Shown piece by piece: positions 1-64,000 of a stretch of DNA of 64,000 bases. The notes below the pieces were generated by a model. It did not search any database. It was not told where the DNA came from and saw only the letters and a list, made by a program, of their open reading frames with translations. The stretch is from NCBI RefSeq assembly GCF_004214895.1, contig NZ_CP035952.1, forward strand, positions 4,536,501-4,600,500, read 5' to 3'. Made by a program: the position numbers and the translations under genes. This DNA comes from Pseudomonas tructae. GTDB taxonomy: Bacteria; Pseudomonadota; Gammaproteobacteria; Pseudomonadales; Pseudomonadaceae. The stretch's first letter is position 1. Every line of letters starts with the position of its first letter.

Positions 1-1
1 C

Positions 2-691
2 AGCGTGGTGCGCGATGCGGTTAAAGAGAAGATCGACGAGATCGAAGCCGAGCAGATGCGCAAGGTCTATAAGAAGGAGCGCGACCAGATCAAGGACGAG
101 ATCATCCAGGCCTTCCTGCCGCGTGCCTTTATTCGCCGCTCGATGATCTTCGCCGCCATCGCCCCCAAGCAAGGCCTGATCCTGGTCAACTCGGCCAGCG
201 CCAAGCGCGCCGAAGACCTGCTGTCGACCCTGCGTGAAGTTATCGGCTCGCTGCCAGTACGTCCGGTGACCGTGAAGATCGCCCCGAGCGCGACCATGAC
301 CGACTGGGTCAAGACCCAGCAAGCAGCGCCTGACTTCTATGTGCTGGATGAGTGCGAGCTGCGCGACACCCACGAAGACGGCGGTATCGTTCGCTGCAAA
401 CGCCAGGACCTGACCAGCGACGAGATCCAGCTGCATCTGGGCACCGGCAAGGTGGTGACGCAACTGTCGCTGGCCTGGCAGGACAAACTGTCGTTCGTGC
501 TCGACGACAAGATGGTCATCAAGCGCCTGCGCTTTGAAGAACTGCTGCAGGACCAGGCCGAAGAAGACGGCGGCGACGAGGCCCTGGGCCAGCTCGATGC
601 CAGCTTTACCCTGATGATGCTGACCTTTGGCGAGTTCCTGCCGGCGCTGTTCGAGGCGTTGGGTGGGGAGGAGATTCCCCAGGGGATCTGA
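2..691 (+). CDS. rdgC: Recombination-associated protein RdgC (5' truncated by window start)
   Basis: The visible 229 residues match the C-terminal three quarters of RdgC, a roughly 306-residue nucleoid-associated protein that forms rings on double-stranded DNA and restrains RecA. The frame is open to the window edge, so the true start lies upstream. Recognisable pieces are [18 protein letters not shown], the DWV...[12 protein letters not shown] segment, and a C-terminal [20 protein letters not shown] block. An acidic linker ([11 protein letters not shown]) precedes the last helix. The gene ends with TGA and is followed by a strong hairpin at 703-730. Family assignment is from recognition of the sequence; no function was tested. 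Confidence 0.93.
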
Positions 692-702
692 TCGCCGTAA
701 CA

Positions 703-730
703 GCCGTGCCGGCCTCATCGCCGGCACGGC
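703..730 (+). terminator. Strong hairpin downstream of rdgC
   Basis: A perfect 10-bp inverted repeat (GCCGTGCCGG and CCGGCACGGC around an 8-nt loop) lies 12 bp after the rdgC stop. It lacks a T-run, so it may be a weak or factor-assisted terminator or an mRNA-end stabiliser. Confidence 0.4.
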
Positions 731-772
731 CTGCTCCCACGGTTGTTGCACATAATAAGAAGGAACTTCCCG

Positions 773-1732
773 ATGCGTGCCCTTACCGCCCTCAGCCGCT
801 TCGTCGGCAATACCTTTGCCTGGTGGGTGCTGTTGTTCGCCATCCTGGCTTTCTTGCAACCGCAATGGTTCATCGGCCTCAAAAGCGCCATCGTGCCGCT
901 GCTCGGCCTGGTCATGTTCGGCATGGGCCTGACCCTCAAACTCGATGACTTCGCCGCCGTCGCCCGCCAGCCCTGGCGCGTGGCCCTGGGCGTGGTCGCA
1001 CATTTCGTGATCATGCCCGGTGTAGCCTGGCTGTTGTGCCAGTTATTCCAGCTGCCGGCGGAAATCGCCGTGGGCGTAATCCTGGTGGGCTGCTGCCCCA
1101 GCGGCACCTCATCCAACGTCATGGCCTGGCTGGCCAAGGGTGACCTGGCCCTGGCCGTGGCGATTGCCGCCGTCACCACCCTGCTCGCCCCGCTGCTGAC
1201 GCCGGCGCTGATCTGGCTGCTGGCTTCGGCCTGGCTGCCGGTGTCTTTCCTCGACATGTTCTGGTCGATCCTGCAGTTGGTCATGCTGCCGATCGTGCTC
1301 GGCGTGCTGGCGCAACGGCTGCTGGGCGCACGGGTGCAAATGGCGGTGCAGGTGTTGCCACTGGTGTCGGTGGTCAGCATCGTCATGATCGTCTGCGCGG
1401 TGGTGGCCGCCAGCCAAGCGAAGATCGCCGAGTCCGGCGTGCTGATCATGGCAGTGGTGATGCTGCACAACGGTTTTGGTTTCATCCTTGGCTATGTCAC
1501 CGGCAAGCTGTTCAAGCTGCCGCTGGCCCAGCGCAAGTCGCTGGCACTGGAAGTCGGCATGCAGAACTCCGGGCTGGGTGCAGCCCTGGCCAGTGCGCAT
1601 TTTTCGCCACTGGCGGCGGTGCCCAGCGCGCTGTTCAGCGTCTGGCACAATATTTCCGGGGCGTTGTTGTCGACCTGGTTCCGACGCATGGAAGAGCCTG
1701 AGGCAGAACCTGCCGTAAATCCGGCGACCTGA
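773..1732 (+). CDS. Bile acid:sodium symporter (BASS) family transporter
   Basis: A 319-residue polytopic inner-membrane protein of the BASS/SBF family, whose bacterial members move organic anions (bile acids, keto acids, pantoate) with sodium. The family signatures are GMGLTLKLDDF near the N-terminus and VGCCPSGTSSNVMAWLAKGD in the middle; the second is the crossover-helix region that binds sodium in characterised homologues. The start at ATG 773 is preferred because AAGAAGGA lies 10 nt upstream; an earlier TTG at 743 is in frame but has no such site. The last 15 residues (EEPEAEPAVNPAT) are a hydrophilic tail. The substrate cannot be read from the sequence. Confidence 0.88.
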   Translation: MRALTALSRFVGNTFAWWVLLFAILAFLQPQWFIGLKSAIVPLLGLVMFGMGLTLKLDDFAAVARQPWRVALGVVAHFVIMPGVAWLLCQLFQLPAEIAVGVILVGCCPSGTSSNVMAWLAKGDLALAVAIAAVTTLLAPLLTPALIWLLASAWLPVSFLDMFWSILQLVMLPIVLGVLAQRLLGARVQMAVQVLPLVSVVSIVMIVCAVVAASQAKIAESGVLIMAVVMLHNGFGFILGYVTGKLFKLPLAQRKSLALEVGMQNSGLGAALASAHFSPLAAVPSALFSVWHNISGALLSTWFRRMEEPEAEPAVNPAT

Positions 1733-1741
1733 TCATCCTGG

Positions 1742-1766
1742 GTGGGAGCGGGCTTGACCCGCGATG
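1742..1766. repeat. Single REP element
   Basis: GGGAGCGGGCTTGACCCGCGATG resembles one arm of the REP palindrome found many times in this window, with an internal substitution that weakens the hairpin. It lies 10 bp after the BASS-transporter stop codon. Confidence 0.6.
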
Positions 1767-1828
1767 TGATGGTACTGATGGCCCCCAGCTTGCAGTCGAA
1801 AACCAACTTGGGCACCATACTGCCCACT

Positions 1829-1877
1829 GTGAGGACGGCCTTACGACGCACCGCGTGACCATTTCGGGGACGGCCCC
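1829..1877 (+). promoter_or_regulatory. Guanidine-II (mini-ykkC) riboswitch
   Basis: Two short hairpins, each with an ACGG tetraloop, sit just upstream of the SMR gene. The first is GTGAGG-ACGG-CCTTAC (1829-1844) and the second GGGG-ACGG-CCCC (1866-1877), joined by about 21 nt. Paired stem-loops with ACGR loops are the defining architecture of the guanidine-II riboswitch, and the downstream SugE/Gdx exporter is its typical target. The second hairpin ends 10 nt before the GGAG ribosome-binding site, consistent with translational control. No fold calculation was run, but both stems are directly visible. Confidence 0.87.
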
Positions 1878-1898
1878 ATCACTTGATGGAGACTCTGC

Positions 1899-2216
1899 AT
1901 GTCCTGGATCATCCTGTTTTTCGCCGGTCTGTTCGAAGTCGGCTGGGCCGTCGGCCTGAAATACACCGACGGCTTTTCCCGCCCGCTGCCCACCGTCCTG
2001 ACCATCGGCGCCATGGTCATCAGCCTCGGCCTGCTGGGCCTGGCCATGAAGGAATTGCCGCTGGGCACCGCCTACGCGATCTGGACCGGGGTCGGTGCCG
2101 TCGGCACGGTGATCGCCGGGATCATCCTGTTCGGCGAATCCATGGCCCTGGTGCGTCTGGTCAGTGTCGCGCTGATCATCTGCGGCCTGGTCGGGCTCAA
2201 GGTCAGCGCCAGCTGA
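1899..2216 (+). CDS. sugE: SMR-family guanidinium exporter (SugE/Gdx type)
   Basis: A 105-residue small multidrug resistance protein with four predicted transmembrane helices. The membrane-embedded glutamate is E13 in [12 protein letters not shown], and the [13 protein letters not shown] segment marks helix 3. SugE-type members exchange guanidinium for protons as antiparallel or dual-topology dimers; classical QacE-type members export quaternary ammonium compounds. The guanidine-II riboswitch immediately upstream argues strongly for the guanidinium (Gdx) function. GGAG lies 7 nt before the ATG. The gene stands alone; the next gene is convergent. Confidence 0.92.
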
Positions 2217-2231
2217 CCCTGCCCCGCCCCT

Positions 2232-4112
2232 TCAGCGTGAGTCGCCGCGCAATGCGCTGACCCGCTCACGCAGCAACGCCGGCGCTGCCGCCTCTACCGG
2301 GACGGCAGCACCGGCCACCAGGGTCACCCGCGACCACAAGCGGCGGAAAAAGCCCTTGGCCGGATCCCGGCTGAAAAAACTCCCCCACAAGCCCTGCAAC
2401 GCCATCGGGATTACCGGCACCGGAGTCTGTTCAATGATCCGGCTCAAACCGCCCTTGAACTCGTCGATTTCACCGTCGCTGGTCAATTTGCCTTCCGGGA
2501 AGATGCACACCAGCTCACCATCGGCCAGGTACGCAGCGATCTGCTTGAACGCCCGCTCATAGGTGTCGGCGTCTTCACTGCGCCCGGCAATCGGGATCGC
2601 CCCGGCGGTGCGGAAGATGAAGTTGAGCACCGGCAGGCGGTAGATCTTGTAGTACATGACGAAGCGAATCGGCCGACGCACCGCGCCACCAATCAACAGC
2701 GCATCGACGAACGACACATGGTTGCACACCAACAGCGCGGCGCCCTGGTCGGGAATCTGCTGCAGGTCGCGGTGTTCGACGCGGTACATGGAATGGCTGA
2801 GCAGCCAGATCATGAAGCGCATGGTGAACTCGGGGACGATGCGGAAGATATAGAAGTTCACCGCAATGTTGAGCAGCGACACCACCAGGAACAGCTGCGG
2901 GATGCTCAGTTCAAGGAAACTCAACAGCACCACGCTGAAGATTGCCGAGATCACCATGAACAGCGCGTTGAGGATGTTGTTGGCGGCGATCACCCGCGAA
3001 CGCTGGTCTTCAGGCGTACGCGACTGGATCAACGCATACAGCGGCACGATATAGAAGCCGCCAAACACGCCCAGGCCAAGAATCGCCCCCAGCACCCACC
3101 AGGCCTGGGCGATACCCAGCACGGCCAGCCAGTCATAGGGCGCCGCAGCGGGCAGGATTTCACCGGAGTGCCACCACCAGAGCAAGCCGAACAGGCTCAG
3201 GCCGAAGGAGCCAAACGGCACCAGGCCGATTTCCACCTTGTGCCCGCTCATGCGCTCGCACAGCAGCGAACCGACGGCGATACCCACCGAGAACAGGGTG
3301 AGGATCAGGGTGACCACGGTCTCGTCGCCATGCAGCCATTGCTGGGCGTAACCGGGAATCTGCGTCAGGTACACCGCGCCGACGAACCAGAACCACGAGT
3401 TACCGACGATCGAGCGCGACACCGCTGGTGTCTGCTTGAGGCCCAGGCGCAGGGTGGCGAGGGTCTGGCTGGCGATGTTCCAGTTGATTTTCAGCGCTGG
3501 GGTGGCCGCTGCGGCGCGCGGAATACTGCGGCTGGCCAGATAGCCCAGCACCGCCACCAGTACCACCGCCGACGAGGCCCAGACACCATAGTTGGCGCTG
3601 GACATCAGCACACCGGCACAAATGGTACCGGCCAGGATGGCCAGGAAGGTGCCCATTTCCACCAGGCCGTTGCCGCCCACCAGCTCCTCTTCGCGCAGCG
3701 CCTGGGGCATGATCGAGTACTTCACCGGGCCGAACAGCGCCGAATGCGTGCCCATGCCGAACAGCGCCAGGAGCATCAGCACAGGGCTCTGGGTCATGAT
3801 GCCAATGGCGCCGACCGCCATGATCGCGATCTCGGCCAGTTTGATCACGCGGATCAGCGCGTCCTTGGCGTACTTCTCACCAAACTGCCCGGCCAGTGCC
3901 GAGAACAGGAAGAACGGCAGGATGAACATCAAGGCACAGGCATTGACCCACAAGGTGCCATCCTGGCCGTTGGCACTGGCAAGCTTGTAGAGAAACAGCA
4001 GGATGACCGACTGCTTGAACAGGTTATCGTTGAATGCACCCAGCGACTGGGTGACGAAGAACGGCAAGAAGCGCCGTTTGCCAAGCAGGCTGAATTGTGA
4101 AGAGTGACTCAT
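2232..4112 (-). CDS. MFS transporter fused to a PlsC-type acyltransferase (lysophospholipid transporter/acyltransferase)
   Basis: A 626-residue fusion protein. Residues about 1-400 form an LplT-like MFS domain (FLPFFVTQSLGAFNDNLFKQ; then GMGTHSALFGPVKYSIMPQ). Residues about 430-620 are a glycerolipid acyltransferase with the NHVSFVD (HX4D) catalytic motif and FPEGKLTSDGEI. In E. coli LplT flips lyso-phospholipids inward and the separate Aas protein re-acylates them; here transporter and acyltransferase are joined. The AMP-binding/acyl-ACP synthetase domain of Aas is absent. The start at 4112 (MSHSSQFSLLGK) was chosen over in-frame upstream codons because the family begins there and AGGT precedes it. 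Probable role: membrane phospholipid repair. Confidence 0.85.
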   Translation of the reverse strand: MSHSSQFSLLGKRRFLPFFVTQSLGAFNDNLFKQSVILLFLYKLASANGQDGTLWVNACALMFILPFFLFSALAGQFGEKYAKDALIRVIKLAEIAIMAVGAIGIMTQSPVLMLLALFGMGTHSALFGPVKYSIMPQALREEELVGGNGLVEMGTFLAILAGTICAGVLMSSANYGVWASSAVVLVAVLGYLASRSIPRAAAATPALKINWNIASQTLATLRLGLKQTPAVSRSIVGNSWFWFVGAVYLTQIPGYAQQWLHGDETVVTLILTLFSVGIAVGSLLCERMSGHKVEIGLVPFGSFGLSLFGLLWWWHSGEILPAAAPYDWLAVLGIAQAWWVLGAILGLGVFGGFYIVPLYALIQSRTPEDQRSRVIAANNILNALFMVISAIFSVVLLSFLELSIPQLFLVVSLLNIAVNFYIFRIVPEFTMRFMIWLLSHSMYRVEHRDLQQIPDQGAALLVCNHVSFVDALLIGGAVRRPIRFVMYYKIYRLPVLNFIFRTAGAIPIAGRSEDADTYERAFKQIAAYLADGELVCIFPEGKLTSDGEIDEFKGGLSRIIEQTPVPVIPMALQGLWGSFFSRDPAKGFFRRLWSRVTLVAGAAVPVEAAAPALLRERVSALRGDSR

Positions 4113-4191
4113 CGTCCGTGTACCTGAGTGGGGCTTTGTTATTGGATACGCGCAGGCCGCACAAAGCCACAAACACCCAGGTAATTGCAAA

Positions 4192-5337
4192 CTACTTGTG
4201 CATACCGGCAATGCACGGCGACACGAACAGCTCACCATGCCAGGCGCCGCGCAGGGTCAGGGCAGTCACCAGCAGCCAAAGCGCCGCCAGCGCCACCACC
4301 AGCACCATACCCATGTCATGGAAGAAACCCAAACCCAACCAGGCTGCCAGCTTCAGGGTGGCCAGGGTGTACACACCCAAGGGGAAGGTAAAGCCCCACC
4401 AGCCGAGGTTGAACGGCATGCCGTGGCGGATGTAGCGCAGGGTGATCAGCACGGCAGTGAGCAACCACCACAAGCCCGCCCCCCACAGCACGATGCCAGC
4501 AATCAGGCCCAGGCCACGGGCGATTTCACCCAGGCTGCCGAGGCCGTTGGCGGCAAAGATCGCCGGGGCATCGGCGCCGAGCAGGAGCATGCCCAGGGCA
4601 CCGGTACCGATCGGCCCCAGGGCCAGCCAGCTCGACGCGGCCATGTTGGCCTGGGGCAGTTTGTGCAGGGCCATGCGCAGCATGAGAATGGTGAGGATGC
4701 TGAATGCCACCGGCAGCGAAACCGCCCACAGCACATAGCTGGTGATCAGCACCTGAAACTGCCGGTGCGCATCCACCAGATGCGGCGCCAGCAGGCCGCC
4801 GCTGGCAGCGGCAACTTCCGCAGCCACTACCGGCAACAGCCACACGGCGGTCATCTGGTCGATGCTGTGTTCCTGGCGGGTGAACATCAGGTAGGGAATG
4901 GCCACGCCGCACAACAGCGCCAGGCCGACGTCGAACCACCACAGCGCCTCGACCCAGGGCAGGATGCCCTCGCCCCAGCGATTGATGCCGAACACCAGGC
5001 AGCCGTTGAGGATGGTCGCAAGGCCCATGGGGATGGTGCCGAAGAACATCGACACCGTGGAATGGGCGAAGATCCGCCGCGCCTCGTCAAAGAACAGCAC
5101 CCAGCGCGCGGTGTAGAGCACGGTAAACAGCACGAACAGGCCGATGGTCAGCAACCACAGGGATTCGGCCAGGCCATGCAGGCCCGGCACATTGACCTGC
5201 GCCAGGGCCAGGGCGAGTACGCCGGTGCCCATGGTGGCGGCGAACCAGTTGGGGGTGAACTGACGGATCACTTCACGCGGGTGCGCCAGCTGGCTCAGCG
5301 GGCGTAACGGCGAGGTGCGGGTTTGGCTGCAAGGCAT
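4192..5337 (-). CDS. TDT family (TehA/SLAC1-like) transporter
   Basis: A 381-residue protein with about ten hydrophobic helices, recognisable as the tellurite-resistance/dicarboxylate transporter (TDT) fold by VIRQFTPNWFAATMGTGVLAL near the N-terminus and WWGFTFPLGVYTLATLKLA near the C-terminus. Members include TehA, yeast Mae1 malate permease, sulfite exporters and plant SLAC1 anion channels. The sequence does not say which anion is carried; a tellurite-only role is not implied. The start at 5337 has AGGAGA 8 nt upstream. It is transcribed divergently from the MFS gene at 5501. Confidence 0.8.
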   Translation of the reverse strand: MPCSQTRTSPLRPLSQLAHPREVIRQFTPNWFAATMGTGVLALALAQVNVPGLHGLAESLWLLTIGLFVLFTVLYTARWVLFFDEARRIFAHSTVSMFFGTIPMGLATILNGCLVFGINRWGEGILPWVEALWWFDVGLALLCGVAIPYLMFTRQEHSIDQMTAVWLLPVVAAEVAAASGGLLAPHLVDAHRQFQVLITSYVLWAVSLPVAFSILTILMLRMALHKLPQANMAASSWLALGPIGTGALGMLLLGADAPAIFAANGLGSLGEIARGLGLIAGIVLWGAGLWWLLTAVLITLRYIRHGMPFNLGWWGFTFPLGVYTLATLKLAAWLGLGFFHDMGMVLVVALAALWLLVTALTLRGAWHGELFVSPCIAGMHK

Positions 5338-5500
5338 GATGGATTCTCCTGTCCTCTGATGAGGTTGGCTTCATCTTATGCCTGGAAAATATATCTATAT
5401 AACGGGTAATTTCTCTATCTGTTATCGGTTTTGCAGATATTCATATTTTACTGTCCCGCGGGTATGATCGTCGCCGATAACAACAAGGACGTAGTTAACA
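5338..5500. promoter_or_regulatory. Divergent intergenic promoter region with inverted repeats
   Basis: An AT-rich 163-bp gap separates the TDT and MFS genes, which point away from each other. It holds a TATATCTATATA tract near 5390 and an 8-bp inverted repeat, GTTATCGG at 5421-5428 and CCGATAAC at 5474-5481, that could be half-sites for a shared regulator. No specific promoter can be assigned with confidence. Confidence 0.4.
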
Positions 5501-6685
5501 ATGCTCACTGCAATCAAAGGCTACTCGGCACAGGTGCGCCTGCTGCTGCTCACGACCTTCATCCTTACCTTGGCCCGTGCAATCACCCTGCCCTACCTGG
5601 TGGTCTACCTTGCGCAAAACTTCGCCCTGGACATCAGTGGCATCGGCCTGATGATCGGTGGCGCCTTGATTGTCGCCTCGCTGCTGAGCCTGTACGGCGG
5701 CTACCTGATCGATACCCTGCGCAGCTACACGGTGATCATTGCCGCGACCCTGGTCTTTACCCTGGCGTTTGTTGGCGCGGTGGTGAGCCGTGAACTGAGC
5801 CTGTTCTTTATCTGCCTGGTGCTGATCAACCTGGCGCTGGCGGTAGTGGATATCGCCGCCAAGGCCGGTTTCTGTACGCTGCTACCGTTGGATGAGCGCA
5901 GCGAAGTGTTCTCGATCAAGTACAGCCTGAGCAACGTTGCCTACGCGGTCGGGCCCTTCGTCGGCGTGGCGCTGGTGTTGCTGGACGATCACTTGCCGTT
6001 CTTGCTTTCGGCGCTGCTGGGCCTGGCCATGTGCCTGTGTTACCAGCGCTGGGGCGAGCGCTCGGCGCCAGCACGGGTCGAAGGCAGCGAGCAGGCCGGG
6101 TTTCTCAGTGTCGGCGTGCAGCTGGTCAAAGACCGCCGACTGATCTGCTTCACCCTCGGTGGCGCTCTCAGCGCCGTGGTATTCGGCCAGTTCACCGCCT
6201 ACCTGTCGCAGTACCTGGTGGTCACCAGCAGCGCCAGCGAGGCGGCGCGCTACATCAGCTACCTGGTGGCCACCAACGCCGTGACGGTGATTGCCCTGCA
6301 GTACGTGATTGGTCGGCGCATCAGCAGCCGCCAGTTGATGCCCTGGCTGATGGCCGGCATGGCACTGTTCCTGATCGGCCTGCTGGGCTTCTCGCTGGCC
6401 CAGTCGCTGCTGGTCTGGTGCCTGGCGATGCTGGTGTTCACCCTTGGCGAGATCATCGTCATCCCGGCCGAGTACATGTTCATCGACAGCATTGCCCCGG
6501 AGCATCTGCGTGGGGTGTATTACGGCGCGCAGAACCTGTCCAACCTCGGCGCGGCGCTGGGCCCGGTTATCTGCGGCTTTGCCCTGGCGCATCTGGTGCC
6601 GGTGGCGACCTTTTACCTGTTGATTCTGTCGGTGCTGCTGGCGGCGCTGTTTTACTACCTGGGGGCTCGGCGAACGCCACAGTAA
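5501..6685 (+). CDS. MFS transporter
   Basis: A 394-residue major facilitator with twelve predicted helices. The order is typical: N-terminal half with RAITLPYLVVYLAQNF, a short cytoplasmic loop (YQRWGERSAPARVEGSEQ), then a second six-helix half with EIIVIPAEYMFIDSIAPE and GVYYGAQNLSNLGAALGP. The conserved loop-8 type residues resemble MdtH-like drug exporters, but the substrate is unknown. It is preceded by a separate promoter region and followed by a REP pair, so it is probably monocistronic. Confidence 0.82.
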   Translation: MLTAIKGYSAQVRLLLLTTFILTLARAITLPYLVVYLAQNFALDISGIGLMIGGALIVASLLSLYGGYLIDTLRSYTVIIAATLVFTLAFVGAVVSRELSLFFICLVLINLALAVVDIAAKAGFCTLLPLDERSEVFSIKYSLSNVAYAVGPFVGVALVLLDDHLPFLLSALLGLAMCLCYQRWGERSAPARVEGSEQAGFLSVGVQLVKDRRLICFTLGGALSAVVFGQFTAYLSQYLVVTSSASEAARYISYLVATNAVTVIALQYVIGRRISSRQLMPWLMAGMALFLIGLLGFSLAQSLLVWCLAMLVFTLGEIIVIPAEYMFIDSIAPEHLRGVYYGAQNLSNLGAALGPVICGFALAHLVPVATFYLLILSVLLAALFYYLGARRTPQ

Positions 6686-6687
6686 AG

Positions 6688-6742
6688 CATCGCGGGGCAA
6701 GCCCGCTCCCACAGGTTGTGGGAGCGGGCTTGCCCCGCGATG
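6688..6742. repeat. REP pair (inverted palindrome)
   Basis: Two head-to-head copies of CATCGCGGGGCAAGCCCGCT separated by CCCACAGGTTGTGGG form a near-perfect 55-bp palindrome just 2 bp after the MFS stop codon. This is the REP unit shared by intergenic sites throughout the window; on RNA it would form a long stable hairpin. Confidence 0.9.
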
Positions 6743-6910
6743 AGTCCGTTACCGACCGAGCACAAAGAACCCACAACCAGCAGCGACAAATCGCAATGTT
6801 GTAAGTGTTTTCTGTCAGACCGTTCTGAATCATACTTCCGGCGCCGTTGCTCTGTTGTGCCATGCCTTTCATGGACCTAGGCTGCTGTCGTCGTTGGAAA
6901 ATCCAATGAA
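6743..6910. other. Intergenic region upstream of the DUF3077 leader
   Basis: These 168 bp hold no gene. CATACT at about 6831-6836 could serve as a -10, but no matching -35 stands out. A short hairpin, CCATG-CCTTT-CATGG, lies near 6861-6875, and TTGGA-AAA-TCCAA sits near 6894-6906. The transcription start for the downstream leader is probably within this stretch. Confidence 0.35.
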
Positions 6911-7082
6911 CGGATTTAGCAGTCCGAGAATGACAGAGATCTACGAACACCCCTGTTATGGCGGTTGTACGTGGGGCACCTTCGGGTGCGCCGGTTCTCT
7001 GTCACCGGTCTGCTAACCCGCGTACAGCTGCCACCTTTCGTTTAGCAGCGAAAGATGGTTGCGCCACTGACAGAGGTTACCC
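6911..7082 (+). ncRNA. Structured 5' leader RNA of the DUF3077 gene (candidate cis-regulatory element)
   Basis: Several nested helices are visible. A hairpin CGGA-TTTAGCAG-TCCG spans 6911-6926. A 13-bp stem pairs 6959-6971 with 7021-7033, with two G-U pairs. Inside it are GCACC-TTCG-GGTGC (6976-6989) and CCGGT...ACCGG (6991-7008), giving a three-way junction. A further hairpin CTTTCG-TTTAGCAG-CGAAAG spans 7035-7054. The junction strand CTGCTAA (7010-7016) is complementary to the TTAGCAG of both equal loops, so alternative pseudoknots are possible. The element ends 28 nt before the DUF3077 start codon. I do not recognise a named RNA class; a cis-regulatory role is inferred from structure and position. 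Confidence 0.6.
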
Positions 7083-7382
7083 ATGAAGAAAATCGTCCCC
7101 GATCCCCCTAGTCTCGACTTGACCAAGACAATTACCGCGAGCATATCGTTCGGCACCAACCGCATGTTCAGTGTTCGCGAAGGTATACCCGCCGAAGAGG
7201 CCCTGCTGCACGCCGGCCAACTACTGCGCTGTGCCGAAGCTACGGTGAGCGATGCGCTGGATCATCTCACTCTCAACGATCGCTCAATCGTCGCTGGTGC
7301 CGGCCAGAATATCGAGACTGCCCGCGCACTGATCGATGCTGTGATTGATGGGAGTGGTGTACAACGGATTTTCTCAGCCTAA
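7083..7382 (+). CDS. DUF3077 family protein
   Basis: A 99-residue protein matching the Pseudomonas DUF3077 pattern: a short variable N-terminus (MKKIVPDPPS), then FGTNRMFSVREGIPAEEALLHAGQLLRCAEATV, then a helical tail ending ARALIDAVIDG. The C-terminal half looks entirely helical and soluble; there is no signal peptide. Function is unknown for the family, and Pseudomonas genomes usually carry several paralogues. The start is supported by AGAGG 9 nt upstream. The gene is preceded by the folded leader at 6911-7082 and followed by a REP pair, so it is a one-gene unit. Confidence 0.75.
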   Translation: MKKIVPDPPSLDLTKTITASISFGTNRMFSVREGIPAEEALLHAGQLLRCAEATVSDALDHLTLNDRSIVAGAGQNIETARALIDAVIDGSGVQRIFSA

Positions 7383-7385
7383 AAG

Positions 7386-7450
7386 CATCGCGGGGCAAGC
7401 CCGCTCCCACAAAGGCGGCGAACCAGTGGGAGCGGGCTTGCCCCGCGATG
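7386..7450. repeat. REP pair
   Basis: Two inverted copies of the REP unit (CATCGCGGGGCAAGCCCGCT and its complement) separated by about 25 bp, beginning 3 bp after the DUF3077 stop codon. It probably forms the 3' hairpin of that transcript. Confidence 0.9.
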
Positions 7451-7602
7451 TGCATAGGTATCTACACACCTTGGGATGGAGTAAAGCCTGCGACGCTCTG
7501 CCACTGCGACCTTCGTCGGCGCTGACGAAGCCTCGGCGGCGTGCCAGACTGATTGATCGAGGTTCGCTGCCAGGCTGAATCACCTTTTGTTTCGGAGTTG
7601 TC

Positions 7603-10600
7603 ATGTCGCTGTCCAGTGGGCTGATCGCCGTGGTCGCCCTGGCCTATATGGCCATCATGTTCGCCATCGCCTTCTACGGCGATCGCCGCAGCACACCGTT
7701 GCCGCCGCGTCTGCGTGCCTGGGTGTACAGCCTGTCGCTGGCGGTGTACTGCACCAGCTGGACCTTCTTCGGCGCCGTCGGCCAGGCCGCCGAACAACTC
7801 TGGGCGTTCCTGCCGATCTACCTGGGCCCGGTGCTGTTGCTGCTGTTCGCGCCCTGGGTGCTGCAGAAGATGGTGCTGATCAGCAAACAGGAAAACATCA
7901 CCTCGATCGCCGACTTCATCGCCGCCCGCTACGGCAAGTCCCAGAGCCTGGCGGTGGTGGTGGCGCTGATCTGCCTGATCGGCGTGCTGCCCTATATTGC
8001 CCTGCAGCTCAAGGGCATCGTGCTCGGCGTCAACCTGCTGATCGGCGCGGGCGCCGACGCCACCGGCAGCCGCGTACAAGACACCGCGCTGGTGGTATCG
8101 CTGGTGCTGGCGCTGTTCTCGATCGTCTTCGGTACCCGCAGCCTGGACGTCACCGAACACCACCGTGGCATGGTCCTGGCCATTGCCTTCGAGTCGCTGG
8201 TCAAGCTGCTGGCGTTTCTCGCCGTCGGCGCCTTCGTCACCTTCGGCCTGTTCAACGGTTTCGAAGACCTGTTCAGCAAGGCGCAACTGGCGCCGCGCCT
8301 GGAAGGCTTCTGGAGCGAGACCATCAACTGGCCGTCGATGATCGTGCAGACCGGCGTGGCGATGATGGCGATCATCTGCCTGCCACGGCAATTCCACGTC
8401 ACCGTGGTGGAGAACATCGAACCCCAGGACCTGCGCCTGGCGCGCTGGGTGTTCCCGATGTACCTGATCCTCGCCGCACTGTTCGTGGTGCCCATCGCCC
8501 TGGCCGGGCAGATGCTGCTGCCCGACTCGGTGCTGCCCGACTCCTTCGTCATCAGCCTGCCCCTGGCCGAAGCCCATCCGGCGCTGGCTCTGCTTGCGTT
8601 TATCGGTGGTGCCTCGGCGGCCACCGGCATGGTCATCGTCGAAGCCGTTGCGCTGTCGACCATGGTTTCCAACGACATGCTGCTGCCCTGGTTGCTGCGG
8701 CGTAACAATGCCGAGCGGCCGTTCGAGGTCTTCCGTCACTGGATGCTCTCGGTGCGCCGGGTCACCATCGTGGTCATCCTTTTGCTGGCTTATGTGAGCT
8801 ACCGCTTGCTCGGTTCCACCGCCAGCCTTGCGACCATCGGCCAGGTCGCCTTTGCTGCCGTGACCCAGCTGACCCCGGCCATGCTCGGTGCCCTGTACTG
8901 GAAGCAGGCCAACCGTCGCGGGGTGTTCGCAGGCCTGGCTGCCGGGGTGTTCCTGTGGTTCTACACCCTGGTGCTGCCGATTGCCGCCCACAGCCTGGGC
9001 TGGCCGCTGGAGCTGTTTCCGGGCCTGGCCTGGCTGCACGGCAACCCGCTGAACCTGCCGATCACCCCGTTGACCCAAGGTGTGGTGCTGTCGCTGGCGG
9101 GTAACTTCACCCTGTTTGCCTGGGTGTCGATCCTCTCGCGCACCCGGGTGTCCGAACACTGGCAGGCCGGGCGCTTCATCGGCCAGCAAACCAGCGCACG
9201 GCCCAACAGCCGTTCGCTGTTGGCGGTGCAGATCGACGACCTGCTGCACCTGGCCGCACGCTTTGTTGGCGAGGAACGCGCGCGGCAGAGCTTCATCCGT
9301 TTTGCCTACCGCCAGGGCAAAGGCTTCAACCCCAACCAGAACGCCGATGGCGACTGGATCGAGCACACCGAGCGCCTGCTCGCCGGCGTACTCGGTGCCT
9401 CCTCGACCCGTGCGGTGGTCAAGGCAGCCATTGAAGGCCGCGATATGCAACTCGAGGACGTGGTGCGCATCGCCGACGAAGCCTCGGAGGTCCTGCAGTT
9501 CAACCGCGCCCTGCTGCAAGGGGCGATCGAGAACATCAGCCAGGGCATCAGCGTGGTCGACCAGTCGCTGCGCCTGGTGGCCTGGAACCGCCGCTACTTG
9601 GAGCTGTTCAACTACCCCGACGGGCTGATCAGCGTCGGCCGGCCGATTGCCGACATCATCCGCTACAACGCCGAGCGCGGCCTGTGCGGCCCGGGCGAGG
9701 CCCAGGTGCATGTGGCCAGGCGCCTGCACTGGATGCGCCAGGGCCGGGCGCATACGTCCGAACGCTTGTTCCCCAACGGCCGGGTGATCGAGCTGATCGG
9801 CAACCCGATGCCCGGTGGCGGCTTTGTCATGAGCTTTACCGACATCACCCCGTTCCGCGAAGCAGAACAGGCGCTCAAGGGCGCCAATGAGAGCCTGGAA
9901 CAACGTGTGGCCGAACGCACCCATGAGCTGTCGCAACTGAACCAGGCGCTCACCGAAGCCAAGAGCCACGCCGAGGCAGCCAACCAATCCAAGACCCGCT
10001 TCCTTGCTGCGGTCAGCCACGACCTGATGCAGCCGCTCAATGCCGCGCGCTTGTTCTCGGCGGCGCTCTCGCATCAGGGCGAAGGCCTGTCGGCCGATGC
10101 CCAGCAACTGGTCCAGCACATGGACAGTTCACTGCGCTCGGCCGAAGAGCTGATCAGCGACCTGCTGGACATCTCGCGCCTGGAAAACGGCAAGATCACC
10201 CCGGACGCCAAGCCCTTCGCCCTCAACGAGCTGTTCGACACCCTGGGCGCCGAATTCAAGGTCCTGGCCCAGCAGCAAGGCCTGGATTTCCGCCTGCGCG
10301 GCAGCCGCCTGCGGGTGCAGAGCGACATGAAACTGCTGCGGCGGATTTTGCAGAACTTCCTCACCAACGCCTTCCGCTATGGCAAGAGCCCGATCCTGCT
10401 TGGCGTACGCCGCCAGCAAGACCGCCTGTGGCTGGAGGTCTGGGACCGCGGCAGCGGCATCGCCGATGACAAGCTGCAGGTGATTTTCGAGGAATTCAAA
10501 CGCCTGGACAGCCATCAAACCCGTGCGGAAAAAGGCCTGGGCCTGGGCCTGGCGATCGCTGACGGTCTGTGCAAGGTACTTGGCCATCCGCTTGAGGTGC

Positions 10601-11079
10601 AGTCCTGGCCGGGCAAGGGCAGCGTGTTCCGCGTCAGCGTACCGCTGGCCACGGCACCGGCCGCTGCGGTAGTCAGCCCCGCCGAACAGGCCGGGCAGCC
10701 GCTGGCGGGCTTGCAGGTGCTGTGTGTCGACAACGAAGACAGCATCCTCATCGGCATGAACAGCCTGCTCAGCCGTTGGGGCTGCCAGGTGTCCACCGCG
10801 CGCAACCGCGCAGAATGCGAGGCCTTGCTGGCAAACGGCCTGCGCCCGCACCTGGCACTGGTCGACTACCACCTGGACGATGGTGAGGTCGGTACTGAGC
10901 TGATGGCCTGGCTACGCACCCGCCTCGGTGAACCAGTACCTGGCGTGGTGATCAGCGCCGACGGCCGCACTGAGACGGTTGCCCAGGTGCATGCCGCCGG
11001 CCTCGACTACCTGGCCAAGCCGGTCAAGCCGGCAGCCTTGCGCGCACTGCTCAATCGGCATCTGAGCCTGGTCCAGTAA
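7603..11079 (+). CDS. SSS-domain hybrid sensor histidine kinase (CrbS/MxtR type)
   Basis: A 1158-residue hybrid kinase. Residues 1 to about 500 are a sodium:solute symporter (PutP-like) domain with some 13 helices. A PAS-like domain follows (NISQGISVVDQSLRLVAWN, near 645), then a coiled coil, HisKA with H806 (AAVSHDLMQPLNAARL), HATPase and a C-terminal receiver with D1088 (LVDYHLDDG). This layout is that of CrbS/MxtR, which with the LuxR-type CrbR/ErdR controls acetate use (acs) and other genes. The partner regulator is not in the window. The coding end overlaps the convergent rmuC by 29 bp. The exact orthology is inferred from domain order. Confidence 0.88.
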   Translation: MSLSSGLIAVVALAYMAIMFAIAFYGDRRSTPLPPRLRAWVYSLSLAVYCTSWTFFGAVGQAAEQLWAFLPIYLGPVLLLLFAPWVLQKMVLISKQENITSIADFIAARYGKSQSLAVVVALICLIGVLPYIALQLKGIVLGVNLLIGAGADATGSRVQDTALVVSLVLALFSIVFGTRSLDVTEHHRGMVLAIAFESLVKLLAFLAVGAFVTFGLFNGFEDLFSKAQLAPRLEGFWSETINWPSMIVQTGVAMMAIICLPRQFHVTVVENIEPQDLRLARWVFPMYLILAALFVVPIALAGQMLLPDSVLPDSFVISLPLAEAHPALALLAFIGGASAATGMVIVEAVALSTMVSNDMLLPWLLRRNNAERPFEVFRHWMLSVRRVTIVVILLLAYVSYRLLGSTASLATIGQVAFAAVTQLTPAMLGALYWKQANRRGVFAGLAAGVFLWFYTLVLPIAAHSLGWPLELFPGLAWLHGNPLNLPITPLTQGVVLSLAGNFTLFAWVSILSRTRVSEHWQAGRFIGQQTSARPNSRSLLAVQIDDLLHLAARFVGEERARQSFIRFAYRQGKGFNPNQNADGDWIEHTERLLAGVLGASSTRAVVKAAIEGRDMQLEDVVRIADEASEVLQFNRALLQGAIENISQGISVVDQSLRLVAWNRRYLELFNYPDGLISVGRPIADIIRYNAERGLCGPGEAQVHVARRLHWMRQGRAHTSERLFPNGRVIELIGNPMPGGGFVMSFTDITPFREAEQALKGANESLEQRVAERTHELSQLNQALTEAKSHAEAANQSKTRFLAAVSHDLMQPLNAARLFSAALSHQGEGLSADAQQLVQHMDSSLRSAEELISDLLDISRLENGKITPDAKPFALNELFDTLGAEFKVLAQQQGLDFRLRGSRLRVQSDMKLLRRILQNFLTNAFRYGKSPILLGVRRQQDRLWLEVWDRGSGIADDKLQVIFEEFKRLDSHQTRAEKGLGLGLAIADGLCKVLGHPLEVQSWPGKGSVFRVSVPLATAPAAAVVSPAEQAGQPLAGLQVLCVDNEDSILIGMNSLLSRWGCQVSTARNRAECEALLANGLRPHLALVDYHLDDGEVGTELMAWLRTRLGEPVPGVVISADGRTETVAQVHAAGLDYLAKPVKPAALRALLNRHLSLVQ

Positions 11080-12553
11080 GGACGCTGGCGGCCAGCGGGT
11101 CGCCTTCGCTCATGGCCCGTTCGAGCAGGTCGGCAGGCAGGCTCTTGCTGGCCCGGGCGCCCAGTAGCTTGAGCTGCTCGCTGCGGCTGATCAGGTTGCC
11201 ACGGCCTTCACAGAGCTTGTTGCGCGCCGCACTGTAGGCTTTGTCGACCTGCTGCAGGCGATTGCCCAGCTCGTCCAGGTCCTGGATGAACAACACGAAC
11301 TTGTCGTACAACCAGCCTGCGCGTTCGGCTATTTCCCGGGCATTCTGACTCTGGCGCTCCTGCTTCCACAAACTGTCGATCACCCGCAGGGTGGCCAACA
11401 GCGTGGTCGGGCTGACGATAACGATCTGCCGGTCAAAGGCTTCCTGGAACAGGTTCGGTTCGGCCTGCAGGGCCGCTGAAAACGCCGCTTCGATGGGCAC
11501 GAAGAGCAGGACGAAATCCAGGCTGTGCAAGCCTTCGAGGCGGTTGTAGTCCTTGCCGGACAGGCCTTTGACGTGATTGCGCAGCGACAGCACATGCTGC
11601 TTGAGCGCGGCCTGGGCGATCTCGCTGTCATCGGCGGCAATGTACTGCTGGTAGGCGGTGAGGCTGACCTTGGAGTCGACCACTACCTGCTTGTCGCCCG
11701 GCAACATGATCAGCACGTCAGGCTGGAAACGCTCGCCATCGGCGCTCTTGAGGCTGACCTGGGTCTGGTACTCGCGGCCCTTCTCCAGCCCGGCGTGCTC
11801 CAGCACCCGCTCCAGAATCAGCTCGCCCCAGTTGCCCTGGGTCTTCTGGCCCTTGAGCGCCTGGGTCAGGTTGGTGGCCTCATCGCTCAGGCGCAGGTTG
11901 AGTTGTTGCAGGCGCTCCAGTTCCTTGGCCAGCGAGAAGCGTTCGCGGGCTTCTTGCTGATAGCTGTCTTCTACGCGCTTTTCGAAGGCCTGGATGCGCT
12001 CCTTGAGCGGATCGAGCAATTGCCCCAGGTGCTGCTGGCTAGTCTGAGCAAATCGCTGTTCACGCTCATCGAAGATTTTCGTCGCCATCTCGGCGAACTG
12101 CGCGCGCAGTTCATCACGCGAACCCTGCAGATCGTCGAGGCGTTGCTGATGGCTTTCCTGCTGTTCGCGCAGTTCGGCGCTCAGGCCCGCACACTGGGCA
12201 TCCAGGCGGCGTAACTCGGCTTCACGGGCGACGCGTTCGAGCTGCCAGGCGTGAGCGGCGTCGCGGGTTTCGTCGCGATCGATCTGCAACAGCTCCAACT
12301 CGCGGGCCTGGGCTGCCAAGGTGGCCTGCTTGGTGCTGTTGGCCTGGCTCAGGTCGCTGATTTCATCCCGACTGGCATCCAGTTGCGCGAGCAAGCCTTC
12401 CTGAGCCAGCTGTACATTGCTCAGACGTTCTTCAAGCAAGGCGGCTTCAGCCTGGCGTGCACTCAGGCGCCGCTGCACCTGCAGCACCAGCCCCAGGCAC
12501 GGCACTACGGCCACCACGACACCCAGCACAATGCTGGTCAGATCCACTGCCAT
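11051..12553 (-). CDS. rmuC: DNA recombination protein RmuC
   Basis: About 500 residues. An N-terminal membrane anchor (LTSIVLGVVVAVVPCLGLVL) is followed by a long coiled coil (about 30-190) and the RmuC nuclease-like domain with GNWGELILERVLEHAGL, QPDVLIMLPGDKQVVVDSKVSL and the C-terminal ASLWKQERQSQNAREIAERAGWLYDK-type helix. RmuC limits inversions at short repeats in E. coli and belongs to the PD-(D/E)XK group. ATG 12553 is listed; GTG 12559 has better spacing (6 nt) to the GGGGGA site and is a real alternative. The C-terminal tail GPGSDAD overlaps the kinase gene on the other strand. Confidence 0.92.
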   Translation of the reverse strand: MAVDLTSIVLGVVVAVVPCLGLVLQVQRRLSARQAEAALLEERLSNVQLAQEGLLAQLDASRDEISDLSQANSTKQATLAAQARELELLQIDRDETRDAAHAWQLERVAREAELRRLDAQCAGLSAELREQQESHQQRLDDLQGSRDELRAQFAEMATKIFDEREQRFAQTSQQHLGQLLDPLKERIQAFEKRVEDSYQQEARERFSLAKELERLQQLNLRLSDEATNLTQALKGQKTQGNWGELILERVLEHAGLEKGREYQTQVSLKSADGERFQPDVLIMLPGDKQVVVDSKVSLTAYQQYIAADDSEIAQAALKQHVLSLRNHVKGLSGKDYNRLEGLHSLDFVLLFVPIEAAFSAALQAEPNLFQEAFDRQIVIVSPTTLLATLRVIDSLWKQERQSQNAREIAERAGWLYDKFVLFIQDLDELGNRLQQVDKAYSAARNKLCEGRGNLISRSEQLKLLGARASKSLPADLLERAMSEGDPLAASVLTGPGSDAD

Positions 12554-12621
12554 CGCCACTGCGATCCCCCTTGGCCAACAATCAACGGCTCAGCTTATCA
12601 GCCTTGGGCCTGTATCCGTAT

Positions 12622-13050
12622 TCAGGCGTGAGGCAGTAGCTTGAGCAGGCGCACGGCTTCCTGAGAGCCCTGGGCCGCAGCCTGCTCCAGCCAGTAACGG
12701 CCCTGGGCGGGTTCGTTCAGTTGCCCCAGAGCGCACAACCGACCGTATTCGAGCTGAGCCCGACGATCACCAGCACGCGCCGCCTGGCGCAGCAATTCAT
12801 GGCCGATACGGCGGTCGCGGGCGTTGCCGCAGTCACGGCAGAGCATCTGCCCCAATCGGCTCTGGGCCACCACGACGCCCTGGCGTGCCGGCTGCTTGAG
12901 CAGGCGCCCGGCAAAGTGCTTGACGTTGGGGTTGTCACCCAGGCGCGGGCTGTCGAGCAACCACAAGGCAACCTTCAAGGAGAAGCGCTTGGGCTCGGGC
13001 AGGGGGGGCTGGGCAGCAGGAGCAATGAGGGTTTTGGAGCGAAACTTCAT
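12622..13050 (-). CDS. Sel1/TPR repeat protein
   Basis: A 142-residue protein with tandem Sel1-like helical repeats: SRLGQMLCRDCGNARD, LLRQAARAGDRRAQLEYGRL and YWLEQAAAQGSQEAVRLLKL. Such repeats mediate protein-protein contacts; no enzymatic motif is visible. The N-terminal 40 residues are basic and proline-rich. A pair of cysteines (CRDC) could bind metal or form a disulfide. MKFRSK at 13050 is chosen by analogy with relatives; there is no clear ribosome-binding site, and a TTG at 13068 would add six residues. The partner and role are unknown. Confidence 0.7.
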   Translation of the reverse strand: MKFRSKTLIAPAAQPPLPEPKRFSLKVALWLLDSPRLGDNPNVKHFAGRLLKQPARQGVVVAQSRLGQMLCRDCGNARDRRIGHELLRQAARAGDRRAQLEYGRLCALGQLNEPAQGRYWLEQAAAQGSQEAVRLLKLLPHA

Positions 13051-14019
13051 AAAAAACAGCGAAGGCAACTCGAGAGGCGCGCCACTCTACTCCATTTTTC
13101 CGACAATGGCCCGGTGCTTTTCGGCACTTTTTTCAAAATATTTCAGCGTTTTATTCTTGACGTCAACGCAGGTTTTTTCTCCCTGCCAGAAGACTGTCGG
13201 TGGATTGTCGGACAGGGCGGCAAAAGCTGGCACGCCCGTCCTAGAGCAAGCGCCTGGGACAATCCACAGAAGCTGTGGATAACTCGGTGGACAACCCCCT
13301 AAACCACCCCGCAAACCCCTATGGAATGGGGCCTCCAGTCAAACTGTCGATTTTTTCACCAGCTAAAATAAGTGTTTTTTTTCATTGACTTAAGACAACA
13401 GCCAAGTCATTGGCAAGCCGCTCAGGGGCTGTTGCAGCGCTGTAACATCGGCTGCTCCAAGTGTGCACAACTGCCCTTGAACGAGGCACTTCCCTGCACG
13501 AAATTGGCACGTTCCCTGCCTCCTGAGGCAACCTGGCCGATGAATAACCCCTTCACAGGAGCCCTGGAACGCGACATACTGATCGGCTCGCCAGACAAAA
13601 ACCTCTCAGGCTTGCCAAGACCAGAAAAACGCTGTAGTCTTGCCGCCGTTAGTACCAAGCTGAAAGTCAATTCTGGCCAAAGCAGTCCTTACAGTGCCCT
13701 GCTCCACACCTCGGACAGGCCTGTTGAAACCAGGACCGGCCCACTCGATGGTTCCCCAGGTAAATCACTTCTTACTCTGACCGAACCAACCTGCAGATTG
13801 ATCAGGATCTTCACCCAGCGGCATTGAACCCGACCCTGGCGTGTTGCCTGTCCTCTGACGTACCTACCAGTCAGCCCCAGCGCCACATGATAAATGCGCC
13901 CAAAACTGGCTGCCCTGTTCCAGTCAGGTTCTGCGCACCGGCTTAAATGCCCGCGTTACTGGAACGTTTTATATGTGCACGGATCGAAACCGTGTCTATT
14001 GCAGGAACATCTAATAACT
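13051..14019. other. About 970 bp without a convincing gene
   Basis: The sequence is noticeably less GC-rich than its neighbours and codon use in its open frames is poor. It contains a hairpin ATCCACAG-AAG-CTGTGGAT (13262-13280) that overlaps a consensus DnaA box (TTATCCACA on the minus strand, 13274-13282), a T-run near 13370, and a possible promoter (TTACTG...TATATG, 13953-13977) before the small gene at 14020. A frame of about 150 codons at 13372-13827 lacks a ribosome-binding site and protein-like composition. It could hold a small RNA or a long leader; nothing is firmly assignable. Confidence 0.4.
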
Positions 14020-14244
14020 ATGAATCACTCTATCCATACTCAGGCTGCCATTCGCACCCTTTCCCAGGCATTTGCCCCTCTGAACTGCTTGATCCTGGCG
14101 TCGCGCAAAGGCGGCTTCAGTTTCACCCTGGTCAACGAGCACGGCATTGCCCGTCACAGCGAGCGCCTGTACCCGGAGCAATACTCCGAAGCCGAGCCGC
14201 TGCAGGCCGTCATCGAGCGCACCCGTCAGGCCCTGGTGGCCTGA
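14020..14244 (+). CDS. Small conserved hypothetical protein (DUF3509-like)
   Basis: A 74-residue protein: an N-terminal helix (HTQAAIRTLSQAFAPLNC), a central segment with strand-like alternation (LILASRKGGFSFTLVNEHG), and a C-terminal helix (LQAVIERTRQALVA). The pattern of an AF-P motif, a short aromatic strand and a final I-R--L helix resembles the Pseudomonas DUF3509 family, but this is a weak recollection. It is too short to carry a known catalytic motif. CAGGAA lies about 12 nt upstream of the ATG, and a good intrinsic terminator follows at 14268, supporting a real short transcript. Confidence 0.65.
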   Translation: MNHSIHTQAAIRTLSQAFAPLNCLILASRKGGFSFTLVNEHGIARHSERLYPEQYSEAEPLQAVIERTRQALVA

Positions 14245-14267
14245 CCCGCACGACGCTGCAAACGCTC

Positions 14268-14296
14268 AAGCCCCGCCCTCTGGCGGGGCTTTTTTA
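14268..14296 (+). terminator. Rho-independent terminator
   Basis: AAGCCCCGCC-CTCT-GGCGGGGCTT followed by a T-run; a 10-bp GC-rich stem 24 bp after the stop of the 74-residue protein gene. A degenerate REP arm (GGAGCGGGCTTG) follows. Confidence 0.93.
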
Positions 14297-14500
14297 TGCC
14301 TGCAGGAGCGGGCTTGTGTAATCGCTGCACGGCATATGAGTTATAACTAAAAGCCGTAAATGTTTTAAAAACAGGCCTTTACAGAGTGAATATGACACTA
14401 CACTTCAACTCAAGCGGCACAGGCCGCTTCCGGCGGGCCTGACCGACTCACCAGCTGCCAAGCTCCAGCGTCCGCCGGCCAATTACAGTTCGAGGGCATC

Positions 14501-14983
14501 ATGGGTATCGCCGCGAGCGAGTTGAGCCAGTTTGTCATTCGTCCGACCCTGATCTACCTGGGTCGTCATTGCCCAAGCGCCGAAGCCCTGCTGCTCGGGG
14601 TCGCCGCCAGCCAGTCAGCACTGGGCTCGGCCCTGCACGACCGTCGCGGCCACGGCCTGTACCGTATCGGCGAACTCCGCCACCAAAGCCTCTGGGACCA
14701 GTTCCTGGCCCGCGATCCGGACCTTGCCAGCCTGGTGCGTGGCCTGGCCAGCCAACATGCGTTCCTCAGCGGCCCGCACCTGGAGCTGACGGTCAACCTG
14801 CGCTATGCCACCGCCATCGCCTGGATGCTCATCGAAGAACAAGCCCCCGAACTCCCCGCCGCCGACGATTTGTTGGGCCTGGCACGCATCTGGCGACAAA
14901 CCTTTCAGCCCCAGGGACGCCTGCGCGATTTCACCTGCGCCTGGCAAACCTGCATCGCTCCTGTGACTCTTCAGGCCTGCTGA
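14501..14983 (+). CDS. Conserved hypothetical protein upstream of the FadL porin
   Basis: A 160-residue protein I do not recognise by function. It begins MGIAASELSQFVIRPTLIYL, contains LLLGVAASQSALGSALHDRR and GHGLYRIGELRHQSLWDQFL, then AFLSGPHLELTVNLRYATAIAWMLIEEQ. The middle looks like a small helical enzyme or structural domain and recalls phage-particle-associated proteins that contain a glycosidase-like ASQSxLG motif, but no catalytic set can be named. There is no signal peptide. CGAGGGCATC before the ATG gives a weak ribosome-binding site. It lies 146 bp before fadL on the same strand. Confidence 0.65.
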   Translation: MGIAASELSQFVIRPTLIYLGRHCPSAEALLLGVAASQSALGSALHDRRGHGLYRIGELRHQSLWDQFLARDPDLASLVRGLASQHAFLSGPHLELTVNLRYATAIAWMLIEEQAPELPAADDLLGLARIWRQTFQPQGRLRDFTCAWQTCIAPVTLQAC

Positions 14984-15129
14984 CAGTCACTGCATTCCAT
15001 AATCGGAAAATCCCAGCCATTTTGGTCGGATTGTCCTACAAAACCGCTCTATCTCCTGCGATACAGCCTATAGCGCTGCGGGTGAAATGTTGGTAATTTT
15101 CGCCCCGGAGATCTCAAGGAGTTCTAATA

Positions 15130-16410
15130 ATGAAAAAAGTAATGCTCAAAACCTCTCTCGGCCTCGCCGTCACTCTTGCCTCGACTCAACTGTTCGCCAG
15201 CGGCTTCGCCCTCAACGAACAAAGCGTCAGTGGCATGGGCACAGGTTTCGCAGGTCGTTCTTCTTCTGCCGATGATGCCAGCACCGTGTTCGGCAACCCT
15301 GCCGGCATGTCCCGCCTCAAACGCGAACAAGTCACTGTCGGCGGCGCCGCCATCATCGCCAAGTCCGATATCAGCGGCAGCGGCACCTTCGGCGGCAGCA
15401 ACGACGGCGACATGGTTCCAGTCGTCGGCGTACCGATGGGTTTCTACGTCAAACCTATCGACGACCACTGGGCGTTCGGCTTCGGCATGTATGTGCCGTT
15501 CGGCCTGGTAACCGACTATGAAAACGGCTTTGCCGGCCGCTACTTCGGCAACAAGAGCGAAGTCCAGGTCGTCACCTTGCAACCGACCATCAGCTATGCC
15601 TTCAACGACAAGGTCTCGATCGGTTTCGGCCCGACCATCAACCGTATCGATGGCACCCTGGAGTCGGCTGCGCTGAAACGCACCTCCCCGGGCATAGATG
15701 ACGGCAAGGTCAAGATTTCCGGTGATGACACCGCCATCGGCTACAACATCGGTGTGCTGGTCCAGGCAACGGACAGCACCCGTGTAGGCCTGACCTATCA
15801 CTCGATGGTCGACTACAAGCTTGAAGGTGACACCAAGATCAGCGGTTCCGGCTTCGGCCCATTCAACGGCAGCAAGTTTGACGCCACGCTGAAGATCAAA
15901 ACGCCGGAATCGGTCGACTTCTCCGTCACCCACGAACTGGATGCCAACTGGACACTGTATGTCGGTAGCACCTGGACGCGCTGGAGCCGCCTGGAAGCCA
16001 TCACCGTCAACAACGAAGGTGTTCCTGCCGCTCTGGCACCTGCCCTGGGCCAGATCAGCGAAGAGCAGAACTGGCACGATACCTGGGCCCACGCCATTGG
16101 TGCAGCCTACAAGCTGAACAAGGAATGGACCCTGCGCGCCGGCTTCAGCGTCGACCAGGCCCCTACCAACAACGCCAACCGCTCGCCACGTATCCCGACC
16201 GGCGACCGCAAGGTGTTCAGCCTCGGTGCCGGCTGGAGCCCGAACGACGACATGACTGTCGACCTGGCCTATTCCTACCTGATGGAAGAAGACGTCAAGG
16301 TTCGCCAGAACACTTCCCCGACCGATCCAGCGCACTTCAAAGGCTCCTACAACGCCAAGTACGAAAACAGCGCTCACGGCCTGGGTGCATCGCTCACCTA
16401 CCGCTTCTGA
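15130..16410 (+). CDS. fadL: OmpP1/FadL/TodX family outer-membrane transport protein
   Basis: A 426-residue outer-membrane barrel. The signal peptide is MKKVMLKTSLGLAVTLASTQ-LFAS with cleavage near residue 24, followed by the FadL hatch sequence SGFALNEQSVSGMGTGFAG with the NPAGM motif at about 57. The C-terminus ends in the aromatic barrel signature (LGASLTYRF). Family members import long-chain fatty acids or aromatic hydrocarbons through a lateral opening. AAGGAG lies 8 nt before the ATG. A strong terminator follows directly. Fatty acid is the likely substrate; this is inferred from family and the absence of a degradation cluster nearby. Confidence 0.92.
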   Translation: MKKVMLKTSLGLAVTLASTQLFASGFALNEQSVSGMGTGFAGRSSSADDASTVFGNPAGMSRLKREQVTVGGAAIIAKSDISGSGTFGGSNDGDMVPVVGVPMGFYVKPIDDHWAFGFGMYVPFGLVTDYENGFAGRYFGNKSEVQVVTLQPTISYAFNDKVSIGFGPTINRIDGTLESAALKRTSPGIDDGKVKISGDDTAIGYNIGVLVQATDSTRVGLTYHSMVDYKLEGDTKISGSGFGPFNGSKFDATLKIKTPESVDFSVTHELDANWTLYVGSTWTRWSRLEAITVNNEGVPAALAPALGQISEEQNWHDTWAHAIGAAYKLNKEWTLRAGFSVDQAPTNNANRSPRIPTGDRKVFSLGAGWSPNDDMTVDLAYSYLMEEDVKVRQNTSPTDPAHFKGSYNAKYENSAHGLGASLTYRF

Positions 16411-16427
16411 GTGATTGCATGCTGCAC

Positions 16428-16456
16428 AAAAAAACCGCCGATTCTGGCGGTTTTTT
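16428..16456. terminator. Bidirectional intrinsic terminator (fadL / glutathione peroxidase)
   Basis: AAAAAACCGCC-GATTCT-GGCGGTTTTTT lies between the convergent fadL and peroxidase genes. The T-runs on both sides allow it to work for both strands. Confidence 0.93.
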
Positions 16457-16480
16457 CATGCGTGCTGAACGGCACTGCGT

Positions 16481-17032
16481 TCAGGGTTGGGACGCGATGG
16501 CCTTCTCGATCGCCGCCGTGAACGCCGGATCATCCGGCTTGGTCAGGCTGGTGAAATTGGCCACCACCCTACCCTTGCGATCGACCACGTACTTGTAGAA
16601 ATTCCACTTCGGCGCGCTGCTCTGCTCGGCCAGCGCCTTGAACAGCGGCGTAGCGTCCGCGCCGCGCACTGGCTGGGCCTTGGTCATGGTGAAGGTAACG
16701 CCGTAGTTGGCGTAACAGACCTTGGCAGTTTTCTCGACATCGGCGTCTTCCTGCTTGAAGTCATTGGAGGGTACCCCAAGCATTTCCAGGCCCTGCTCGT
16801 GGTACTCCTTGTAGACACTCTCGAGCCCTTCGAACTGCGGAGCAAAGCCGCAATAACTGGCAGTGTTGACCACCACCAGCGGCTTGCCGGCAAAGCGTTC
16901 GCAGAGATCGATCTGTTCCTTGCCGCGCAGTTCCGGCAGCGTGCCCTTGAGCAGCGCCGGGCAATCGGCGGCCAGGGCATTGGCAGCGGCGGCCAGGGTC
17001 AACAGCGGAATCACTATCCAGCGTGTGCGCAT
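16481..17032 (-). CDS. Exported glutathione peroxidase-family thiol peroxidase
   Basis: A 183-residue protein with a signal peptide ([22 protein letters not shown]) that sends it to the periplasm. The mature part is a GPX fold: [17 protein letters not shown] carries the peroxidatic cysteine, [10 protein letters not shown] the second signature, and [19 protein letters not shown] the tryptophan-containing active site. Bacterial members use cysteine, not selenocysteine, and usually take electrons from thioredoxin-like proteins. GGGAGAG precedes the ATG by 6 nt. It lies 42 bp downstream of the 40-residue membrane peptide on the same strand, so it may end the marR-MFS transcript. Confidence 0.88.
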
Positions 17033-17074
17033 CTTCTCTCTCCCTCGAACGTGCCTGAAGAAATCAGAGTACTC

Positions 17075-17197
17075 CTAGCACACGCCCATGCCCAACTGCA
17101 TCAACGCCAGGCCACCCTCATGCCAGCCCCACCAGGCCAGCACCAGCAGTGACAATGCGGCAAGGCCAAGCAAGGCGCGAATAGCTAAGGTGCTCAT
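17075..17197 (-). CDS. 40-residue single-span membrane peptide, coupled to the MFS gene
   Basis: A 40-codon ORF encodes MSTLAIRALLGLAALSLLVL, then AWWGWHEGGLALMQLGMGVC. It has one hydrophobic helix (about residues 5-23), a tryptophan cluster at the interface, and a short C-terminal segment ending in cysteine. Its ATG overlaps the TGA of the MFS gene as ATGA (17194-17197), the usual sign of translational coupling. The MFS 3' end supplies GCAGGCG as a weak binding site. No family is recognised; an accessory role for the transporter is an inference from coupling. Confidence 0.72.
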   Translation of the reverse strand: MSTLAIRALLGLAALSLLVLAWWGWHEGGLALMQLGMGVC

Positions 17198-18396
17198 GCT
17201 GCTTGCGCCTGCAAGCGTGCCACCGGGCGCTCGCGTACCGGCCAGTTGAGCGCGGCAGCGAGCAGACTGAGCAGGATGGAAATCTGCCAGACCAGGTCGT
17301 AGTTGCCCGTCTGGTCATACACCACCCCACCCAGCCAGCCACCGAGAAAGGCGCCCAACTGATGGAACAGGAAGACGATGCCGCCCAGCATCGACAGATT
17401 GCGTACACCGAACAAGGTGGCGACGGTGCCATTGGTCAAGGGCACCGTCGACAGCCACAGCAGGCCCATGGCGATACCGAACAGGTAGGCGCTGAACGCG
17501 GTGATCGGCGCCCACAGGAACAGTACGATGACCACTGCGCGCAGCAGGTAAAGGGCCGTCAGCAGGCGCGGCTTGGACATGCGCCCGCCGAGCCAGCCAG
17601 CGGTGTAGGTGCCGACGATATTGAACAGCCCGACCAGCGCCAGCACCGTGGTACCGATGGTGGCGGGCAGGTGCTGGTCGACCAGGTAGGCTGGCAGATG
17701 CACGCCGATGAACACCACCTGGAAGCCACAGACGAAAAAGCCCAGGGCCAGCAACCAGAAGCCCGAATGCGAGCAGGCTTCACGCAGGGCCTGCCCCAGG
17801 GTCTGCTCATTGCCATCACTGGGCAAAGGCCGATCCCGCAGCAAGCCCACCAGCGGCACGATAAAAGCCACCAGCAGGCCCAGCACCAGCAATGCCGCCG
17901 ACCACCCCAGCCAGCCGATCAGGCCCAGGGTGCCAGGCAGCATGGCGAACTGGCCGAAGGAGCCCGCGGCGCTGGCGATGCCCATGGCCATACTGCGTTT
18001 TTCTGCCGGCACAGCCCGGCCGACCACCCCCAGAATCACCGAGAATGACGTGCCTGACAGGCCGATACCGATCAACAGGCCGGCACTGAGCGACAGACTA
18101 AGGGCCGAGTCGGACATACCCATCAGCACCAGGCCGACGGCATAGAGAATACCGCCGACCAGCACCACCTTGGCCGCGCCCAAGCGATCGGCCAGAGCCC
18201 CGGCAAACGGCTGGGCCAGGCCCCAGATCAGGTTCTGCAGGGCAATGGCAAAGGCAAACACCCCGCGACCCCAGCCAAAGTCGGCACTCATCGGCGCCAG
18301 GAACAGGCCAAAGCCATGCCGCACGCCCAGCGACAACGCCAGGATCAGCGCCGCCCCGAGGAGAATCCACCCACTGGTTCGCCATACCGATGTCAT
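17194..18396 (-). CDS. MFS transporter under MarR control
   Basis: A 400-residue major facilitator with twelve predicted helices. It opens with WILLGAALILALSLGVRHGFGLFL and has the GWGRGVFAFAIALQNLIWGLAQP and DRLGAAKV loop-2/3 motif typical of oxalate/formate-type or drug-proton antiporters. The second half starts at about residue 215 (SGFWLLALGFFVCGFQVVF). The substrate is unknown. GGGAGA lies 9 nt before the ATG, and a 14-bp palindromic operator sits at 18429-18442 in its promoter. The stop overlaps the start of the 40-residue peptide. Confidence 0.85.
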   Translation of the reverse strand: MTSVWRTSGWILLGAALILALSLGVRHGFGLFLAPMSADFGWGRGVFAFAIALQNLIWGLAQPFAGALADRLGAAKVVLVGGILYAVGLVLMGMSDSALSLSLSAGLLIGIGLSGTSFSVILGVVGRAVPAEKRSMAMGIASAAGSFGQFAMLPGTLGLIGWLGWSAALLVLGLLVAFIVPLVGLLRDRPLPSDGNEQTLGQALREACSHSGFWLLALGFFVCGFQVVFIGVHLPAYLVDQHLPATIGTTVLALVGLFNIVGTYTAGWLGGRMSKPRLLTALYLLRAVVIVLFLWAPITAFSAYLFGIAMGLLWLSTVPLTNGTVATLFGVRNLSMLGGIVFLFHQLGAFLGGWLGGVVYDQTGNYDLVWQISILLSLLAAALNWPVRERPVARLQAQAA

Positions 18397-18422
18397 TGTT
18401 GTTGTCTCCCGAGTGCCGCAAG

Positions 18423-18449
18423 GTTATACGGGTATATACCCGCTTATAA
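18423..18449 (-). promoter_or_regulatory. MFS promoter with palindromic MarR operator
   Basis: Reading the minus strand, TTATAA (18449-18444) and TATAAC (18428-18423) flank a perfect 14-bp palindrome, CGGGTATATACCCG (18429-18442). A related site lies in front of marR. Occupancy of the palindrome would block RNA polymerase. Confidence 0.65.
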
Positions 18450-18460
18450 TCGTTAAAAAC

Positions 18461-18865
18461 TCAGGCCAGCATCTCCAGCAAGCGCACCAGCTCGTCGCGC
18501 CGGCCTTCGCCGAGGGTCTGGATCAAGTCGCTTTGCGCCTGCTCCCAGGCAGGTTCTGCCGCCTGCAGCCGGGCCCTACCCTGCTCGGTAAGCAAGACGA
18601 TGCGATTGCGCAGGTCTTGCCCTTCGGCCAGGGCCACCAGGCCATCGGCTTCCAGCACCCGCAGGTTGCGCCCCAGGGTGCTGCGATCCAGTCCCATGGC
18701 TTCAGCCAGGGTGGAAATACTCGGTTGATCCAGACGGCGCAGGTGGCGCAACAGAGAAAACTGCGCGACGTTGATTGCGAAGCCTTCGAGGGCTTCGTCG
18801 TAATGCCGGCTCACCCCACGGGCAGCACGACGCAGATGGGTGCAGATGCATTCGCTGGTCAACAT
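18461..18865 (-). CDS. MarR family transcriptional regulator
   Basis: A 134-residue MarR-type winged-helix repressor. The DNA-recognition part is SISTLAEAMGLDRSTLGRNLRVLEADGLV, and the wing follows with EGQDLRNRIVLLTEQG. C8 in ECICTHLRRAARG lies 14 residues before a conserved tyrosine, the same spacing as the redox cysteine of OhrR; C6 is next to it. A thiol-based signal is thus possible but not shown. ATG 18865 gives the usual family N-terminus and no ribosome-binding site precedes it. The upstream GTG at 18886 has CCCAGG before it, but would put the operator inside the coding region. Confidence 0.85.
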   Translation of the reverse strand: MLTSECICTHLRRAARGVSRHYDEALEGFAINVAQFSLLRHLRRLDQPSISTLAEAMGLDRSTLGRNLRVLEADGLVALAEGQDLRNRIVLLTEQGRARLQAAEPAWEQAQSDLIQTLGEGRRDELVRLLEMLA

Positions 18866-18900
18866 AATGCGTGTATATACCCGCACCTGGGCAACTGCAA
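18866..18900 (-). promoter_or_regulatory. marR promoter with overlapping operator
   Basis: On the minus strand TTGCAG (18900-18895) and TATACA (18877-18872) are separated by exactly 17 bp. The expected start of transcription is at or within 1 nt of the ATG at 18865, which implies a leaderless mRNA. An imperfect palindrome GCGTGTATATACCCGC (18869-18884), related to the MFS operator, covers the -10, consistent with autorepression. Confidence 0.65.
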
Positions 18901-18915
18901 GCTTTTATTCGCCGC

Positions 18916-19644
18916 TCACAGTACCAGGGCGATCAATACCGCCAGCTCCAGCAGCTCAAGCAGGGCCCCGGCGGTGTCTCCGGTGGTACCGCCCAGACGA
19001 CGCACCATCAAGCGTCGCAGCCAGGCGAAGACCAGTGTGGCCACTGCCAGCACCCACAGCCCTTCGAGCCCTGCCAGCAACCCACAAAGCAATGCGCTGG
19101 CCAGCAGCACGAGCGCGCCTGCCCTACGCGGCAAGTGGTCAGCAAGTGCCTGGCCCAGCCCCCCGCTACGCACATACGGCGTACAGAGGAACAAGCCCAG
19201 CAACGCCGCGCGGCCAATCAGCGGCGCAAGCAACAGCAACAGCCCCTCACCGCGTTCGATCAGCGCCAGCAAGGCACAGAACTTGAGCAGCAGTACCAAC
19301 CCCAGGGTAACCACGGCAATCGGCCCGCTGCGCGGATCCTTCATGATCAGCAGGGTGCGCTCGCGATCACCGAAACCACCCAACCAGGCATCGGCGCTGT
19401 CGGCCAGGCCGTCCAGGTGCAAAGCGCCGCTGAGCAGCACCCAGGCACTGAGCAGCAGCGCGGCATGGAGCAGCAATGGGCTGCCCGCCAGCAGCGCGTT
19501 CAGCCCCCAGAGCACCGCCCCGAACAACAGCCCTACCAACGGGTAGAACAGTAGCGAGCGGCCCATCTGCTCCGGCGCCGGCATGCCCGGCAGGCGCACC
19601 GGCAAGCTGCTGAGAAACTGCAGGGCGATCCAGAAGGGCAGCAC
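18916..19644 (-). CDS. cobS: Adenosylcobinamide-GDP ribazoletransferase (cobalamin synthase)
   Basis: A 242-residue polytopic membrane enzyme that joins alpha-ribazole (phosphate) to adenosylcobinamide-GDP, the last step of nucleotide-loop assembly. Signatures are the N-terminal LQFLSSLPV, the acidic GALHLDGLADSADAWLGG metal-binding motif, and MKDPRSGPIAV. The C-terminus has the RRLGGTTGDTAGA motif. It begins with GTG one base after the stop of the phosphatase gene and ends the cobalamin operon. In P. aeruginosa naming it is cobV. Confidence 0.95.
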   Translation of the reverse strand: MLPFWIALQFLSSLPVRLPGMPAPEQMGRSLLFYPLVGLLFGAVLWGLNALLAGSPLLLHAALLLSAWVLLSGALHLDGLADSADAWLGGFGDRERTLLIMKDPRSGPIAVVTLGLVLLLKFCALLALIERGEGLLLLLAPLIGRAALLGLFLCTPYVRSGGLGQALADHLPRRAGALVLLASALLCGLLAGLEGLWVLAVATLVFAWLRRLMVRRLGGTTGDTAGALLELLELAVLIALVL

Positions 19645-19645
19645 T

Positions 19646-20215
19646 TCAGACTACCTCGCGCAGGCTGCCATCCGCCGAATACGCCAGGCGATGCAAGGCA
19701 CCGTGGGACACTTCGACCTGAAGCAGCTGTTCACGGGGCAAACCACGGGCCCGGGCCAGCAGAAGGCGCATCACGCCACCATGGGTGACCAGCAGCAGGT
19801 GCTTGCCGGCATGCCCCTGGTGCAAGGCATCGATGGCCTGCAAGACCCGTTTCGAGAAGTCCGCCACCGGCTCGCCGCCTGGCGGTGTGCAGGCGTAGGG
19901 GTCCGCCCAGAATTGGCCGAGCTCGGCTTCGTGGGTAAGCATCAGGTCTGCCGCACTGCGTCCTTCCCACTCACCGAAATGCAGCTCTTGCAGCCCCGGC
20001 GCCAAGTGCAATGGCAGGCGCAACTGCGCACCCAGTTCTTCGGCAAAGCGCGCACAGCGCTGCAAGGGTGAGCTGACCAGCGCATCCCAAGGGCCGCCAG
20101 CCTTCACCGCTGCGCGCATCTGCGCCCAGCCCTTGACGGTCAGGGCATCGTCGAGGCTGCCGCGCAGGCCGCCGCCCAGTTCGGTTTCACCATGGCGCAG
20201 CAGGTCGATGATCAT
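19646..20215 (-). CDS. cobC: Alpha-ribazole phosphatase (histidine phosphatase family)
   Basis: A 189-residue phosphoglycerate-mutase-type phosphatase. The catalytic histidine is in [19 protein letters not shown] at the N-terminus, with the second histidine in [28 protein letters not shown] is the third family motif. In the Salmonella pathway CobC removes phosphate from alpha-ribazole-5'-phosphate. Its start overlaps the cobT stop by 4 bp and it lies directly before cobS, so the context supports the assignment over a generic phosphatase. The symbol follows Salmonella; note the aminotransferase at 23238 also carries the name cobC in Pseudomonas. Confidence 0.9.
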
Positions 20216-21267
20216 GCCGGACGGTCCGCTACCGCAGCTTCTGCAAAGGTCGCCATCTGCCCGTGCAGGTCACAGGCCAGGCGCAATACCGGTACCGCCA
20301 GCGCCGCACCACTGCCCTCGCCCAGGCGCAGGCCCAGCTCCAGCAGCGGCTCGGCGTCAAGCTCGGCGAGCACCCGGCGATGCCCCGGCTCGGCGCCGCG
20401 ATGGCCGAACAGCAGCCAGTCGCGGCACTGCGGGTTGATGCGCGTCGCCACTAGCGCGGCGACCGTGCAGATAAAGCCATCCACCAGCACCGCGACACCG
20501 GCCTGGGCGCAGCCCAGATAGGCACCGACCAGTGCGGCGATCTCGAAGCCGCCAAAACAGAACAGGCGCTGCAGCGGGTCGTCCCCCAGCGCTGCATGCT
20601 GCTGCAATGCACGCTCGATGACCTCGGCCTTGTGCCGCACACCGGCGGCGTCCAGCCCCGTGCCCGGGCCGCTGAGTTCCGTGGCCGGGCAGCCGAGCAC
20701 CGCGCAGGCCAGGGCACTGGCGGCAGTGGTGTTGCCAATGCCCATCTCGCCGCCGATGAACAGCCGCGCACCGCTGGCAGCCGCGCGCAAGGCACTCTCG
20801 CGCCCGCCCTGCAGGGCCAGTACACCCTGCTCGTAACTCATCGCCGGCACACGGGCGAAGTTGGCCGTGCCGGCGCCAAGGCGCAGGTGGCGCACCCCCG
20901 GCAGTTCCAGAGCCAGGTCTACAGTACCCAGGTCGACTACTTCGAGCTGGGCATTCAACTGCCGCGCCAGCACGCTGATGGCGGCGCCTCCGCTGACGAA
21001 GTTGTGCAGCATCTGCCCGGTCACCGCTTGCGGATAGGCCGAGATGCCTTCGGCGACCACGCCATGATCGCCGGCAAAGATTGCGATCCAGACCTGCTCG
21101 ACGCTGGGTTTGAGCTGGCCTTGCAAACCGGCCAGTTGCACCGCCAGGTGCTCCAGGCGGCCCAGCGAGCCAGCTGGTTTGGTCAGTTGCTGCTGACGTG
21201 CCTGGGCCTGTTCGCGAACAGTCAGGTCAACAGGACGACAGGCTTCAAGCCACCAAATTTGACTCAT
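20212..21267 (-). CDS. cobT: Nicotinate-nucleotide--dimethylbenzimidazole phosphoribosyltransferase
   Basis: A 351-residue enzyme that makes alpha-ribazole phosphate from nicotinate mononucleotide and dimethylbenzimidazole. Seen are [15 protein letters not shown], the [16 protein letters not shown] loop, the [14 protein letters not shown] segment and the catalytic glutamate region [19 protein letters not shown] near the C-terminus. Length matches the family. It begins inside the ATGA overlap with cobU and its own stop overlaps the phosphatase start. With bluB in the same operon, the cell can make and activate the lower ligand. Confidence 0.96.
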
Positions 21268-21785
21268 AATGCAGGTCCTTTCAGGGTAAGCGGCAGGCCG
21301 GCGACGCTCAGCACCACGCGCTGACAGCGCTCGGCGATGGCTTGGTGCAGCCAGCCGGCTTCATCGACATAACGGCGGGTCAGCTCGCCCATGGGCACCA
21401 CGCCCAGGCCGGTCTCATTGCTGACCAGGATGATCTCGCCCGGCAGCTGCGCCAGGCAGTCGAGCAGTGCCGTACGTTCAGCCACCAGGCGCTCGGGGTC
21501 GTCGAGCATCAGCAGGTTGGTCAGCCACAAGGTCAGGCAGTCCACCAGCAGGCAGCGCTCGGCGCTGGCGTTGGCACTCAGCACATGAGCCAGTTGCAGC
21601 GGCTCTTCGATCAATGCCCACTGCGCCGGACGCCTATCGCGGTGTAACTGCACCCGCGCGTTCATCTCGCCATCGAGCGGTTCACTGGTGGCGATATAGG
21701 TGACGGCCAGGCCGCTGCGCTCGGCCAGTTGTTCGGCCAAGCGGCTCTTGCCCGAACGGGCGCCACCAAGAATCAAGGTGAGCAT
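21264..21785 (-). CDS. cobU: Bifunctional adenosylcobinamide kinase / adenosylcobinamide-phosphate guanylyltransferase
   Basis: A 173-residue enzyme with a P-loop at the N-terminus ([18 protein letters not shown]), the [18 protein letters not shown] segment that carries the guanylylated histidine, and the [21 protein letters not shown] motif. It phosphorylates adenosylcobinamide and transfers GMP to it. It starts one base after the cobQ stop and its stop overlaps cobT. Named cobP in P. aeruginosa. Confidence 0.95.
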
Positions 21786-21786
21786 G

Positions 21787-23241
21787 TCAGTTCAGTCCGC
21801 AGAGTTGGCGCAGGCGCGCGGTGTCAAGGTGCTGCTCGACCAGATCGGCCAGGCGTTCGATGTCGCGCTCGCGCAGGGCGTGATAGTCGATCTGCTCGAC
21901 CTCTTGCAGCCCGGCCCAGCGCAACAGTGCCGCGCAGGAGTGCGGCGCTTCGAACAGGCCATGCAGGTAGGTGGCAAGGACCTGACCGTCGGCGCTGATG
22001 GCGCCATCGGCACGGCCGTCGTCCAGTTGCACCGCAGCTTGCTGCAGTGCCGGCCCCCGGGTCACCCCGGCATGAATCTCGTAGCCACTGATGGCCGCCT
22101 GCTCCAGCTGCAGGGTACCGGCGACATTACGCAGCTGCTTCTGGGCCTCAAGCACCGTGACAAACTCCAGCAAGCCCAGGCCATCGCTGGCCCCCGTCGG
22201 CCCTTCCAGGCCCAAGGGGTCTTCCACCCGTTGACCGAGCATCTGCAGCCCGCCGCAAATCCCCAGAACCTTGCCGCCATAACGCAGATGGCGGCTGATC
22301 GCCTCGTCCCAACCGCGCTCGCGCAACTGCGCAAGATCGCCACGCACACTCTTGGAGCCGGGCAGTATGATCAGGTCGGCCGGCGGAATCGGCTGGCCGG
22401 GGCCAATGAACTGCAAATCGACCTGCGGGTGCAGGCGCAGTGGATCGAAATCGGTGTGGTTACTGATACGCGGCAATACTGGCACGATGACCTTGAGCTG
22501 GCGCCCGGCCTTGACGCCCTGGCGCTGATCAATGCCATCCTCGGCTTCCAGGTGCAGGTCCATCACATAGGGCAGCACGCCCAGCACCGGCTTGCCGGTA
22601 CGCTCTTCGAGCCAGTCCAGGCCAGGCTGGAGCAAGGCGATATCGCCACGAAAACGGTTGATGACAAAGCCTTTGACCCGCGCCTGTTCGCTTGGCGAGA
22701 GCAACTCGAGGGTGCCGACCAGGTGAGCGAAGACCCCGCCACGGTTGATATCGGCAATCAGGATCACCGGGCAGTCCACTGCTTCGGCAAAACCCATATT
22801 GGCGATGTCACCGGCACGCAGGTTGATCTCGGCCGGCGAGCCCGCACCCTCGACCATCACCACCGGATAAGCTGCGCTCAGGCGCTGGTGCGAGGCCAGC
22901 ACGGCCTGCATGGCAATGACCTTGTAGTCGTGATAAGCCACGGCGTTCATGCTGGTGACTGCGCGGCCATGGACGATCACCTGGGCGCCGGTGTCGCTGT
23001 TGGGCTTGAGCAGCACCGGGTTCATGTCGGTGTGCGGCGCCAGGCCAGCGGCCTGGGCCTGGACGGCCTGGGCTCGACCGATTTCGCCCCCGTCAGCGGT
23101 GACTGCGCTGTTGAGCGCCATGTTTTGCGGCTTGAACGGCACCACGGCAACGCCTTGACGCAACAGCCAGCGGCACAGCGCGGTCACCAGGGTGCTTTTG
23201 CCGGCATCGGAAGTGGTGCCTTGCACCATCAGGGTGGTCAT
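21787..23241 (-). CDS. cobQ: Cobyric acid synthase (glutamine-hydrolysing)
   Basis: A 484-residue amidotransferase that amidates carboxylates b, d, e and g of adenosylcobyrinic a,c-diamide. The N-terminal ATP-binding domain has [20 protein letters not shown] and [19 protein letters not shown]; the C-terminal glutaminase (from about 250) has [12 protein letters not shown] with its nucleophilic cysteine and an HGLFE histidine motif. The start overlaps the aminotransferase stop as ATGA. Length fits the family. Confidence 0.96.
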
Positions 23242-24230
23242 GGTTGTTCCTTGGTGTATTCGCTCAAGGCTTGGGCCAGGCGCTGGAAATCCTCTTCACA
23301 GGCTGGCAAGCCGAAACGCAGGCTGGGCGGCTGGCTGAACAGCCGCAGGAGAATGCCGCGCCGGGCCATGAATTCATGCAATTGCAACGCCTGTTCGGTG
23401 ACCAGGTACTGGAACAGGTCGCAACTGCCATGGGGGGCAAAACCGGCCCCGCCAAGGATCTCGGCCAGACGCTGGCTGGCCGCGGCACAGCGGACAATCT
23501 GCTGCTGATGCGCGGCGCTATCGAGCAGGCAAGCCTGGCCAAGGATGCGGGTCGGACCGCTGACGGTCCAGGGCCCGAGTTGTTCGGCGAGCAGCTGTAA
23601 CAGCTGGCGCTGCGCCAGGACAAAGCCCAGGCGCACGCCGGCCAGGCCAAAGAACTTGCCGAACGAGCGCAGCACGATCAGCCCGGGGCGCTCGGCATGC
23701 GCGGCGATGCTGTGCTGCGGGGCGTTGTCCATGAACGCTTCATCGACCAGCAGCCAGCCGCCACGGCGAGCCAGGCGCCCATGCCATTCCAGCAGTTGCT
23801 CGGCACCGATCAACAGCCCGGTGGGGTTGTTGGGGTTGACCACCACCAGCACATCGAGGCTGTCGAGGTAGTAATCGACCTGATCTTGCGACAATTCACG
23901 CACCCGGTGCCCGGCACGGCGCCAGCCTTCGGCGTGCTCGGCATAACAGGGCGACAGCACACCGACCGTGCCGGGGCGGCGCAGCCGTGGCAAGGCCTGG
24001 ATCGCGGCCTGGGAACCGGCCACCGGCAACAGGTGCTCGACCTGGTAGTACGCACAGGCCGCCTGTTCCAGACCGTCGTCGGTTTCCGGCAAGCGTGCCC
24101 AGGCGTGCAACGGAATCTCGGGGATTGCATAGGGCCAGGGGGCAATGCCGCTGGACAGGTCCAGCCAGTTTTCGCGGGCGATGCCATATTGCTGGACTGC
24201 GCGTTGCAGGCGACCACCGTGTTCAAGCAT
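23238..24230 (-). CDS. cobC: Threonine-phosphate decarboxylase (PLP-dependent)
   Basis: A 330-residue fold-type I PLP enzyme, related to histidinol-phosphate aminotransferases, that provides aminopropanol phosphate for the cobamide side chain. It shows [25 protein letters not shown] and the Schiff-base lysine in [17 protein letters not shown]. The Salmonella enzyme is called CobD; CobC is the Pseudomonas name. The start [12 protein letters not shown] at 24230 lies inside the end of cobD (8-bp overlap). Longer in-frame extensions to 24353 would cut far into cobD and are rejected. Confidence 0.93.
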
Positions 24231-25131
24231 AGAATTCAGCCCCCAGGCACAACAACAGCAACCACAACCATACACCCTGGCAAACCAGGCGCCAGCCGCG
24301 CCCGATAGCCTCGGCATCGGCCTGTGGGCCCTCGCCCAGTTGCGGGCGCTCATGCAACTCGCCGTGATACACCGCCGGGCCGCCCAGCTCGACGCCCAAA
24401 GCCCCGGCCCCGGCCGCCATCACCGGGCCAGCATTGGGGCTGTCCCACAACGGCGCCTGGCGTCGCCAACAGCTCAGGGCCAGGCGGGTTTTGCCCAGCA
24501 GTGCGTAGGTCAACGCCACCAAGCGTGCCGGAACATAGTTGAGCAGGTCATCGATCTTCGCAGCGGCCCAGCCAAAGCGTTCGAAGCGTTCATTACGATA
24601 GCCCCACATCGCGTCCAGGGTGTTGCTCAGGCGGTATAGCACCACCCCGGGGACACCGGCGACGACAAACCAGAACAGTGCGGCGAACACCGCATCACTG
24701 CCGTTCTCCAGCACCGACTCGGTGGCGGCGCGAGCCACGGCAGTTTCATCGAGTTCGCGGGTTTCACGGCTGACCAGATAGCCCACCCGCTGCCGCGCCT
24801 TTTCCAGATCACCCTGGCGCAAGGCTTCGGCCACTGGCGTCACATGTTCACCAAGGCTGCGCAGGCCCAGGGCGCAATACAGCGCCAGCACTTCAATCAG
24901 CCAGCCGATGTACGGTAGCCAGGACAGCAGCATGGCGAGGAAGGTCAGCGGCACCACGGCCAGGAACCAGGCCGTAACCCCATGACTGCGCCAGCCACGC
25001 CCGCCGGCATTGAAGCGTTGCTCCAGGCGCGCAGCGAGGCGCCCGAAGGCCACCAGTGGATGCCGGCGTTTGGGCTCACCCAGCAGCGCATCCAACGCCA
25101 CCCCGGCCACCGTCAGCAAAGCCACACTCAT
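24223..25131 (-). CDS. cobD: Adenosylcobinamide-phosphate synthase (CbiB/CobD)
   Basis: A 302-residue membrane enzyme that attaches aminopropanol (phosphate) to adenosylcobyric acid. Seen are [20 protein letters not shown] near the N-terminus, [14 protein letters not shown], the [18 protein letters not shown] segment, and [26 protein letters not shown], all standard CbiB features. The start at 25131 shares one base with the bluB stop (TGATG); an upstream GTG at 25146 is possible but unlikely. The stop overlaps the next gene by 8 bp. Confidence 0.94.
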
Positions 25132-25784
25132 CAAGACTCTCCCCACTGGTTTTCAAACAACAATTCATGCAGCGGCCGCGCCGTGGCCCAGCCTTCGAGC
25201 ACCAGCATGGGTGCCGGGTAGAACACCTGCACCGGGCCCAGGCACAGGATCGCCAGCGGTTTGGCGCCGGCCGGCATGCCCAGCAGCGTGGCCAGGGCCT
25301 GGGGCTCGAACAACGATACCCAGCCCATCCCCAGGCCTTCGGCGCGGGCCGCCAGCCAGAGGTTCTGGATTGCACAGGACAGCGACGCCAAGTCCATTTC
25401 CGGCAAGGTGCGACGGCCGAAGATATGTGCGTCACGCTCATCCATCAGCGCAGCGACCAGCAGCTCGGCGCAGTCGTTGATGCCCTCGACCTTGAGTTTC
25501 ATGAAGTCGTCGGAACGCTCACCCAGCGCCTGCGCGGTGCGCAGTCGCTCCTCTTCGACCAGGGCCTGGATACCTTGGCGCAGTTCAGGTCGGGTAATGC
25601 GAATAAACCGCCAGGGCTGCATCAGGCCAACGCTGGGGGCCTGATGCGCGGCTTCAAGCAGGCGGGCGAGCACTTCAGGGGCCACTTCGCCACCACTGAA
25701 GTGGCGCATATCACGGCGCTCGCCGATGGCGCGATAAACCGCAGCGCGCTCGGCTGCGGTAAAAGCATGCTCGTTCATGGACAC
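25131..25784 (-). CDS. bluB: 5,6-Dimethylbenzimidazole synthase
   Basis: A 217-residue flavin-destructase of the nitroreductase fold. It turns reduced FMN and oxygen into dimethylbenzimidazole, the lower ligand of B12. [21 protein letters not shown] and [15 protein letters not shown] are the BluB N-terminal signatures, with [15 protein letters not shown] and [21 protein letters not shown] toward the C-terminus. Its presence means the organism expects aerobic synthesis of the native ligand. The start overlaps cobB by 10 bp and its stop shares one base with cobD. Confidence 0.95.
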
Positions 25785-27070
25785 AACAGCGCCGCCGATG
25801 CCTGGGGGTTGGAAGCAAAGTAGAAATGCACGTAGGAAGCCGTCAGCCGGCCGCAGCGGTACACCGCCTCGGCGCCCCGGCCACCGTTGGGGCTCTGCCC
25901 ACGGGCAATCGGTTCAAGCTCGGTACTGGTTAGCGAATGATGGTAGGTGTGCCCGCGCAGGGTACCTTCCGGCAGCTCTACCGCTTGCAGGGCCAGGGCC
26001 GCCAGACGCTTTTGCATCACGGCCTCGCCAGCCAGCAGGCCAAGCAGCTCGGCGCGCTCACCGGCCACATCGGTCAGAGCATCGAGCAGGTAGAGCATGC
26101 CGCCGCATTCGGCGAGCAATGGTTTACCAGCGTGATGGTGGCCGCGAATGGCCTCGAGCATCGGTGTGTTGGCGGCCAGCGCCTGGTGATGCAGCTCCGG
26201 GTAACCACCGGGCAGATACAGGCTGTCGGCCGGCGGCAAGCTTGCGTCATGCAGCGGTGAGAAGAACGCCAGCTGCGCCCCCATGGCGCGCAACAGGTCG
26301 AGGTTGGCGCCATAGGTGAAGGCAAAGGCCTCGTCGCGGGCGACCGCAATGCGCACGCCTTGCAGCAAAGGCTCGATGGCAACTTCGCTCGGCGCGGCGA
26401 AGCTCACCGCCGGCGGCAAAGCCGCATCGCAACTGGCACCCAGAGCAGTTGCAGCGGCATCCAGGCGCGCATCGAGGTCGTTCAGCTCACTGGCCTGGAC
26501 CAGACCCAGGTGGCGGCTCGGCAGCTCGATGCCGGTTTCTCGCGACAGCCCGCCATACCAGCGCAGCCCTTGGGTCAGGCTGCCTTCAAGCAACTGGGCA
26601 TGGCGCAGGGTACCGACACGGTTGGCCAGTACCCCGGCAAACGGCAGGTCCGGTTGATAACGCGCCAGGCCCAGGGCCAGGGCGCCGAAGGTCTGGGCCA
26701 TGGCCGTGCCATCGATCACCGCCAGCACCGGTACGCCAAAATGTCGGGCCAGGTCGGCGCTCGATGGCGTGCCATCGAACAAGCCCATGACCCCTTCGAT
26801 CAGGATCAGGTCAGCCTCGGCCGCCGCTTCCCACAAAAGCCTGCGGCTCTCCTGCTCGCCGACCATCCACAGGTCAAGCTGATACACCGGCGCACCGCTG
26901 GCGCGCTCAAGGATCATCGGGTCGAGAAAGTCCGGACCGCACTTGAATACCCGGACCTTGCGGCCCTGGTTGCGATGCAGGCGCGCCAGCGCGGCAGTCA
27001 CCGTGGTCTTGCCCTGGCCGGAAGCCGGTGCGGCGATCAACACCGCCGGGCAATGGCGCGCATCACTCAT
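25775..27070 (-). CDS. cobB: Cobyrinic acid a,c-diamide synthase
   Basis: A 431-residue glutamine amidotransferase that amidates positions a and c of (hydrogeno)cobyrinic acid. The N-terminal nucleotide-binding motif is IAAPASGQGKTTVTAALARL, followed by FKCGPDFLDPMILERASG. The glutaminase half carries the nucleophile in PLLAECGGMLYLLDAL and GYPELHHQALA. ATGA overlap with cobO upstream and 10-bp overlap with bluB downstream place it in the operon. Confidence 0.95.
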   Translation of the reverse strand: MSDARHCPAVLIAAPASGQGKTTVTAALARLHRNQGRKVRVFKCGPDFLDPMILERASGAPVYQLDLWMVGEQESRRLLWEAAAEADLILIEGVMGLFDGTPSSADLARHFGVPVLAVIDGTAMAQTFGALALGLARYQPDLPFAGVLANRVGTLRHAQLLEGSLTQGLRWYGGLSRETGIELPSRHLGLVQASELNDLDARLDAAATALGASCDAALPPAVSFAAPSEVAIEPLLQGVRIAVARDEAFAFTYGANLDLLRAMGAQLAFFSPLHDASLPPADSLYLPGGYPELHHQALAANTPMLEAIRGHHHAGKPLLAECGGMLYLLDALTDVAGERAELLGLLAGEAVMQKRLAALALQAVELPEGTLRGHTYHHSLTSTELEPIARGQSPNGGRGAEAVYRCGRLTASYVHFYFASNPQASAALLCP

Positions 27071-27678
27071 AGTTCGACGCCCTTCTGGGCGCGGATGCCG
27101 GCCTGGAAGGCGTGCTTGAGCATGCCCATTTCAGTGACGGTGTCGGCCAGTTCGATCATTTCATCCTTGGCCGCACGACCGGTGACGATTACGTGCTGCA
27201 TTGGTGGGCGGGCCTGCAGGTCGCTGAGCACCTGGTCCAGGTCGAGGTAGCCATGCTTGAGGGCGATGTTCAGCTCATCGAGCAGCACAAAGGCGATCGA
27301 CGGGTCCTGAAGCATCTGCCGCGACACTGCCCAGGCGGCTTCGGCAGCGGCGATGTCACGCTGGCGGTCCTGGGTTTCCCAGGTAAAGCCCTCGCCCATC
27401 ACGTGGTAACGCACCTGCTCGGGGAAGCGCCGGAAGAACAGCTCTTCACCGGTGCTGTTACGGCCCTTGATGAACTGCACCACACCGCACTGCATACCGT
27501 GGCCCATGGCCCGGGCAAGCATGCCGAAGGCCGAACTGCTCTTGCCCTTGCCGTTGCCGGTAAGCACCAGCAGCAAACCGCACTCGTTGGGGGAATTGGC
27601 AATGCGCTCGTCGATCACAGCCTTTTTACGCTGCATGCGCGCCAGGTGGCGTTCGTCGCGTTCGGTGGATTCAGTCAT
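27067..27678 (-). CDS. cobO: Cob(I)yrinic acid a,c-diamide adenosyltransferase
   Basis: A 203-residue ATP:corrinoid adenosyltransferase (CobA/CobO type) that adds the 5'-deoxyadenosyl group. The P-loop is LVLTGNGKGKSSSAFGM; GVVQFIKG, LLDELNIALKHGYLD and HVIVTGRAA follow. The ATG at 27678 has GCGGAGA eight bases upstream and is the family start; the frame is open far upstream but that stretch includes the riboswitch. It is the first gene of the cobalamin operon. A 51-codon frame from 27830 ends in TGA overlapping this ATG (see findings). Confidence 0.95.
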   Translation of the reverse strand: MTESTERDERHLARMQRKKAVIDERIANSPNECGLLLVLTGNGKGKSSSAFGMLARAMGHGMQCGVVQFIKGRNSTGEELFFRRFPEQVRYHVMGEGFTWETQDRQRDIAAAEAAWAVSRQMLQDPSIAFVLLDELNIALKHGYLDLDQVLSDLQARPPMQHVIVTGRAAKDEMIELADTVTEMGMLKHAFQAGIRAQKGVEL

Positions 27679-27851
27679 GAGGTTCTCCGCAAACCACTGT
27701 CGGCCGACCCGCAACGAACGTGGCAGCCCATGGCTGCACAAAGGGCGCGAAGGAATCGGCGTGACAGATGAATGGATATGGCAGACGGAAAACGCGCAGG
27801 GCTGCGGCACAGGCCGGAGGAACCGCGCATCACCCTCCGTGATGCCGTTGA

Positions 27852-28054
27852 CTGTTACAGGCCGGTCTCCGGGCTTGTGAGCGGGGTCATGAACACCCGG
27901 GGCCGCGCGCCTTCCCGGGGTTACGACCCCAGTGGCCCTGCGCAGCCTTGACTCACTTACCGTTGCGGGGGCAGCGCCGGATTCGCGCGCCCTGCGCGCC
28001 CACCGGCTTCCCTGTTTCACCCTGCCAGGCCACAGCCTGCAGAGCACCTGAAAC
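27852..28054 (-). promoter_or_regulatory. Cobalamin (B12) riboswitch
   Basis: On the minus strand the conserved B12 box AGCCCGGAGACCGGCC lies at 27875-27860. Upstream of it are AATCCGGCGCTGCCCCCGCA (the conserved core with GCCACTG later) and a GTTTCAGGTGCTCT beginning near 28054. This matches the cobalamin aptamer and precedes cobO by about 175 nt. Between aptamer and gene, a hairpin GCATCAC-GGAGG-GTGATGC (27845-27827) puts a Shine-Dalgarno sequence in its loop and a start codon in its stem, a likely expression platform. B12 binding should lower expression of the operon. Confidence 0.95.
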
Positions 28055-28214
28055 AAGTCGCGAAGGTTAGAGGGTTGCACCCGGAGCGTCAATGAAAGGC
28101 GCTGAACTGGCCTGGATCAATGGCGCCTTTGTCATCTTGTGCAACACTGACTTCAGTGATATCAAATAGCCACAATCTCGGCTGTACTCGATCACAACTA
28201 CAAGGGAGAGCAGC

Positions 28215-28793
28215 ATGCAAGGCCTGATCATCAATAACCCGCGCCTGGAATTCCTGCGCCCTGCCCTGGAACGCTGGGTCGATTGCATCGACCGCTTCAA
28301 CCAGACCCTCGGCGATGGCGAGGCGCCCTACTGGCACGGCGCCCAGGCTAACCTCGGCCTACTTTGCGCCGCAGCCTGGCAAGCTGAGCTGGTGACCCTG
28401 CAACAGCATCAAAGCCGCAAGCAGCGCGAGGACGGTGACCGTGAAGGCCGCTGCGACCTGTACATTGCCAGCCGTGAAGAAGCCGCCTACCTGCAAGCCA
28501 GCCAGCGCTGGCCGAAAATAGCCAAGCTCGACCTCAACAACGCCCTGGCCGAGACTGTATATGCCGCCCGGCAGATCGCCGCGCCGAGCCAGCTCAAGGT
28601 TGCCGCGCTGTTCGCCAGCCCCTGGAAAGCCGGCCAGCACGCCAGCCCCGAAGAGCTCCAGGACTTGGTCGACGACCTGCAAAAACACAACGCCTGCGCC
28701 ATTGCCTGGTACTTCCCCTACGCCTACCGCAAGCTGCACAACGAAGCCGGCCAGTATCACCCCGGCATCGCCCTGCTGCTCAAGCAGGCCTGA
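28215..28793 (+). CDS. Conserved hypothetical protein
   Basis: A 192-residue soluble protein I cannot name. It is rich in tryptophan and aromatic residues: RPALERWVDCIDRFNQTLGD, EAPYWHGAQANLGLLCAAAW and AIAWYFPYAYRKLHNEAGQY. The middle has a strongly charged stretch (HQSRKQREDGDREGRCDLY). There is no signal peptide or membrane helix. AAGGGAGAG lies 6 nt before the ATG. It is divergent from the riboswitch of the cobalamin operon, with about 160 bp between them, and convergent with the methyltransferase gene. Confidence 0.75.
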   Translation: MQGLIINNPRLEFLRPALERWVDCIDRFNQTLGDGEAPYWHGAQANLGLLCAAAWQAELVTLQQHQSRKQREDGDREGRCDLYIASREEAAYLQASQRWPKIAKLDLNNALAETVYAARQIAAPSQLKVAALFASPWKAGQHASPEELQDLVDDLQKHNACAIAWYFPYAYRKLHNEAGQYHPGIALLLKQA

Positions 28794-28804
28794 AACGGGC
28801 GAGA

Positions 28805-29452
28805 TCAGCGCTTACGGCACAGGGTCAAACCATCTCCAATCGGCAACATCGACAAGTCCACCCGCAGGTCATCCTTGAGCTTATGGTTCAATGCCTGAAT
28901 CGCGCGGGTGTCTTCGCTGTCCGGCTGTTTCTCCAGCACCCGCCCGCTCCATAAGGTGTTGTCGAACAGCACCAGCCCACCATGACGCAGCAAGCGCAGC
29001 GCTTCTTCCAGGTAGTGCGGGTAGTTGGCCTTGTCGGCATCGATGAAGATCAGGTCGTAGCGCTCTGCCGGCAGGGTCGCCAAAGTCTGTAACGCCGGCG
29101 CCAGGCGCAGCTCGACACGCTCGGCAACCCCGGCCTCTTGCCAGTAGCGCCAGGCCACGGCGTTGTAGCTACCTTCAAGATCACAACAGAGCAACTGCCC
29201 GTGCTCCATGGCCTGAGCCATGCACAGAGCGCTGTAGCCGGTGAAGGTACCCACCTCGATCACCCGTTGCGCACCGATCAGGCGCACCAGCAGCGCCAGC
29301 AGTTGCCCCTGCTCCGGCGCCACCTGCCAGCGCGCTTCGGGCAGCGTCTGGGTTTCAGCGCGCAAACGGGCGAGCAAGGGTGTCTCGCGCAGCGACACGC
29401 TTTGCAGGTAGTGGTAGAGCGAATCGTCGAGGTAGAGCGTCTGAGCGGTCAT
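28805..29452 (-). CDS. Class I SAM-dependent O-methyltransferase
   Basis: A 215-residue enzyme of the COMT-like methyltransferase_3 family. SAM-binding motif I is VIEVGTFTGYSALCMAQAM, motif II YDLIFIDADKANYPHYLEEAL, and the metal-binding DADK and LFDNTLWSGRV motifs are present. Substrates of this family are catechol-like or caffeoyl compounds. It lies 17 bp after the first NlpC/P60 gene on the same strand, so co-transcription is likely, though a functional link is not obvious. Confidence 0.88.
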   Translation of the reverse strand: MTAQTLYLDDSLYHYLQSVSLRETPLLARLRAETQTLPEARWQVAPEQGQLLALLVRLIGAQRVIEVGTFTGYSALCMAQAMEHGQLLCCDLEGSYNAVAWRYWQEAGVAERVELRLAPALQTLATLPAERYDLIFIDADKANYPHYLEEALRLLRHGGLVLFDNTLWSGRVLEKQPDSEDTRAIQALNHKLKDDLRVDLSMLPIGDGLTLCRKR

Positions 29453-29469
29453 CGTCTACCTCGAAAGGT

Positions 29470-30003
29470 TCAGGGGTTGCGCGCCAGGTGCGCAGGCTGC
29501 AGCACGCGCTTGGCGTTCAGGTAGGTTTTTTGCCAGTAGCTGTTGGACAGGTAGTCCAGGCGCACCGTTCCGCCGGTGGCTGGAGCATGGACGAAGCGCC
29601 CTTCTCCGACATAGATGCCGGCATGGCTGACCTGGGAGCCGCCGTTGGTGGCAAAGAACACCAGGTCACCGGACTGCAGGTCGTTGCGCTCGATGCTCGG
29701 GGCGCGGATGCCGATCATTTCACGGGTCGAGCGCGGCAGCGAGATGCCAGCGGCATCGCGGTACACATAGCCAATCAGGCCACTGCAATCGAAACCCGAG
29801 TCCGGGGTGTTGCCGCCCCAGCGGTACGGCGTGCCAACCAGGCCCAGGGCGCGAAACAGCACGTCTTCGGCAACCGGGGAGAAATACACTTGCGGGGCCA
29901 TGATCGCCGGCTCAACCACTTTACGCGGGGCCGGGGCATGACTTGAGCAGGCACCGAGCAGTGCCGCGAGGGAAAGTACAGCGAGGCGCGCCATCATCGC
30001 CAT
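29470..30003 (-). CDS. NlpC/P60 (C40) peptidase lipoprotein, copy 1
   Basis: A 177-residue cell-wall hydrolase. The lipobox LLGAC (cysteine at about 19) makes it an envelope lipoprotein. The catalytic domain has the cysteine in DSGFDCSGLIGYVYRD, the histidine in VSHAGIYVGEGRFVHAPATGG, and YRWGGNTPD as the Tyr-containing motif. Related enzymes (Spr/MepS) cleave D-Glu-mDAP or mDAP cross-links in murein. AGGATG lies 8 nt before the ATG at 30003. A close paralogue lies 135 bp upstream on the same strand. Confidence 0.9.
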   Translation of the reverse strand: MAMMARLAVLSLAALLGACSSHAPAPRKVVEPAIMAPQVYFSPVAEDVLFRALGLVGTPYRWGGNTPDSGFDCSGLIGYVYRDAAGISLPRSTREMIGIRAPSIERNDLQSGDLVFFATNGGSQVSHAGIYVGEGRFVHAPATGGTVRLDYLSNSYWQKTYLNAKRVLQPAHLARNP

Positions 30004-30137
30004 GGTCAGAACATCCTGTCTGAAGCCGCTCCGGCTTAGAGCCGAAAATAGTTGAGAATTTAGATTAGACGCTTTCTGTAAACACGCACGGCGACGAGCT
30101 TTTCAGCTACGTCGCCGTGATCGAACCTGTCGCAGGA

Positions 30138-30773
30138 TCAGTTGCGCGAGAGGGTAGTCGCAGCCGGAGCCATGGCCAGTGCACGCTTGGCTTCGATGAA
30201 GGTCTTGCTCCAGTAGCGATCACCGAGCTTGTCGATGCGCACACCACCGCTGCGGCGGCTGCTGGAGTGGATGAACTGGTCGTCACCCAGGTAGATCCCG
30301 GCATGACTGACGCGGCCACGACCATTGGTGCTAAAAAACAGCAGGTCACCAGGCTTGAGGTTGTTGCGAGCAACCAGCGGTGCCTTGACGTTGATCATTT
30401 CGCGGGTCGAGCGCGGCAGATTGAGGCCGGCTTCTTCGCGGAACAGGTAGCCGATGAAGCCGCTGCAATCAAAGCCGGTGTTCTCGGAGGTACCACCGAA
30501 ACGGTAACGGGTACCGATCAGCGACATGCCGCGCTCGAGAATGTTGTCGGCCAGGGCTGGCAGCTGGTAAGGCTTGCTGCTGGCGAAATCTTGCAACTCT
30601 GCTTCGGCAGCCAGTTCTTCCTCGAACGTCGCCTGGACGGAGGATTTGGTCAAGGCTTGCGCGGAAACCTGTTGCGGTTGAACCTGCTGCTGCGATACGG
30701 GACCGGTGGTCGCGCAGCCAAATAGCAGGGTCACGAGTGCGAGGGGCACGAGGGGTGCGAAGCGATTTAGCAT
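30138..30773 (-). CDS. NlpC/P60 (C40) peptidase lipoprotein, copy 2
   Basis: A 211-residue paralogue of the enzyme at 29470. It has a lipobox (LLFGC at about 20), a longer low-complexity linker rich in Q (QQQVQPQQV) before the domain, and the same triad context: TGFDCSGFIGYLFREEAGLN, RVSHAGIYLGDDQFIHSSSR. YRFGGTSEN is the tyrosine motif. The two copies share the block RSTREMI, so they arose by duplication. The linker difference suggests different reach in the envelope. Start MLNRFAPLVPLA at 30773. Confidence 0.9.
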   Translation of the reverse strand: MLNRFAPLVPLALVTLLFGCATTGPVSQQQVQPQQVSAQALTKSSVQATFEEELAAEAELQDFASSKPYQLPALADNILERGMSLIGTRYRFGGTSENTGFDCSGFIGYLFREEAGLNLPRSTREMINVKAPLVARNNLKPGDLLFFSTNGRGRVSHAGIYLGDDQFIHSSSRRSGGVRIDKLGDRYWSKTFIEAKRALAMAPAATTLSRN

Positions 30774-30888
30774 GGGCACGACCGTGTCTGGAATTTAAAG
30801 AAGCCGAGACTATGCCTTCTATCGCATCGATTTGCAAATTCAATCGAAAATAATGTGACTTTTATGTGTCGAGGCTCTAGCCCCTGCC

Positions 30889-31593
30889 TTACCAGCCCAA
30901 AGTCTCTTTCAAAAACGGGATGGTGAGCTTGCGCTGAGCCTGCAAGGAAGCCTGGTCGAGGCGTTCGAGCAGGTCGAACAGTGCACTCATGCTGCGGGTA
31001 CCGCGGGTGAGAATGAAGTGCCCGACCTCGTCGGTCAGGTGCAGGCCACGGCGCGAAGCACGCAATTGCAGGGCGCGCAGCTTGTCTTCGTCAGACAGCG
31101 CGCGCATCTGGAAGATCAGCGCCAGGGTCAGCCGCGACTTGAGGTCAGCGAGCTTGATCGGCAACTCCCGGGGCGAGCTGGAGGCCGCGAGCAACAGGCG
31201 TCGACCGCTGTCACGCAAACGGTTGAAGAGGTGGAACATGGCCTCCTCCCACTCCGGCTTGCCGGCAATCACATGCAGGTCGTCGAGGCAGACCAGTTCG
31301 TACTGTTCAAGGTTATCGAGCAGTTCGACACCGCGGTCGAGCAGTTGCGCCAGGGGCAGGTACACCGCCGGCTCACCCAGTTGCTCAAAGCGCAGGCAAG
31401 CAGCTTGCAGCAGGTGGGTACGGCCCACGCCTTGCTTGCCCCACAGGTAGATCAGGCTTTCGGTCCAGCCGGCGTCGGCTTCGCAGAGTCGCTCGACGTA
31501 GCCCAAAGCGGCGGCGTTGGCACCCGGGTAGTAGTTGATGAAGGTGGCGTCATCACGCAGACGCACACCCAGGGGCAACTGGATCGGTTTCAT
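30889..31593 (-). CDS. hda: DnaA regulatory inactivator Hda
   Basis: A 234-residue DnaA-like AAA+ protein that, with the loaded clamp, stimulates ATP hydrolysis by DnaA. It starts MKPIQLPLGVRL, where QLPLGV is the clamp-binding motif. The Walker A is LWGKQGVGRTHLLQAACL, with arginine in place of the usual lysine as in E. coli Hda. Walker B is LVCLDDLHVIAG, and RLTLALIF plus TRGTRSMSALFDLLERLD follow. The DnaA DNA-binding domain IV is absent, as expected. Start at 31593; an extended frame to 31647 is not family-like. Confidence 0.95.
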   Translation of the reverse strand: MKPIQLPLGVRLRDDATFINYYPGANAAALGYVERLCEADAGWTESLIYLWGKQGVGRTHLLQAACLRFEQLGEPAVYLPLAQLLDRGVELLDNLEQYELVCLDDLHVIAGKPEWEEAMFHLFNRLRDSGRRLLLAASSSPRELPIKLADLKSRLTLALIFQMRALSDEDKLRALQLRASRRGLHLTDEVGHFILTRGTRSMSALFDLLERLDQASLQAQRKLTIPFLKETLGW

Positions 31594-31733
31594 GCTGGCT
31601 GGGCAGTCCCGAAGAACCGCAAGGGGCCTTTTTTGAAAAGTCTGCAAAGTTTATACCCGTGACGCCGACCGCACAATGCGTTAGCAAAATCAAAGGCTTG
31701 CACGGCTTGCGCAGCACGCGGGATGGACATGGG

Positions 31734-32216
31734 TCAATCCTCCAGCAGTTCCTCTGCACTCAGGCGAAACAGCTCCAAGGGTTGTATCGTAGCGCCCTCG
31801 ACCGAGCCCAGCTCCTCCAGCGCCTTGTTGACAGCGTCCATTTCGGCACTGCGCCCGGCAACCCGCTCAAAGGTGCTGCGCGGCACGGCAGCGCTCCAGC
31901 CATGCTCGAAGGTTTCGTAAGCCAGGGTCAGCGCCGCAGTGAAATAATGCTGGCCGGCCACGGGCACTTTCACCGCTTTGTCGTCCTCATCATAGGCGAC
32001 GAAGTGGTTGGGCAACGAAACGATCCCCAGGCGTTTGAGCACCACCCAGGAGAACGCCGACGGCACGAACATCGTGAGCTTCTCGGCATCCAGCCGCGAG
32101 TAGCCCTGCTGTTGCAGGGCCGCCGCCACGTCGTCCTCGTCGAGATCATCGGCCAGCAGCGGCAATGCGTCCATCACGCCTGCCAATGCGCAGGCGTGGT
32201 CCGTTTCATGCTCCAT
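31734..32216 (-). CDS. Conserved hypothetical protein
   Basis: A 160-residue acidic soluble protein, unassigned. It contains ADDLDEDDVAAALQQQGYS, LDAEKLTMFVPSAFSWVVLKRLG and VPVAGQHYFTAALTLAYETFEHGWSAAV-type text, and ends LFRLSAEELLED. The composition suggests a helical protein with no membrane segment. AAGGAC precedes the ATG at 32216 by about 10 nt; GTG 32219 is directly in front. It sits between hda and the AI-2E family permease on the same strand, with 140 bp to hda. Confidence 0.78.
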   Translation of the reverse strand: MEHETDHACALAGVMDALPLLADDLDEDDVAAALQQQGYSRLDAEKLTMFVPSAFSWVVLKRLGIVSLPNHFVAYDEDDKAVKVPVAGQHYFTAALTLAYETFEHGWSAAVPRSTFERVAGRSAEMDAVNKALEELGSVEGATIQPLELFRLSAEELLED

Positions 32217-32232
32217 CACGCAGGGTGTCCTT

Positions 32233-33306
32233 TTACAAATCCGGGTCTATTTCGCCAGCATACATGTCCGACTCTTTATACAGGTCATGAATGTGCCGCA
32301 GCAGCACCATGATCACCGCCGCCACCGGCAAGGCCAGCAACACCCCGGTAAAGCCGAACATTTCGCCGCCGGCGAGGATGGCGAAAATAACCGCCACCGG
32401 GTGCAGGCCAATGCGGTCACCCACCAGCAACGGCGTCAGCACCATACCCTCAAGGGCCTGACCGATCATGAACACTGCGGCAATGCCAAGCAGCGGGTAC
32501 GGATCACCACCAAACTGGAACAACCCGGCGATCATCGCCGCGCCGATGCCAATAATGAAGCCCATGTACGGCACGATCGCCGCCAGGCCCGCCAGCAGGC
32601 CGATCAACAAGCCCAGCTCCAGCCCCACCAGCATCAGCCCCGAGGCATAGATGATGCCCAATGCCAGCATCACCAGCAGTTGGCCGCGAACGAAAGCACC
32701 GAGCACTTCGTGACACTCGCCGGCCAACGCCACCACCCGCTCCTCGCGCTGACGCGGCAGCAGGCTGCGGATCTTGGCCATCATCAGGTCCCAGTCGCGC
32801 AACAGGTAGAAGCTCACCACCGGGATCAGCACCAGGTTGGCCAACCAGCCGATCAGGGCCAGGCCCGAGGCGGTGGCCTGGGACAGGATCACCCCGACGA
32901 TATCGCTGGTCTGGCCCATGTGCTCGCTGATGGCGGACTTGATCTTGTCGAACTTCCAGAAACCATCGGCCAGCCCAAGGCGCGCTTGCACCCAGGGCAG
33001 GGCCTGATGCTGCAGCCAGTCGAGCATCTGCGGCGCCAGCTCGTAGAGACGCACCAGTTGCCTGGCCAGCATCGGCACCAGCACCAAGAGCAGCAAGGTC
33101 AGTAACAGGGTGAACAAGGCAAACACCACCACCACGCCCCAGGTGCGCGACAAGCCGGCACGCTCCAGGCGGTCAACCAGCGGGTCGGCCAGGTAGGCCA
33201 GCAGGATGCCGACCAGAAACGGTGAAAGAATCGGGTGCAGCCAATAGAGCAAGGCGGCGCACAGCAACCCTCCGCCCAGCCATACCCAGCGACGTGTATC
33301 GGTCAT
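32233..33306 (-). CDS. AI-2E family transporter (PerM-like permease)
   Basis: A 357-residue inner-membrane protein with about eight helices. Family text includes HPILSPFLVGILLAYLADPLVDRLER at the N-terminus (seen in pieces), LLVMLALGIIYASGLMLVGL, LAAIVPYMGFIIGIGAAMI and LLVGDRIGLHPVAVIFAILAGGEMFGF. The family was named for a proposed autoinducer-2 exporter (TqsA), but most members have unknown cargo or act as sodium/proton antiporters; no quorum-sensing claim is made here. It lies between DUF2066 and the 160-residue gene on the same strand. Confidence 0.9.
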   Translation of the reverse strand: MTDTRRWVWLGGGLLCAALLYWLHPILSPFLVGILLAYLADPLVDRLERAGLSRTWGVVVVFALFTLLLTLLLLVLVPMLARQLVRLYELAPQMLDWLQHQALPWVQARLGLADGFWKFDKIKSAISEHMGQTSDIVGVILSQATASGLALIGWLANLVLIPVVSFYLLRDWDLMMAKIRSLLPRQREERVVALAGECHEVLGAFVRGQLLVMLALGIIYASGLMLVGLELGLLIGLLAGLAAIVPYMGFIIGIGAAMIAGLFQFGGDPYPLLGIAAVFMIGQALEGMVLTPLLVGDRIGLHPVAVIFAILAGGEMFGFTGVLLALPVAAVIMVLLRHIHDLYKESDMYAGEIDPDL

Positions 33307-33331
33307 GAACGGCTCCCGGCCAGGTCAGGGT

Positions 33332-34381
33332 TTACCAACGAAAACGCAGCCCGTTGAATGGTTGCGGGGCTGCGGCCTGGGTTGCCCCGGGGTTGGCCGG
33401 ATCGGCTGCAACAGGTGCTGCAGGCGCTTCGGCGGGCAGCTCCTGAAGCTTGGCCAAGCCTAGTTGCGCACGCAGTTGATCGCTGTTGCCAGTGACCTGA
33501 TAGGTCAGGATATCGCCCTGCACCTCCTTGAGCCGCGCACCATAGGGTTCGAGGACCCGACCCAGCTCGGCATAACGCTCCAGGGTCATGCCCTGGACCT
33601 GCACCTGCATCTCGCTGCTGGCACCGGGACGGGCGACGAAACGCGGCGCCAGGCGATTGCTGACCGCCAGCATCACCGCATCGGCCAGGGCAGCCTGATC
33701 GGCACCTTCGGCACTGCCCTGCTCGCGCTGGTCGCCCAGCCACAGGCGCCACTTGCCCTGCCATTTGCCGTCGGCTTCACTGGCGTGCACCGCCAGCAAG
33801 GCGTCAGCGCCATAGCGCTCGGAGGCCTCCCGCAGTGGCGCCGGATCGCTGCCTTCGAGGTTCTTGCCAGTAGCCACCAGTTGCTCCTGCAAATCGGCCA
33901 GTGGCAAGCGCAGCGGCAGGCCACGGTGTTGGGCGGCGCGACGCAACGGCTCGGCGCTGCCCTGGCCATCGCCGACCAGGTTCGAGCCTTCGAGGCTGTC
34001 GTTCAACCACCAGCCAAGGATCGATGGCCGGTTGTTGCCCCACAGCGCCAGGCCCGCCTGACGCAAAGCACGCTCGGTGCTACCCGGATCGAAGTCGACC
34101 AGTACGGTTTCTGGCGGGCCGGCTTCGAAGCCGAACTGGCTGATGATCTGTTGCGGGTCTTTACGCAGTGCAGCCAGGCCCGGGCTTTGTGCGGCCTTGG
34201 CATCGCCGGTCAGGCGCAAAACCAGGGTTTCAAGGGCTTTTTCGGTGGCCTGGGTACGGGCTTCAGCGCCCTGGCCGTTAACCGGCTCGCGCACCTGATA
34301 CAGGCCGGAGAGGGTTTCAGCCTGGGCCGAGAGACCGAACAGGGCCAGACAGCCGGCGGCCAGGTAGTTACGCAAACGCAT
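33332..34381 (-). CDS. DUF2066 domain-containing exported protein
   Basis: A 349-residue protein with a signal peptide (MRLRNYLAAGCLALFGLSAQA, cleaved after about 21). The mature part begins ETLSGLYQVREPVNGQG, and contains VLVDFDPGSTERALRQAGLALWG, ILGWWLNDSLEG and WQGKWRLWLGDQREQGSAEG, which fit DUF2066. The C-terminal 40 residues are low-complexity alanine/proline. Function is unknown. It is divergent from purM and 25 bp before the AI-2E family gene. The start at 34381 is required for the signal peptide; an upstream GTG/ATG extension has no support. Confidence 0.85.
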   Translation of the reverse strand: MRLRNYLAAGCLALFGLSAQAETLSGLYQVREPVNGQGAEARTQATEKALETLVLRLTGDAKAAQSPGLAALRKDPQQIISQFGFEAGPPETVLVDFDPGSTERALRQAGLALWGNNRPSILGWWLNDSLEGSNLVGDGQGSAEPLRRAAQHRGLPLRLPLADLQEQLVATGKNLEGSDPAPLREASERYGADALLAVHASEADGKWQGKWRLWLGDQREQGSAEGADQAALADAVMLAVSNRLAPRFVARPGASSEMQVQVQGMTLERYAELGRVLEPYGARLKEVQGDILTYQVTGNSDQLRAQLGLAKLQELPAEAPAAPVAADPANPGATQAAAPQPFNGLRFRW

Positions 34382-34723
34382 GAAGGATTCCTGTCCTGGT
34401 AATGAAGAAGCGAAGGCAGCTAACGGACGCAGCTCAGACCGCAGCACCCGGTAAAACATTCACCTGCGGCAGTAAATTCTGCCCATCGCCTTTGCTATAC
34501 CTTATACAGCCTGCGCCGTGGCAACCAGTCGCACACTGTTAAAGCGTATTTTTCGCAAGATTAAGGCTCTGCCCGTCGGCCTGAGGATGGCCGCTACCGG
34601 GCAACCCTGATAAAATCGCGCGCCTTCGCAGACCGGCGACGGTCGGGCAGCCGGATTATCTCCGCCTTGCCTGGCAGGTCACGGTCGATTCCCCTGAATC
34701 CCTCCCCCCTAAAGGCCTGGATC
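34382..34723. promoter_or_regulatory. Divergent promoter region DUF2066 / purM
   Basis: A 342-bp gap separates the two divergent genes. CTATACCTTATACAG near 34494-34508 could hold a -10 on either strand. TAAAAT at 34611-34616 is a possible -10 for purM, giving a leader of about 105 nt. A GC-rich stretch follows at 34620-34680. No known purine regulator site was recognised. Confidence 0.4.
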
Positions 34724-35782
34724 ATGAGCAAGCAACCCTCCCTGAGCTACAAGGACGCCGGTGTAGACATCGACGCCGGTGAAGCATTGGTCGAACGCAT
34801 CAAAGGCGTTGCCAAGCGCACGGCGCGCCCGGAAGTCATGGGCGGCCTGGGCGGTTTCGGCGCCCTCTGCGAGATCCCGGCCGGCTACAAACAGCCGGTT
34901 CTGGTCTCCGGCACCGATGGCGTCGGCACCAAGCTGCGCCTGGCGCTGAACCTGAACAAGCACGACAGCATCGGCCAGGACCTGGTCGCCATGTGCGTAA
35001 ACGATCTGGTGGTCTGCGGTGCCGAGCCGCTGTTCTTCCTCGACTACTATGCCACCGGCAAACTCAATGTCGACATCGCCGCCACCGTGGTCACCGGTAT
35101 CGGTGCCGGCTGCGAACTGGCCGGTTGCTCCCTGGTCGGCGGCGAAACCGCTGAAATGCCAGGCATGTACGAAGGCGAAGACTACGACCTGGCCGGTTTC
35201 TGTGTCGGTGTGGTGGAAAAAGCCGACATCATCGACGGCTCCAAGGTTGCGACCGGCGACGCGCTGATCGCCCTGCCATCCTCCGGCCCGCACTCCAACG
35301 GCTACTCGCTGATCCGCAAGATCATCGAAGTCGCCGGCGCCGACATCGAAAACATCCAGCTCGACGGCAAGCCGCTGACCGAGCTGCTGATGGCCCCGAC
35401 CCGCATCTACGTCAAGTCGTTGCTCAAGCTGATCAAGGACACCGGCGCGGTCAAGGCCATGGCCCACATCACCGGCGGCGGTCTGCTCGACAACATCCCG
35501 CGCGTCCTGCCAAAAGGCGCCCAGGCCGTGGTCGATGTCGCCAGCTGGCAGCGTCCAGCGGTATTCGACTGGCTGCAACAGCAAGGCAATGTCGACGAAC
35601 ACGAAATGCACCGCGTGCTGAACTGCGGCGTCGGCATGGTCATCTGCGTTGCCCAGGATCAGGTCGAAAATGCCCTGAGCGTCCTGCGTGAAGCCGGCGA
35701 GCAGCCTTGGGTCATCGGCCAGATCGGCGTTGCTGCCGAAGGCGCTGCCCAGGTCGAGCTGAAGAACGTCAAGGCACACTGA
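34724..35782 (+). CDS. purM: Phosphoribosylformylglycinamidine cyclo-ligase
   Basis: A 352-residue AIR synthetase. It starts [20 protein letters not shown], and contains [61 protein letters not shown] and [18 protein letters not shown]. Those are the standard PurM ATP- and substrate-binding blocks. It forms aminoimidazole ribonucleotide in purine synthesis. The purN start shares the last base of the purM stop, so the two are coupled. Confidence 0.97.
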
Positions 35783-36435
35783 TGCCGAGCAAGACCTGTG
35801 ATGTCGTGGTGCTGTTGTCTGGCACCGGCAGCAACCTGCAAGCATTGATCGACAGCTTCCGCACCGGCGACAGCCCGGTGCGGATCCGCGCAGTCATCTC
35901 CAACCGCGCCGATGCCTATGGCCTGCAGCGCGCCAAAGATGCCGGTATCGCCACCGCCGTGCTCGACCACAAGGCCTTCGACGGCCGCGAGGCATTCGAC
36001 ACGGCGCTGGTCGAGCTGATCGACAGCTACCAGCCGCAACTGGTGGTACTGGCCGGCTTCATGCGCATCCTCAGTGCCGGCTTCGTGCGCCACTACCAGG
36101 GCCGCCTGCTGAATATCCACCCTTCCCTGCTGCCCAAGTACAAAGGCCTGCACACCCATCAACGGGCACTGGAAGCCGGCGATGCCGAGCATGGCTGCAG
36201 CGTGCACTTCGTCACCGAGGAACTCGATGGCGGGCCGCTGGTCGTACAGGCAGTAATACCGGTAGAGTTGGATGACACGCCAGAACGTCTGGCACAGCGG
36301 GTTCACAGCCAGGAACACCTGATCTATCCGCTGGCGGTGCGCTGGTTTGCCGAGGGCCGTTTGCGCCTGGGCGAGCACGGTGCTCTACTGGATGGCCAGC
36401 CCCTGGCGGCCAGCGGCCACTTGATTCGACCCTAG
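35782..36435 (+). CDS. purN: Phosphoribosylglycinamide formyltransferase
   Basis: A 217-residue transformylase that uses 10-formyltetrahydrofolate. It shows VVLLSGTGSNLQALIDSF, VLAGFMRILSAGFV, the NIHPSLLPKYKGLHTHQRAL motif with catalytic N-H, and the D of FVTEELDGGPLVVQA. The TGATG junction with purM indicates translational coupling. The DUF3108 gene follows 8 bp later. Confidence 0.97.
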   Translation: MPSKTCDVVVLLSGTGSNLQALIDSFRTGDSPVRIRAVISNRADAYGLQRAKDAGIATAVLDHKAFDGREAFDTALVELIDSYQPQLVVLAGFMRILSAGFVRHYQGRLLNIHPSLLPKYKGLHTHQRALEAGDAEHGCSVHFVTEELDGGPLVVQAVIPVELDDTPERLAQRVHSQEHLIYPLAVRWFAEGRLRLGEHGALLDGQPLAASGHLIRP

Positions 36436-36443
36436 GAGAAATT

Positions 36444-37154
36444 ATGCGTCGCGCCCTGCTCTTCGCTCTTGCCGTGCTCGCGTTGCCGCTGCAGGCAGCC
36501 GATCTGAAGCCTTTCTCGGCCAGCTACACCGCCGACTGGAAGCAGCTGCCCATGAGCGGCACTGCCGAGCGCAGCCTGGAAAAGAACGCCAACGGTACCT
36601 GGAACCTCAATTTCAAGGCGTCGATGATGATCGCCAGCCTGATTGAGCAAAGTACCCTGCGCCTGGACAAGGACACCCTGCTGCCGCAGACCTACCACTT
36701 CGAACGTGGCGGCCTGGGCAAGGCCAAGAAAGTCGACCTGGATTTCGACTGGAACAGCAAGAAGATCACTGGCAGCGACCGCGGTGACGCAGTCAACCTG
36801 CCGCTCAACCGCGGCGTGCTGGACAAGTCCACCTATCAACTGGCCCTGCAGCACGACGTGGCAGCGGGCAAGAAGAGCGTGAGCTACCAGGTGGTCGATG
36901 GAGACGAGATCGATACCTACGACTTCCGCGTCCTGGGAAGCGAAAAAGTCACCACCAAGACCGGCCAGGTCGATGCCATCAAGGTCGAGCGCGTGCGCGA
37001 CCCGAGTCAGAGCAAGCGCATCACCGAGCTGTGGTTCGCCAAGGACTGGGACTACCTGCTGGTGCAACTGCGCCAGGTCGAGACCGACGGCAAGGAGTAC
37101 GTGATCGTGCTGCAGGATGGCACGGTCGATGGCAAGGCGGTCAAGGGCAACTGA
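36444..37154 (+). CDS. DUF3108 domain-containing exported protein
   Basis: A 236-residue protein with a signal peptide (MRRALLFALAVLALPLQAA, cleaved about residue 19). The mature protein is beta-rich: LKPFSASYTADWKQLPMSGT, YHFERGGLGKAKKVDLDFDW, YDFRVLGSEKVTTKTGQVDA and VRDPSQSKRITELWFAKDWD. That matches DUF3108, whose members look like lipid-binding barrel proteins of the envelope; the biochemical role is unknown. AGGAGA lies 4-9 nt before the ATG. It is the third gene of the purMN transcript and is followed by a terminator. Confidence 0.87.
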   Translation: MRRALLFALAVLALPLQAADLKPFSASYTADWKQLPMSGTAERSLEKNANGTWNLNFKASMMIASLIEQSTLRLDKDTLLPQTYHFERGGLGKAKKVDLDFDWNSKKITGSDRGDAVNLPLNRGVLDKSTYQLALQHDVAAGKKSVSYQVVDGDEIDTYDFRVLGSEKVTTKTGQVDAIKVERVRDPSQSKRITELWFAKDWDYLLVQLRQVETDGKEYVIVLQDGTVDGKAVKGN

Positions 37155-37180
37155 TCGCCCTGCTTGCTGGCAGTACCTGG

Positions 37181-37208
37181 AACCCCGCCTTGTGCGGGGT
37201 TTCTTTTT
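37181..37208 (+). terminator. Rho-independent terminator of the purMN operon
   Basis: AACCCCGC-CTTGT-GCGGGGTT followed by CTTTTTAT, 27 bp after the DUF3108 stop. Confidence 0.93.
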
Positions 37209-37216
37209 ATACCCAG

Positions 37217-37269
37217 GTAGGAGCGAGCTGTCTGTCCCATCGCATCGCGGGGCAAGCCCGCTCCTACAG
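37217..37269. repeat. REP pair, one arm decayed
   Basis: A complete REP arm (CATCGCGGGGCAAGCCCGCTCCTAC) faces a degraded arm (GTAGGAGCGAGCTGTCTG). It lies between the DUF3108 terminator and the next small gene. Confidence 0.8.
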
Positions 37270-37375
37270 ACATGAAAGATGTTTCATGCGCCAGTCATTT
37301 ACTTAGCCTGCTAACAAATTCTATAAAAGAGACCTGCGACACGGTGCCGCAGTTAACTGAAAGTGGAGTTTGCAG

Positions 37376-37558
37376 ATGACTGTCAAAGTAACTGAGCGCG
37401 ACGAAAGCAAAATGTCTCACGAAGGCCTGGCTGCAGGCCTGCGCATCTGGGACGTGCATCAGCAGGATCAGTTGGTCGGCATGTTCCACAACGAGCATGA
37501 AGCCCACAGCTACCGTATCGAGCTGGAATACCTCGAAAACAGACAGCAACAGCCATAG
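37376..37558 (+). CDS. 60-residue conserved hypothetical protein
   Basis: A short soluble protein starting MTVKVTERDESKMSHEGLAA, with LRIWDVHQQDQLVGMFHNEH in the centre and a C-terminal helix (AHSYRIELEYLENRQ). The pattern resembles small DNA- or ligand-associated regulators but no family is certain. GTGGAGTT 6 nt before the ATG is a good ribosome-binding site, TATAAA at 37322 is a plausible -10, and a symmetrical terminator follows at once. Those signals make a real gene likely. Confidence 0.78.
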   Translation: MTVKVTERDESKMSHEGLAAGLRIWDVHQQDQLVGMFHNEHEAHSYRIELEYLENRQQQP

Positions 37559-37570
37559 CATCCTCCAGCA

Positions 37571-37602
37571 AAAACAAACCCCGCAGAAGCGGGGTTTGTC
37601 GT
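37571..37602. terminator. Bidirectional terminator
   Basis: CAAACCCCGC-AGAA-GCGGGGTTTG (37575-37598) lies between the convergent 60-residue gene and the DUF2058 gene, with an A-run on the left and T-rich sequence on the right. Confidence 0.9.
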
Positions 37603-37604
37603 CA

Positions 37605-38144
37605 TTACCACATCAGATCGTCAGGGATCACGTAGGCCGCGTACGGATCGTCGGCATCCGGCGCTTCAACCTGGGTGTTGAGCAGCACGATACGCTGCGG
37701 GTCGCGCTCCTGGATCTTCACGGCAGCCTCACGGGGAATCACTTCGTAACCGCCGCCATGAGCGACGATGGCCAGCGAACCGCTGCTCAGCTTGCTGCGC
37801 ATCAGGGCATTGACCGACAGGCGCTTGACCTTCTTGTCGTCAACGAAGTTGTAGTAGTCCTCGGTGGTCAGCTTGGGCAGGCGCGAGACCTCGATCAATT
37901 GCTTGACCTGGGCGGCGCGGGCCTTCTGCTCAGCCTTCTCCTGCTGCTGGCGGTTGAGTTCCTGGTCGCGCTTGGCTTTCTCGGCCATGGCTTCCTTGGC
38001 CAGCCGCTGCTGGGTATCGTCGACTTCGACCTGGCCTTTGTGCTCCAGGCGCTTTTGTTTCTTCTGATCTTTACTGACCTGCTTGACCTGTTTCTGGTTG
38101 ACCAGACCGGCCTTGAGCAATTGGTCGCGAAGGGAAAGGCTCAT
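37605..38144 (-). CDS. DUF2058 family protein (YaiL-like)
   Basis: A 179-residue protein of the YaiL/DUF2058 family. It begins MSLSLRDQLLKAGLVNQKQV, has a highly charged coiled coil (about 20-85, rich in K, E, Q), then LPKLTTEDYYNFVDDKKVKRL and a C-terminal domain SLAIVAHGGGYEVIPREAAVKI that is shared by the family. The role is unknown; a nucleoprotein function has been proposed because of the basic coiled coil. It is 23 bp before mazG's stop on the same strand. Confidence 0.9.
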   Translation of the reverse strand: MSLSLRDQLLKAGLVNQKQVKQVSKDQKKQKRLEHKGQVEVDDTQQRLAKEAMAEKAKRDQELNRQQQEKAEQKARAAQVKQLIEVSRLPKLTTEDYYNFVDDKKVKRLSVNALMRSKLSSGSLAIVAHGGGYEVIPREAAVKIQERDPQRIVLLNTQVEAPDADDPYAAYVIPDDLMW

Positions 38145-38167
38145 CGTTCACTCACTTATGCAACAGC

Positions 38168-38998
38168 TCAGCCGCAGCTGGGCAGGTTCTTTTCCTGACG
38201 TTTGGCTTCGCCCCAGAGCGCATCCATGTCTTCGAGGGTGCAATCTTCAATCGGACGGCCTATGTCGCGCAATGCCTGTTCGATAAAACGGAAACGTCGC
38301 TCAAACTTTTTGTTGGCCCCGCGCAGGGCGTTTTCCGGGTCGACCTTCAAGTGCCGGGCCAGGTTGACTGCCGCGAACAGCAGGTCGCCAAGCTCGTCGG
38401 CCAGGGCCACGCTGTCGTCGTCGGCCATGGCCTGGAGCACTTCATCGAGCTCTTCACGCACCTTGTCCAGCACCGGCAAGGCGTCGGGCCAGTCGAAGCC
38501 GACCCGGGCCGCGCGCTTTTGCAGTTTGGCTGCACGCGACAGGGCCGGCAATGCGGCCGGCACATCATCGAGCAGCGACAACTGTTCAGGCTCACCCTTC
38601 TCGGCGCGCTCCTGGGCCTTGATTTCTTCCCAGCGCTGCTTGACCTGGGTTTCGTCGAGCTTGGGCGTATCCAGTGCAGCGTACAGCTCGCCGGCAGGAA
38701 ACACATGGGGGTGACGGCGGATCAGCTTGCGGGTGATGCTGTCGACCACGCCATCGAACTCGAACCGGCCTTCTTCACGCGCCAACTGGCTGTAGTAGAC
38801 CACCTGGAACAGCAGGTCACCGAGTTCACCCTGCAAGTGCTCGAAGTCGCTGCGCTCGATGGCGTCGGCCACTTCGTAGGCTTCTTCGAGGGTGTAGGGG
38901 ACGATGGTCGCGTAGGTCTGCTTGAGGTCCCACGGGCAGCCGTGCTGCGGGTCGCGCAGGCGGGCCATGAGGTGGAGCAGGTCGTCTAGGGTATACAT
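38168..38998 (-). CDS. mazG: Nucleoside triphosphate pyrophosphohydrolase
   Basis: A 276-residue tandem MazG enzyme. Two copies of the metal-binding helix pair are visible: LEEAYEVADAIE with GELGDLLFQVVYY (residues about 45-80), and REELDEVLQAM with DELGDLLFAAVNLAR (about 190-230). It removes non-canonical or all NTPs to NMP and pyrophosphate; in E. coli it lowers ppGpp-linked effects, and here too it follows relA. The start MYTLDDLLHLMARLRD is at 38998; the upstream frame passes through a REP and is excluded. Confidence 0.95.
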   Translation of the reverse strand: MYTLDDLLHLMARLRDPQHGCPWDLKQTYATIVPYTLEEAYEVADAIERSDFEHLQGELGDLLFQVVYYSQLAREEGRFEFDGVVDSITRKLIRRHPHVFPAGELYAALDTPKLDETQVKQRWEEIKAQERAEKGEPEQLSLLDDVPAALPALSRAAKLQKRAARVGFDWPDALPVLDKVREELDEVLQAMADDDSVALADELGDLLFAAVNLARHLKVDPENALRGANKKFERRFRFIEQALRDIGRPIEDCTLEDMDALWGEAKRQEKNLPSCG

Positions 38999-39009
38999 GT
39001 CGGGTTCCT

Positions 39010-39070
39010 TATCGCGGGGCAAGCCCGCTCCCACAGAGGATACCTGTGGGAGCGGAGCTTGCCCCGCGAT
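39010..39070. repeat. REP pair between relA and mazG
   Basis: ATCGCGGGGCAAGCCCGCT and its inverted copy with one inserted base (GGAGCGGAGCTTGCCCC) around a short spacer. The hairpin splits the relA-mazG pair and could affect relative expression. Confidence 0.88.
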
Positions 39071-39077
39071 GACGGTT

Positions 39078-41318
39078 TCAAGGCGTACGGTTGCGCCGCG
39101 TCTCGATGATGTTCGGCAGTTGCGAAATCCGCCCCAGCAAGCGCCCAAGGGCATCCAGGCCGGGGATCTCGATGGTCAGCGACATCAGCGCGGTGTTGTC
39201 TTCCTTGTTCGAGCGGGTGTTGACCGCCAGCACGTTGATCCGCTCGTTGAGCAGGACCTGGGAAACGTCACGCAGCAAACCCGGACGGTCGTAGGCTCGG
39301 ATGATGATATCCACCGGGTAGGTCTGTACCGGCACCGGCCCCCAGCTGACCTGGATGATCCGCTCCGGCTCGCGCCCGGCCAGTTGCAGCACCGAGGCGC
39401 AGTCCTGGCGGTGGATGGTCACGCCGCGGCCCTGGGTGATGTAGCCAACGATCGCATCGCCCGGCAGCGGCTGGCAGCAACCGGCCATCTGCGTGAGCAG
39501 GTTGCCGACGCCCTGGATCTGGATGTCGCCACGCTTGCCCGGCTTGTAGCCGGTTGCCTTGCGCGGCACCAGCTCGACATGGTCGCTGCGCTCCGGCTCC
39601 ACCAGTTGCTGGGCTGCGTTGACCAGGTGCGCCAGGCGCAGGTCGCCGGCCCCCAGTGAGGCAAACATGTCTTCGGCAGTGCGCAGGTTGGCTTTTTCCG
39701 CCAGGCGCTCAAAGTCGACCTGGGGCAGGCCCAGGCGATTGAGCTCACGCTCGAGCAGGGTCTTGCCGGCGGCAACGTTCTGGTCGCGGGCCTGTAGTTT
39801 GAACCAGTGGACGATCTTCGCCCGCGCCCGCGAGGTGGTGACGTAGCCAAGGTTGGAGTTCAGCCAGTCGCGGCTGGGGTTGCCGTGCTTGCTGGTGATG
39901 ATCTCGACCTGCTCGCCGGTCTGCAGGCTGTAGTTGAGCGGCACGATACGACCGTTGATCTTCGCCCCGCGGCAGTTATGGCCGATCTCGGTGTGCACCC
40001 GATAGGCGAAGTCCAGCGGCGTGGCGCCCTTGGGCAGGTCGATGGCATGGCCATCGGGGGTGAACACATAGACCCGATCCGGCTCGATGTCGACCCGCAG
40101 TTGCTCGGCCAGGCCACCGATGTCGCCGAGCTCTTCGTGCCACTCCAGCACCTGGCGCAACCAGGAGATTTTCTCTTCGTAATGGTTGGAGCTGGGTTTG
40201 ACGTCGGTGCCCTTGTAACGCCAGTGCGCGCAGACACCGAGTTCGGCCTCCTCGTGCATGGCGTGGGTGCGGATCTGCACTTCGAGGACCTTGCCCTCGG
40301 GACCGATCACCGCCGTGTGCAACGAGCGGTAGCCGTTCTCCTTGGGGTTGGCGATGTAGTCGTCAAATTCCTTGGGAATGTGCCGCCACAGCGTATGGAC
40401 AATGCCCAGCGCGGTATAGCAGTCGCGCATCTCCGGGACCAGCACGCGCACGGCGCGTACGTCGTAGATCTGGCTGAATTCCAGGCCCTTGCGCTGCATT
40501 TTGCGCCAGATCGAGTAAATGTGCTTGGCCCGTCCGCTGATGTCGGCGTTGACCCCGGTGGCCAGCAGCTCGTTCTGCAACTGGTTCATCACATCGCCGA
40601 TAAAGCGTTCGCGGTCCAGCCGGCGCTCGTGCAGGAGCTTGGCGATCTGCTTGTACTGGTCGGGCTCCAGGTAGCGAAAGGACAAGTCCTCCAGCTCCCA
40701 CTTGATATGACCGATACCCAGGCGATGGGCCAGCGGCGCATAGATGTCAAAGACTTCGCGGGCAACGCGGTTGCGTTTTTCGTCGTCGGCGCCCTTGACC
40801 GCACGGATCGCGCAGGTTCGTTCGGCCAGCTTGATCAAGGCCACACGGACGTCGTCGACCATGGCCACGAGCATCTTGCGCAGGTTCTCGACTTGCGCCT
40901 GCGAGCCCAGCACCAGCGACTGCCGCGGGCTGAGGCTGGCGCTGATGGCAGCCATGCGCAGCACGCCGTCGATCAGCTTGGAGACTACCGGACCAAAACG
41001 CTGGCCGACCTCGGCCAGGGTCACCTTGCCTTCACGCACGGCGCGGTAAATGACCGCCGCGACCAACGAGTCCTGGTCGAGCTTGAGGTCGGCAAGGATT
41101 TCGGCGATTTCCAGGCCGGCCTGGAAACTCGACGTACCATCGGCCCAGGAATGCTTGGCCAGGTTGCCCTTCTTCTCGACGTCCTGGGCGAACTCGCAAG
41201 CGGCCTTGAGGGCCTCCCGGTCCAGCGCCAGGTCGACGCTCACCACATGATCCAGCCATGCTTCGAGATTGATACTGCCGTCGGTGTTGACCGGCTGGTG
41301 CACTCTCACCTGTACCAT
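39078..41318 (-). CDS. relA: GTP pyrophosphokinase, ribosome-associated (p)ppGpp synthetase I
   Basis: A 746-residue RelA. Order: degenerate HD domain (about 40-200; AAVIYRAVREGKVTL replaces the HDxxED catalytic set of SpoT), synthetase domain (about 240-390) with GYRSLHTAVIGPEGKVLEVQ and the acidic EFDD motif that marks monofunctional RelA, TGS domain (RVYVFTPDGHAIDLPKGATP), a helical/zinc-finger region with CCQPLPGD, and a C-terminal ACT/RRM (IIRAYDRPGLLRDVSQVL). It makes ppGpp on stalled ribosomes during amino-acid starvation. The lost HD residues mean no hydrolysis, so another gene (spoT) must exist elsewhere. Confidence 0.97.
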   Translation of the reverse strand: MVQVRVHQPVNTDGSINLEAWLDHVVSVDLALDREALKAACEFAQDVEKKGNLAKHSWADGTSSFQAGLEIAEILADLKLDQDSLVAAVIYRAVREGKVTLAEVGQRFGPVVSKLIDGVLRMAAISASLSPRQSLVLGSQAQVENLRKMLVAMVDDVRVALIKLAERTCAIRAVKGADDEKRNRVAREVFDIYAPLAHRLGIGHIKWELEDLSFRYLEPDQYKQIAKLLHERRLDRERFIGDVMNQLQNELLATGVNADISGRAKHIYSIWRKMQRKGLEFSQIYDVRAVRVLVPEMRDCYTALGIVHTLWRHIPKEFDDYIANPKENGYRSLHTAVIGPEGKVLEVQIRTHAMHEEAELGVCAHWRYKGTDVKPSSNHYEEKISWLRQVLEWHEELGDIGGLAEQLRVDIEPDRVYVFTPDGHAIDLPKGATPLDFAYRVHTEIGHNCRGAKINGRIVPLNYSLQTGEQVEIITSKHGNPSRDWLNSNLGYVTTSRARAKIVHWFKLQARDQNVAAGKTLLERELNRLGLPQVDFERLAEKANLRTAEDMFASLGAGDLRLAHLVNAAQQLVEPERSDHVELVPRKATGYKPGKRGDIQIQGVGNLLTQMAGCCQPLPGDAIVGYITQGRGVTIHRQDCASVLQLAGREPERIIQVSWGPVPVQTYPVDIIIRAYDRPGLLRDVSQVLLNERINVLAVNTRSNKEDNTALMSLTIEIPGLDALGRLLGRISQLPNIIETRRNRTP

Positions 41319-41417
41319 CTTTGTTTACCTTTCCCTACAGCGCATTCGCGATGCGCCTGAAATCACTGGTGCTGCCCCTGCCGGACCCAAGGTGCAGCGC
41401 CGAACGCGTCAGCCTGG

Positions 41418-42776
41418 CTAACCCGCTTCGAATAACGCCATGGCTTCGACATGCGCCGTCTGAGGAAACATGTCGAGAATCCCGGCACTTTTTAACCGGT
41501 AACCCTGCCTGACCAGTTCGACGGTGTCGCGGGCCAGGGTCGCCGGATTGCACGATACATAAACAAGACGTTTCGCGCCGAGGTCTGCGATTTTTCGCAC
41601 AACCTCAAATGCACCATCACGCGGTGGGTCCAAGAGTACCGCAGAAAAGCCTCCTGCGGCCCAGCCCGACGCCGCCAAAGGCTGCGATAAATCGGCCTGA
41701 AAAAACTGTGTGTTATGCAAATTGTTGCTACGGGCATTGGCGGCCGCCCGCTCGACCATCGCCTGTACCCCTTCGACCGCCACCACCTCCCGCGCCTGCT
41801 GGGCCAGCGGCAGGGCAAAGTTGCCCAGGCCACAGAACAGATCGAGCACGCGCTCATCGGCCTGGGGTGCCAGCCAGGCCAGGGCCTGCTCGATCATCGC
41901 GGTGTTGACCTGGGCGTTGACCTGGACGAAGTCGCCAGGCCGGTAGGCCAGCTCGAGGCTCCAGGGTTGCAGAGCAAAACCGAGGCTCTGACCGGCAACC
42001 ACCGGCAAAGGTTCACCCTCGCCTTGCAACCACAGTTGCACACCTGCCTCGCCGCAGAACGTCTCAAGGCGCGCCAGATCACCATCGCTCAGGGGTGCGG
42101 TATGGCGCAACAGCAGTGCCAACGCGGTACCGCTGAACAATTCGACGTGCCCCACCACCTGCGGTTTGCTCAGACTGCGCAACAGGGTCGGCAGATGACG
42201 CATGATCGACTGCAAGGGTTGTACCAGCACCAGGCAATCGTCGATGGCGACGATGTCCTGACTGGCTTCGGCGCGAAAGCCGACTTCAAGATTTTTTGCC
42301 TTGTTGTCCCAGCGCACCGCCACCCGCGCCCGGCGCCGATAGCCGAACTCCGGCCCGGTCAGCGGCGCTGCCCAGTGCTCGGGCTGCACGCCGGCAACCC
42401 GCTGCAACTGCTCGGCCAGCAAGCGCTGCTTGAGCGCCAGTTGCTCGGCATGGGGCAGGTGCTGCAGGTTGCAGCCGCCACAGCGGTCGAAGTGCTTGCA
42501 GGGGGCTTCGCGGCGCGCCGGGTTGGCTTTGAACACCCGCTCCAGGCGGGCCTCGACCACCTTGCCGTGGGTATTGAGTACCCGCGCTTCGACGTCTTCC
42601 TCGGCCAGTGCACCACTGACGAACCAGGTACGCCCGTCGAGAAAGGCAATGCCACGGCCGTCTCCGGCCAGGCGCTCGATGCTCAGGCGCTGTTTCTTGC
42701 CGGTGGGGATCTGGGGCGCACGAGTGCCGCCGGCCGGCTGAAAGCGCAGGCCGCTGTTACGTTTATTCTTGGACAT
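41418..42776 (-). CDS. rlmD: 23S rRNA (uracil-1939-C5)-methyltransferase
   Basis: A 452-residue RlmD (RumA). An N-terminal TRAM domain ([19 protein letters not shown]) precedes the iron-sulfur cluster cysteines in [16 protein letters not shown]. The methyltransferase domain has [15 protein letters not shown] and the nucleophile cysteine in [12 protein letters not shown]. It methylates U1939 of 23S rRNA. The start at 42776 shares a base with the cysM stop (TGATG), so translation is coupled. The intervening tail is well conserved. Confidence 0.95.
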
Positions 42777-43678
42777 CAGTTCACTGAATCGAAAATGCCG
42801 GTCGACAGATAACGGTCGCCACGGTCGCAAATGATCGCCACCATCACGGCGTTTTCCAGCTCGCGGGACAGGCGCAGCATCGCCGCCACTGCACCACCGG
42901 AGGACACGCCACAGAAAATGCCCTCTTCGCGGGCCAGCCGGCGGGTGGTTTCTTCGGCTTCGCTCTGGGCCATGTCGACCACACGGTCAACGCGCTCGGA
43001 TTGGTAGATCTTCGGCAGGTACTCCTGCGGCCAGCGGCGAATACCGGGGATGGCCGAGCCTTCCATGGGTTGCAGGCCAACGATCTGGATCGCCGGGTTC
43101 TGCTCCTTGAGGTAGCGCGAGCAACCCATGATGGTGCCGGTGGTGCCCATGGAGCTGACGAAGTGGGTAATGGTGCCCTGGGTCTGGCGCCAGATTTCCG
43201 GGCCGGTGCTCACGTAGTGGGCTTCGGGGTTGTCACCATTGCCAAACTGGTCGAGCACCAGGCCGCGGCCTTCGGCCTGCAGGCGGTCGGCCAGGTCGCG
43301 GGCGCCTTCCATGCCCTCCTCCTTGCTGACCAGAATCAGCTCGGCGCCATAGGCGGTCATGGCCGCCTTGCGCTCGGCACTGGAGTTGTCAGGCATGATC
43401 AGGATCATCTTGTAACCCTTGATCGCCGCCGCCATGGCCAACGCAATGCCGGTATTGCCCGAGGTCGCCTCGATCAGGGTATCGCCCGGCTTGATCTGCC
43501 CACGCAGTTCGGCGCGGGTGATCATCGACAGCGCCGGCCGGTCCTTGACCGAGCCTGCCGGGTTGTTGCCTTCGAGCTTGAGCAGGAGAGTATTGCTGGT
43601 GTCACCGGCAATGCGCTGCAGGCGGACCAGAGGCGTGTTGCCGACGCAATCGGCGATGGTTGGGTACTGCAAGGTCAT
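42776..43678 (-). CDS. cysM: Cysteine synthase B
   Basis: A 300-residue PLP enzyme. It starts [20 protein letters not shown] and has the lysine in [16 protein letters not shown], the [19 protein letters not shown] loop, and [20 protein letters not shown], where CysM-specific arginine/cysteine residues accompany use of thiosulfate. It condenses O-acetylserine (or its phospho-form) with sulfide or thiosulfate. The upstream 100 bp is a promoter region shared with no close divergent gene. Confidence 0.95.
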
Positions 43679-43771
43679 GGCGTATTCGCAATCCAGACTG
43701 CGGGGGCGCCTATCATACCGGCAAACGGGATTTGCCCATATCACGCAATGTGTTGGGCTTATAGCCACAAG

Positions 43772-45178
43772 CTATAAGCAAGGATTGGGGGTGGATGTTC
43801 CGACCCTATCGCGGGGCAAGCCCGCTCCTACGTTAGGTGAGCATGCACTCAGGACCATATTCAGCCGCAGGCCATGACCAGTGTTCTGCGCCCATAACCG
43901 CCCGCCCTGGCGGACGATGGCATTGCGGGCAATGCTCAGGCCCAGGCCGAAACCACCGTCTCCCGGCCGCGACCCGTCAAGGCGGGTGAAGGGAGCAAAG
44001 ATTCGCTCAAGCTCAGCTTCAGCCACCCCGCCGCCCTGGTCTTCCAGCCAGATCAACCAGTCATCGCCCTGGCGCCGCCCATCCAGGCGGATCACGCCAC
44101 CGGCTGGCGAATGACGGATGGCATTGCGCAAGATGTTCTCCAGGGCCTGGGCCAAGCTGTTGAGGTTGCCCTGCACCCAACAGGAGGCGTCCAGCACGCA
44201 ATTCAACTGCGCGGGCTGCCAGGCACTTTCATAGCAGGCATCTTCGGCCAGCATCTCCCACAGGGCCTGAACCTGGATCGGTTCCTTGCTCAGGGGCGCC
44301 CGCTCGGTGTCGAGCCAGGCCAATTGCAGCGCGTCCTCGACCAGACGCTGCATGCAATCGATCTCCCGGCCCAGGCGTTCGCGCAGTTGCTCGGTATCAG
44401 CCTCACTGTCGCACGCCACGCGCAAGCGGCTCAACGGCGTGCGCAGCTCATGGGAGAGGTCGCGCAACAACTGTTGCTGCAGGGCCACGGTGCCCTGCAG
44501 GCGTTCGGCCATGTCATCGAAGGCGCGGCCTAGCTCACCCAGTTCGTCCTGGCGGCTGGTGGTGCTGCTGGAGACCCGTGCCGAGAGCTGGTCAGCGCGC
44601 CAGGCATTGGCCTGCTCGCGCAGCTGGATCAACGGCACGATCAGCATGCGATAGAGGCCGACACACAGCAGCAAGGTAAACAGCCCCGGAATGATGCCAT
44701 TGGTCACTACCCGCCACAGTACCCGGTACTGCCCCGGCGCCAGGCGCTGCGGCAGTTCCATGACCAGGGTGCCCAGTTGTGGTTGCTGCGGGAACGGCAG
44801 GCGCATCCACGGCATGCCGATCGTACGTGGGCTCACCGGCCAGTCGATGCCGCGCAAAAAAGTCAGGCGCCGGCTTTGCGCCTCGTTCAGTGGCGTGCCG
44901 CTCAAGGACTGCAGGTCCGGGCCGACCACCCCGACCCAACCGGATTCTTTCTGGCGCACCCCATTCAACCAGGCGTCGATACCGGCCTGGCCGCCTTGCA
45001 ACCAGGCCTGCTCGGCTTCACCGGCATAGGCTTGCAACGTGCTTTTGGCCTGCTCGGAGAGGAAGGCATTCTGCGTGTCCATGTGCCGGCCCCAGGTCCA
45101 GCTCAGGCCGATCATCAACAGGCAGAAGCCCACCAGCAGGATGGCCAGTTTCCAGAACAACGAATGACGGTTGGGCAT
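43772..45178 (-). CDS. Two-component sensor histidine kinase with REP-encoded tail
   Basis: A 468-residue membrane kinase. Two helices (about 9-30 and 160-182) enclose a periplasmic sensor of about 130 residues. A HAMP domain follows, then HisKA with the histidine in RDLSHELRTPLSRLRV (near 243), and HATPase (NILRNAIRHSPAGGVIRLDG; DGGFGLGLSIARNAI). The last 22 residues (SPNVGAGLPRDRVGTSTPNP) come from REP sequence at 43808-43831, so they are probably a recent extension. Position beside cysM and gacS matches PirS of P. aeruginosa (inferred from gene order), but the neighbouring TonB receptor pirA is absent. It starts 2 bp after the regulator's stop. Confidence 0.85.
   Translation of the reverse strand: MPNRHSLFWKLAILLVGFCLLMIGLSWTWGRHMDTQNAFLSEQAKSTLQAYAGEAEQAWLQGGQAGIDAWLNGVRQKESGWVGVVGPDLQSLSGTPLNEAQSRRLTFLRGIDWPVSPRTIGMPWMRLPFPQQPQLGTLVMELPQRLAPGQYRVLWRVVTNGIIPGLFTLLLCVGLYRMLIVPLIQLREQANAWRADQLSARVSSSTTSRQDELGELGRAFDDMAERLQGTVALQQQLLRDLSHELRTPLSRLRVACDSEADTEQLRERLGREIDCMQRLVEDALQLAWLDTERAPLSKEPIQVQALWEMLAEDACYESAWQPAQLNCVLDASCWVQGNLNSLAQALENILRNAIRHSPAGGVIRLDGRRQGDDWLIWLEDQGGGVAEAELERIFAPFTRLDGSRPGDGGFGLGLSIARNAIVRQGGRLWAQNTGHGLRLNMVLSACSPNVGAGLPRDRVGTSTPNPCL
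43808..43831. repeat. REP element overlapping the end of the kinase gene
   Basis: ATCGCGGGGCAAGCCCGCTC within the 3' end of the histidine-kinase reading frame. This is the only REP in the window that lies inside a coding region. Confidence 0.85.
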
Positions 45179-45180
45179 TT

Positions 45181-45897
45181 TCAGCTGACCTCAGCGCTGC
45201 TGAGCACATAACCCTTGCCCCACACTGTCCGCACTTCGCGCTCCAGATAGCCGATGGCCTTGAGCTTGCGGCGGATCTGGCTGACGTGCATGTCCAGGCT
45301 GCGGTCATGGCGGGAATAACCGCGCTGCAACACCTGTTGGTAGAGGAAGGCCTTGCTCAACACTTCTTCATCACTGCGCTGCAGGGTGTCGAGCAGGCGG
45401 TACTCGCTCAGGGTCAGGCCCGCCCACTGCTCGGCGTAACACACATCATTGGCCTCTTCATCGAAGCGCAACTGGCTGGGCAACACTGGGTTGGGTTGCT
45501 GATGGCGCCGTTCCAGTGCCACCCGCCGCAGGATCGCTTCAATGCGTACTTGCAGCTCGACCATGCTGAACGGTTTGGGCAAATAGTCGTCGGCGCCGCG
45601 CTGGAACCCGCTGATACGGTCAGCCTCGGCGCCCAGGGCCGACATCAGGATCACCGGCGTCGACCTGCTCTGGCGCAGCTGCGCGAGCACCTCCAGGCCG
45701 CCCAGGCCAGGCAGCAGGATGTCCATCAGCACCACATCGAAGCAGCTGTTTTGCGCAACCTGCAGGCCGTCGCGGCCATTCTGGCACCAGGTGACCTTGC
45801 AGCCGCCGCGCTGCAGTTCTTCACGCAGGTAGGCACCGAGGACCGGATCGTCCTCGATGGCGAGGATGTTGGAGGTGCTAATGGATACAGGAGTCAT
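45181..45897 (-). CDS. OmpR-family response regulator
   Basis: A 238-residue regulator. The receiver carries D59 in DVVLMDILLPGLGG, with LAIEDDPVLGAYL as the acidic pocket and KPFSMVELQVRIEAILRR as the lysine motif. The C-terminal winged helix has LTLSEYRLLDTLQRSDEEVL and HDRSLDMHVSQIRRKLKAIG plus the wing VRTVWGKGYVLSSAE. It is the partner of the kinase at 43772, which follows 2 bp later. It is divergent from gacS. Synteny suggests PirR-like, but no target site is identified. Confidence 0.88.
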   Translation of the reverse strand: MTPVSISTSNILAIEDDPVLGAYLREELQRGGCKVTWCQNGRDGLQVAQNSCFDVVLMDILLPGLGGLEVLAQLRQSRSTPVILMSALGAEADRISGFQRGADDYLPKPFSMVELQVRIEAILRRVALERRHQQPNPVLPSQLRFDEEANDVCYAEQWAGLTLSEYRLLDTLQRSDEEVLSKAFLYQQVLQRGYSRHDRSLDMHVSQIRRKLKAIGYLEREVRTVWGKGYVLSSAEVS

Positions 45898-46110
45898 TGG
45901 CCGATGCTAGCAATTCTCAATCACGCGATTATTGGGCATTCACCGAATACAGGCAACCAGCGCACGACCAAAGCCCGGGGTGAACCGGGTAATCGACAAA
46001 AGCAGATACAAATGAGTGCATTACGCGAGTAGGCGCGGTACTTTTCCGACTTGGTCCGTCAGCAGGAGCTGACGGGGGCTTACAGCGCTTACCGGGCACA
46101 GGAGAGTGGC

Positions 46111-48864
46111 GTGCTGAATAGATTGGGGATCAGAAGCCGCGTGCTGTTGCTCGCCTTGTTGCCGGCCGGCCTGATGGCGCTGGTGCTGGGCGGCTATTTC
46201 ACCTGGCTGCAGCAGAACGAGCTGCAGACCCAACTGCTGCAACGCGGCAAGATGATTGCCGAGCAACTGGCACCGCTGGTGGCACCAGCCTTGGCGCGGC
46301 ACGACCCGGCGCAACTGGAACGCATCGCCGCCCAGGCCCTGGAACAATCCGACGTACGCGCAGTAGCTTTCCTCGGCCCCGATCGCAATGCCCTGGCCCA
46401 TGCCGGCCCGAGCATGCTCAACCAGGCGCCCACCGGTGGTGGCACGCAATTGCTGCAGCGCACCGGTAATGACGCCACCCGCTATCTGTTGCCGGTTTTC
46501 GGCCGCCACCGCGACCTGGCCGGCGAACTGATCCCCGGCGAAGCCGACCGCCTGCTCGGCTGGGTGGAAATCGAACTGTCCCACGACGGCACCCTGCTGC
46601 GCGGCTACCGCAGCCTGTTCACCAGCCTGCTGTTGATCCTTGTGGGTCTGGCCGCCACCGCCCTGCTGGCCATGCGCATGAGCCGCACGATAAATGGCCC
46701 GATCGGCCAGATCAAATATGCGGTCAACCAGTTGAAAGATGGCAATCTCGAGGAACGCCTGCCGGCCATGGGCAGCTACGAGCTCGATGAACTGGCCGCG
46801 GGAATCAACCGCATGGCCGAAACCCTGCACAACGCCCATGAGGAACTGCAGCACAGCATCGACCAGGCCACCGAAGATGTGCGCCAGAACCTGGAAACCA
46901 TCGAGATCCAGAACATCGAGCTGGACATGGCGCGCAAGGAGGCTCTGGAAGCCAGCCGGATCAAGTCCGAGTTCCTCGCCAACATGAGCCATGAGATCCG
47001 TACCCCGCTCAATGGCATCCTCGGTTTCACCCATTTGTTGCAGAAGAGCGAACTGACCCCGCGCCAGCTCGACTACCTGGGCACCATCGAGAAATCCGCC
47101 GGCAGCTTGCTGGGGATCATCAACGAGATCCTCGACTTCTCCAAGATCGAGGCCGGAAAACTGGTGCTCGACAGCATCCCGTTCAATCTGCGCGACCTGA
47201 TTCAGGACACCCTGACCATCCTCGCCCCGGCCGCCCACGCCAAACAGCTGGAACTGGTCAGCCTGGTGTATCGCGACACGCCGCTGTCGCTGGTCGGCGA
47301 TCCGCTGCGACTCAAGCAGATACTCACCAATCTGGTGAGCAATGCCATCAAGTTCACCCGCGAAGGCACCATCGTCGCCCGCGCCATGCTCGAAGAAGAA
47401 CGCGAAGACAGCGTGCAGTTGCGCATCAGCGTCCAGGACACCGGCATCGGCTTGTCCACCCAGGACGTGCGCGCGCTGTTCCAGGCTTTCAGCCAGGCTG
47501 ATAACTCGCTGTCGCGCCAACCCGGCGGCACAGGCCTGGGCCTGGTGATCTCCAAGCGTCTGATCGAACAGATGGGCGGCGAGATCGGCGTTGACAGCAC
47601 GCCAGGCGAAGGTTCGCAGTTCTGGATCAGCCTGAGCCTGCCCAAGGCCCGTGACGACGCCGAAGACCTGCCACTGCAGCCCTTGGTCGGGCGCCGGGTG
47701 GCCATTGTCGACAGCCATGAGCTGGCGCGTCAGGCACTGGAGCATCAACTGGAGGACTGCGGTCTGAGCGTCAGCCTGTTCAGCACCCTGGACCAACTGC
47801 TGCAGGCGGTCGAAGCCGCCATCCTGGCCGGGCAACCCTTCGAGCTGGCGGTGCTGGGGATAAGCCTCGACGACCTCTCGCCCGAACGCCTGGGCCAGTA
47901 CATCCAGCAACTGGAACGCCTCGCCTGCCAGCCGCTGGTCCTCTGCCCGACCACCGAACAGGCGCTGTACCACCCTTACCTGCCCAATGGCCACAGCCAG
48001 TTGCAGGCCAAACCCGCCTGCACCCGCAAGCTGCGCCGGGCACTGGTCGAGATGGTCCAGCCACGGCGCCCGGGCAGCGACAGCAAACCGGTGTCCGACC
48101 AGCCCTTGCCCAAAGTGCTGTGCGTCGATGACAACCCGGCCAATCTACTGCTGGTGCAGACGCTGCTGGAGGACCTGGGGGCCGAAGTGCTAGCGGTCGA
48201 CAGCGGTTATGCGGCCGTTCAAGCCGTGCAGGACGAGCGCTTTGACCTGGTGCTGATGGACGTGCAGATGCCTGGCATGGACGGGCGCGAATGTACCGAG
48301 CAGATTCGCCGCTGGGAAACCAGCCAGAGCGGCGCAGCCTTGCCGATCGTTGCCCTGACCGCCCACGCCATGGCCAACGAAAAACGGGCCTTGCTGCACA
48401 GTGGCATGGACGACTACCTGACCAAACCGATCAGCGAACGCCAACTGGCCCAGGTGGTACTCAAGTGGACCGGCCTGGCCCTCGGCGCACCGCGCCCGGA
48501 GCGGCCACTGGAGCGAGCGCCCGAGAGCATTGAACTCAAGGTGCTGGACCCCGAAGAAGGCCTGCGCCTGGCCGCTGGCAAACCGGACCTGGCCGCCGAC
48601 ATGCTGGCCATGCTGCTGGCTTCGCTGGAGTCCGACCGCGAGGCAATCCGGGTAGCCCGCGAGGCCGCCGACCGCAATGCCATGATCGAGCGCGTGCACC
48701 GGCTCAATGGCGCCTCGCGCTACTGCGGGGTGCCCCAGTTGCGCGCCGCCTGCCAACGCAGTGAAACCTTGCTCAAGCAGGATGACCCACAGGCGCCGCA
48801 AGCCCTGGACGAACTGGATCGGGCCATCACCCGGCTGACGGCCCAGGCGCGCATGAGCGCCTGA
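46111..48864 (+). CDS. gacS: Global regulatory hybrid sensor kinase GacS
   Basis: A 917-residue tripartite kinase, the length of the family. It shows two membrane helices around a periplasmic sensor (about 11-170), HAMP (about 185-235), HisKA with H294 (ANMSHEIRTPLNGILGF), HATPase, a receiver with D717 (LVLMDVQMPGMDG), and a C-terminal Hpt with H863 (ERVHRLNGASRYCG). These three positions are the known GacS phosphorelay sites. It drives GacA, the small RNAs rsmX/Y/Z and secondary metabolism. The GTG start at 46111 is supported by CAGGAGAG 6-12 nt upstream and by the family's LxLGIRSRVLLL N-terminus. Confidence 0.96.
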   Translation: MLNRLGIRSRVLLLALLPAGLMALVLGGYFTWLQQNELQTQLLQRGKMIAEQLAPLVAPALARHDPAQLERIAAQALEQSDVRAVAFLGPDRNALAHAGPSMLNQAPTGGGTQLLQRTGNDATRYLLPVFGRHRDLAGELIPGEADRLLGWVEIELSHDGTLLRGYRSLFTSLLLILVGLAATALLAMRMSRTINGPIGQIKYAVNQLKDGNLEERLPAMGSYELDELAAGINRMAETLHNAHEELQHSIDQATEDVRQNLETIEIQNIELDMARKEALEASRIKSEFLANMSHEIRTPLNGILGFTHLLQKSELTPRQLDYLGTIEKSAGSLLGIINEILDFSKIEAGKLVLDSIPFNLRDLIQDTLTILAPAAHAKQLELVSLVYRDTPLSLVGDPLRLKQILTNLVSNAIKFTREGTIVARAMLEEEREDSVQLRISVQDTGIGLSTQDVRALFQAFSQADNSLSRQPGGTGLGLVISKRLIEQMGGEIGVDSTPGEGSQFWISLSLPKARDDAEDLPLQPLVGRRVAIVDSHELARQALEHQLEDCGLSVSLFSTLDQLLQAVEAAILAGQPFELAVLGISLDDLSPERLGQYIQQLERLACQPLVLCPTTEQALYHPYLPNGHSQLQAKPACTRKLRRALVEMVQPRRPGSDSKPVSDQPLPKVLCVDDNPANLLLVQTLLEDLGAEVLAVDSGYAAVQAVQDERFDLVLMDVQMPGMDGRECTEQIRRWETSQSGAALPIVALTAHAMANEKRALLHSGMDDYLTKPISERQLAQVVLKWTGLALGAPRPERPLERAPESIELKVLDPEEGLRLAAGKPDLAADMLAMLLASLESDREAIRVAREAADRNAMIERVHRLNGASRYCGVPQLRAACQRSETLLKQDDPQAPQALDELDRAITRLTAQARMSA

Positions 48865-48940
48865 GCCCTGGCTGACTTGAAGCAAGGCTAGATCCTTGCC
48901 CATTGGTTAAACTTTCAGGCAAAGCTTTCAGGACGATCCT

Positions 48941-49930
48941 ATGCGCGTATTGTTTTTCAGCAGCCAGACCTACGACCAGGACAGTTTCACCCAGGCCACT
49001 GCCGCGCCAGGGCTTGAGCTGCACTTCCAGCCCGCGCGCCTGACTGAAGACACCGCAGCGTTGGCCGCTGGCCATGAAGTGGTCTGCGCCTTCATCAACG
49101 ACGATCTCGGCGCTAGCGTGCTGCAATGCCTGGCGGCCGCCGGCACACGCCTGATTGCCCTGCGCTCGGCCGGCTACAACCATGTCGACCTGGCTGCAGC
49201 CAAACGCCTGGGCCTGGCCGTGGTGCGGGTACCCGCCTACTCGCCCCATGCTGTGGCCGAACATGCAGTGGCGCTGATTCTGGCGCTCAACCGACGCCTG
49301 CACCGGGCCTACAACCGCACCCGCGAAGGCGACTTCACCCTGCACGGGCTGACCGGCTTCGACCTGTACGGCAAGACCGTTGGCGTGGTCGGCACCGGGC
49401 AGATCGGCGCGGCGTTCGCCCGGATCATGGCCGGTTTCGGTTGCCAACTGCTGGCCTATGACCCCTACCCCAACCCCGAATTGCTGGCCTTGGGCGCGCG
49501 TTACCTGAGCCTGCCGCAGCTACTGCGCCAGGCCCAGGTCATCAGCCTGCATTGCCCGTTGAACGACGCTACCCGTCACCTGATCAATGCCCGGACCCTG
49601 GCCGACCTTACCCCCGGGGCGATGCTGATCAATACCGGACGTGGCGCCCTGGTCGACACCCCGGCGCTGATCGAGGCCCTGAAAAGCGGCCAGCTCGGCT
49701 ACCTGGGGCTGGATGTCTACGAGGAGGAAGCCCAGCTGTTCTTCGAGGACCGCTCCGACCAGCCCTTGCAGGACGACGTGCTGGCGCGGTTGCTGACCTT
49801 CCCCAACGTCATCGTCACCGCCCACCAGGCCTTCCTCACCCGCGAAGCGCTGGCCGCCATTGCCGCCACCACCCTGGACAACATTACCCGCTGGGCGGCA
49901 GGCAATGCGCAGAACTTGGTCGAAGGTTGA
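48941..49930 (+). CDS. ldhA: D-lactate dehydrogenase (2-hydroxyacid dehydrogenase)
   Basis: A 329-residue NAD-dependent D-2-hydroxyacid dehydrogenase. It has SAGYNHVDLAAAKRLGLAVV, the Rossmann motif VGVVGTGQIGAAFARI, the second signature SLHCPLNDATRHLIN, then INTGRGALVDTPALIEALKS with the catalytic arginine, and the histidine in VTAHQAFLTREALA. It reduces pyruvate to D-lactate in fermentation-type conditions. An ATG at 48941 has a weak AGGACG before it. It follows gacS by 76 bp and precedes a two-gene operon. Confidence 0.93.
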   Translation: MRVLFFSSQTYDQDSFTQATAAPGLELHFQPARLTEDTAALAAGHEVVCAFINDDLGASVLQCLAAAGTRLIALRSAGYNHVDLAAAKRLGLAVVRVPAYSPHAVAEHAVALILALNRRLHRAYNRTREGDFTLHGLTGFDLYGKTVGVVGTGQIGAAFARIMAGFGCQLLAYDPYPNPELLALGARYLSLPQLLRQAQVISLHCPLNDATRHLINARTLADLTPGAMLINTGRGALVDTPALIEALKSGQLGYLGLDVYEEEAQLFFEDRSDQPLQDDVLARLLTFPNVIVTAHQAFLTREALAAIAATTLDNITRWAAGNAQNLVEG

Positions 49931-49961
49931 TGCTAGGATACGCGGCAGATTTGGAGGACCC

Positions 49962-50399
49962 ATGGTCGAACACGATTTCCGCTACACCTTGTTTAATCCG
50001 CAACACACCCTGATCGAGTGCCGCGCCCTGGTGCCGGGCCGTTATCAAGTGACCGGCAACGGTGGCTCGATCCAGAAGAGCGACGTTCTGCTGGTGACCC
50101 TCAAGGGCAGCAAGGATTTGTCCATGCGCCTGACGGTGGAGTCCGTGCGCCACCTGATCAACCCGACCGGCCAATGGGTCGCAGTGGCCAGCGGCCCGGT
50201 ATTCGGCGAACTGGCGATCCACACCTGGGAGGTCAACTGCGACAGCTGCCAGGCGAGCCTGAACTTCGAGTTCGCGGTCGACGCCAAGCTGGGCAAAAAG
50301 GCTCAACAGCCGGCCGCCAGCGCACGCATCGCCGACCTGGGCTGGATCAGCCGCGCCGACAAGCACCTGTGCCCGAAATGCAAGGAGACGGCCCAGTGA
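49962..50399 (+). CDS. Zinc-ribbon-like conserved hypothetical protein
   Basis: A 145-residue cytoplasmic protein I cannot name. The first 75 residues look beta-rich (VEHDFRYTLFNPQHTLIECR; YQVTGNGGSIQKSDVLLVTL). Two CxxC pairs lie far apart, in NCDSCQ (about 90) and LCPKCK at the end; together they could ligate one zinc. GGAGG is 5 nt before the ATG. The GTG start of the META lipoprotein gene overlaps its stop (GTGA), so the two are translated together, although one is cytosolic and the other exported. Confidence 0.78.
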   Translation: MVEHDFRYTLFNPQHTLIECRALVPGRYQVTGNGGSIQKSDVLLVTLKGSKDLSMRLTVESVRHLINPTGQWVAVASGPVFGELAIHTWEVNCDSCQASLNFEFAVDAKLGKKAQQPAASARIADLGWISRADKHLCPKCKETAQ

Positions 50400-50800
50400 A
50401 AACGCTGTTGCTCTGGGCCCTGATCGGCACGACGCTGCTCGGTTGCGCCGCCGAGCCAATGAAGCTGGAACAGGAACGCAGCTATCTGCTGGAGTGGATT
50501 GGCGAGCGGCCGCTGATGGACTACAGCCATCTGACCCTGACCCTGGCCAGCGACGGCCGCGCTTATGGCAATGCTGGCTGCAACCATTGGTTCGCGCCTT
50601 ATCAGCTAGAAGGCGACAAGCTGACCTTCGGTAAGGTCGGCAGCACCCGCAAGCTGTGCGCACCGGCACTGATGGAGCAGGAGAAACGCTTCCTCCAGGC
50701 CCTGGAAACCGTGCAGCGCTGGGACATCTCGCCGATCGAGCAGGTGCGCTTCTGGCCGGCCGAGGGCAAACCGCTACGTTTCTGGCCTGAAGAAGGCTGA
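50396..50800 (+). CDS. META domain-containing lipoprotein (HslJ-like)
   Basis: A 134-residue lipoprotein. The GTG start overlaps the previous stop as GTGA; the signal sequence MKTLLLWALIGTTLLGC has the lipobox cysteine at 17. The META domain shows TLASDGRAYGNAGCNHWFAP (the family's GxGxCNxxxG pattern), LTFGKVGSTRKLCAPALMEQ, and a C-terminal RFWPEEG. META proteins are periplasmic or outer-membrane; HslJ is tied to heat-shock and novobiocin resistance in E. coli. The biochemical role is unknown. Confidence 0.88.
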   Translation: MKTLLLWALIGTTLLGCAAEPMKLEQERSYLLEWIGERPLMDYSHLTLTLASDGRAYGNAGCNHWFAPYQLEGDKLTFGKVGSTRKLCAPALMEQEKRFLQALETVQRWDISPIEQVRFWPAEGKPLRFWPEEG

Positions 50801-50827
50801 AATGCCCCGCGATGAAAGCACCAGAAA

Positions 50828-51292
50828 TCAAGCGCCCTTGAGCGCCTTGATCTTCGCGTTCAAACCCTCAAGCGTCTGCTCGCCCATCAGTTGCTCACGT
50901 ACCTTGCCCTTGTCATCGATGATGTAGGTCACCGGCAAGGCTTCGCTGCGCGGCAGTTCGTAACGCTCGGCCGGATCGCTGGCCAGTACCGTGAAGCCGA
51001 TGCCCAGCGCTTCGCTGGCCTTTTTCAGTTCTTCGCCCTGCAAGCCGTCGAAGTTCACCCCCAGCACCTGCACGCCCTGCCCCTGCCACTGCTTGGCAGC
51101 CGCGTTGAGTTCGGGAATCTCTATACGGCACGGGCCGCACCATTCCGCCCAGTAGTTGAGCACCAGCCAGTGCCCTTCAATCTGCTCGGCTTTCACTGCC
51201 TGACCGTGCTGGTCCAGGCCGTAATCTGCACCGCAACCGCCGAGCAACAGGCTCGCGGTGATGGCCAGTGCTGCTGCCAAACGCCTTGTCAT
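50828..51292 (-). CDS. TlpA-like thioredoxin-fold lipoprotein
   Basis: A 154-residue protein with a lipobox (SLLLGGCGAD, cysteine near 20) and a thioredoxin fold. The active site is WCGPC in LNYWAEWCGPCRIEIPEL, followed by the cis-proline region ALPVTYIIDDKGKV. TlpA/ResA/DsbE members supply reductant to cytochrome-c maturation or act in periplasmic thiol repair. There are no cytochrome genes nearby, so the target is open. It is divergent from arsC. Confidence 0.88.
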   Translation of the reverse strand: MTRRLAAALAITASLLLGGCGADYGLDQHGQAVKAEQIEGHWLVLNYWAEWCGPCRIEIPELNAAAKQWQGQGVQVLGVNFDGLQGEELKKASEALGIGFTVLASDPAERYELPRSEALPVTYIIDDKGKVREQLMGEQTLEGLNAKIKALKGA

Positions 51293-51378
51293 GGGTCAAT
51301 CCTTCTCGAAGATTCAAGCAAAATGCGAAGTCGCTGCGGTTAGAATAGCCGCCACACCCTGCTGGATGCGACCCGAAC

Positions 51379-52737
<1,359 letters not shown>

Positions 52738-52745
52738 TGTAATTT

Positions 52746-52812
52746 TATCGCGGGGCAAGCCCGCTCCCACAGGTTCAATGAAATCTTGTGGGAGCGGGCT
52801 TGCCCCGCGATA
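52746..52812. repeat. REP pair
   Basis: Two inverted REP units (TATCGCGGGGCAAGCCCGCT... ) around AGGTTCAATGAAATCTT form a large palindrome between the DUF2069 gene and the convergent DNA glycosylase gene. Confidence 0.9.
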
Positions 52813-52817
52813 AATAC

Positions 52818-53489
52818 TCAATGATTGACGGTATGCGCCAGCATCACCGACAGCTGGCACAGCGGCCGCCCACTCTCGGCATGCCACTGGTTGAAGGCGT
52901 CCTGCACCAGCGCCAGGTCACGCTGGCTGGTCGGCGGCTTGTCGATGATGTTCTGAGCAATCAGGGCCGCAGCCATGTCATCGGTAGGGATGAAGGTGTC
53001 CTTGCCGCACATGCGCAAGAAGCGCGGCGCCGACAGCCCGCCCAACTGGTTGCCGTGCTTGGCCAGATACTTCCACAGGCCGACGATATCGGTCACCGGC
53101 CAGTCGGCGATGAACGCACCGAAACTGCCGTGTTGCTTCTCGATATCGAGGATCATCTGTGCGTTGCGCGGCACGCTCTTGAGCTTGCCCAGGTGGCGGA
53201 TGATCCGCGTGTCCTGCATCAGTCGCTCCAGGTGCTCGGCGCCCATCAGCACGACCTTGTCCGGGTCGAAGCCGAAGAACACCTGCTCGAAGGCCGGCCA
53301 TTTGGCGTCCACCAGGCTGTGTTTCAAACCAGCGCGAAATACGCGCAGGGCCAGGGTCGACAAGTATCGGTCGGCGCTGGTCGCGCGCAGTTGCTCGGGG
53401 CTTCTGGCCTGGGGCAGGAAGGCCTCCAGGGCCGCCGCCGAGCCGAAGCGATTCAGGCAGAACTCATACAGCCATTGGTAGTCACGCAT
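52818..53489 (-). CDS. DNA-3-methyladenine glycosylase I family protein
   Basis: A 223-residue protein of the Tag-like (Adenine_glyco) fold. It begins MRDYQWLYEFCLNRFGSAAA, and shows LALRVFRAGLKHSLVDAKWP, QDTRIIRHLGKLKSVPRNAQ and SAPRFLRMCGKDTFIPTDDM. These correspond to the base-flipping and helix-hairpin region of Tag. Tag from E. coli is shorter (187 residues) and has zinc-binding Cys/His not clear here, so the assignment is to family and not to activity. It is 5 bp before ttcA's stop on the same strand. Confidence 0.75.
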   Translation of the reverse strand: MRDYQWLYEFCLNRFGSAAALEAFLPQARSPEQLRATSADRYLSTLALRVFRAGLKHSLVDAKWPAFEQVFFGFDPDKVVLMGAEHLERLMQDTRIIRHLGKLKSVPRNAQMILDIEKQHGSFGAFIADWPVTDIVGLWKYLAKHGNQLGGLSAPRFLRMCGKDTFIPTDDMAAALIAQNIIDKPPTSQRDLALVQDAFNQWHAESGRPLCQLSVMLAHTVNH

Positions 53490-53494
53490 GGCCG

Positions 53495-54319
53495 TCAGAT
53501 GTTCAGTACGTCGACAAAACGCGGGGTGGCCGTCTCGTCGATCTTCAGGCTGGTGAAATCGAACAGGTTGCGGTCAGCCAGTTGCGACGGCACCACGTTC
53601 TGCAGGCCACGGAAGATGTTCTCGGTGCGCCCTGGAGTCTTGCGCTCCCACTCCACCAACATGTCCTTGACCACCTGGCGCTGCAGGTTTTCCTGGGAGC
53701 CGCAGAGGTTGCACGGGATGATCGGGAATTCGCGCATGTCCGAGTAGGCCTGGATGTCCTTCTCGCTGCAATAGGCCAGCGGACGGATCACCACATTGCG
53801 CCCGTCGTCAGCCCGCAGTTTGGGTGGCATGGCCTTGAGGGTGCCGTTGAAGAACATGTTGAGAAAGAAGGTCTCGACGATGTCGTCGCGGTGGTGCCCC
53901 AGGGCCATCTTGGTCGCGCCGATCTCGTCGGCGAAGGTGTACAGGGTGCCGCGACGCAGGCGCGAACATAGCGAGCAGGTGGTTTTGCCTTCCGGGATCA
54001 ATTCCTTGACCACCGAATAGGTGTCCTTCTCGACGATGTGATACTCGACGCCGAGGGCTTTCAGGTAGGCCGGCAGCACGTGCTCGGGGAAGCCTGGCTG
54101 CTTCTGGTCCATGTTCACCGCGACGATGTCGAACTTGATCGGCGCCACTTTCTGCAGGTGCAGCAGAACATCGAGCATGGTGTAGCTGTCTTTGCCGCCG
54201 GACAGGCAGACCATGACCTTGTCACCGTCTTCGATCATGTTGAAGTCGGTGATGGCTTCGCCGGCGAGACGACGCAGGCGTTTTTGCAGTTTGTTCTGGT
54301 TGACCGAAAGGGTGCCCAT
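53495..54319 (-). CDS. ttcA: tRNA 2-thiocytidine(32) synthetase
   Basis: A 274-residue enzyme that thiolates C32 of certain tRNAs. The PP-loop is [19 protein letters not shown]. Two CxxC pairs, [10 protein letters not shown] and CNLCGSQEN, provide cysteines for the 4Fe-4S cluster. [20 protein letters not shown] is the third block. The start [20 protein letters not shown] is at 54319; upstream in-frame codons to 54421 lack support. Confidence 0.96.
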
Positions 54320-54586
54320 AGCGCTTGAAATCCGCGAGGTGTGACAAAAGCCGAGCATTTTACCCTTAAACCGCCAGCGGGCGTAGGCCAATCCGATAAA
54401 GACTGCATTGTGATTAAGCACGGCCCTGACAGCGCGATTTGCTCTAAAAAGCCGGCTTTATGCGGCGAACGCCTTCCTATACTGCGACATAAGGCCACAC
54501 AAAGGTGACCTCCAACCTCTGGCCCAGACTTGGGGCCGCAAGCGCTCCGCTGGGGGGCGATGGCAACAACGACAGGAGTGACCGGC

Positions 54587-55186
54587 ATGATCCATCACGT
54601 TGTTGGGCTGTTTACCCATCCCGATCAGGAATGGAAAGAAATACGCGGTGAAGAAGAAAGCATCAGCCACATGTACCTGACCCACACTCTGATTCTCGCC
54701 GCGATCCCGGCGGTTTCGGCGTTCATCGGCACCACCCAGGTCGGCTGGGTCATCGGCGATCGCGCTCCGGTCATGCTGACCCAGGAAAGCGCGCTATGGA
54801 TGACCATCATGTCCTACCTGGCCATGCTCGGCGGCGTGGCGGTCATGGGCGCATTCATCCACTGGATGGCCCGCACCTACGACGCCAACCCGAGCCTGGC
54901 ACGCTGCATTGCCTTTGCCACCTATACCGCAACACCGCTGTTCGTGGGCGGCCTGGCGGCCCTGTACCCGCACCTGTGGCTGGGCATGATCATCGGTACG
55001 GCAGCAGTGTGCTACACGGTGTACCTGCTGTATGTCGGCTTGCCGACCTTTATGAACATTCCGTCCGATGAGGGGTTCCTGTTCTCAAGTTCAGTACTGG
55101 CGGTAGGGCTGGTGGTGCTGGTCGCCATCATGGCCTTCACCGTAATTGTTTGGGGACTGGGCGTGGGGCCCGTCTACACCAGCTAG
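54587..55186 (+). CDS. Yip1 family membrane protein
   Basis: A 199-residue membrane protein with five predicted helices (about 35-55, 75-98, 110-132, 138-158, 170-190). The soluble N-terminus, HHVVGLFTHPDQEWKEIRGE, is typical of bacterial YIP1-domain proteins. The function in bacteria is unknown. ACAGGAG lies 8 nt before the ATG at 54587; an earlier in-frame start at 54530 is less likely. It is divergent from ttcA. Confidence 0.82.
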   Translation: MIHHVVGLFTHPDQEWKEIRGEEESISHMYLTHTLILAAIPAVSAFIGTTQVGWVIGDRAPVMLTQESALWMTIMSYLAMLGGVAVMGAFIHWMARTYDANPSLARCIAFATYTATPLFVGGLAALYPHLWLGMIIGTAAVCYTVYLLYVGLPTFMNIPSDEGFLFSSSVLAVGLVVLVAIMAFTVIVWGLGVGPVYTS

Positions 55187-55326
55187 CGCAACCTATTAGA
55201 ATCGTCTGCAACATAGGTGCAACACCTTCAGGCCGCCGCAAGGCGGCCTGATGCTGTGCGCTGACAGGTGGCTCGGCAGCCGCGCCGCGCTTGCGGCATA
55301 ATTGTCGACCAGGAGTGTTCCCCGAT

Positions 55327-55821
55327 ATGCCCGAACTGCTCAAATCCCGCGTCGAAACCTGTTACCAGCAAGCCGAAAGCTTTTTCAAACGCCCCTTCCC
55401 GCGCCCTGAAGTCAGCTTCAAGCTGCGCGGACAGAAGGCCGGCGTTGCACACCTGCATGAGAACCTGCTGCGCTTCAACCTGCAGCTGTACCGCGAAAAC
55501 AGCGAAGACTTCCTCAAGCAGACCGTGCCCCACGAGGTGGCCCACCTGGTTGCCCATCAGCTGTTCGGCGAGCGCATCCAGCCCCATGGCGAGGAATGGC
55601 AGCTGATCATGCGCGGGGTCTATGAACTGCCGCCGCACCGCTGCCACAACTACGCGGTCAAGCGCCGCACGGTAACCCGCTATATCTACCGCTGCCCCTG
55701 CGCCGGCAGCGACTTCCCGTTCTCGGCCCAACGCCACAGCCTGGTGCGCCAGGGGCGGCGCTACCTGTGCCGGCGGTGTCGCAATACCCTGGTGTATAGC
55801 GGCGAGACCCGGGTGGAATAA
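55327..55821 (+). CDS. sprT: SprT family zinc metalloprotease
   Basis: A 164-residue SprT/Spartan-like protein. The zinc-binding helix is VPHEVAHLVAHQL (HExxH), with the third ligand in IQPHGEEWQLIM. A C-terminal zinc ribbon is made by YRCPCAG and YLCRRCRN. SprT in E. coli is linked to bolA expression, and eukaryotic homologues cleave DNA-protein crosslinks. CCAGGAGT lies 10-17 nt upstream of the ATG. A REP and a bidirectional terminator follow. Confidence 0.92.
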   Translation: MPELLKSRVETCYQQAESFFKRPFPRPEVSFKLRGQKAGVAHLHENLLRFNLQLYRENSEDFLKQTVPHEVAHLVAHQLFGERIQPHGEEWQLIMRGVYELPPHRCHNYAVKRRTVTRYIYRCPCAGSDFPFSAQRHSLVRQGRRYLCRRCRNTLVYSGETRVE

Positions 55822-55824
55822 AAG

Positions 55825-55861
55825 CATCGCGGACCTGCAGGAGCGGGCTTGCCCCGCGATG
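55825..55861. repeat. Short REP element
   Basis: CATCGCGGACCTGCAGGAGCGGGCTTGCCCCGCGATG: one full arm and a shortened opposing arm, just after the sprT stop. Confidence 0.75.
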
Positions 55862-55877
55862 AGACCTGCGCAGACAC

Positions 55878-55906
55878 AAAAAAGCCCATCCGAAGATGGG
55901 CTTTTT
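55878..55906. terminator. Bidirectional terminator sprT / dctA
   Basis: AAAAAAGCCCATC-CGAA-GATGGGCTTTTT, a 9-bp stem with an A-run on one side and T-run on the other, between the convergent genes. Confidence 0.93.
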
Positions 55907-55921
55907 ACATTACCGAATGCC

Positions 55922-57268
<1,347 letters not shown>

Positions 57269-57366
57269 TCATCCTTCCCAGGATGCGCAGTACCTAAAGC
57301 GCGAACCCTCCTGCACTGGAGGGATTTGTTGTGTCGAGCTGCCTGGCAGAACTCTGCTGAGTCCAT

Positions 57367-57382
57367 AGCAAGGCCGATGCCA
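57367..57382 (-). promoter_or_regulatory. Sigma-54 promoter of dctA
   Basis: On the minus strand TGGCATCGGCCTTGCT gives the -24 GG and -12 GC at the required spacing of 10 bp between them. A GC-rich inverted repeat AGCCCCG-GCTTTA-CGGGGCT (57402-57421) lies upstream and could bind the enhancer-binding protein DctD. RpoN control of dctA is established in rhizobia and Pseudomonas; the site here is read from sequence. Confidence 0.75.
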
Positions 57383-57515
57383 AAATGCGCTTTTAAGGTG
57401 CAAGCCCCGGCTTTACGGGGCTGCGCCGCACAACGAGGTTGCAGGCTGAGGGGACGAGGTTGGCGGATTTCCGCACGCCCCGGAAAAGAATCCGACAATG
57501 ATGGCGGTAATCCGC

Positions 57516-58871
57516 CTAGGTATTTCGCTCCACCTCGAAGCGAATGCGAAAGGCCGCGCCGCCCAATGGCGAATCGTCCAGGGTCAGGCTGGCGTCATAG
57601 CTTTCGATGATGTCCTTGACCACCGCAAGACCAATGCCCTGCCCCGGGTTTTGCCGGTCCAGACGCTCGCCGCGCTGGAGGATGCGCTCCCGCTGGTCGG
57701 GCGGCACGCCAGGGCCGTCGTCCTCGATACTCAGCACCACCTGGGTTTCACTGGCTTGCAAGCTGACACGTACCTGGCTCAGGCACAGGCGATAAGCGTT
57801 TTCCAGCAAGTTGCCGAGCAACTCGAGCAAGGCACCCTGCTCCATCGGCACCAGCGCCTGCTCCGGTACATCCACGCTGATGTGCACATGCTTGTCGCGA
57901 TAGACCTTGGCCAGGGTGCTGCACAAGCTGTCGAGCAATGGCCGCAACTGCACCTGGTGGCGTACCAGCCCGCTCTTGCGCAGGCTGGCGCGCTGCAGCT
58001 GGTAGTCGATCTGCTGGCTCATGCGCTCGATCTGGCTTTGCAACACTCGCGCCTGCTCACGGTCTTCGCGGCGCTGAGCCATGCTTTCACTGACGCCCTG
58101 GAGCACGGTCAACGGGGTTTTGAGACTATGGGCCAGGTCACCCAGGGAGTCACGGTAGCGCCGGCGCTGCTCACGCTCGCTGCGTAGCAGGCGGTTGAGC
58201 GAGTCAGTCAGGCGCAGCAGTTCACGCGGGTGTTCGCCGCTCAGGCCCTCGCGGGCGCCGGACTCGACATCGTCCAGCTCGCGGCTCATTTGCCGCAGCG
58301 AACGCAGGCCCCAGGTCAAACCGGCCCAGAGCAGCACCAGCAGCGCCAGCAACGCCGCGCCAAAACCCAGGTAGAGTTTTTCACGCAGGCCATCGAGGGT
58401 GTGCTGGTACTCACGCAGCGGCTGCAGAGCGACGATACTGAAGGCTGCGCTCTTGCCGCCGAGCAGCTTGACCTCGACGTCGTAAACGAAGAACTCCTCA
58501 CCATCATCCTGGCGAATGCGCGCGAACTCGTTGCCGCGTCCGTCATAGCGCGGGGTGTAGTTGATGTTCTCGTCTGCCGTGGCCCGTGAGCGCCACACCA
58601 GGTTGCCCTGGCGGTCGTAGATGTAGCCGAGCAGACGGCTGTCGGGCAGGTTGAATTTCTCGTCGGGCAACAGCACCGGCATCTGCAGGTTGCCGTCCTC
58701 GATGCGCGCGGCGGAAATCAGCGTGGTGATATCCGAAGCCAGGCGCTGTTCGATCGACTCCTGCAAGGCCAGGCTGAAGGCTTTTTGCAAGGCAGGCAGC
58801 AAACCGAGCATGAACAGCAGCGCCAGCACGGCAGCCGCCAGCATCAAGCGCAGGCGTAACGAACGAATCAT
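57516..58871 (-). CDS. phoQ: Sensor histidine kinase PhoQ
   Basis: A 451-residue kinase with an N-terminal helix (LMLAAAVLALLFMLGLLPAL), a periplasmic PAS-like sensor of about 130 residues with acidic patches (RQDDGEEFFVYDVEVK), a second helix at about 170-190, HAMP, HisKA with H248 (LGDLAHSLKTPLTVLQG), and HATPase (NLLENAYRLCLSQVR; GQGIGLAVVKDIIES). PhoQ senses low Mg2+ and cationic peptides. It starts in the ATGA overlap with phoP (58871), and the operon order oprH-phoP-phoQ is kept. Confidence 0.93.
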   Translation of the reverse strand: MIRSLRLRLMLAAAVLALLFMLGLLPALQKAFSLALQESIEQRLASDITTLISAARIEDGNLQMPVLLPDEKFNLPDSRLLGYIYDRQGNLVWRSRATADENINYTPRYDGRGNEFARIRQDDGEEFFVYDVEVKLLGGKSAAFSIVALQPLREYQHTLDGLREKLYLGFGAALLALLVLLWAGLTWGLRSLRQMSRELDDVESGAREGLSGEHPRELLRLTDSLNRLLRSEREQRRRYRDSLGDLAHSLKTPLTVLQGVSESMAQRREDREQARVLQSQIERMSQQIDYQLQRASLRKSGLVRHQVQLRPLLDSLCSTLAKVYRDKHVHISVDVPEQALVPMEQGALLELLGNLLENAYRLCLSQVRVSLQASETQVVLSIEDDGPGVPPDQRERILQRGERLDRQNPGQGIGLAVVKDIIESYDASLTLDDSPLGGAAFRIRFEVERNT

Positions 58872-59545
58872 CGGCAACGCTCGGTAAACAGGTAACCCAG
58901 ACCACGCACGGTATCGATCGGTTTGAAACCGTTGTTGCCCTCAAGCTTGCGCCGCAGGCGACCGACCAGCACCTCGATGACATTCGGATCGCGCTCGTCA
59001 TCGTCCGGGTACAGTTGTTCCATCAGCCGGTCCTTGGCCACCACCTGCTGATGATGACGCATCAGGTACTCGAGAATGCGGTACTCATACGCCGTAAGCG
59101 CCACCGGCTGCTCGTCGAGGCTGGCCTGCTTGCGATTGAGGTCGAGCACCAGGGGACCTGCGGCGATGGTCGACTGGGTAAAGCCGCTGGAGCGTCGTAG
59201 CAAGGCGTTGAGGCGGGCTTCGAGTTCCTCGAACTGGAAGGGTTTGACCACATAATCGTCAGCGCCTGCGGCCAGGCCTTCGACCTTGTCCTGCCAGTTG
59301 CCACGGGCGGTCAGGATCAGGATCGGGAAGCTCTTGCCCTGACCGCGCAACTGGCGGATCAGGTCCAGCCCGCTCATGCCCGGCAAGCCCAGGTCGATCA
59401 CTGCAAGGTCATGGTTGAACTGCTCAGCCTGGTACAGGGCCTCCTCGGCATCCGCCACCGCTTCGACCACATGCCCGCTCTCCGTCAAGCGGCTGAACAA
59501 GTGATGACGCAAGAGTGCCTCATCCTCGACCACCAGCAGTTTCAT
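58868..59545 (-). CDS. phoP: Response regulator PhoP
   Basis: A 225-residue OmpR-type regulator with D51 in HDLAVIDLGLPGMSG and the KPFQFEELEARLNALLRR motif. The winged helix has LTAYEYRILEYLMRHHQQVV and ERDPNVIEVLVGRLRRKLEG. The final GLGYLFTERCR overlaps the PhoQ start. GGAGGAG lies 4-10 nt before the ATG at 59545; a start at 59575 would be unusual. It should bind the GTTCAG arrays upstream of both oprH genes, including its own operon promoter. Confidence 0.94.
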   Translation of the reverse strand: MKLLVVEDEALLRHHLFSRLTESGHVVEAVADAEEALYQAEQFNHDLAVIDLGLPGMSGLDLIRQLRGQGKSFPILILTARGNWQDKVEGLAAGADDYVVKPFQFEELEARLNALLRRSSGFTQSTIAAGPLVLDLNRKQASLDEQPVALTAYEYRILEYLMRHHQQVVAKDRLMEQLYPDDDERDPNVIEVLVGRLRRKLEGNNGFKPIDTVRGLGYLFTERCR

Positions 59546-59664
59546 ACGCTCCTCCAGACCCGCACTGGCCCTCATTGGATTGGCCAGTCAATGTTGTCGA
59601 CCGATTGAGAATAACAGCGAACCGGTCGTGCGCATGCAGACCGGTTCGGACATCGCCAGGCGGC

Positions 59665-60267
59665 TTAGAATGCGTAGTTGGCCGACAGGTAAGTCTGGGC
59701 GCTGCTGTTCAGGCGCAGGCTGCCGACTTTCGGGCCATCATGCTCGGACAACTCTGTGCTGGCGTTGCTGCGCAGGTAACGGTAGCCCAGTTCCACCGAG
59801 GCATTGTCGCTGACTTGTTGCAGCACGCCGGCCTGCAGGCCGATGGCGTAGCCGGTGTCGGTGTCGCGGCTGTAGCCGGAGGACTCCATGCTCATCTTGG
59901 TCAGGCCGGCGCTGGCGCCACCGAACAGCTTGGTGGTGCTGCCCATCGGATAGAACATATCGTAGCTGCCCAGCAGGTTTTCCTGACGCACTTTCAGGCC
60001 GCTGTGGTCGTTGGAGACGTTGTCGTAGGTAAGGTAGTAGCGGCCCTGGTCGTTCATCTGGCCGACTCGGATGCCGTAGGTGCTGTCCTTGCGGATGATG
60101 CCATCGGTGTTCAGGTGGTCGGTGTTGCTGCTGAGCATGCCGGACTTTTTAATCTTGTCGCTGGTCTGGCCATACGTGACACCGGCAAACGTGGTGTCAG
60201 CGGCCTGAGCTGCGGCGCTGGCGCCAAGAAAAGCAACGGTGAGCAGCAGAGTGTTGAGCTTTTTCAT
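59665..60267 (-). CDS. oprH: Outer-membrane protein OprH, copy A
   Basis: A 200-residue small outer-membrane barrel. The signal peptide is MKKLNTLLLTVAFLGASAAAQA. Mature repeats of aromatic/hydrophobic strands include YGIRVGQMNDQGRYYLTYDN and LGYRYLRSNASTELSEHDG, and the last strand ends in the barrel signature QTYLSANYAF. OprH binds lipopolysaccharide and protects the outer membrane under low magnesium. It leads the phoP-phoQ operon and has four GTTCAG half-sites upstream. A longer in-frame N-terminus to 60648 runs across promoter and pseudogene and is not real. Confidence 0.92.
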   Translation of the reverse strand: MKKLNTLLLTVAFLGASAAAQAADTTFAGVTYGQTSDKIKKSGMLSSNTDHLNTDGIIRKDSTYGIRVGQMNDQGRYYLTYDNVSNDHSGLKVRQENLLGSYDMFYPMGSTTKLFGGASAGLTKMSMESSGYSRDTDTGYAIGLQAGVLQQVSDNASVELGYRYLRSNASTELSEHDGPKVGSLRLNSSAQTYLSANYAF

Positions 60268-60326
60268 GGTGTGGTACTCCAGGTGATGCACTGTGTTGGT
60301 GTGGAAGCTAGAGTACGCACGCCGTC

Positions 60327-60365
60327 CTGAACCGCTGCTGAACCCTTCCTGAACCTCGGCTGAAC
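60327..60365 (-). promoter_or_regulatory. Four-site PhoP box array of oprH copy A
   Basis: On the minus strand GTTCAG occurs at 60365, 60354, 60343 and 60332, exactly 11 bp apart with 5-bp spacers. A pair of such half-sites is the known Pseudomonas PhoP box. TACTCT, 11 bp past the last site, is the likely -10, in the position expected for activation. Confidence 0.8.
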
Positions 60366-60408
60366 AGTTGCACCGAATGCCAATCTGCTCGCACACAGGG
60401 GTGCCGAC

Positions 60409-60743
60409 CATGCATTGTCTGCCGCTCTGGCCCTGATCGGCGCCGCCAACCTGACCCAGGCTGCGGTGCAAACCCGTGCCCCCCCCTACCAGGATGCCGA
60501 TGGCAAGCGCCCGGGATCTGGCAGAGCAGGTAGAAAACTCAAGGAGGAAATGGACAAGGCCGAGGCGACTTATGAGTTCGTCAGCATTGCGGGAGCCAAG
60601 CATGGCTTTACCAACCCGGATGCCGACCGGCTGAGCCATGGCGAGCATGGTGGGCCGGATAGTGGCTACAACAAGTCGGCCGATAAGGGCTCGTGGCAGA
60701 CCTGCAAGCGTTCTTCACGAGGATTTTCAAGCCGCAACGTTGA
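60409..60743 (+). pseudogene. Dienelactone hydrolase family pseudogene
   Basis: The frame starts with a decayed signal peptide (ALSAALALIGAANLTQAAVQ) and the family's N-terminal QTRAPPYQDADG, then jumps to KLKEEMDKAEATYEFVSIAG and AKHGFTNPDADRLSHGEHGG, which form the C-terminal third of a periplasmic dienelactone hydrolase. The central catalytic part (about 140 residues) is missing. After SW a base is lost; continuing in the next frame restores ADLQAFFTRIFKPQR and a stop at 60741-60743. The remains lie between the two oprH copies. Confidence 0.75.
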
Positions 60744-60783
60744 GATCTGTTTCAGCGGTGCCGACGACGGACGGCGCAGCGGC

Positions 60784-60825
60784 CCCACGGCACTATGGCG
60801 ACAATGAATCGACTGCCCACCTGCT
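60784..60825 (+). pseudogene. Truncated 5' copy of the phosphopantetheinyl transferase gene
   Basis: These 42 bp match the sequence at 61689-61730 with five mismatches, all in the leader. The start and first seven codons (MNRLPTC) are identical at the nucleotide level, after which homology ends and the frame closes after 16 codons. It marks the border of the duplication that produced the second oprH gene. Confidence 0.8.
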
Positions 60826-60915
60826 TTGACGCTATTGCGTACAAATGCCCTTGAGCAGTCATGTCGCGCCGAACCTCAAGCTCATGGCCGGCAAATTCGA
60901 CGCGCGTTGACCCGC

Positions 60916-61515
60916 TTAAAATGCGTAGTTGACCGCCAGATAGCCCTGGGCACTGCCGTTGAGCTGAATCGACCCCAATTTCGTGCCATATTCAACCACT
61001 TCCGGGCTGGCATTGCTGCGCAAGTAACGATACCCCAGCTCCATTGACATGTTTGTCGACACGTGCTGCAGCACACCTACCTGAGCACCGATGGCATAGC
61101 CAGTGTCGGAGTCGCGACTGTAACCGGGAGAGCGTTGAGTAAACTTCGTCACGCCCATGGTGACACCGCCGAACAACTGCGTGCTGGGGGTGACCGGCAG
61201 AAACGCATCGTAGCTGCCGAGTAAATTTTGCTGGCTCAGTTTAAGGCCATCGCGCCTGCCAGAAGTCTGCTCGTAGGTGGCGTAGTAGCGCGCCACCTCA
61301 TTCTGCTGGCCAATACGCAGCCCCCAGGTACCTCCCCCATCGTTGACACTGCTGGCTTGAGCATTGTGCAAATTTGATTTGAGCTGACTGGATTTCTCGA
61401 TGTTAATGCCGGTCTTGCCGTAAGCAAGGCCAACGAAGGTGCTATCGGAGGCCTGTGCAAGGCTACTGACACCGCATACAGACATTGCAATGAGCAGCTT
61501 ATTGAATCCATTCAT
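60916..61515 (-). CDS. OprH-like outer-membrane protein, copy B
   Basis: A 199-residue paralogue of OprH. It has a signal peptide (MNGFNKLLIAMSVCGVSSLAQA) and barrel text close to copy A: YGKTGINIEKSSQLKSNL, LSQQNLLGSYDAFLPV, SPGYSRDSDTGYAIGAQVGV and ELGYRYLRSNASPEVVEYG. It ends GYLAVNYAF. A block of 10 residues (NDGGGTWGLR region) differs most. Four GTTCAG-type sites in its promoter suggest PhoP control too. Two OprH copies could differ in lipopolysaccharide binding or be dosage-related. Confidence 0.88.
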   Translation of the reverse strand: MNGFNKLLIAMSVCGVSSLAQASDSTFVGLAYGKTGINIEKSSQLKSNLHNAQASSVNDGGGTWGLRIGQQNEVARYYATYEQTSGRRDGLKLSQQNLLGSYDAFLPVTPSTQLFGGVTMGVTKFTQRSPGYSRDSDTGYAIGAQVGVLQHVSTNMSMELGYRYLRSNASPEVVEYGTKLGSIQLNGSAQGYLAVNYAF

Positions 61516-61575
61516 GATGTTATCTCCGCGCCTGGCGCTGTGGTTGGGTGCGGAGTCAAGGTTATGCAGGGAGCC

Positions 61576-61614
61576 CTGAACCAGAACTGAACCGCTGCTT
61601 AACCCAGGCTGAAC
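61576..61614 (-). promoter_or_regulatory. Four-site PhoP box array of oprH copy B
   Basis: On the minus strand GTTCAG, GTTAAG, GTTCAG, GTTCAG occur at 61614, 61603, 61592 and 61581 with an 11-bp period; the second has one substitution. TAACCT 11 bp after the last is the likely -10. The spacing equals that upstream of copy A, although the spacer bases largely differ. Confidence 0.78.
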
Positions 61615-61708
61615 AAAACGATTTCGTGAAAGGTCGCCCCTCATCTACAACGCCGTCTCCGGTTATCTTCACTGGCAAGCCCACAACACCCACGGCACAA
61701 TAGCGGCC

Positions 61709-62410
61709 ATGAATCGACTGCCCACCTGCTGCGCCCCGCTGCTGCACGATTGGCCCCTGCCCCGCCCGGTCCCCGGTGCGGTACTGGTCAGTTGCCCGTT
61801 CGACCCCGCCCTGCTGGCCAGCGATGACTTTGCCCGCGCCGGTATCGAGCAGACCACCAGCCTGCAACGCTCGGTGGCGAAGCGTCAGGCCGAATACCTG
61901 GCCGGCCGGGTGTGCGCTCGTGCGGCCTTGATGCGCCTCGATGGCCGCGACTATGTCCCGGGTACCGATGAAGACCGCGCGCCCATCTGGCCGGCCGGTA
62001 TCTGTGGCTCGATCACCCATGGCAAAGGCTGGGCCGCTGCGGTGGTGGCGCGCAGCAGCGATTGCCTGGGCCTGGGCCTGGATCAGGAAAGCCTGCTCAG
62101 CGACGAGCGCGCCGAGCGCCTGACCCGGGAGATTCTCACCGAAGCCGAAATCCAGCGCATGGACCCCAGCCAACTGGGCCTGACCGTGACCCTGACCTTC
62201 TCGCTCAAGGAAAGCCTGTTCAAGGCCCTCTACCCCATCGTTAAGCAGCGCTTTTATTTCGAGCACGCCGAAGTACTGGAGTGGTCTGCCGAGGGTCATG
62301 CACGCTTGCGCCTGCTGACCGATCTGTCAGCGCAGTGGCACCACGGTCGCGAACTTGAGGGGCAGTTCTGCCTGCAGGATGATCAACTGTTGAGCCTGGT
62401 CAGCGTCTGA
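61709..62410 (+). CDS. pcpS: 4'-Phosphopantetheinyl transferase (EntD/PcpS type)
   Basis: A 233-residue enzyme that activates acyl- and peptidyl-carrier proteins with phosphopantetheine. The three Sfp/EntD motifs are GICGSITHGKGWAAAVV, LGLGLDQESLLSDE (metal-binding D), and TFSLKESLFKALYP (KE motif). In P. aeruginosa the single PcpS serves both fatty-acid and siderophore carrier proteins. A duplicate of its 5' end lies at 60784. No ribosome-binding site is obvious. The fhuF gene converges 3 bp later. Confidence 0.92.
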   Translation: MNRLPTCCAPLLHDWPLPRPVPGAVLVSCPFDPALLASDDFARAGIEQTTSLQRSVAKRQAEYLAGRVCARAALMRLDGRDYVPGTDEDRAPIWPAGICGSITHGKGWAAAVVARSSDCLGLGLDQESLLSDERAERLTREILTEAEIQRMDPSQLGLTVTLTFSLKESLFKALYPIVKQRFYFEHAEVLEWSAEGHARLRLLTDLSAQWHHGRELEGQFCLQDDQLLSLVSV

Positions 62411-62413
62411 GCA

Positions 62414-62959
62414 TCAAGGTAGTAGCGGGCAATGCTCGCAATGCCCGACCCAGTCGACCTTGTAGCTCAAGCAGCAGGTACGGCGCCGGCGCCGGCCTGC
62501 AGCATCCTGGCTGACGGCGGCATATAGAGGGCTGCCTGGCGTTTCCAAAAGTGCCTGGAACCCTACATGGCCCGCACCGCCGTGCAGGGCCTGATCCAGG
62601 CAATCGCCGGCATTGCCCCACAGCACCGCCTCTGGCACCGGCCCCAACTGCGCCAGGCGCGCAACCATGGGCTGCAGGTGTTCCGCCAGCTGCGCCTGCA
62701 GGCCCTGGCACGGCGCCCCCTCAGCATCCAGCGCAAGCGGCAAGCCGCGCCCATCCAGCCTCACCGTGGTATGGCTGAACGCCGACAAGGGTGCACCGCC
62801 AGCCAACATCCGCCACACCAACGCGAAGTAGTATTTGGACCACTGCGAGACCAGCACCGGCCGCTGCGCCGGCATCAATACCGGGCCATACAGTGCCAGC
62901 AGCAGTGCATCAAAGCGGGCTTCATCGAGCAACGCCGGCAGGGCAATCGGTGTGGTCAT
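62414..62959 (-). CDS. FhuF-like siderophore-iron reductase
   Basis: A 181-residue protein. The C-terminal RTCCLSYKVDWVGHCEHCP contains the CC-x10-C-x2-C pattern that holds the unusual 2Fe-2S cluster in FhuF. The N-terminal part shows WSKYYFALVWRMLAGG, found in the family. FhuF releases iron from hydroxamate siderophores by reduction. It starts inside the stop of the upstream histidine kinase gene (ATGA overlap), so kinase and reductase are translationally linked. It is shorter than E. coli FhuF (262 residues). Confidence 0.85.
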   Translation of the reverse strand: MTTPIALPALLDEARFDALLLALYGPVLMPAQRPVLVSQWSKYYFALVWRMLAGGAPLSAFSHTTVRLDGRGLPLALDAEGAPCQGLQAQLAEHLQPMVARLAQLGPVPEAVLWGNAGDCLDQALHGGAGHVGFQALLETPGSPLYAAVSQDAAGRRRRRTCCLSYKVDWVGHCEHCPLLP

Positions 62960-64000
62960 GGGCCGTCCTGGTTGCGCGGCCAGTTCAGGCTGAAACAGGC
63001 GCCGCCCAGGCGCTCACTGTGCCCCACCGAGGCCCGGCCACCATGCCAATAGATGATCCGCCGCACGATCGACAAACCCAGGCCGTGTCCGCCCGACGCG
63101 CGAGCGCGGCTGTCATCGAGCCGGGTAAAGGGGGTGAAAATACGCTCCCAGACGCTTTCCGGCACACCCGGACCATCGTCCTCGACATCGATCCGGCAAC
63201 GCTGCACGCCCAACTGATAGCTGAGGCTGACCTGTGACTCGGCGTGGCGCATGGCGTTGCTGACCAGGTTCTGCAGCGCCCGATGCAGGTAGCGCGGCTC
63301 GGCCTCGACCCACGGCCCCTGCCCGTCCGGTCCTTTTTCGCCACCCTGGCAGGGGCCGCGCAGCACCTGCACCTCACGCCGCAACGGTGCCAGCTCGGCG
63401 ATCACCTGGTCGAGCAGGGCATCCAGGTCGACCCGCTGGAAATGCAAGGCCGGTGCGCCTTGTTCGAGGCGGGCGTAGGTCAGCATTTCATCGACCAGCT
63501 TGTCCAGGTCCTGGATATCGCCGTCCATGCCGGTCAGGTACTTGTCCCGGGCCTGATCGGTACTGGCACTGGCGATCATCTCCAGACCAAAGCGCAGGCG
63601 CGCCACTGGCGTGCGCAACTCATGGGACACCGCCCGCACCAGTTCGCGCTGGATGGTCAGTGAACGCTGCAGGTGCTCGGCCATGCCGTTGAACGCCGCC
63701 GCCAGACGCCCGACCGAATCGGCGTCATCGGCGGCGACGCGGGTGTCCAGGCTGCCCTGGGCAATCAGGGTCGCGGCGGCTTCAAGCCCAGACAGACGCC
63801 GCTCCAACTGGCGCACCAGCAGGTAGACGATCAGGCCGATCAGGCACAGACCCAACGCGGCAATCAATACCAGCAGGTGCGGCGGATAAGGGTTCATCTG
63901 GTACAGCGGGCCGATTTCCAGCACCCAGGGTGTACCCACCAGGCCGGCAAACACGCGGATCGAATCGCCGTCCTTGCCCAGCGCCATCACGGTGTCGCCT
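62956..64000 (-). CDS. Sensor histidine kinase (5' end outside the window)
   Basis: About 348 residues of a kinase whose N-terminus lies beyond the window. It has one membrane helix (PPHLLVLIAALGLCLIGLIV), HAMP (AAATLIAQGSLDTRVAADDA), HisKA with the histidine in RAVSHELRTPVARLRFG, and HATPase (QNLVSNAMRHAESQVSLSYQ; SGGHGLGLSIVRRIIYWHGG). HAMP and catalytic regions resemble RstB. Its stop overlaps the fhuF start as ATGA. The gene order (kinase-fhuF-pcpS) suggests a link to iron, but this is inference. Confidence 0.88.
   Translation of the reverse strand, partial: GDTVMALGKDGDSIRVFAGLVGTPWVLEIGPLYQMNPYPPHLLVLIAALGLCLIGLIVYLLVRQLERRLSGLEAAATLIAQGSLDTRVAADDADSVGRLAAAFNGMAEHLQRSLTIQRELVRAVSHELRTPVARLRFGLEMIASASTDQARDKYLTGMDGDIQDLDKLVDEMLTYARLEQGAPALHFQRVDLDALLDQVIAELAPLRREVQVLRGPCQGGEKGPDGQGPWVEAEPRYLHRALQNLVSNAMRHAESQVSLSYQLGVQRCRIDVEDDGPGVPESVWERIFTPFTRLDDSRARASGGHGLGLSIVRRIIYWHGGRASVGHSERLGGACFSLNWPRNQDGP

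Follow-up and report, generated by a model that had tools for sequence, protein, structure and literature searches.

The window, a stretch of 64,000 nucleotides of the Pseudomonas tructae chromosome, carries at positions 7083-7382 a gene for a 99-aa protein, and the genes on either side of this cassette resemble those of an MFS transporter and a kinase (by eye from the open reading frames). The protein matches two Pfam families, DUF6124 (PF19619, 37.9 bits against a gathering score of 27) and DUF3077 (PF11275, 26.7 bits). The gene is preceded by a structured leader, and the cassette as a whole is bracketed by inverted repeats which we take to be REP sequences. The features, in window coordinates, are the following.

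6684-6742, strand not assigned: REP-type inverted repeat before the cassette (repeat matches between the flanks)
6855-6883, plus strand: predicted sigma-70-type promoter, TTGTGC (6855-6860), 17 nt, TAGGCT (6878-6883) (recurrent spacing)
6877-6930, plus strand: c4-a1b1-like upstream target region, with hairpins at about 6890-6909 and at 6911-6926 (RF03163, below the gathering score)
6911-6926, plus strand: upstream hairpin CGGA-TTTAGCAG-TCCG (sequence)
6915-6922, plus strand: upstream loop TTTAGCAG, target of the junction strand (sequence; duplex -8.7 kcal/mol)
6931-6939, plus strand: upstream TGACAGAGA, target of the loop strand (9-nt complement of 6996-7004; duplex -13.8 kcal/mol)
6954-7038, plus strand: C4 antisense RNA (RF01695, 82.5 bits, cut-off 45, E 1.1e-14)
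6959-6971/7021-7033, plus strand: outer stem of the three-way junction, 13 bp (sequence)
6960-6961, plus strand: GG, predicted RNase P 5' end of C4 (GG site kept)
6976-6989, plus strand: inner hairpin 1 (sequence)
about 6990-7009, plus strand: inner hairpin 2 (sequence)
6995-7004, plus strand: loop of hairpin 2, with the ribosome-site-complementary strand TCTCTGTCA at 6996-7004 (sequence, duplex energy, specificity tests)
7010-7016, plus strand: junction strand CTGCTAA, complement of TTAGCAG in both flanking loops (sequence)
7035-7054, plus strand: downstream hairpin CTTTCG-TTTAGCAG-CGAAAG, with the loop TTTAGCAG at 7041-7048 (sequence)
7068-7076, plus strand: TGACAGAGG, Shine-Dalgarno and loop-strand target, 6 nt ahead of the ATG at 7083
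7083-7382, plus strand: candidate regulated gene, 99 aa, DUF6124/DUF3077, N-terminus MKKIVPDPP (hmmscan)
7386-7450, strand not assigned: REP-type inverted repeat after the cassette (repeat matches between the flanks)

All elements of the structure that had been predicted from the sequence, including both flanking hairpins, the outer stem, the inner hairpins and the CTGCTAA strand, are confirmed at these coordinates. The Rfam alignment lengthens the outer stem to 17 bp (6959-6975/7017-7033). The leader between 6890 and 7100 has a folding energy of -83.9 kcal/mol (z = -4.9), and none of 200 shuffled sequences was as low.

The original prediction had placed this RNA in no named class. In fact, its central part matches the C4 family, and the region before it gives a weaker match to RF03163, the "a1, b1 targets of C4 antisense RNA" (6877-6930, 35.3 bits against a gathering score of 46.7, E 3e-7); this gathering score is reached by 6 of 16 other loci scanned. 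No riboswitch family among the Rfam models matches within 6700-7300, and isrK (RF01394) has no match in the window. By its sequence and fold, the leader is a member of the C4 antisense RNA class in a new setting rather than a novel riboswitch. Elsewhere in the window, riboswitch matches were obtained for Guanidine-II at 1827-1878 on the plus strand (RF01068, 38 bits, cut-off 32) and for Cobalamin at 27843-28066 on the minus strand (RF00174, 102 bits).

Structural conservation was examined in 138 loci, comprising the 111 C4s of five genomes (the own genome, G000, together with G003, G005, G097 and G104) and 27 top-scoring C4s from other genomes, a set which was found using the C4 model and is hence biased towards C4 structure. 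Stem pairs are kept in 96.3% of cells compared with 87.2% after column shuffling, and at least two standard pair types occur at 23 of 27 stem pairs; compensatory double changes were found at 14 of 28 pairs in an alignment of 25 sequences. The RNase P-type GG is retained at 137 of the 138 loci. The proposal that the leader of the DUF3077 gene (more precisely, a DUF6124/DUF3077 gene) is a regulatory RNA is supported.

Two strands of the C4 element are concerned in the predicted pairings: the loop sequence of hairpin 2 (the loop strand) and 7010-7016 (the junction strand). The hairpin-2 loop CTCTGTCA matches TGACAGAG, which occurs twice, once upstream and once across the Shine-Dalgarno of the gene. 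Complementarity between 6996-7004 and 7068-7076 extends over 9 nt including one G-U pair (duplex -12.5 kcal/mol), and the junction strand forms a duplex of -8.5 kcal/mol with the downstream loop at 7042-7048. Both target words are found, in the same order, on either side of the three-way junction. Because the loop strand also matches the upstream and Shine-Dalgarno sites, the junction strand can be viewed as half of a two-part contact, and it is the coverage of the Shine-Dalgarno by the second strand that makes sense of the mechanism. The original prediction saw the junction strand correctly and overlooked the one in the hairpin-2 loop that reaches the Shine-Dalgarno. Its competition of two loops for one strand reflects a real complementarity, which in homologues tends to locus specificity; the loops, however, would be the two target sites of an antisense RNA encoded between them and not parts of a pseudoknot switch. 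Likewise, of the shared ligand or small-RNA target that it envisaged, the latter comes close and the ligand finds no matching riboswitch family.

A downstream target of at least 5 nt for the junction strand is present in 106 of the 111 loci of the five genomes. At 101 of these 106, a count made without a shuffled control, it lies within a hairpin loop whose closing stem has 3 bp or more, which suggests that the downstream hairpin is a general feature. When C4 was cofolded with its targets, no stable complex was obtained with a program that cannot score kissing loops.

The specificity of these pairings was assessed by scoring the strands of each C4, without gaps, against the sites of every locus within the same genome and by permuting the partners. 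For the loop strand and the ribosome region, z was 4.3 in G000 (n=6), 5.2 in G003, 4.0 in G104, 16.2 in G005, 17.0 in G097, 16.4 in G062 and 17.3 in G111; the score with the own ribosome region exceeds all permutations in the last six genomes and equals the permutation maximum in G000. The junction strand and the downstream hairpin gave z of 3.5 (G000), 5.2 (G003), 4.4 (G104), 14.2 (G005), 13.5 (G097), 15.7 (G062) and 15.7 (G111). The upstream 75 nt also match the own strands (z = 2.7 to 13.4). Here, both strands top all permutations in five of the seven genomes, the loop strand alone does so in G104 and neither in G000 (n=6), the junction-strand scores of G000 (18.3, maximum 18.8) and G104 (17.5, maximum 18.2) lying inside the permutation range.

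For individual loci, the cognate site ranks top with loop and junction strands combined in 6/6 cases in G000, 9/10 in G003, 8/10 in G104, 32/42 in G005 and 33/43 in G097, and by this combined score the C4 of the window finds its best target, out of the six loci of its genome, in its own locus. With the loop strand alone the cognate is top in 24/42 (G005), 28/43 (G097), 19/47 (G062) and 23/45 (G111). At least seven consecutive Watson-Crick pairs with the own ribosome region are found at 68 of the 111 loci of the five genomes, with 66 distinct matched words, compared with a mean of 6.2 and a maximum of 11 for random partners in 200 draws; the other 43 loci have no such 7-nt match. Separation was weaker under a loose start-codon rule (cognate strictly best in 13/37 for G005 and 17/38 for G097) and with RNAduplex over a 105-nt window (13/42 and 18/43, respectively). 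Taken at the level of sequence, C4s tend to fit the ribosome site of their own locus. Locus pairs within one genome whose loop strands are 85% or more alike do occur (one each in G003 and G104, five in G005, two in G097 and four in G062), and some copies may be decayed or engaged in cross-talk.

The promoter-like pair at 6855-6860/6878-6883 lies 32 nt before the upstream loop, and we infer a transcription start near 6890. A start after 7033, which would have spoken against the predicted structure, is unsupported. Pairs of the type TTGn3-N16-18-TAn3T, a pattern selected after inspection of some of the same loci, are located 15-95 nt 5' of the upstream target at 103 of 137 distinct loci, compared with 3.5 expected from shuffles, and 28 nt is the commonest distance to the target. 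A generic promoter scan at its own threshold returned none at the window leader.

A terminator is present between the upstream target and C4 at 25 of the 138 loci (5 of 138 in shuffles), and none was found at the window locus. Loci with such a terminator can match isrK: L012, L014 and L041 do so among 16 loci scanned, as do two of five further loci scanned, L143 from another genus and L191 on a viral contig. Since the window has neither a terminator nor an isrK match and its upstream match is below threshold, the attenuation arm of the mechanism discussed below may not apply there. An upstream reading frame running through C4 was considered and rejected: the frame of the ATG in C4 is in phase with the gene at 39 of 111 loci, the one third expected by chance. 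The frame from this ATG reaches the gene in 50 of 111 loci (a count without control) and a further 10 loci have no such ATG. In the window, the 28-aa frame from the ATG at 6930, which ends in the junction strand, has no Pfam match.

The linkage of C4 to this protein family is extensive. The five genomes have 96 distinct DUF6124/DUF3077 genes, and 82 of these are preceded by a same-strand C4 no more than 1,200 nt away. Conversely, such a gene is located downstream of 80 of the 111 C4s (five of six in the own genome) and none within 1,200 nt for the remaining 31. The 99-aa protein has 22 relatives at E <= 0.001 and at least 157 confirmed relatives in named genomes, the nearest among the matches listed for these being that of Pseudomonas donghuensis HYS (95%). 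Of these relatives, 80 named-genome loci, picked by protein similarity alone, were retained, and 79 have a C4 upstream according to the model built here (the miss is L330). No solved structure is related to the DUF protein by sequence. A DUF3077 gene, PP_RS01475, is listed as one of those mutated in evolved, furfural-tolerant Pseudomonas putida (PMC9630843).

Among the 114 proteins of at least 40 aa that follow the 138 C4s, 74 fall into two DUF6124/DUF3077 clusters; other families of first proteins include 13 starting with MNRYMPL or similar, 13 of 52-57 aa, and nine that cluster together, the one tested among them having matches to Bro-N and phage antirepressors. In the window, the gene behind C4 encodes a DUF6124/DUF3077 protein and not a phage antirepressor; antirepressor control is a historical association from P1/P7 and no defining feature of C4. 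The 52-57-aa protein is the first gene after C4 at 13 of the 138 loci (L012, L013, L014, L020 and nine others), all 13 of which have a terminator before C4; the one member scanned has no Pfam match. At L012, a DUF3077 gene lies about 500 nt after C4, behind the gene of this small protein.

P[DN]PP occurs near the N-terminus of 67 of 95 and 55 of 77 start-placed proteins (from sets of 111 and 92 loci, respectively) and, being written in 54 different 12-base words, looks kept at the protein level. The N-terminus M-x-K-x-x-P-[DN]-P-P is carried by many DUF6124/DUF3077 proteins and also by a member of the Bro-N cluster (L086), which gives it the look of a module that goes with the C4 leader.

Of 149 genomes of the genus that were searched, the own included, 138 have a C4 (the best candidates, up to 27 per genome, being scored). 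Elsewhere in the class, where 15 candidates were scored, the count is 17 of 273 genomes. The own genome has six C4s whose pairing words are mostly different. At E <= 0.001, the other genomes scored in depth have 42 (G005), 43 (G097), 47 (G062), 45 (G111), 10 (G003) and 10 (G104), of which 39, 42, 47, 45, 10 and 10 are above the Rfam cut-off. In Pseudomonas the cassette appears to have expanded to a large number of channels, most of them distinct. The record of Pantoea sp. Ap-967 (L351) has two C4s and a DUF relative otherwise found in Pseudomonas, and is perhaps mislabelled.

The MFS-like neighbour has its closest counterpart (96%) in the genome of L162. There the cassette, with an identical C4, lies behind the MFS-like gene, and the stretch examined beyond it contained no kinase-like gene. 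In five other relatives (L163-L167), the same two neighbour genes are adjacent and the cassette is absent. The flanking REP-type repeats may have helped the cassette to move or recombine. A second cassette of the own genome (L006) presumably also has a REP-like repeat, with a RAYT-like open reading frame nearby.

The relationship between leaders and proteins was followed in G062 and G111 (92 loci, at 74 of which a protein of 50 aa or more could be placed). Of the protein pairs at least 80% identical, none of 50 within a genome and 17 of 61 between genomes (14 identically) share a loop strand at an identity of at least 0.8 (Fisher 1.9e-5, the pairs not being independent). An earlier sample, partly chosen by C4 score, gave 0/39 within and 11/17 between. 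By sequence comparison, nearly identical proteins encoded in the same genome have leaders with different codes. Exact copies of a loop within a genome are found beside missing or cut-short genes (L088/L089 and L056/L060).

In 27 positional pairs between G062 and G111, assigned by their flanks, loop strands are identical in 13 and at least 0.8 alike in 17; mean identity was 0.92 for C4 (n=27), 0.88 for the upstream region and 0.88 for the coding sequence (n=19). Loops differ in 10 of the 27, and in some of these, tandem clusters have probably led to mismatched partners (L279-L289 is an example; L287-L289 match fully). An earlier set of 13 orthologous pairs had given 0.98 for the upstream region, 0.99 for C4, 0.94 for the coding sequence and 0.72 downstream, values that are partly circular since the pairs were picked by identical loop strands. 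The notion of leaders frozen at each locus is weakened by the flank-only check with its 10 differing pairs; with 13 of 27 identical and 10 differing, the locus code is often, not always, kept. Gene conversion is suggested as one cause by 4 of 16 same-loop pairs in which the coding sequence is closer to a paralogue.

Relatives are also carried by 40 loci on viral contigs (L192-L231), many of them near-duplicates and one (L226) on the contig of L191. C4 is present at 38 of the 40 (L208 and L212 are the misses). For 34 of the 40, a contig end is no more than 3 kb away, so that many may represent host flank; the other six lie deeper. At L215 (3155-5653), a P2-like tail operon harbours a C4-DUF6124 cassette, flanked by a gene resembling that of a tail assembly chaperone (below the Pfam cut-off) and by the tail sheath gene. 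These loci link the cassette to phages, in whichever direction it may have travelled. At L230 (3752-5399), also on a viral contig, about 130 nt separate a C4-DUF3077 unit from a following Abi_2 (PF07751) gene, and a C5 cytosine methylase is encoded in the vicinity. The window protein gave no match to phages or plasmids in tblastn searches; when phages were searched with two other family members, one had a single match at 35% identity and one none, and one DUF6124 member had no match among plasmids.

Several known systems resemble this arrangement. C4 of P1/P7 (RF01695), which controls ant, shares the three-stem junction, the two strands for the ribosome site and a nearby upstream site, the GG processing site and the match to the covariance model. 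RNase P is described as trimming it to about 77 nt, and its two loops as binding the target around the ribosome site (PMC5320573). Unlike this phage element, the locus studied here is chromosomal, between the MFS-transporter-like and kinase-like genes, with DUF6124/DUF3077 instead of ant, and it is one of six copies (across the seven genomes scored in depth, the number ranges from 6 to 47). The P4 immunity region (seqA, CI RNA, seqC) likewise has an antisense RNA between upstream and downstream copies of its target, CI RNA being reported to pair with seqA and seqC on its two sides and to cause termination (PMC4825925). P4 thus works by termination, whereas the window lacks a terminator and 25 of 138 loci have one; the comparison with P4 is by description only. 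In Gifsy-1, the isrK-orf45-anrP region (RF01394) combines an upstream RNA, a complementary stretch and a ribosome site, with STnc1160 as a possible counterpart of CI/C4; the window differs in having no isrK match and a DUF6124 gene instead of orf45-anrP. IsrK, termed a structural homologue of SeqA, is stated to open in trans the translation of its read-through mRNA (PMC4825925).

The 21 Group 1 C4-like sRNAs of Acinetobacter baumannii are also similar, with many chromosomal copies, a variable pairing loop and processing from longer transcripts, and several C4-like RNAs per genome had already been reported there (PMC5320573). Their targets are not known according to the sections of that report consulted, whereas in Pseudomonas, with up to 47 copies, the adjacent gene is the likely target. 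The same source mentions that the C4 motif was predicted in Pseudomonadales in 2010. In the open-licence literature, judged by title and the start of the abstract, no description of a Pseudomonas C4 array was found.

It is proposed, with good confidence, that the leader encodes a C4-type antisense RNA which silences the adjacent DUF6124/DUF3077 gene. This proposal is supported by sequence statistics: family membership, both pairings, the tendency to locus specificity, promoter position and gene linkage. Silencing, processing, decoy or attenuation, and release are modelled on P1, P4 and Gifsy-1. Since the order of upstream target, C4 and ribosome-site target is the same as in the known systems, we infer translational silencing with an upstream decoy. 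The promoter at about 6855-6883 would drive one transcript that includes the upstream target, C4 and the ribosome site of the gene, from which C4 would probably be excised by RNase P at 6960. Its hairpin loop would then pair with the Shine-Dalgarno and its junction strand with the loop of the preceding hairpin, blocking translation. The upstream target, as a second copy of both sites, could titrate C4 in the manner of an IsrK-like decoy. Alternatively, at loci with a terminator, C4 may attenuate its own operon as in P4; by analogy, attenuation is likely confined to such loci. More transcription of the leader, or a competing RNA, would free the gene.

Other explanations account for part of these observations. 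A ligand-sensing riboswitch, with the two loops and the junction strand forming alternative pseudoknots in one RNA, would agree with a single strand complementary to both loops and with the very stable fold. It is hardly credible in view of the C4 score of 82.5 bits and the absence of riboswitch families there, and because a ligand pocket would be conserved whereas 66 distinct words were found at 68 loci and the conserved parts are plain stems; this identity was dropped, the loops varying among loci. It is also unlikely that the cassettes are decaying remnants of prophage immunity with no host function. The phage ancestry of C4, the nine of 138 loci whose proteins cluster with a Bro-N/antirepressor-matching protein, the cassette in the tail operon at L215, the intact neighbours without a cassette at L163-L167, the 10 of 27 positional pairs with a changed loop strand or wrongly paired loci and the C4s with broken or missing genes (e.g. 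L060, L088 and L113) would all be expected of such remnants. However, both pairings persist, as do the promoters and most of the reading frames. At positional pairs, the conservation of C4 (0.92, n=27) is no lower than that of the coding sequence (0.88, n=19), and the copies number 42-47 in four genomes and occur in 138 of 149.

A type I toxin-antitoxin-like function, with C4 as the antitoxin of a harmful small protein, is a minor possibility. The small size of the protein, antisense control at the ribosome site and the many copies would suit it, as would the isrK region of Gifsy-1, a P4-like arrangement reported to control a toxic output (PMC4825925). The proteins seen here, however, are mostly of 75-130 aa and do not have the short, hydrophobic look typical of type I toxins. 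It seems quite improbable that the C4s act mainly in trans on incoming phages or satellites with C4-type switches, the linked protein being incidental. C4 RNA does underlie P1/P7 heteroimmunity (as described in PMC12197685) and such a role has been proposed for the Acinetobacter copies (PMC5320573), but the words fit the ribosome site of the adjacent gene far better, on average, than those of other loci.

The silencing of adjacent genes by C4 would place a regulator known from phage immunity in a large, chromosomal, multi-channel set within one genus, and would give two uncharacterised families, DUF6124 and DUF3077, a concrete regulatory setting. It raises the question of why some 40 silenced, often similar proteins stay on separate lines. 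As a speculative answer with little probability behind it, the array could be an RNA-addressed phage alarm or a means of superinfection exclusion, with up to 47 largely privately addressed switches per genome, many of which would keep a similar small protein silent and which together would sense many incoming phages or satellites; if so, an a1b1-like or matching RNA of the invader would soak up one C4 and its protein would be turned on. Moreover, the Pseudomonas array suggests a kind of target for the C4-like sRNAs of Acinetobacter, and dozens of antisense-target pairs per cell would constitute a natural library for tests of RNA specificity.
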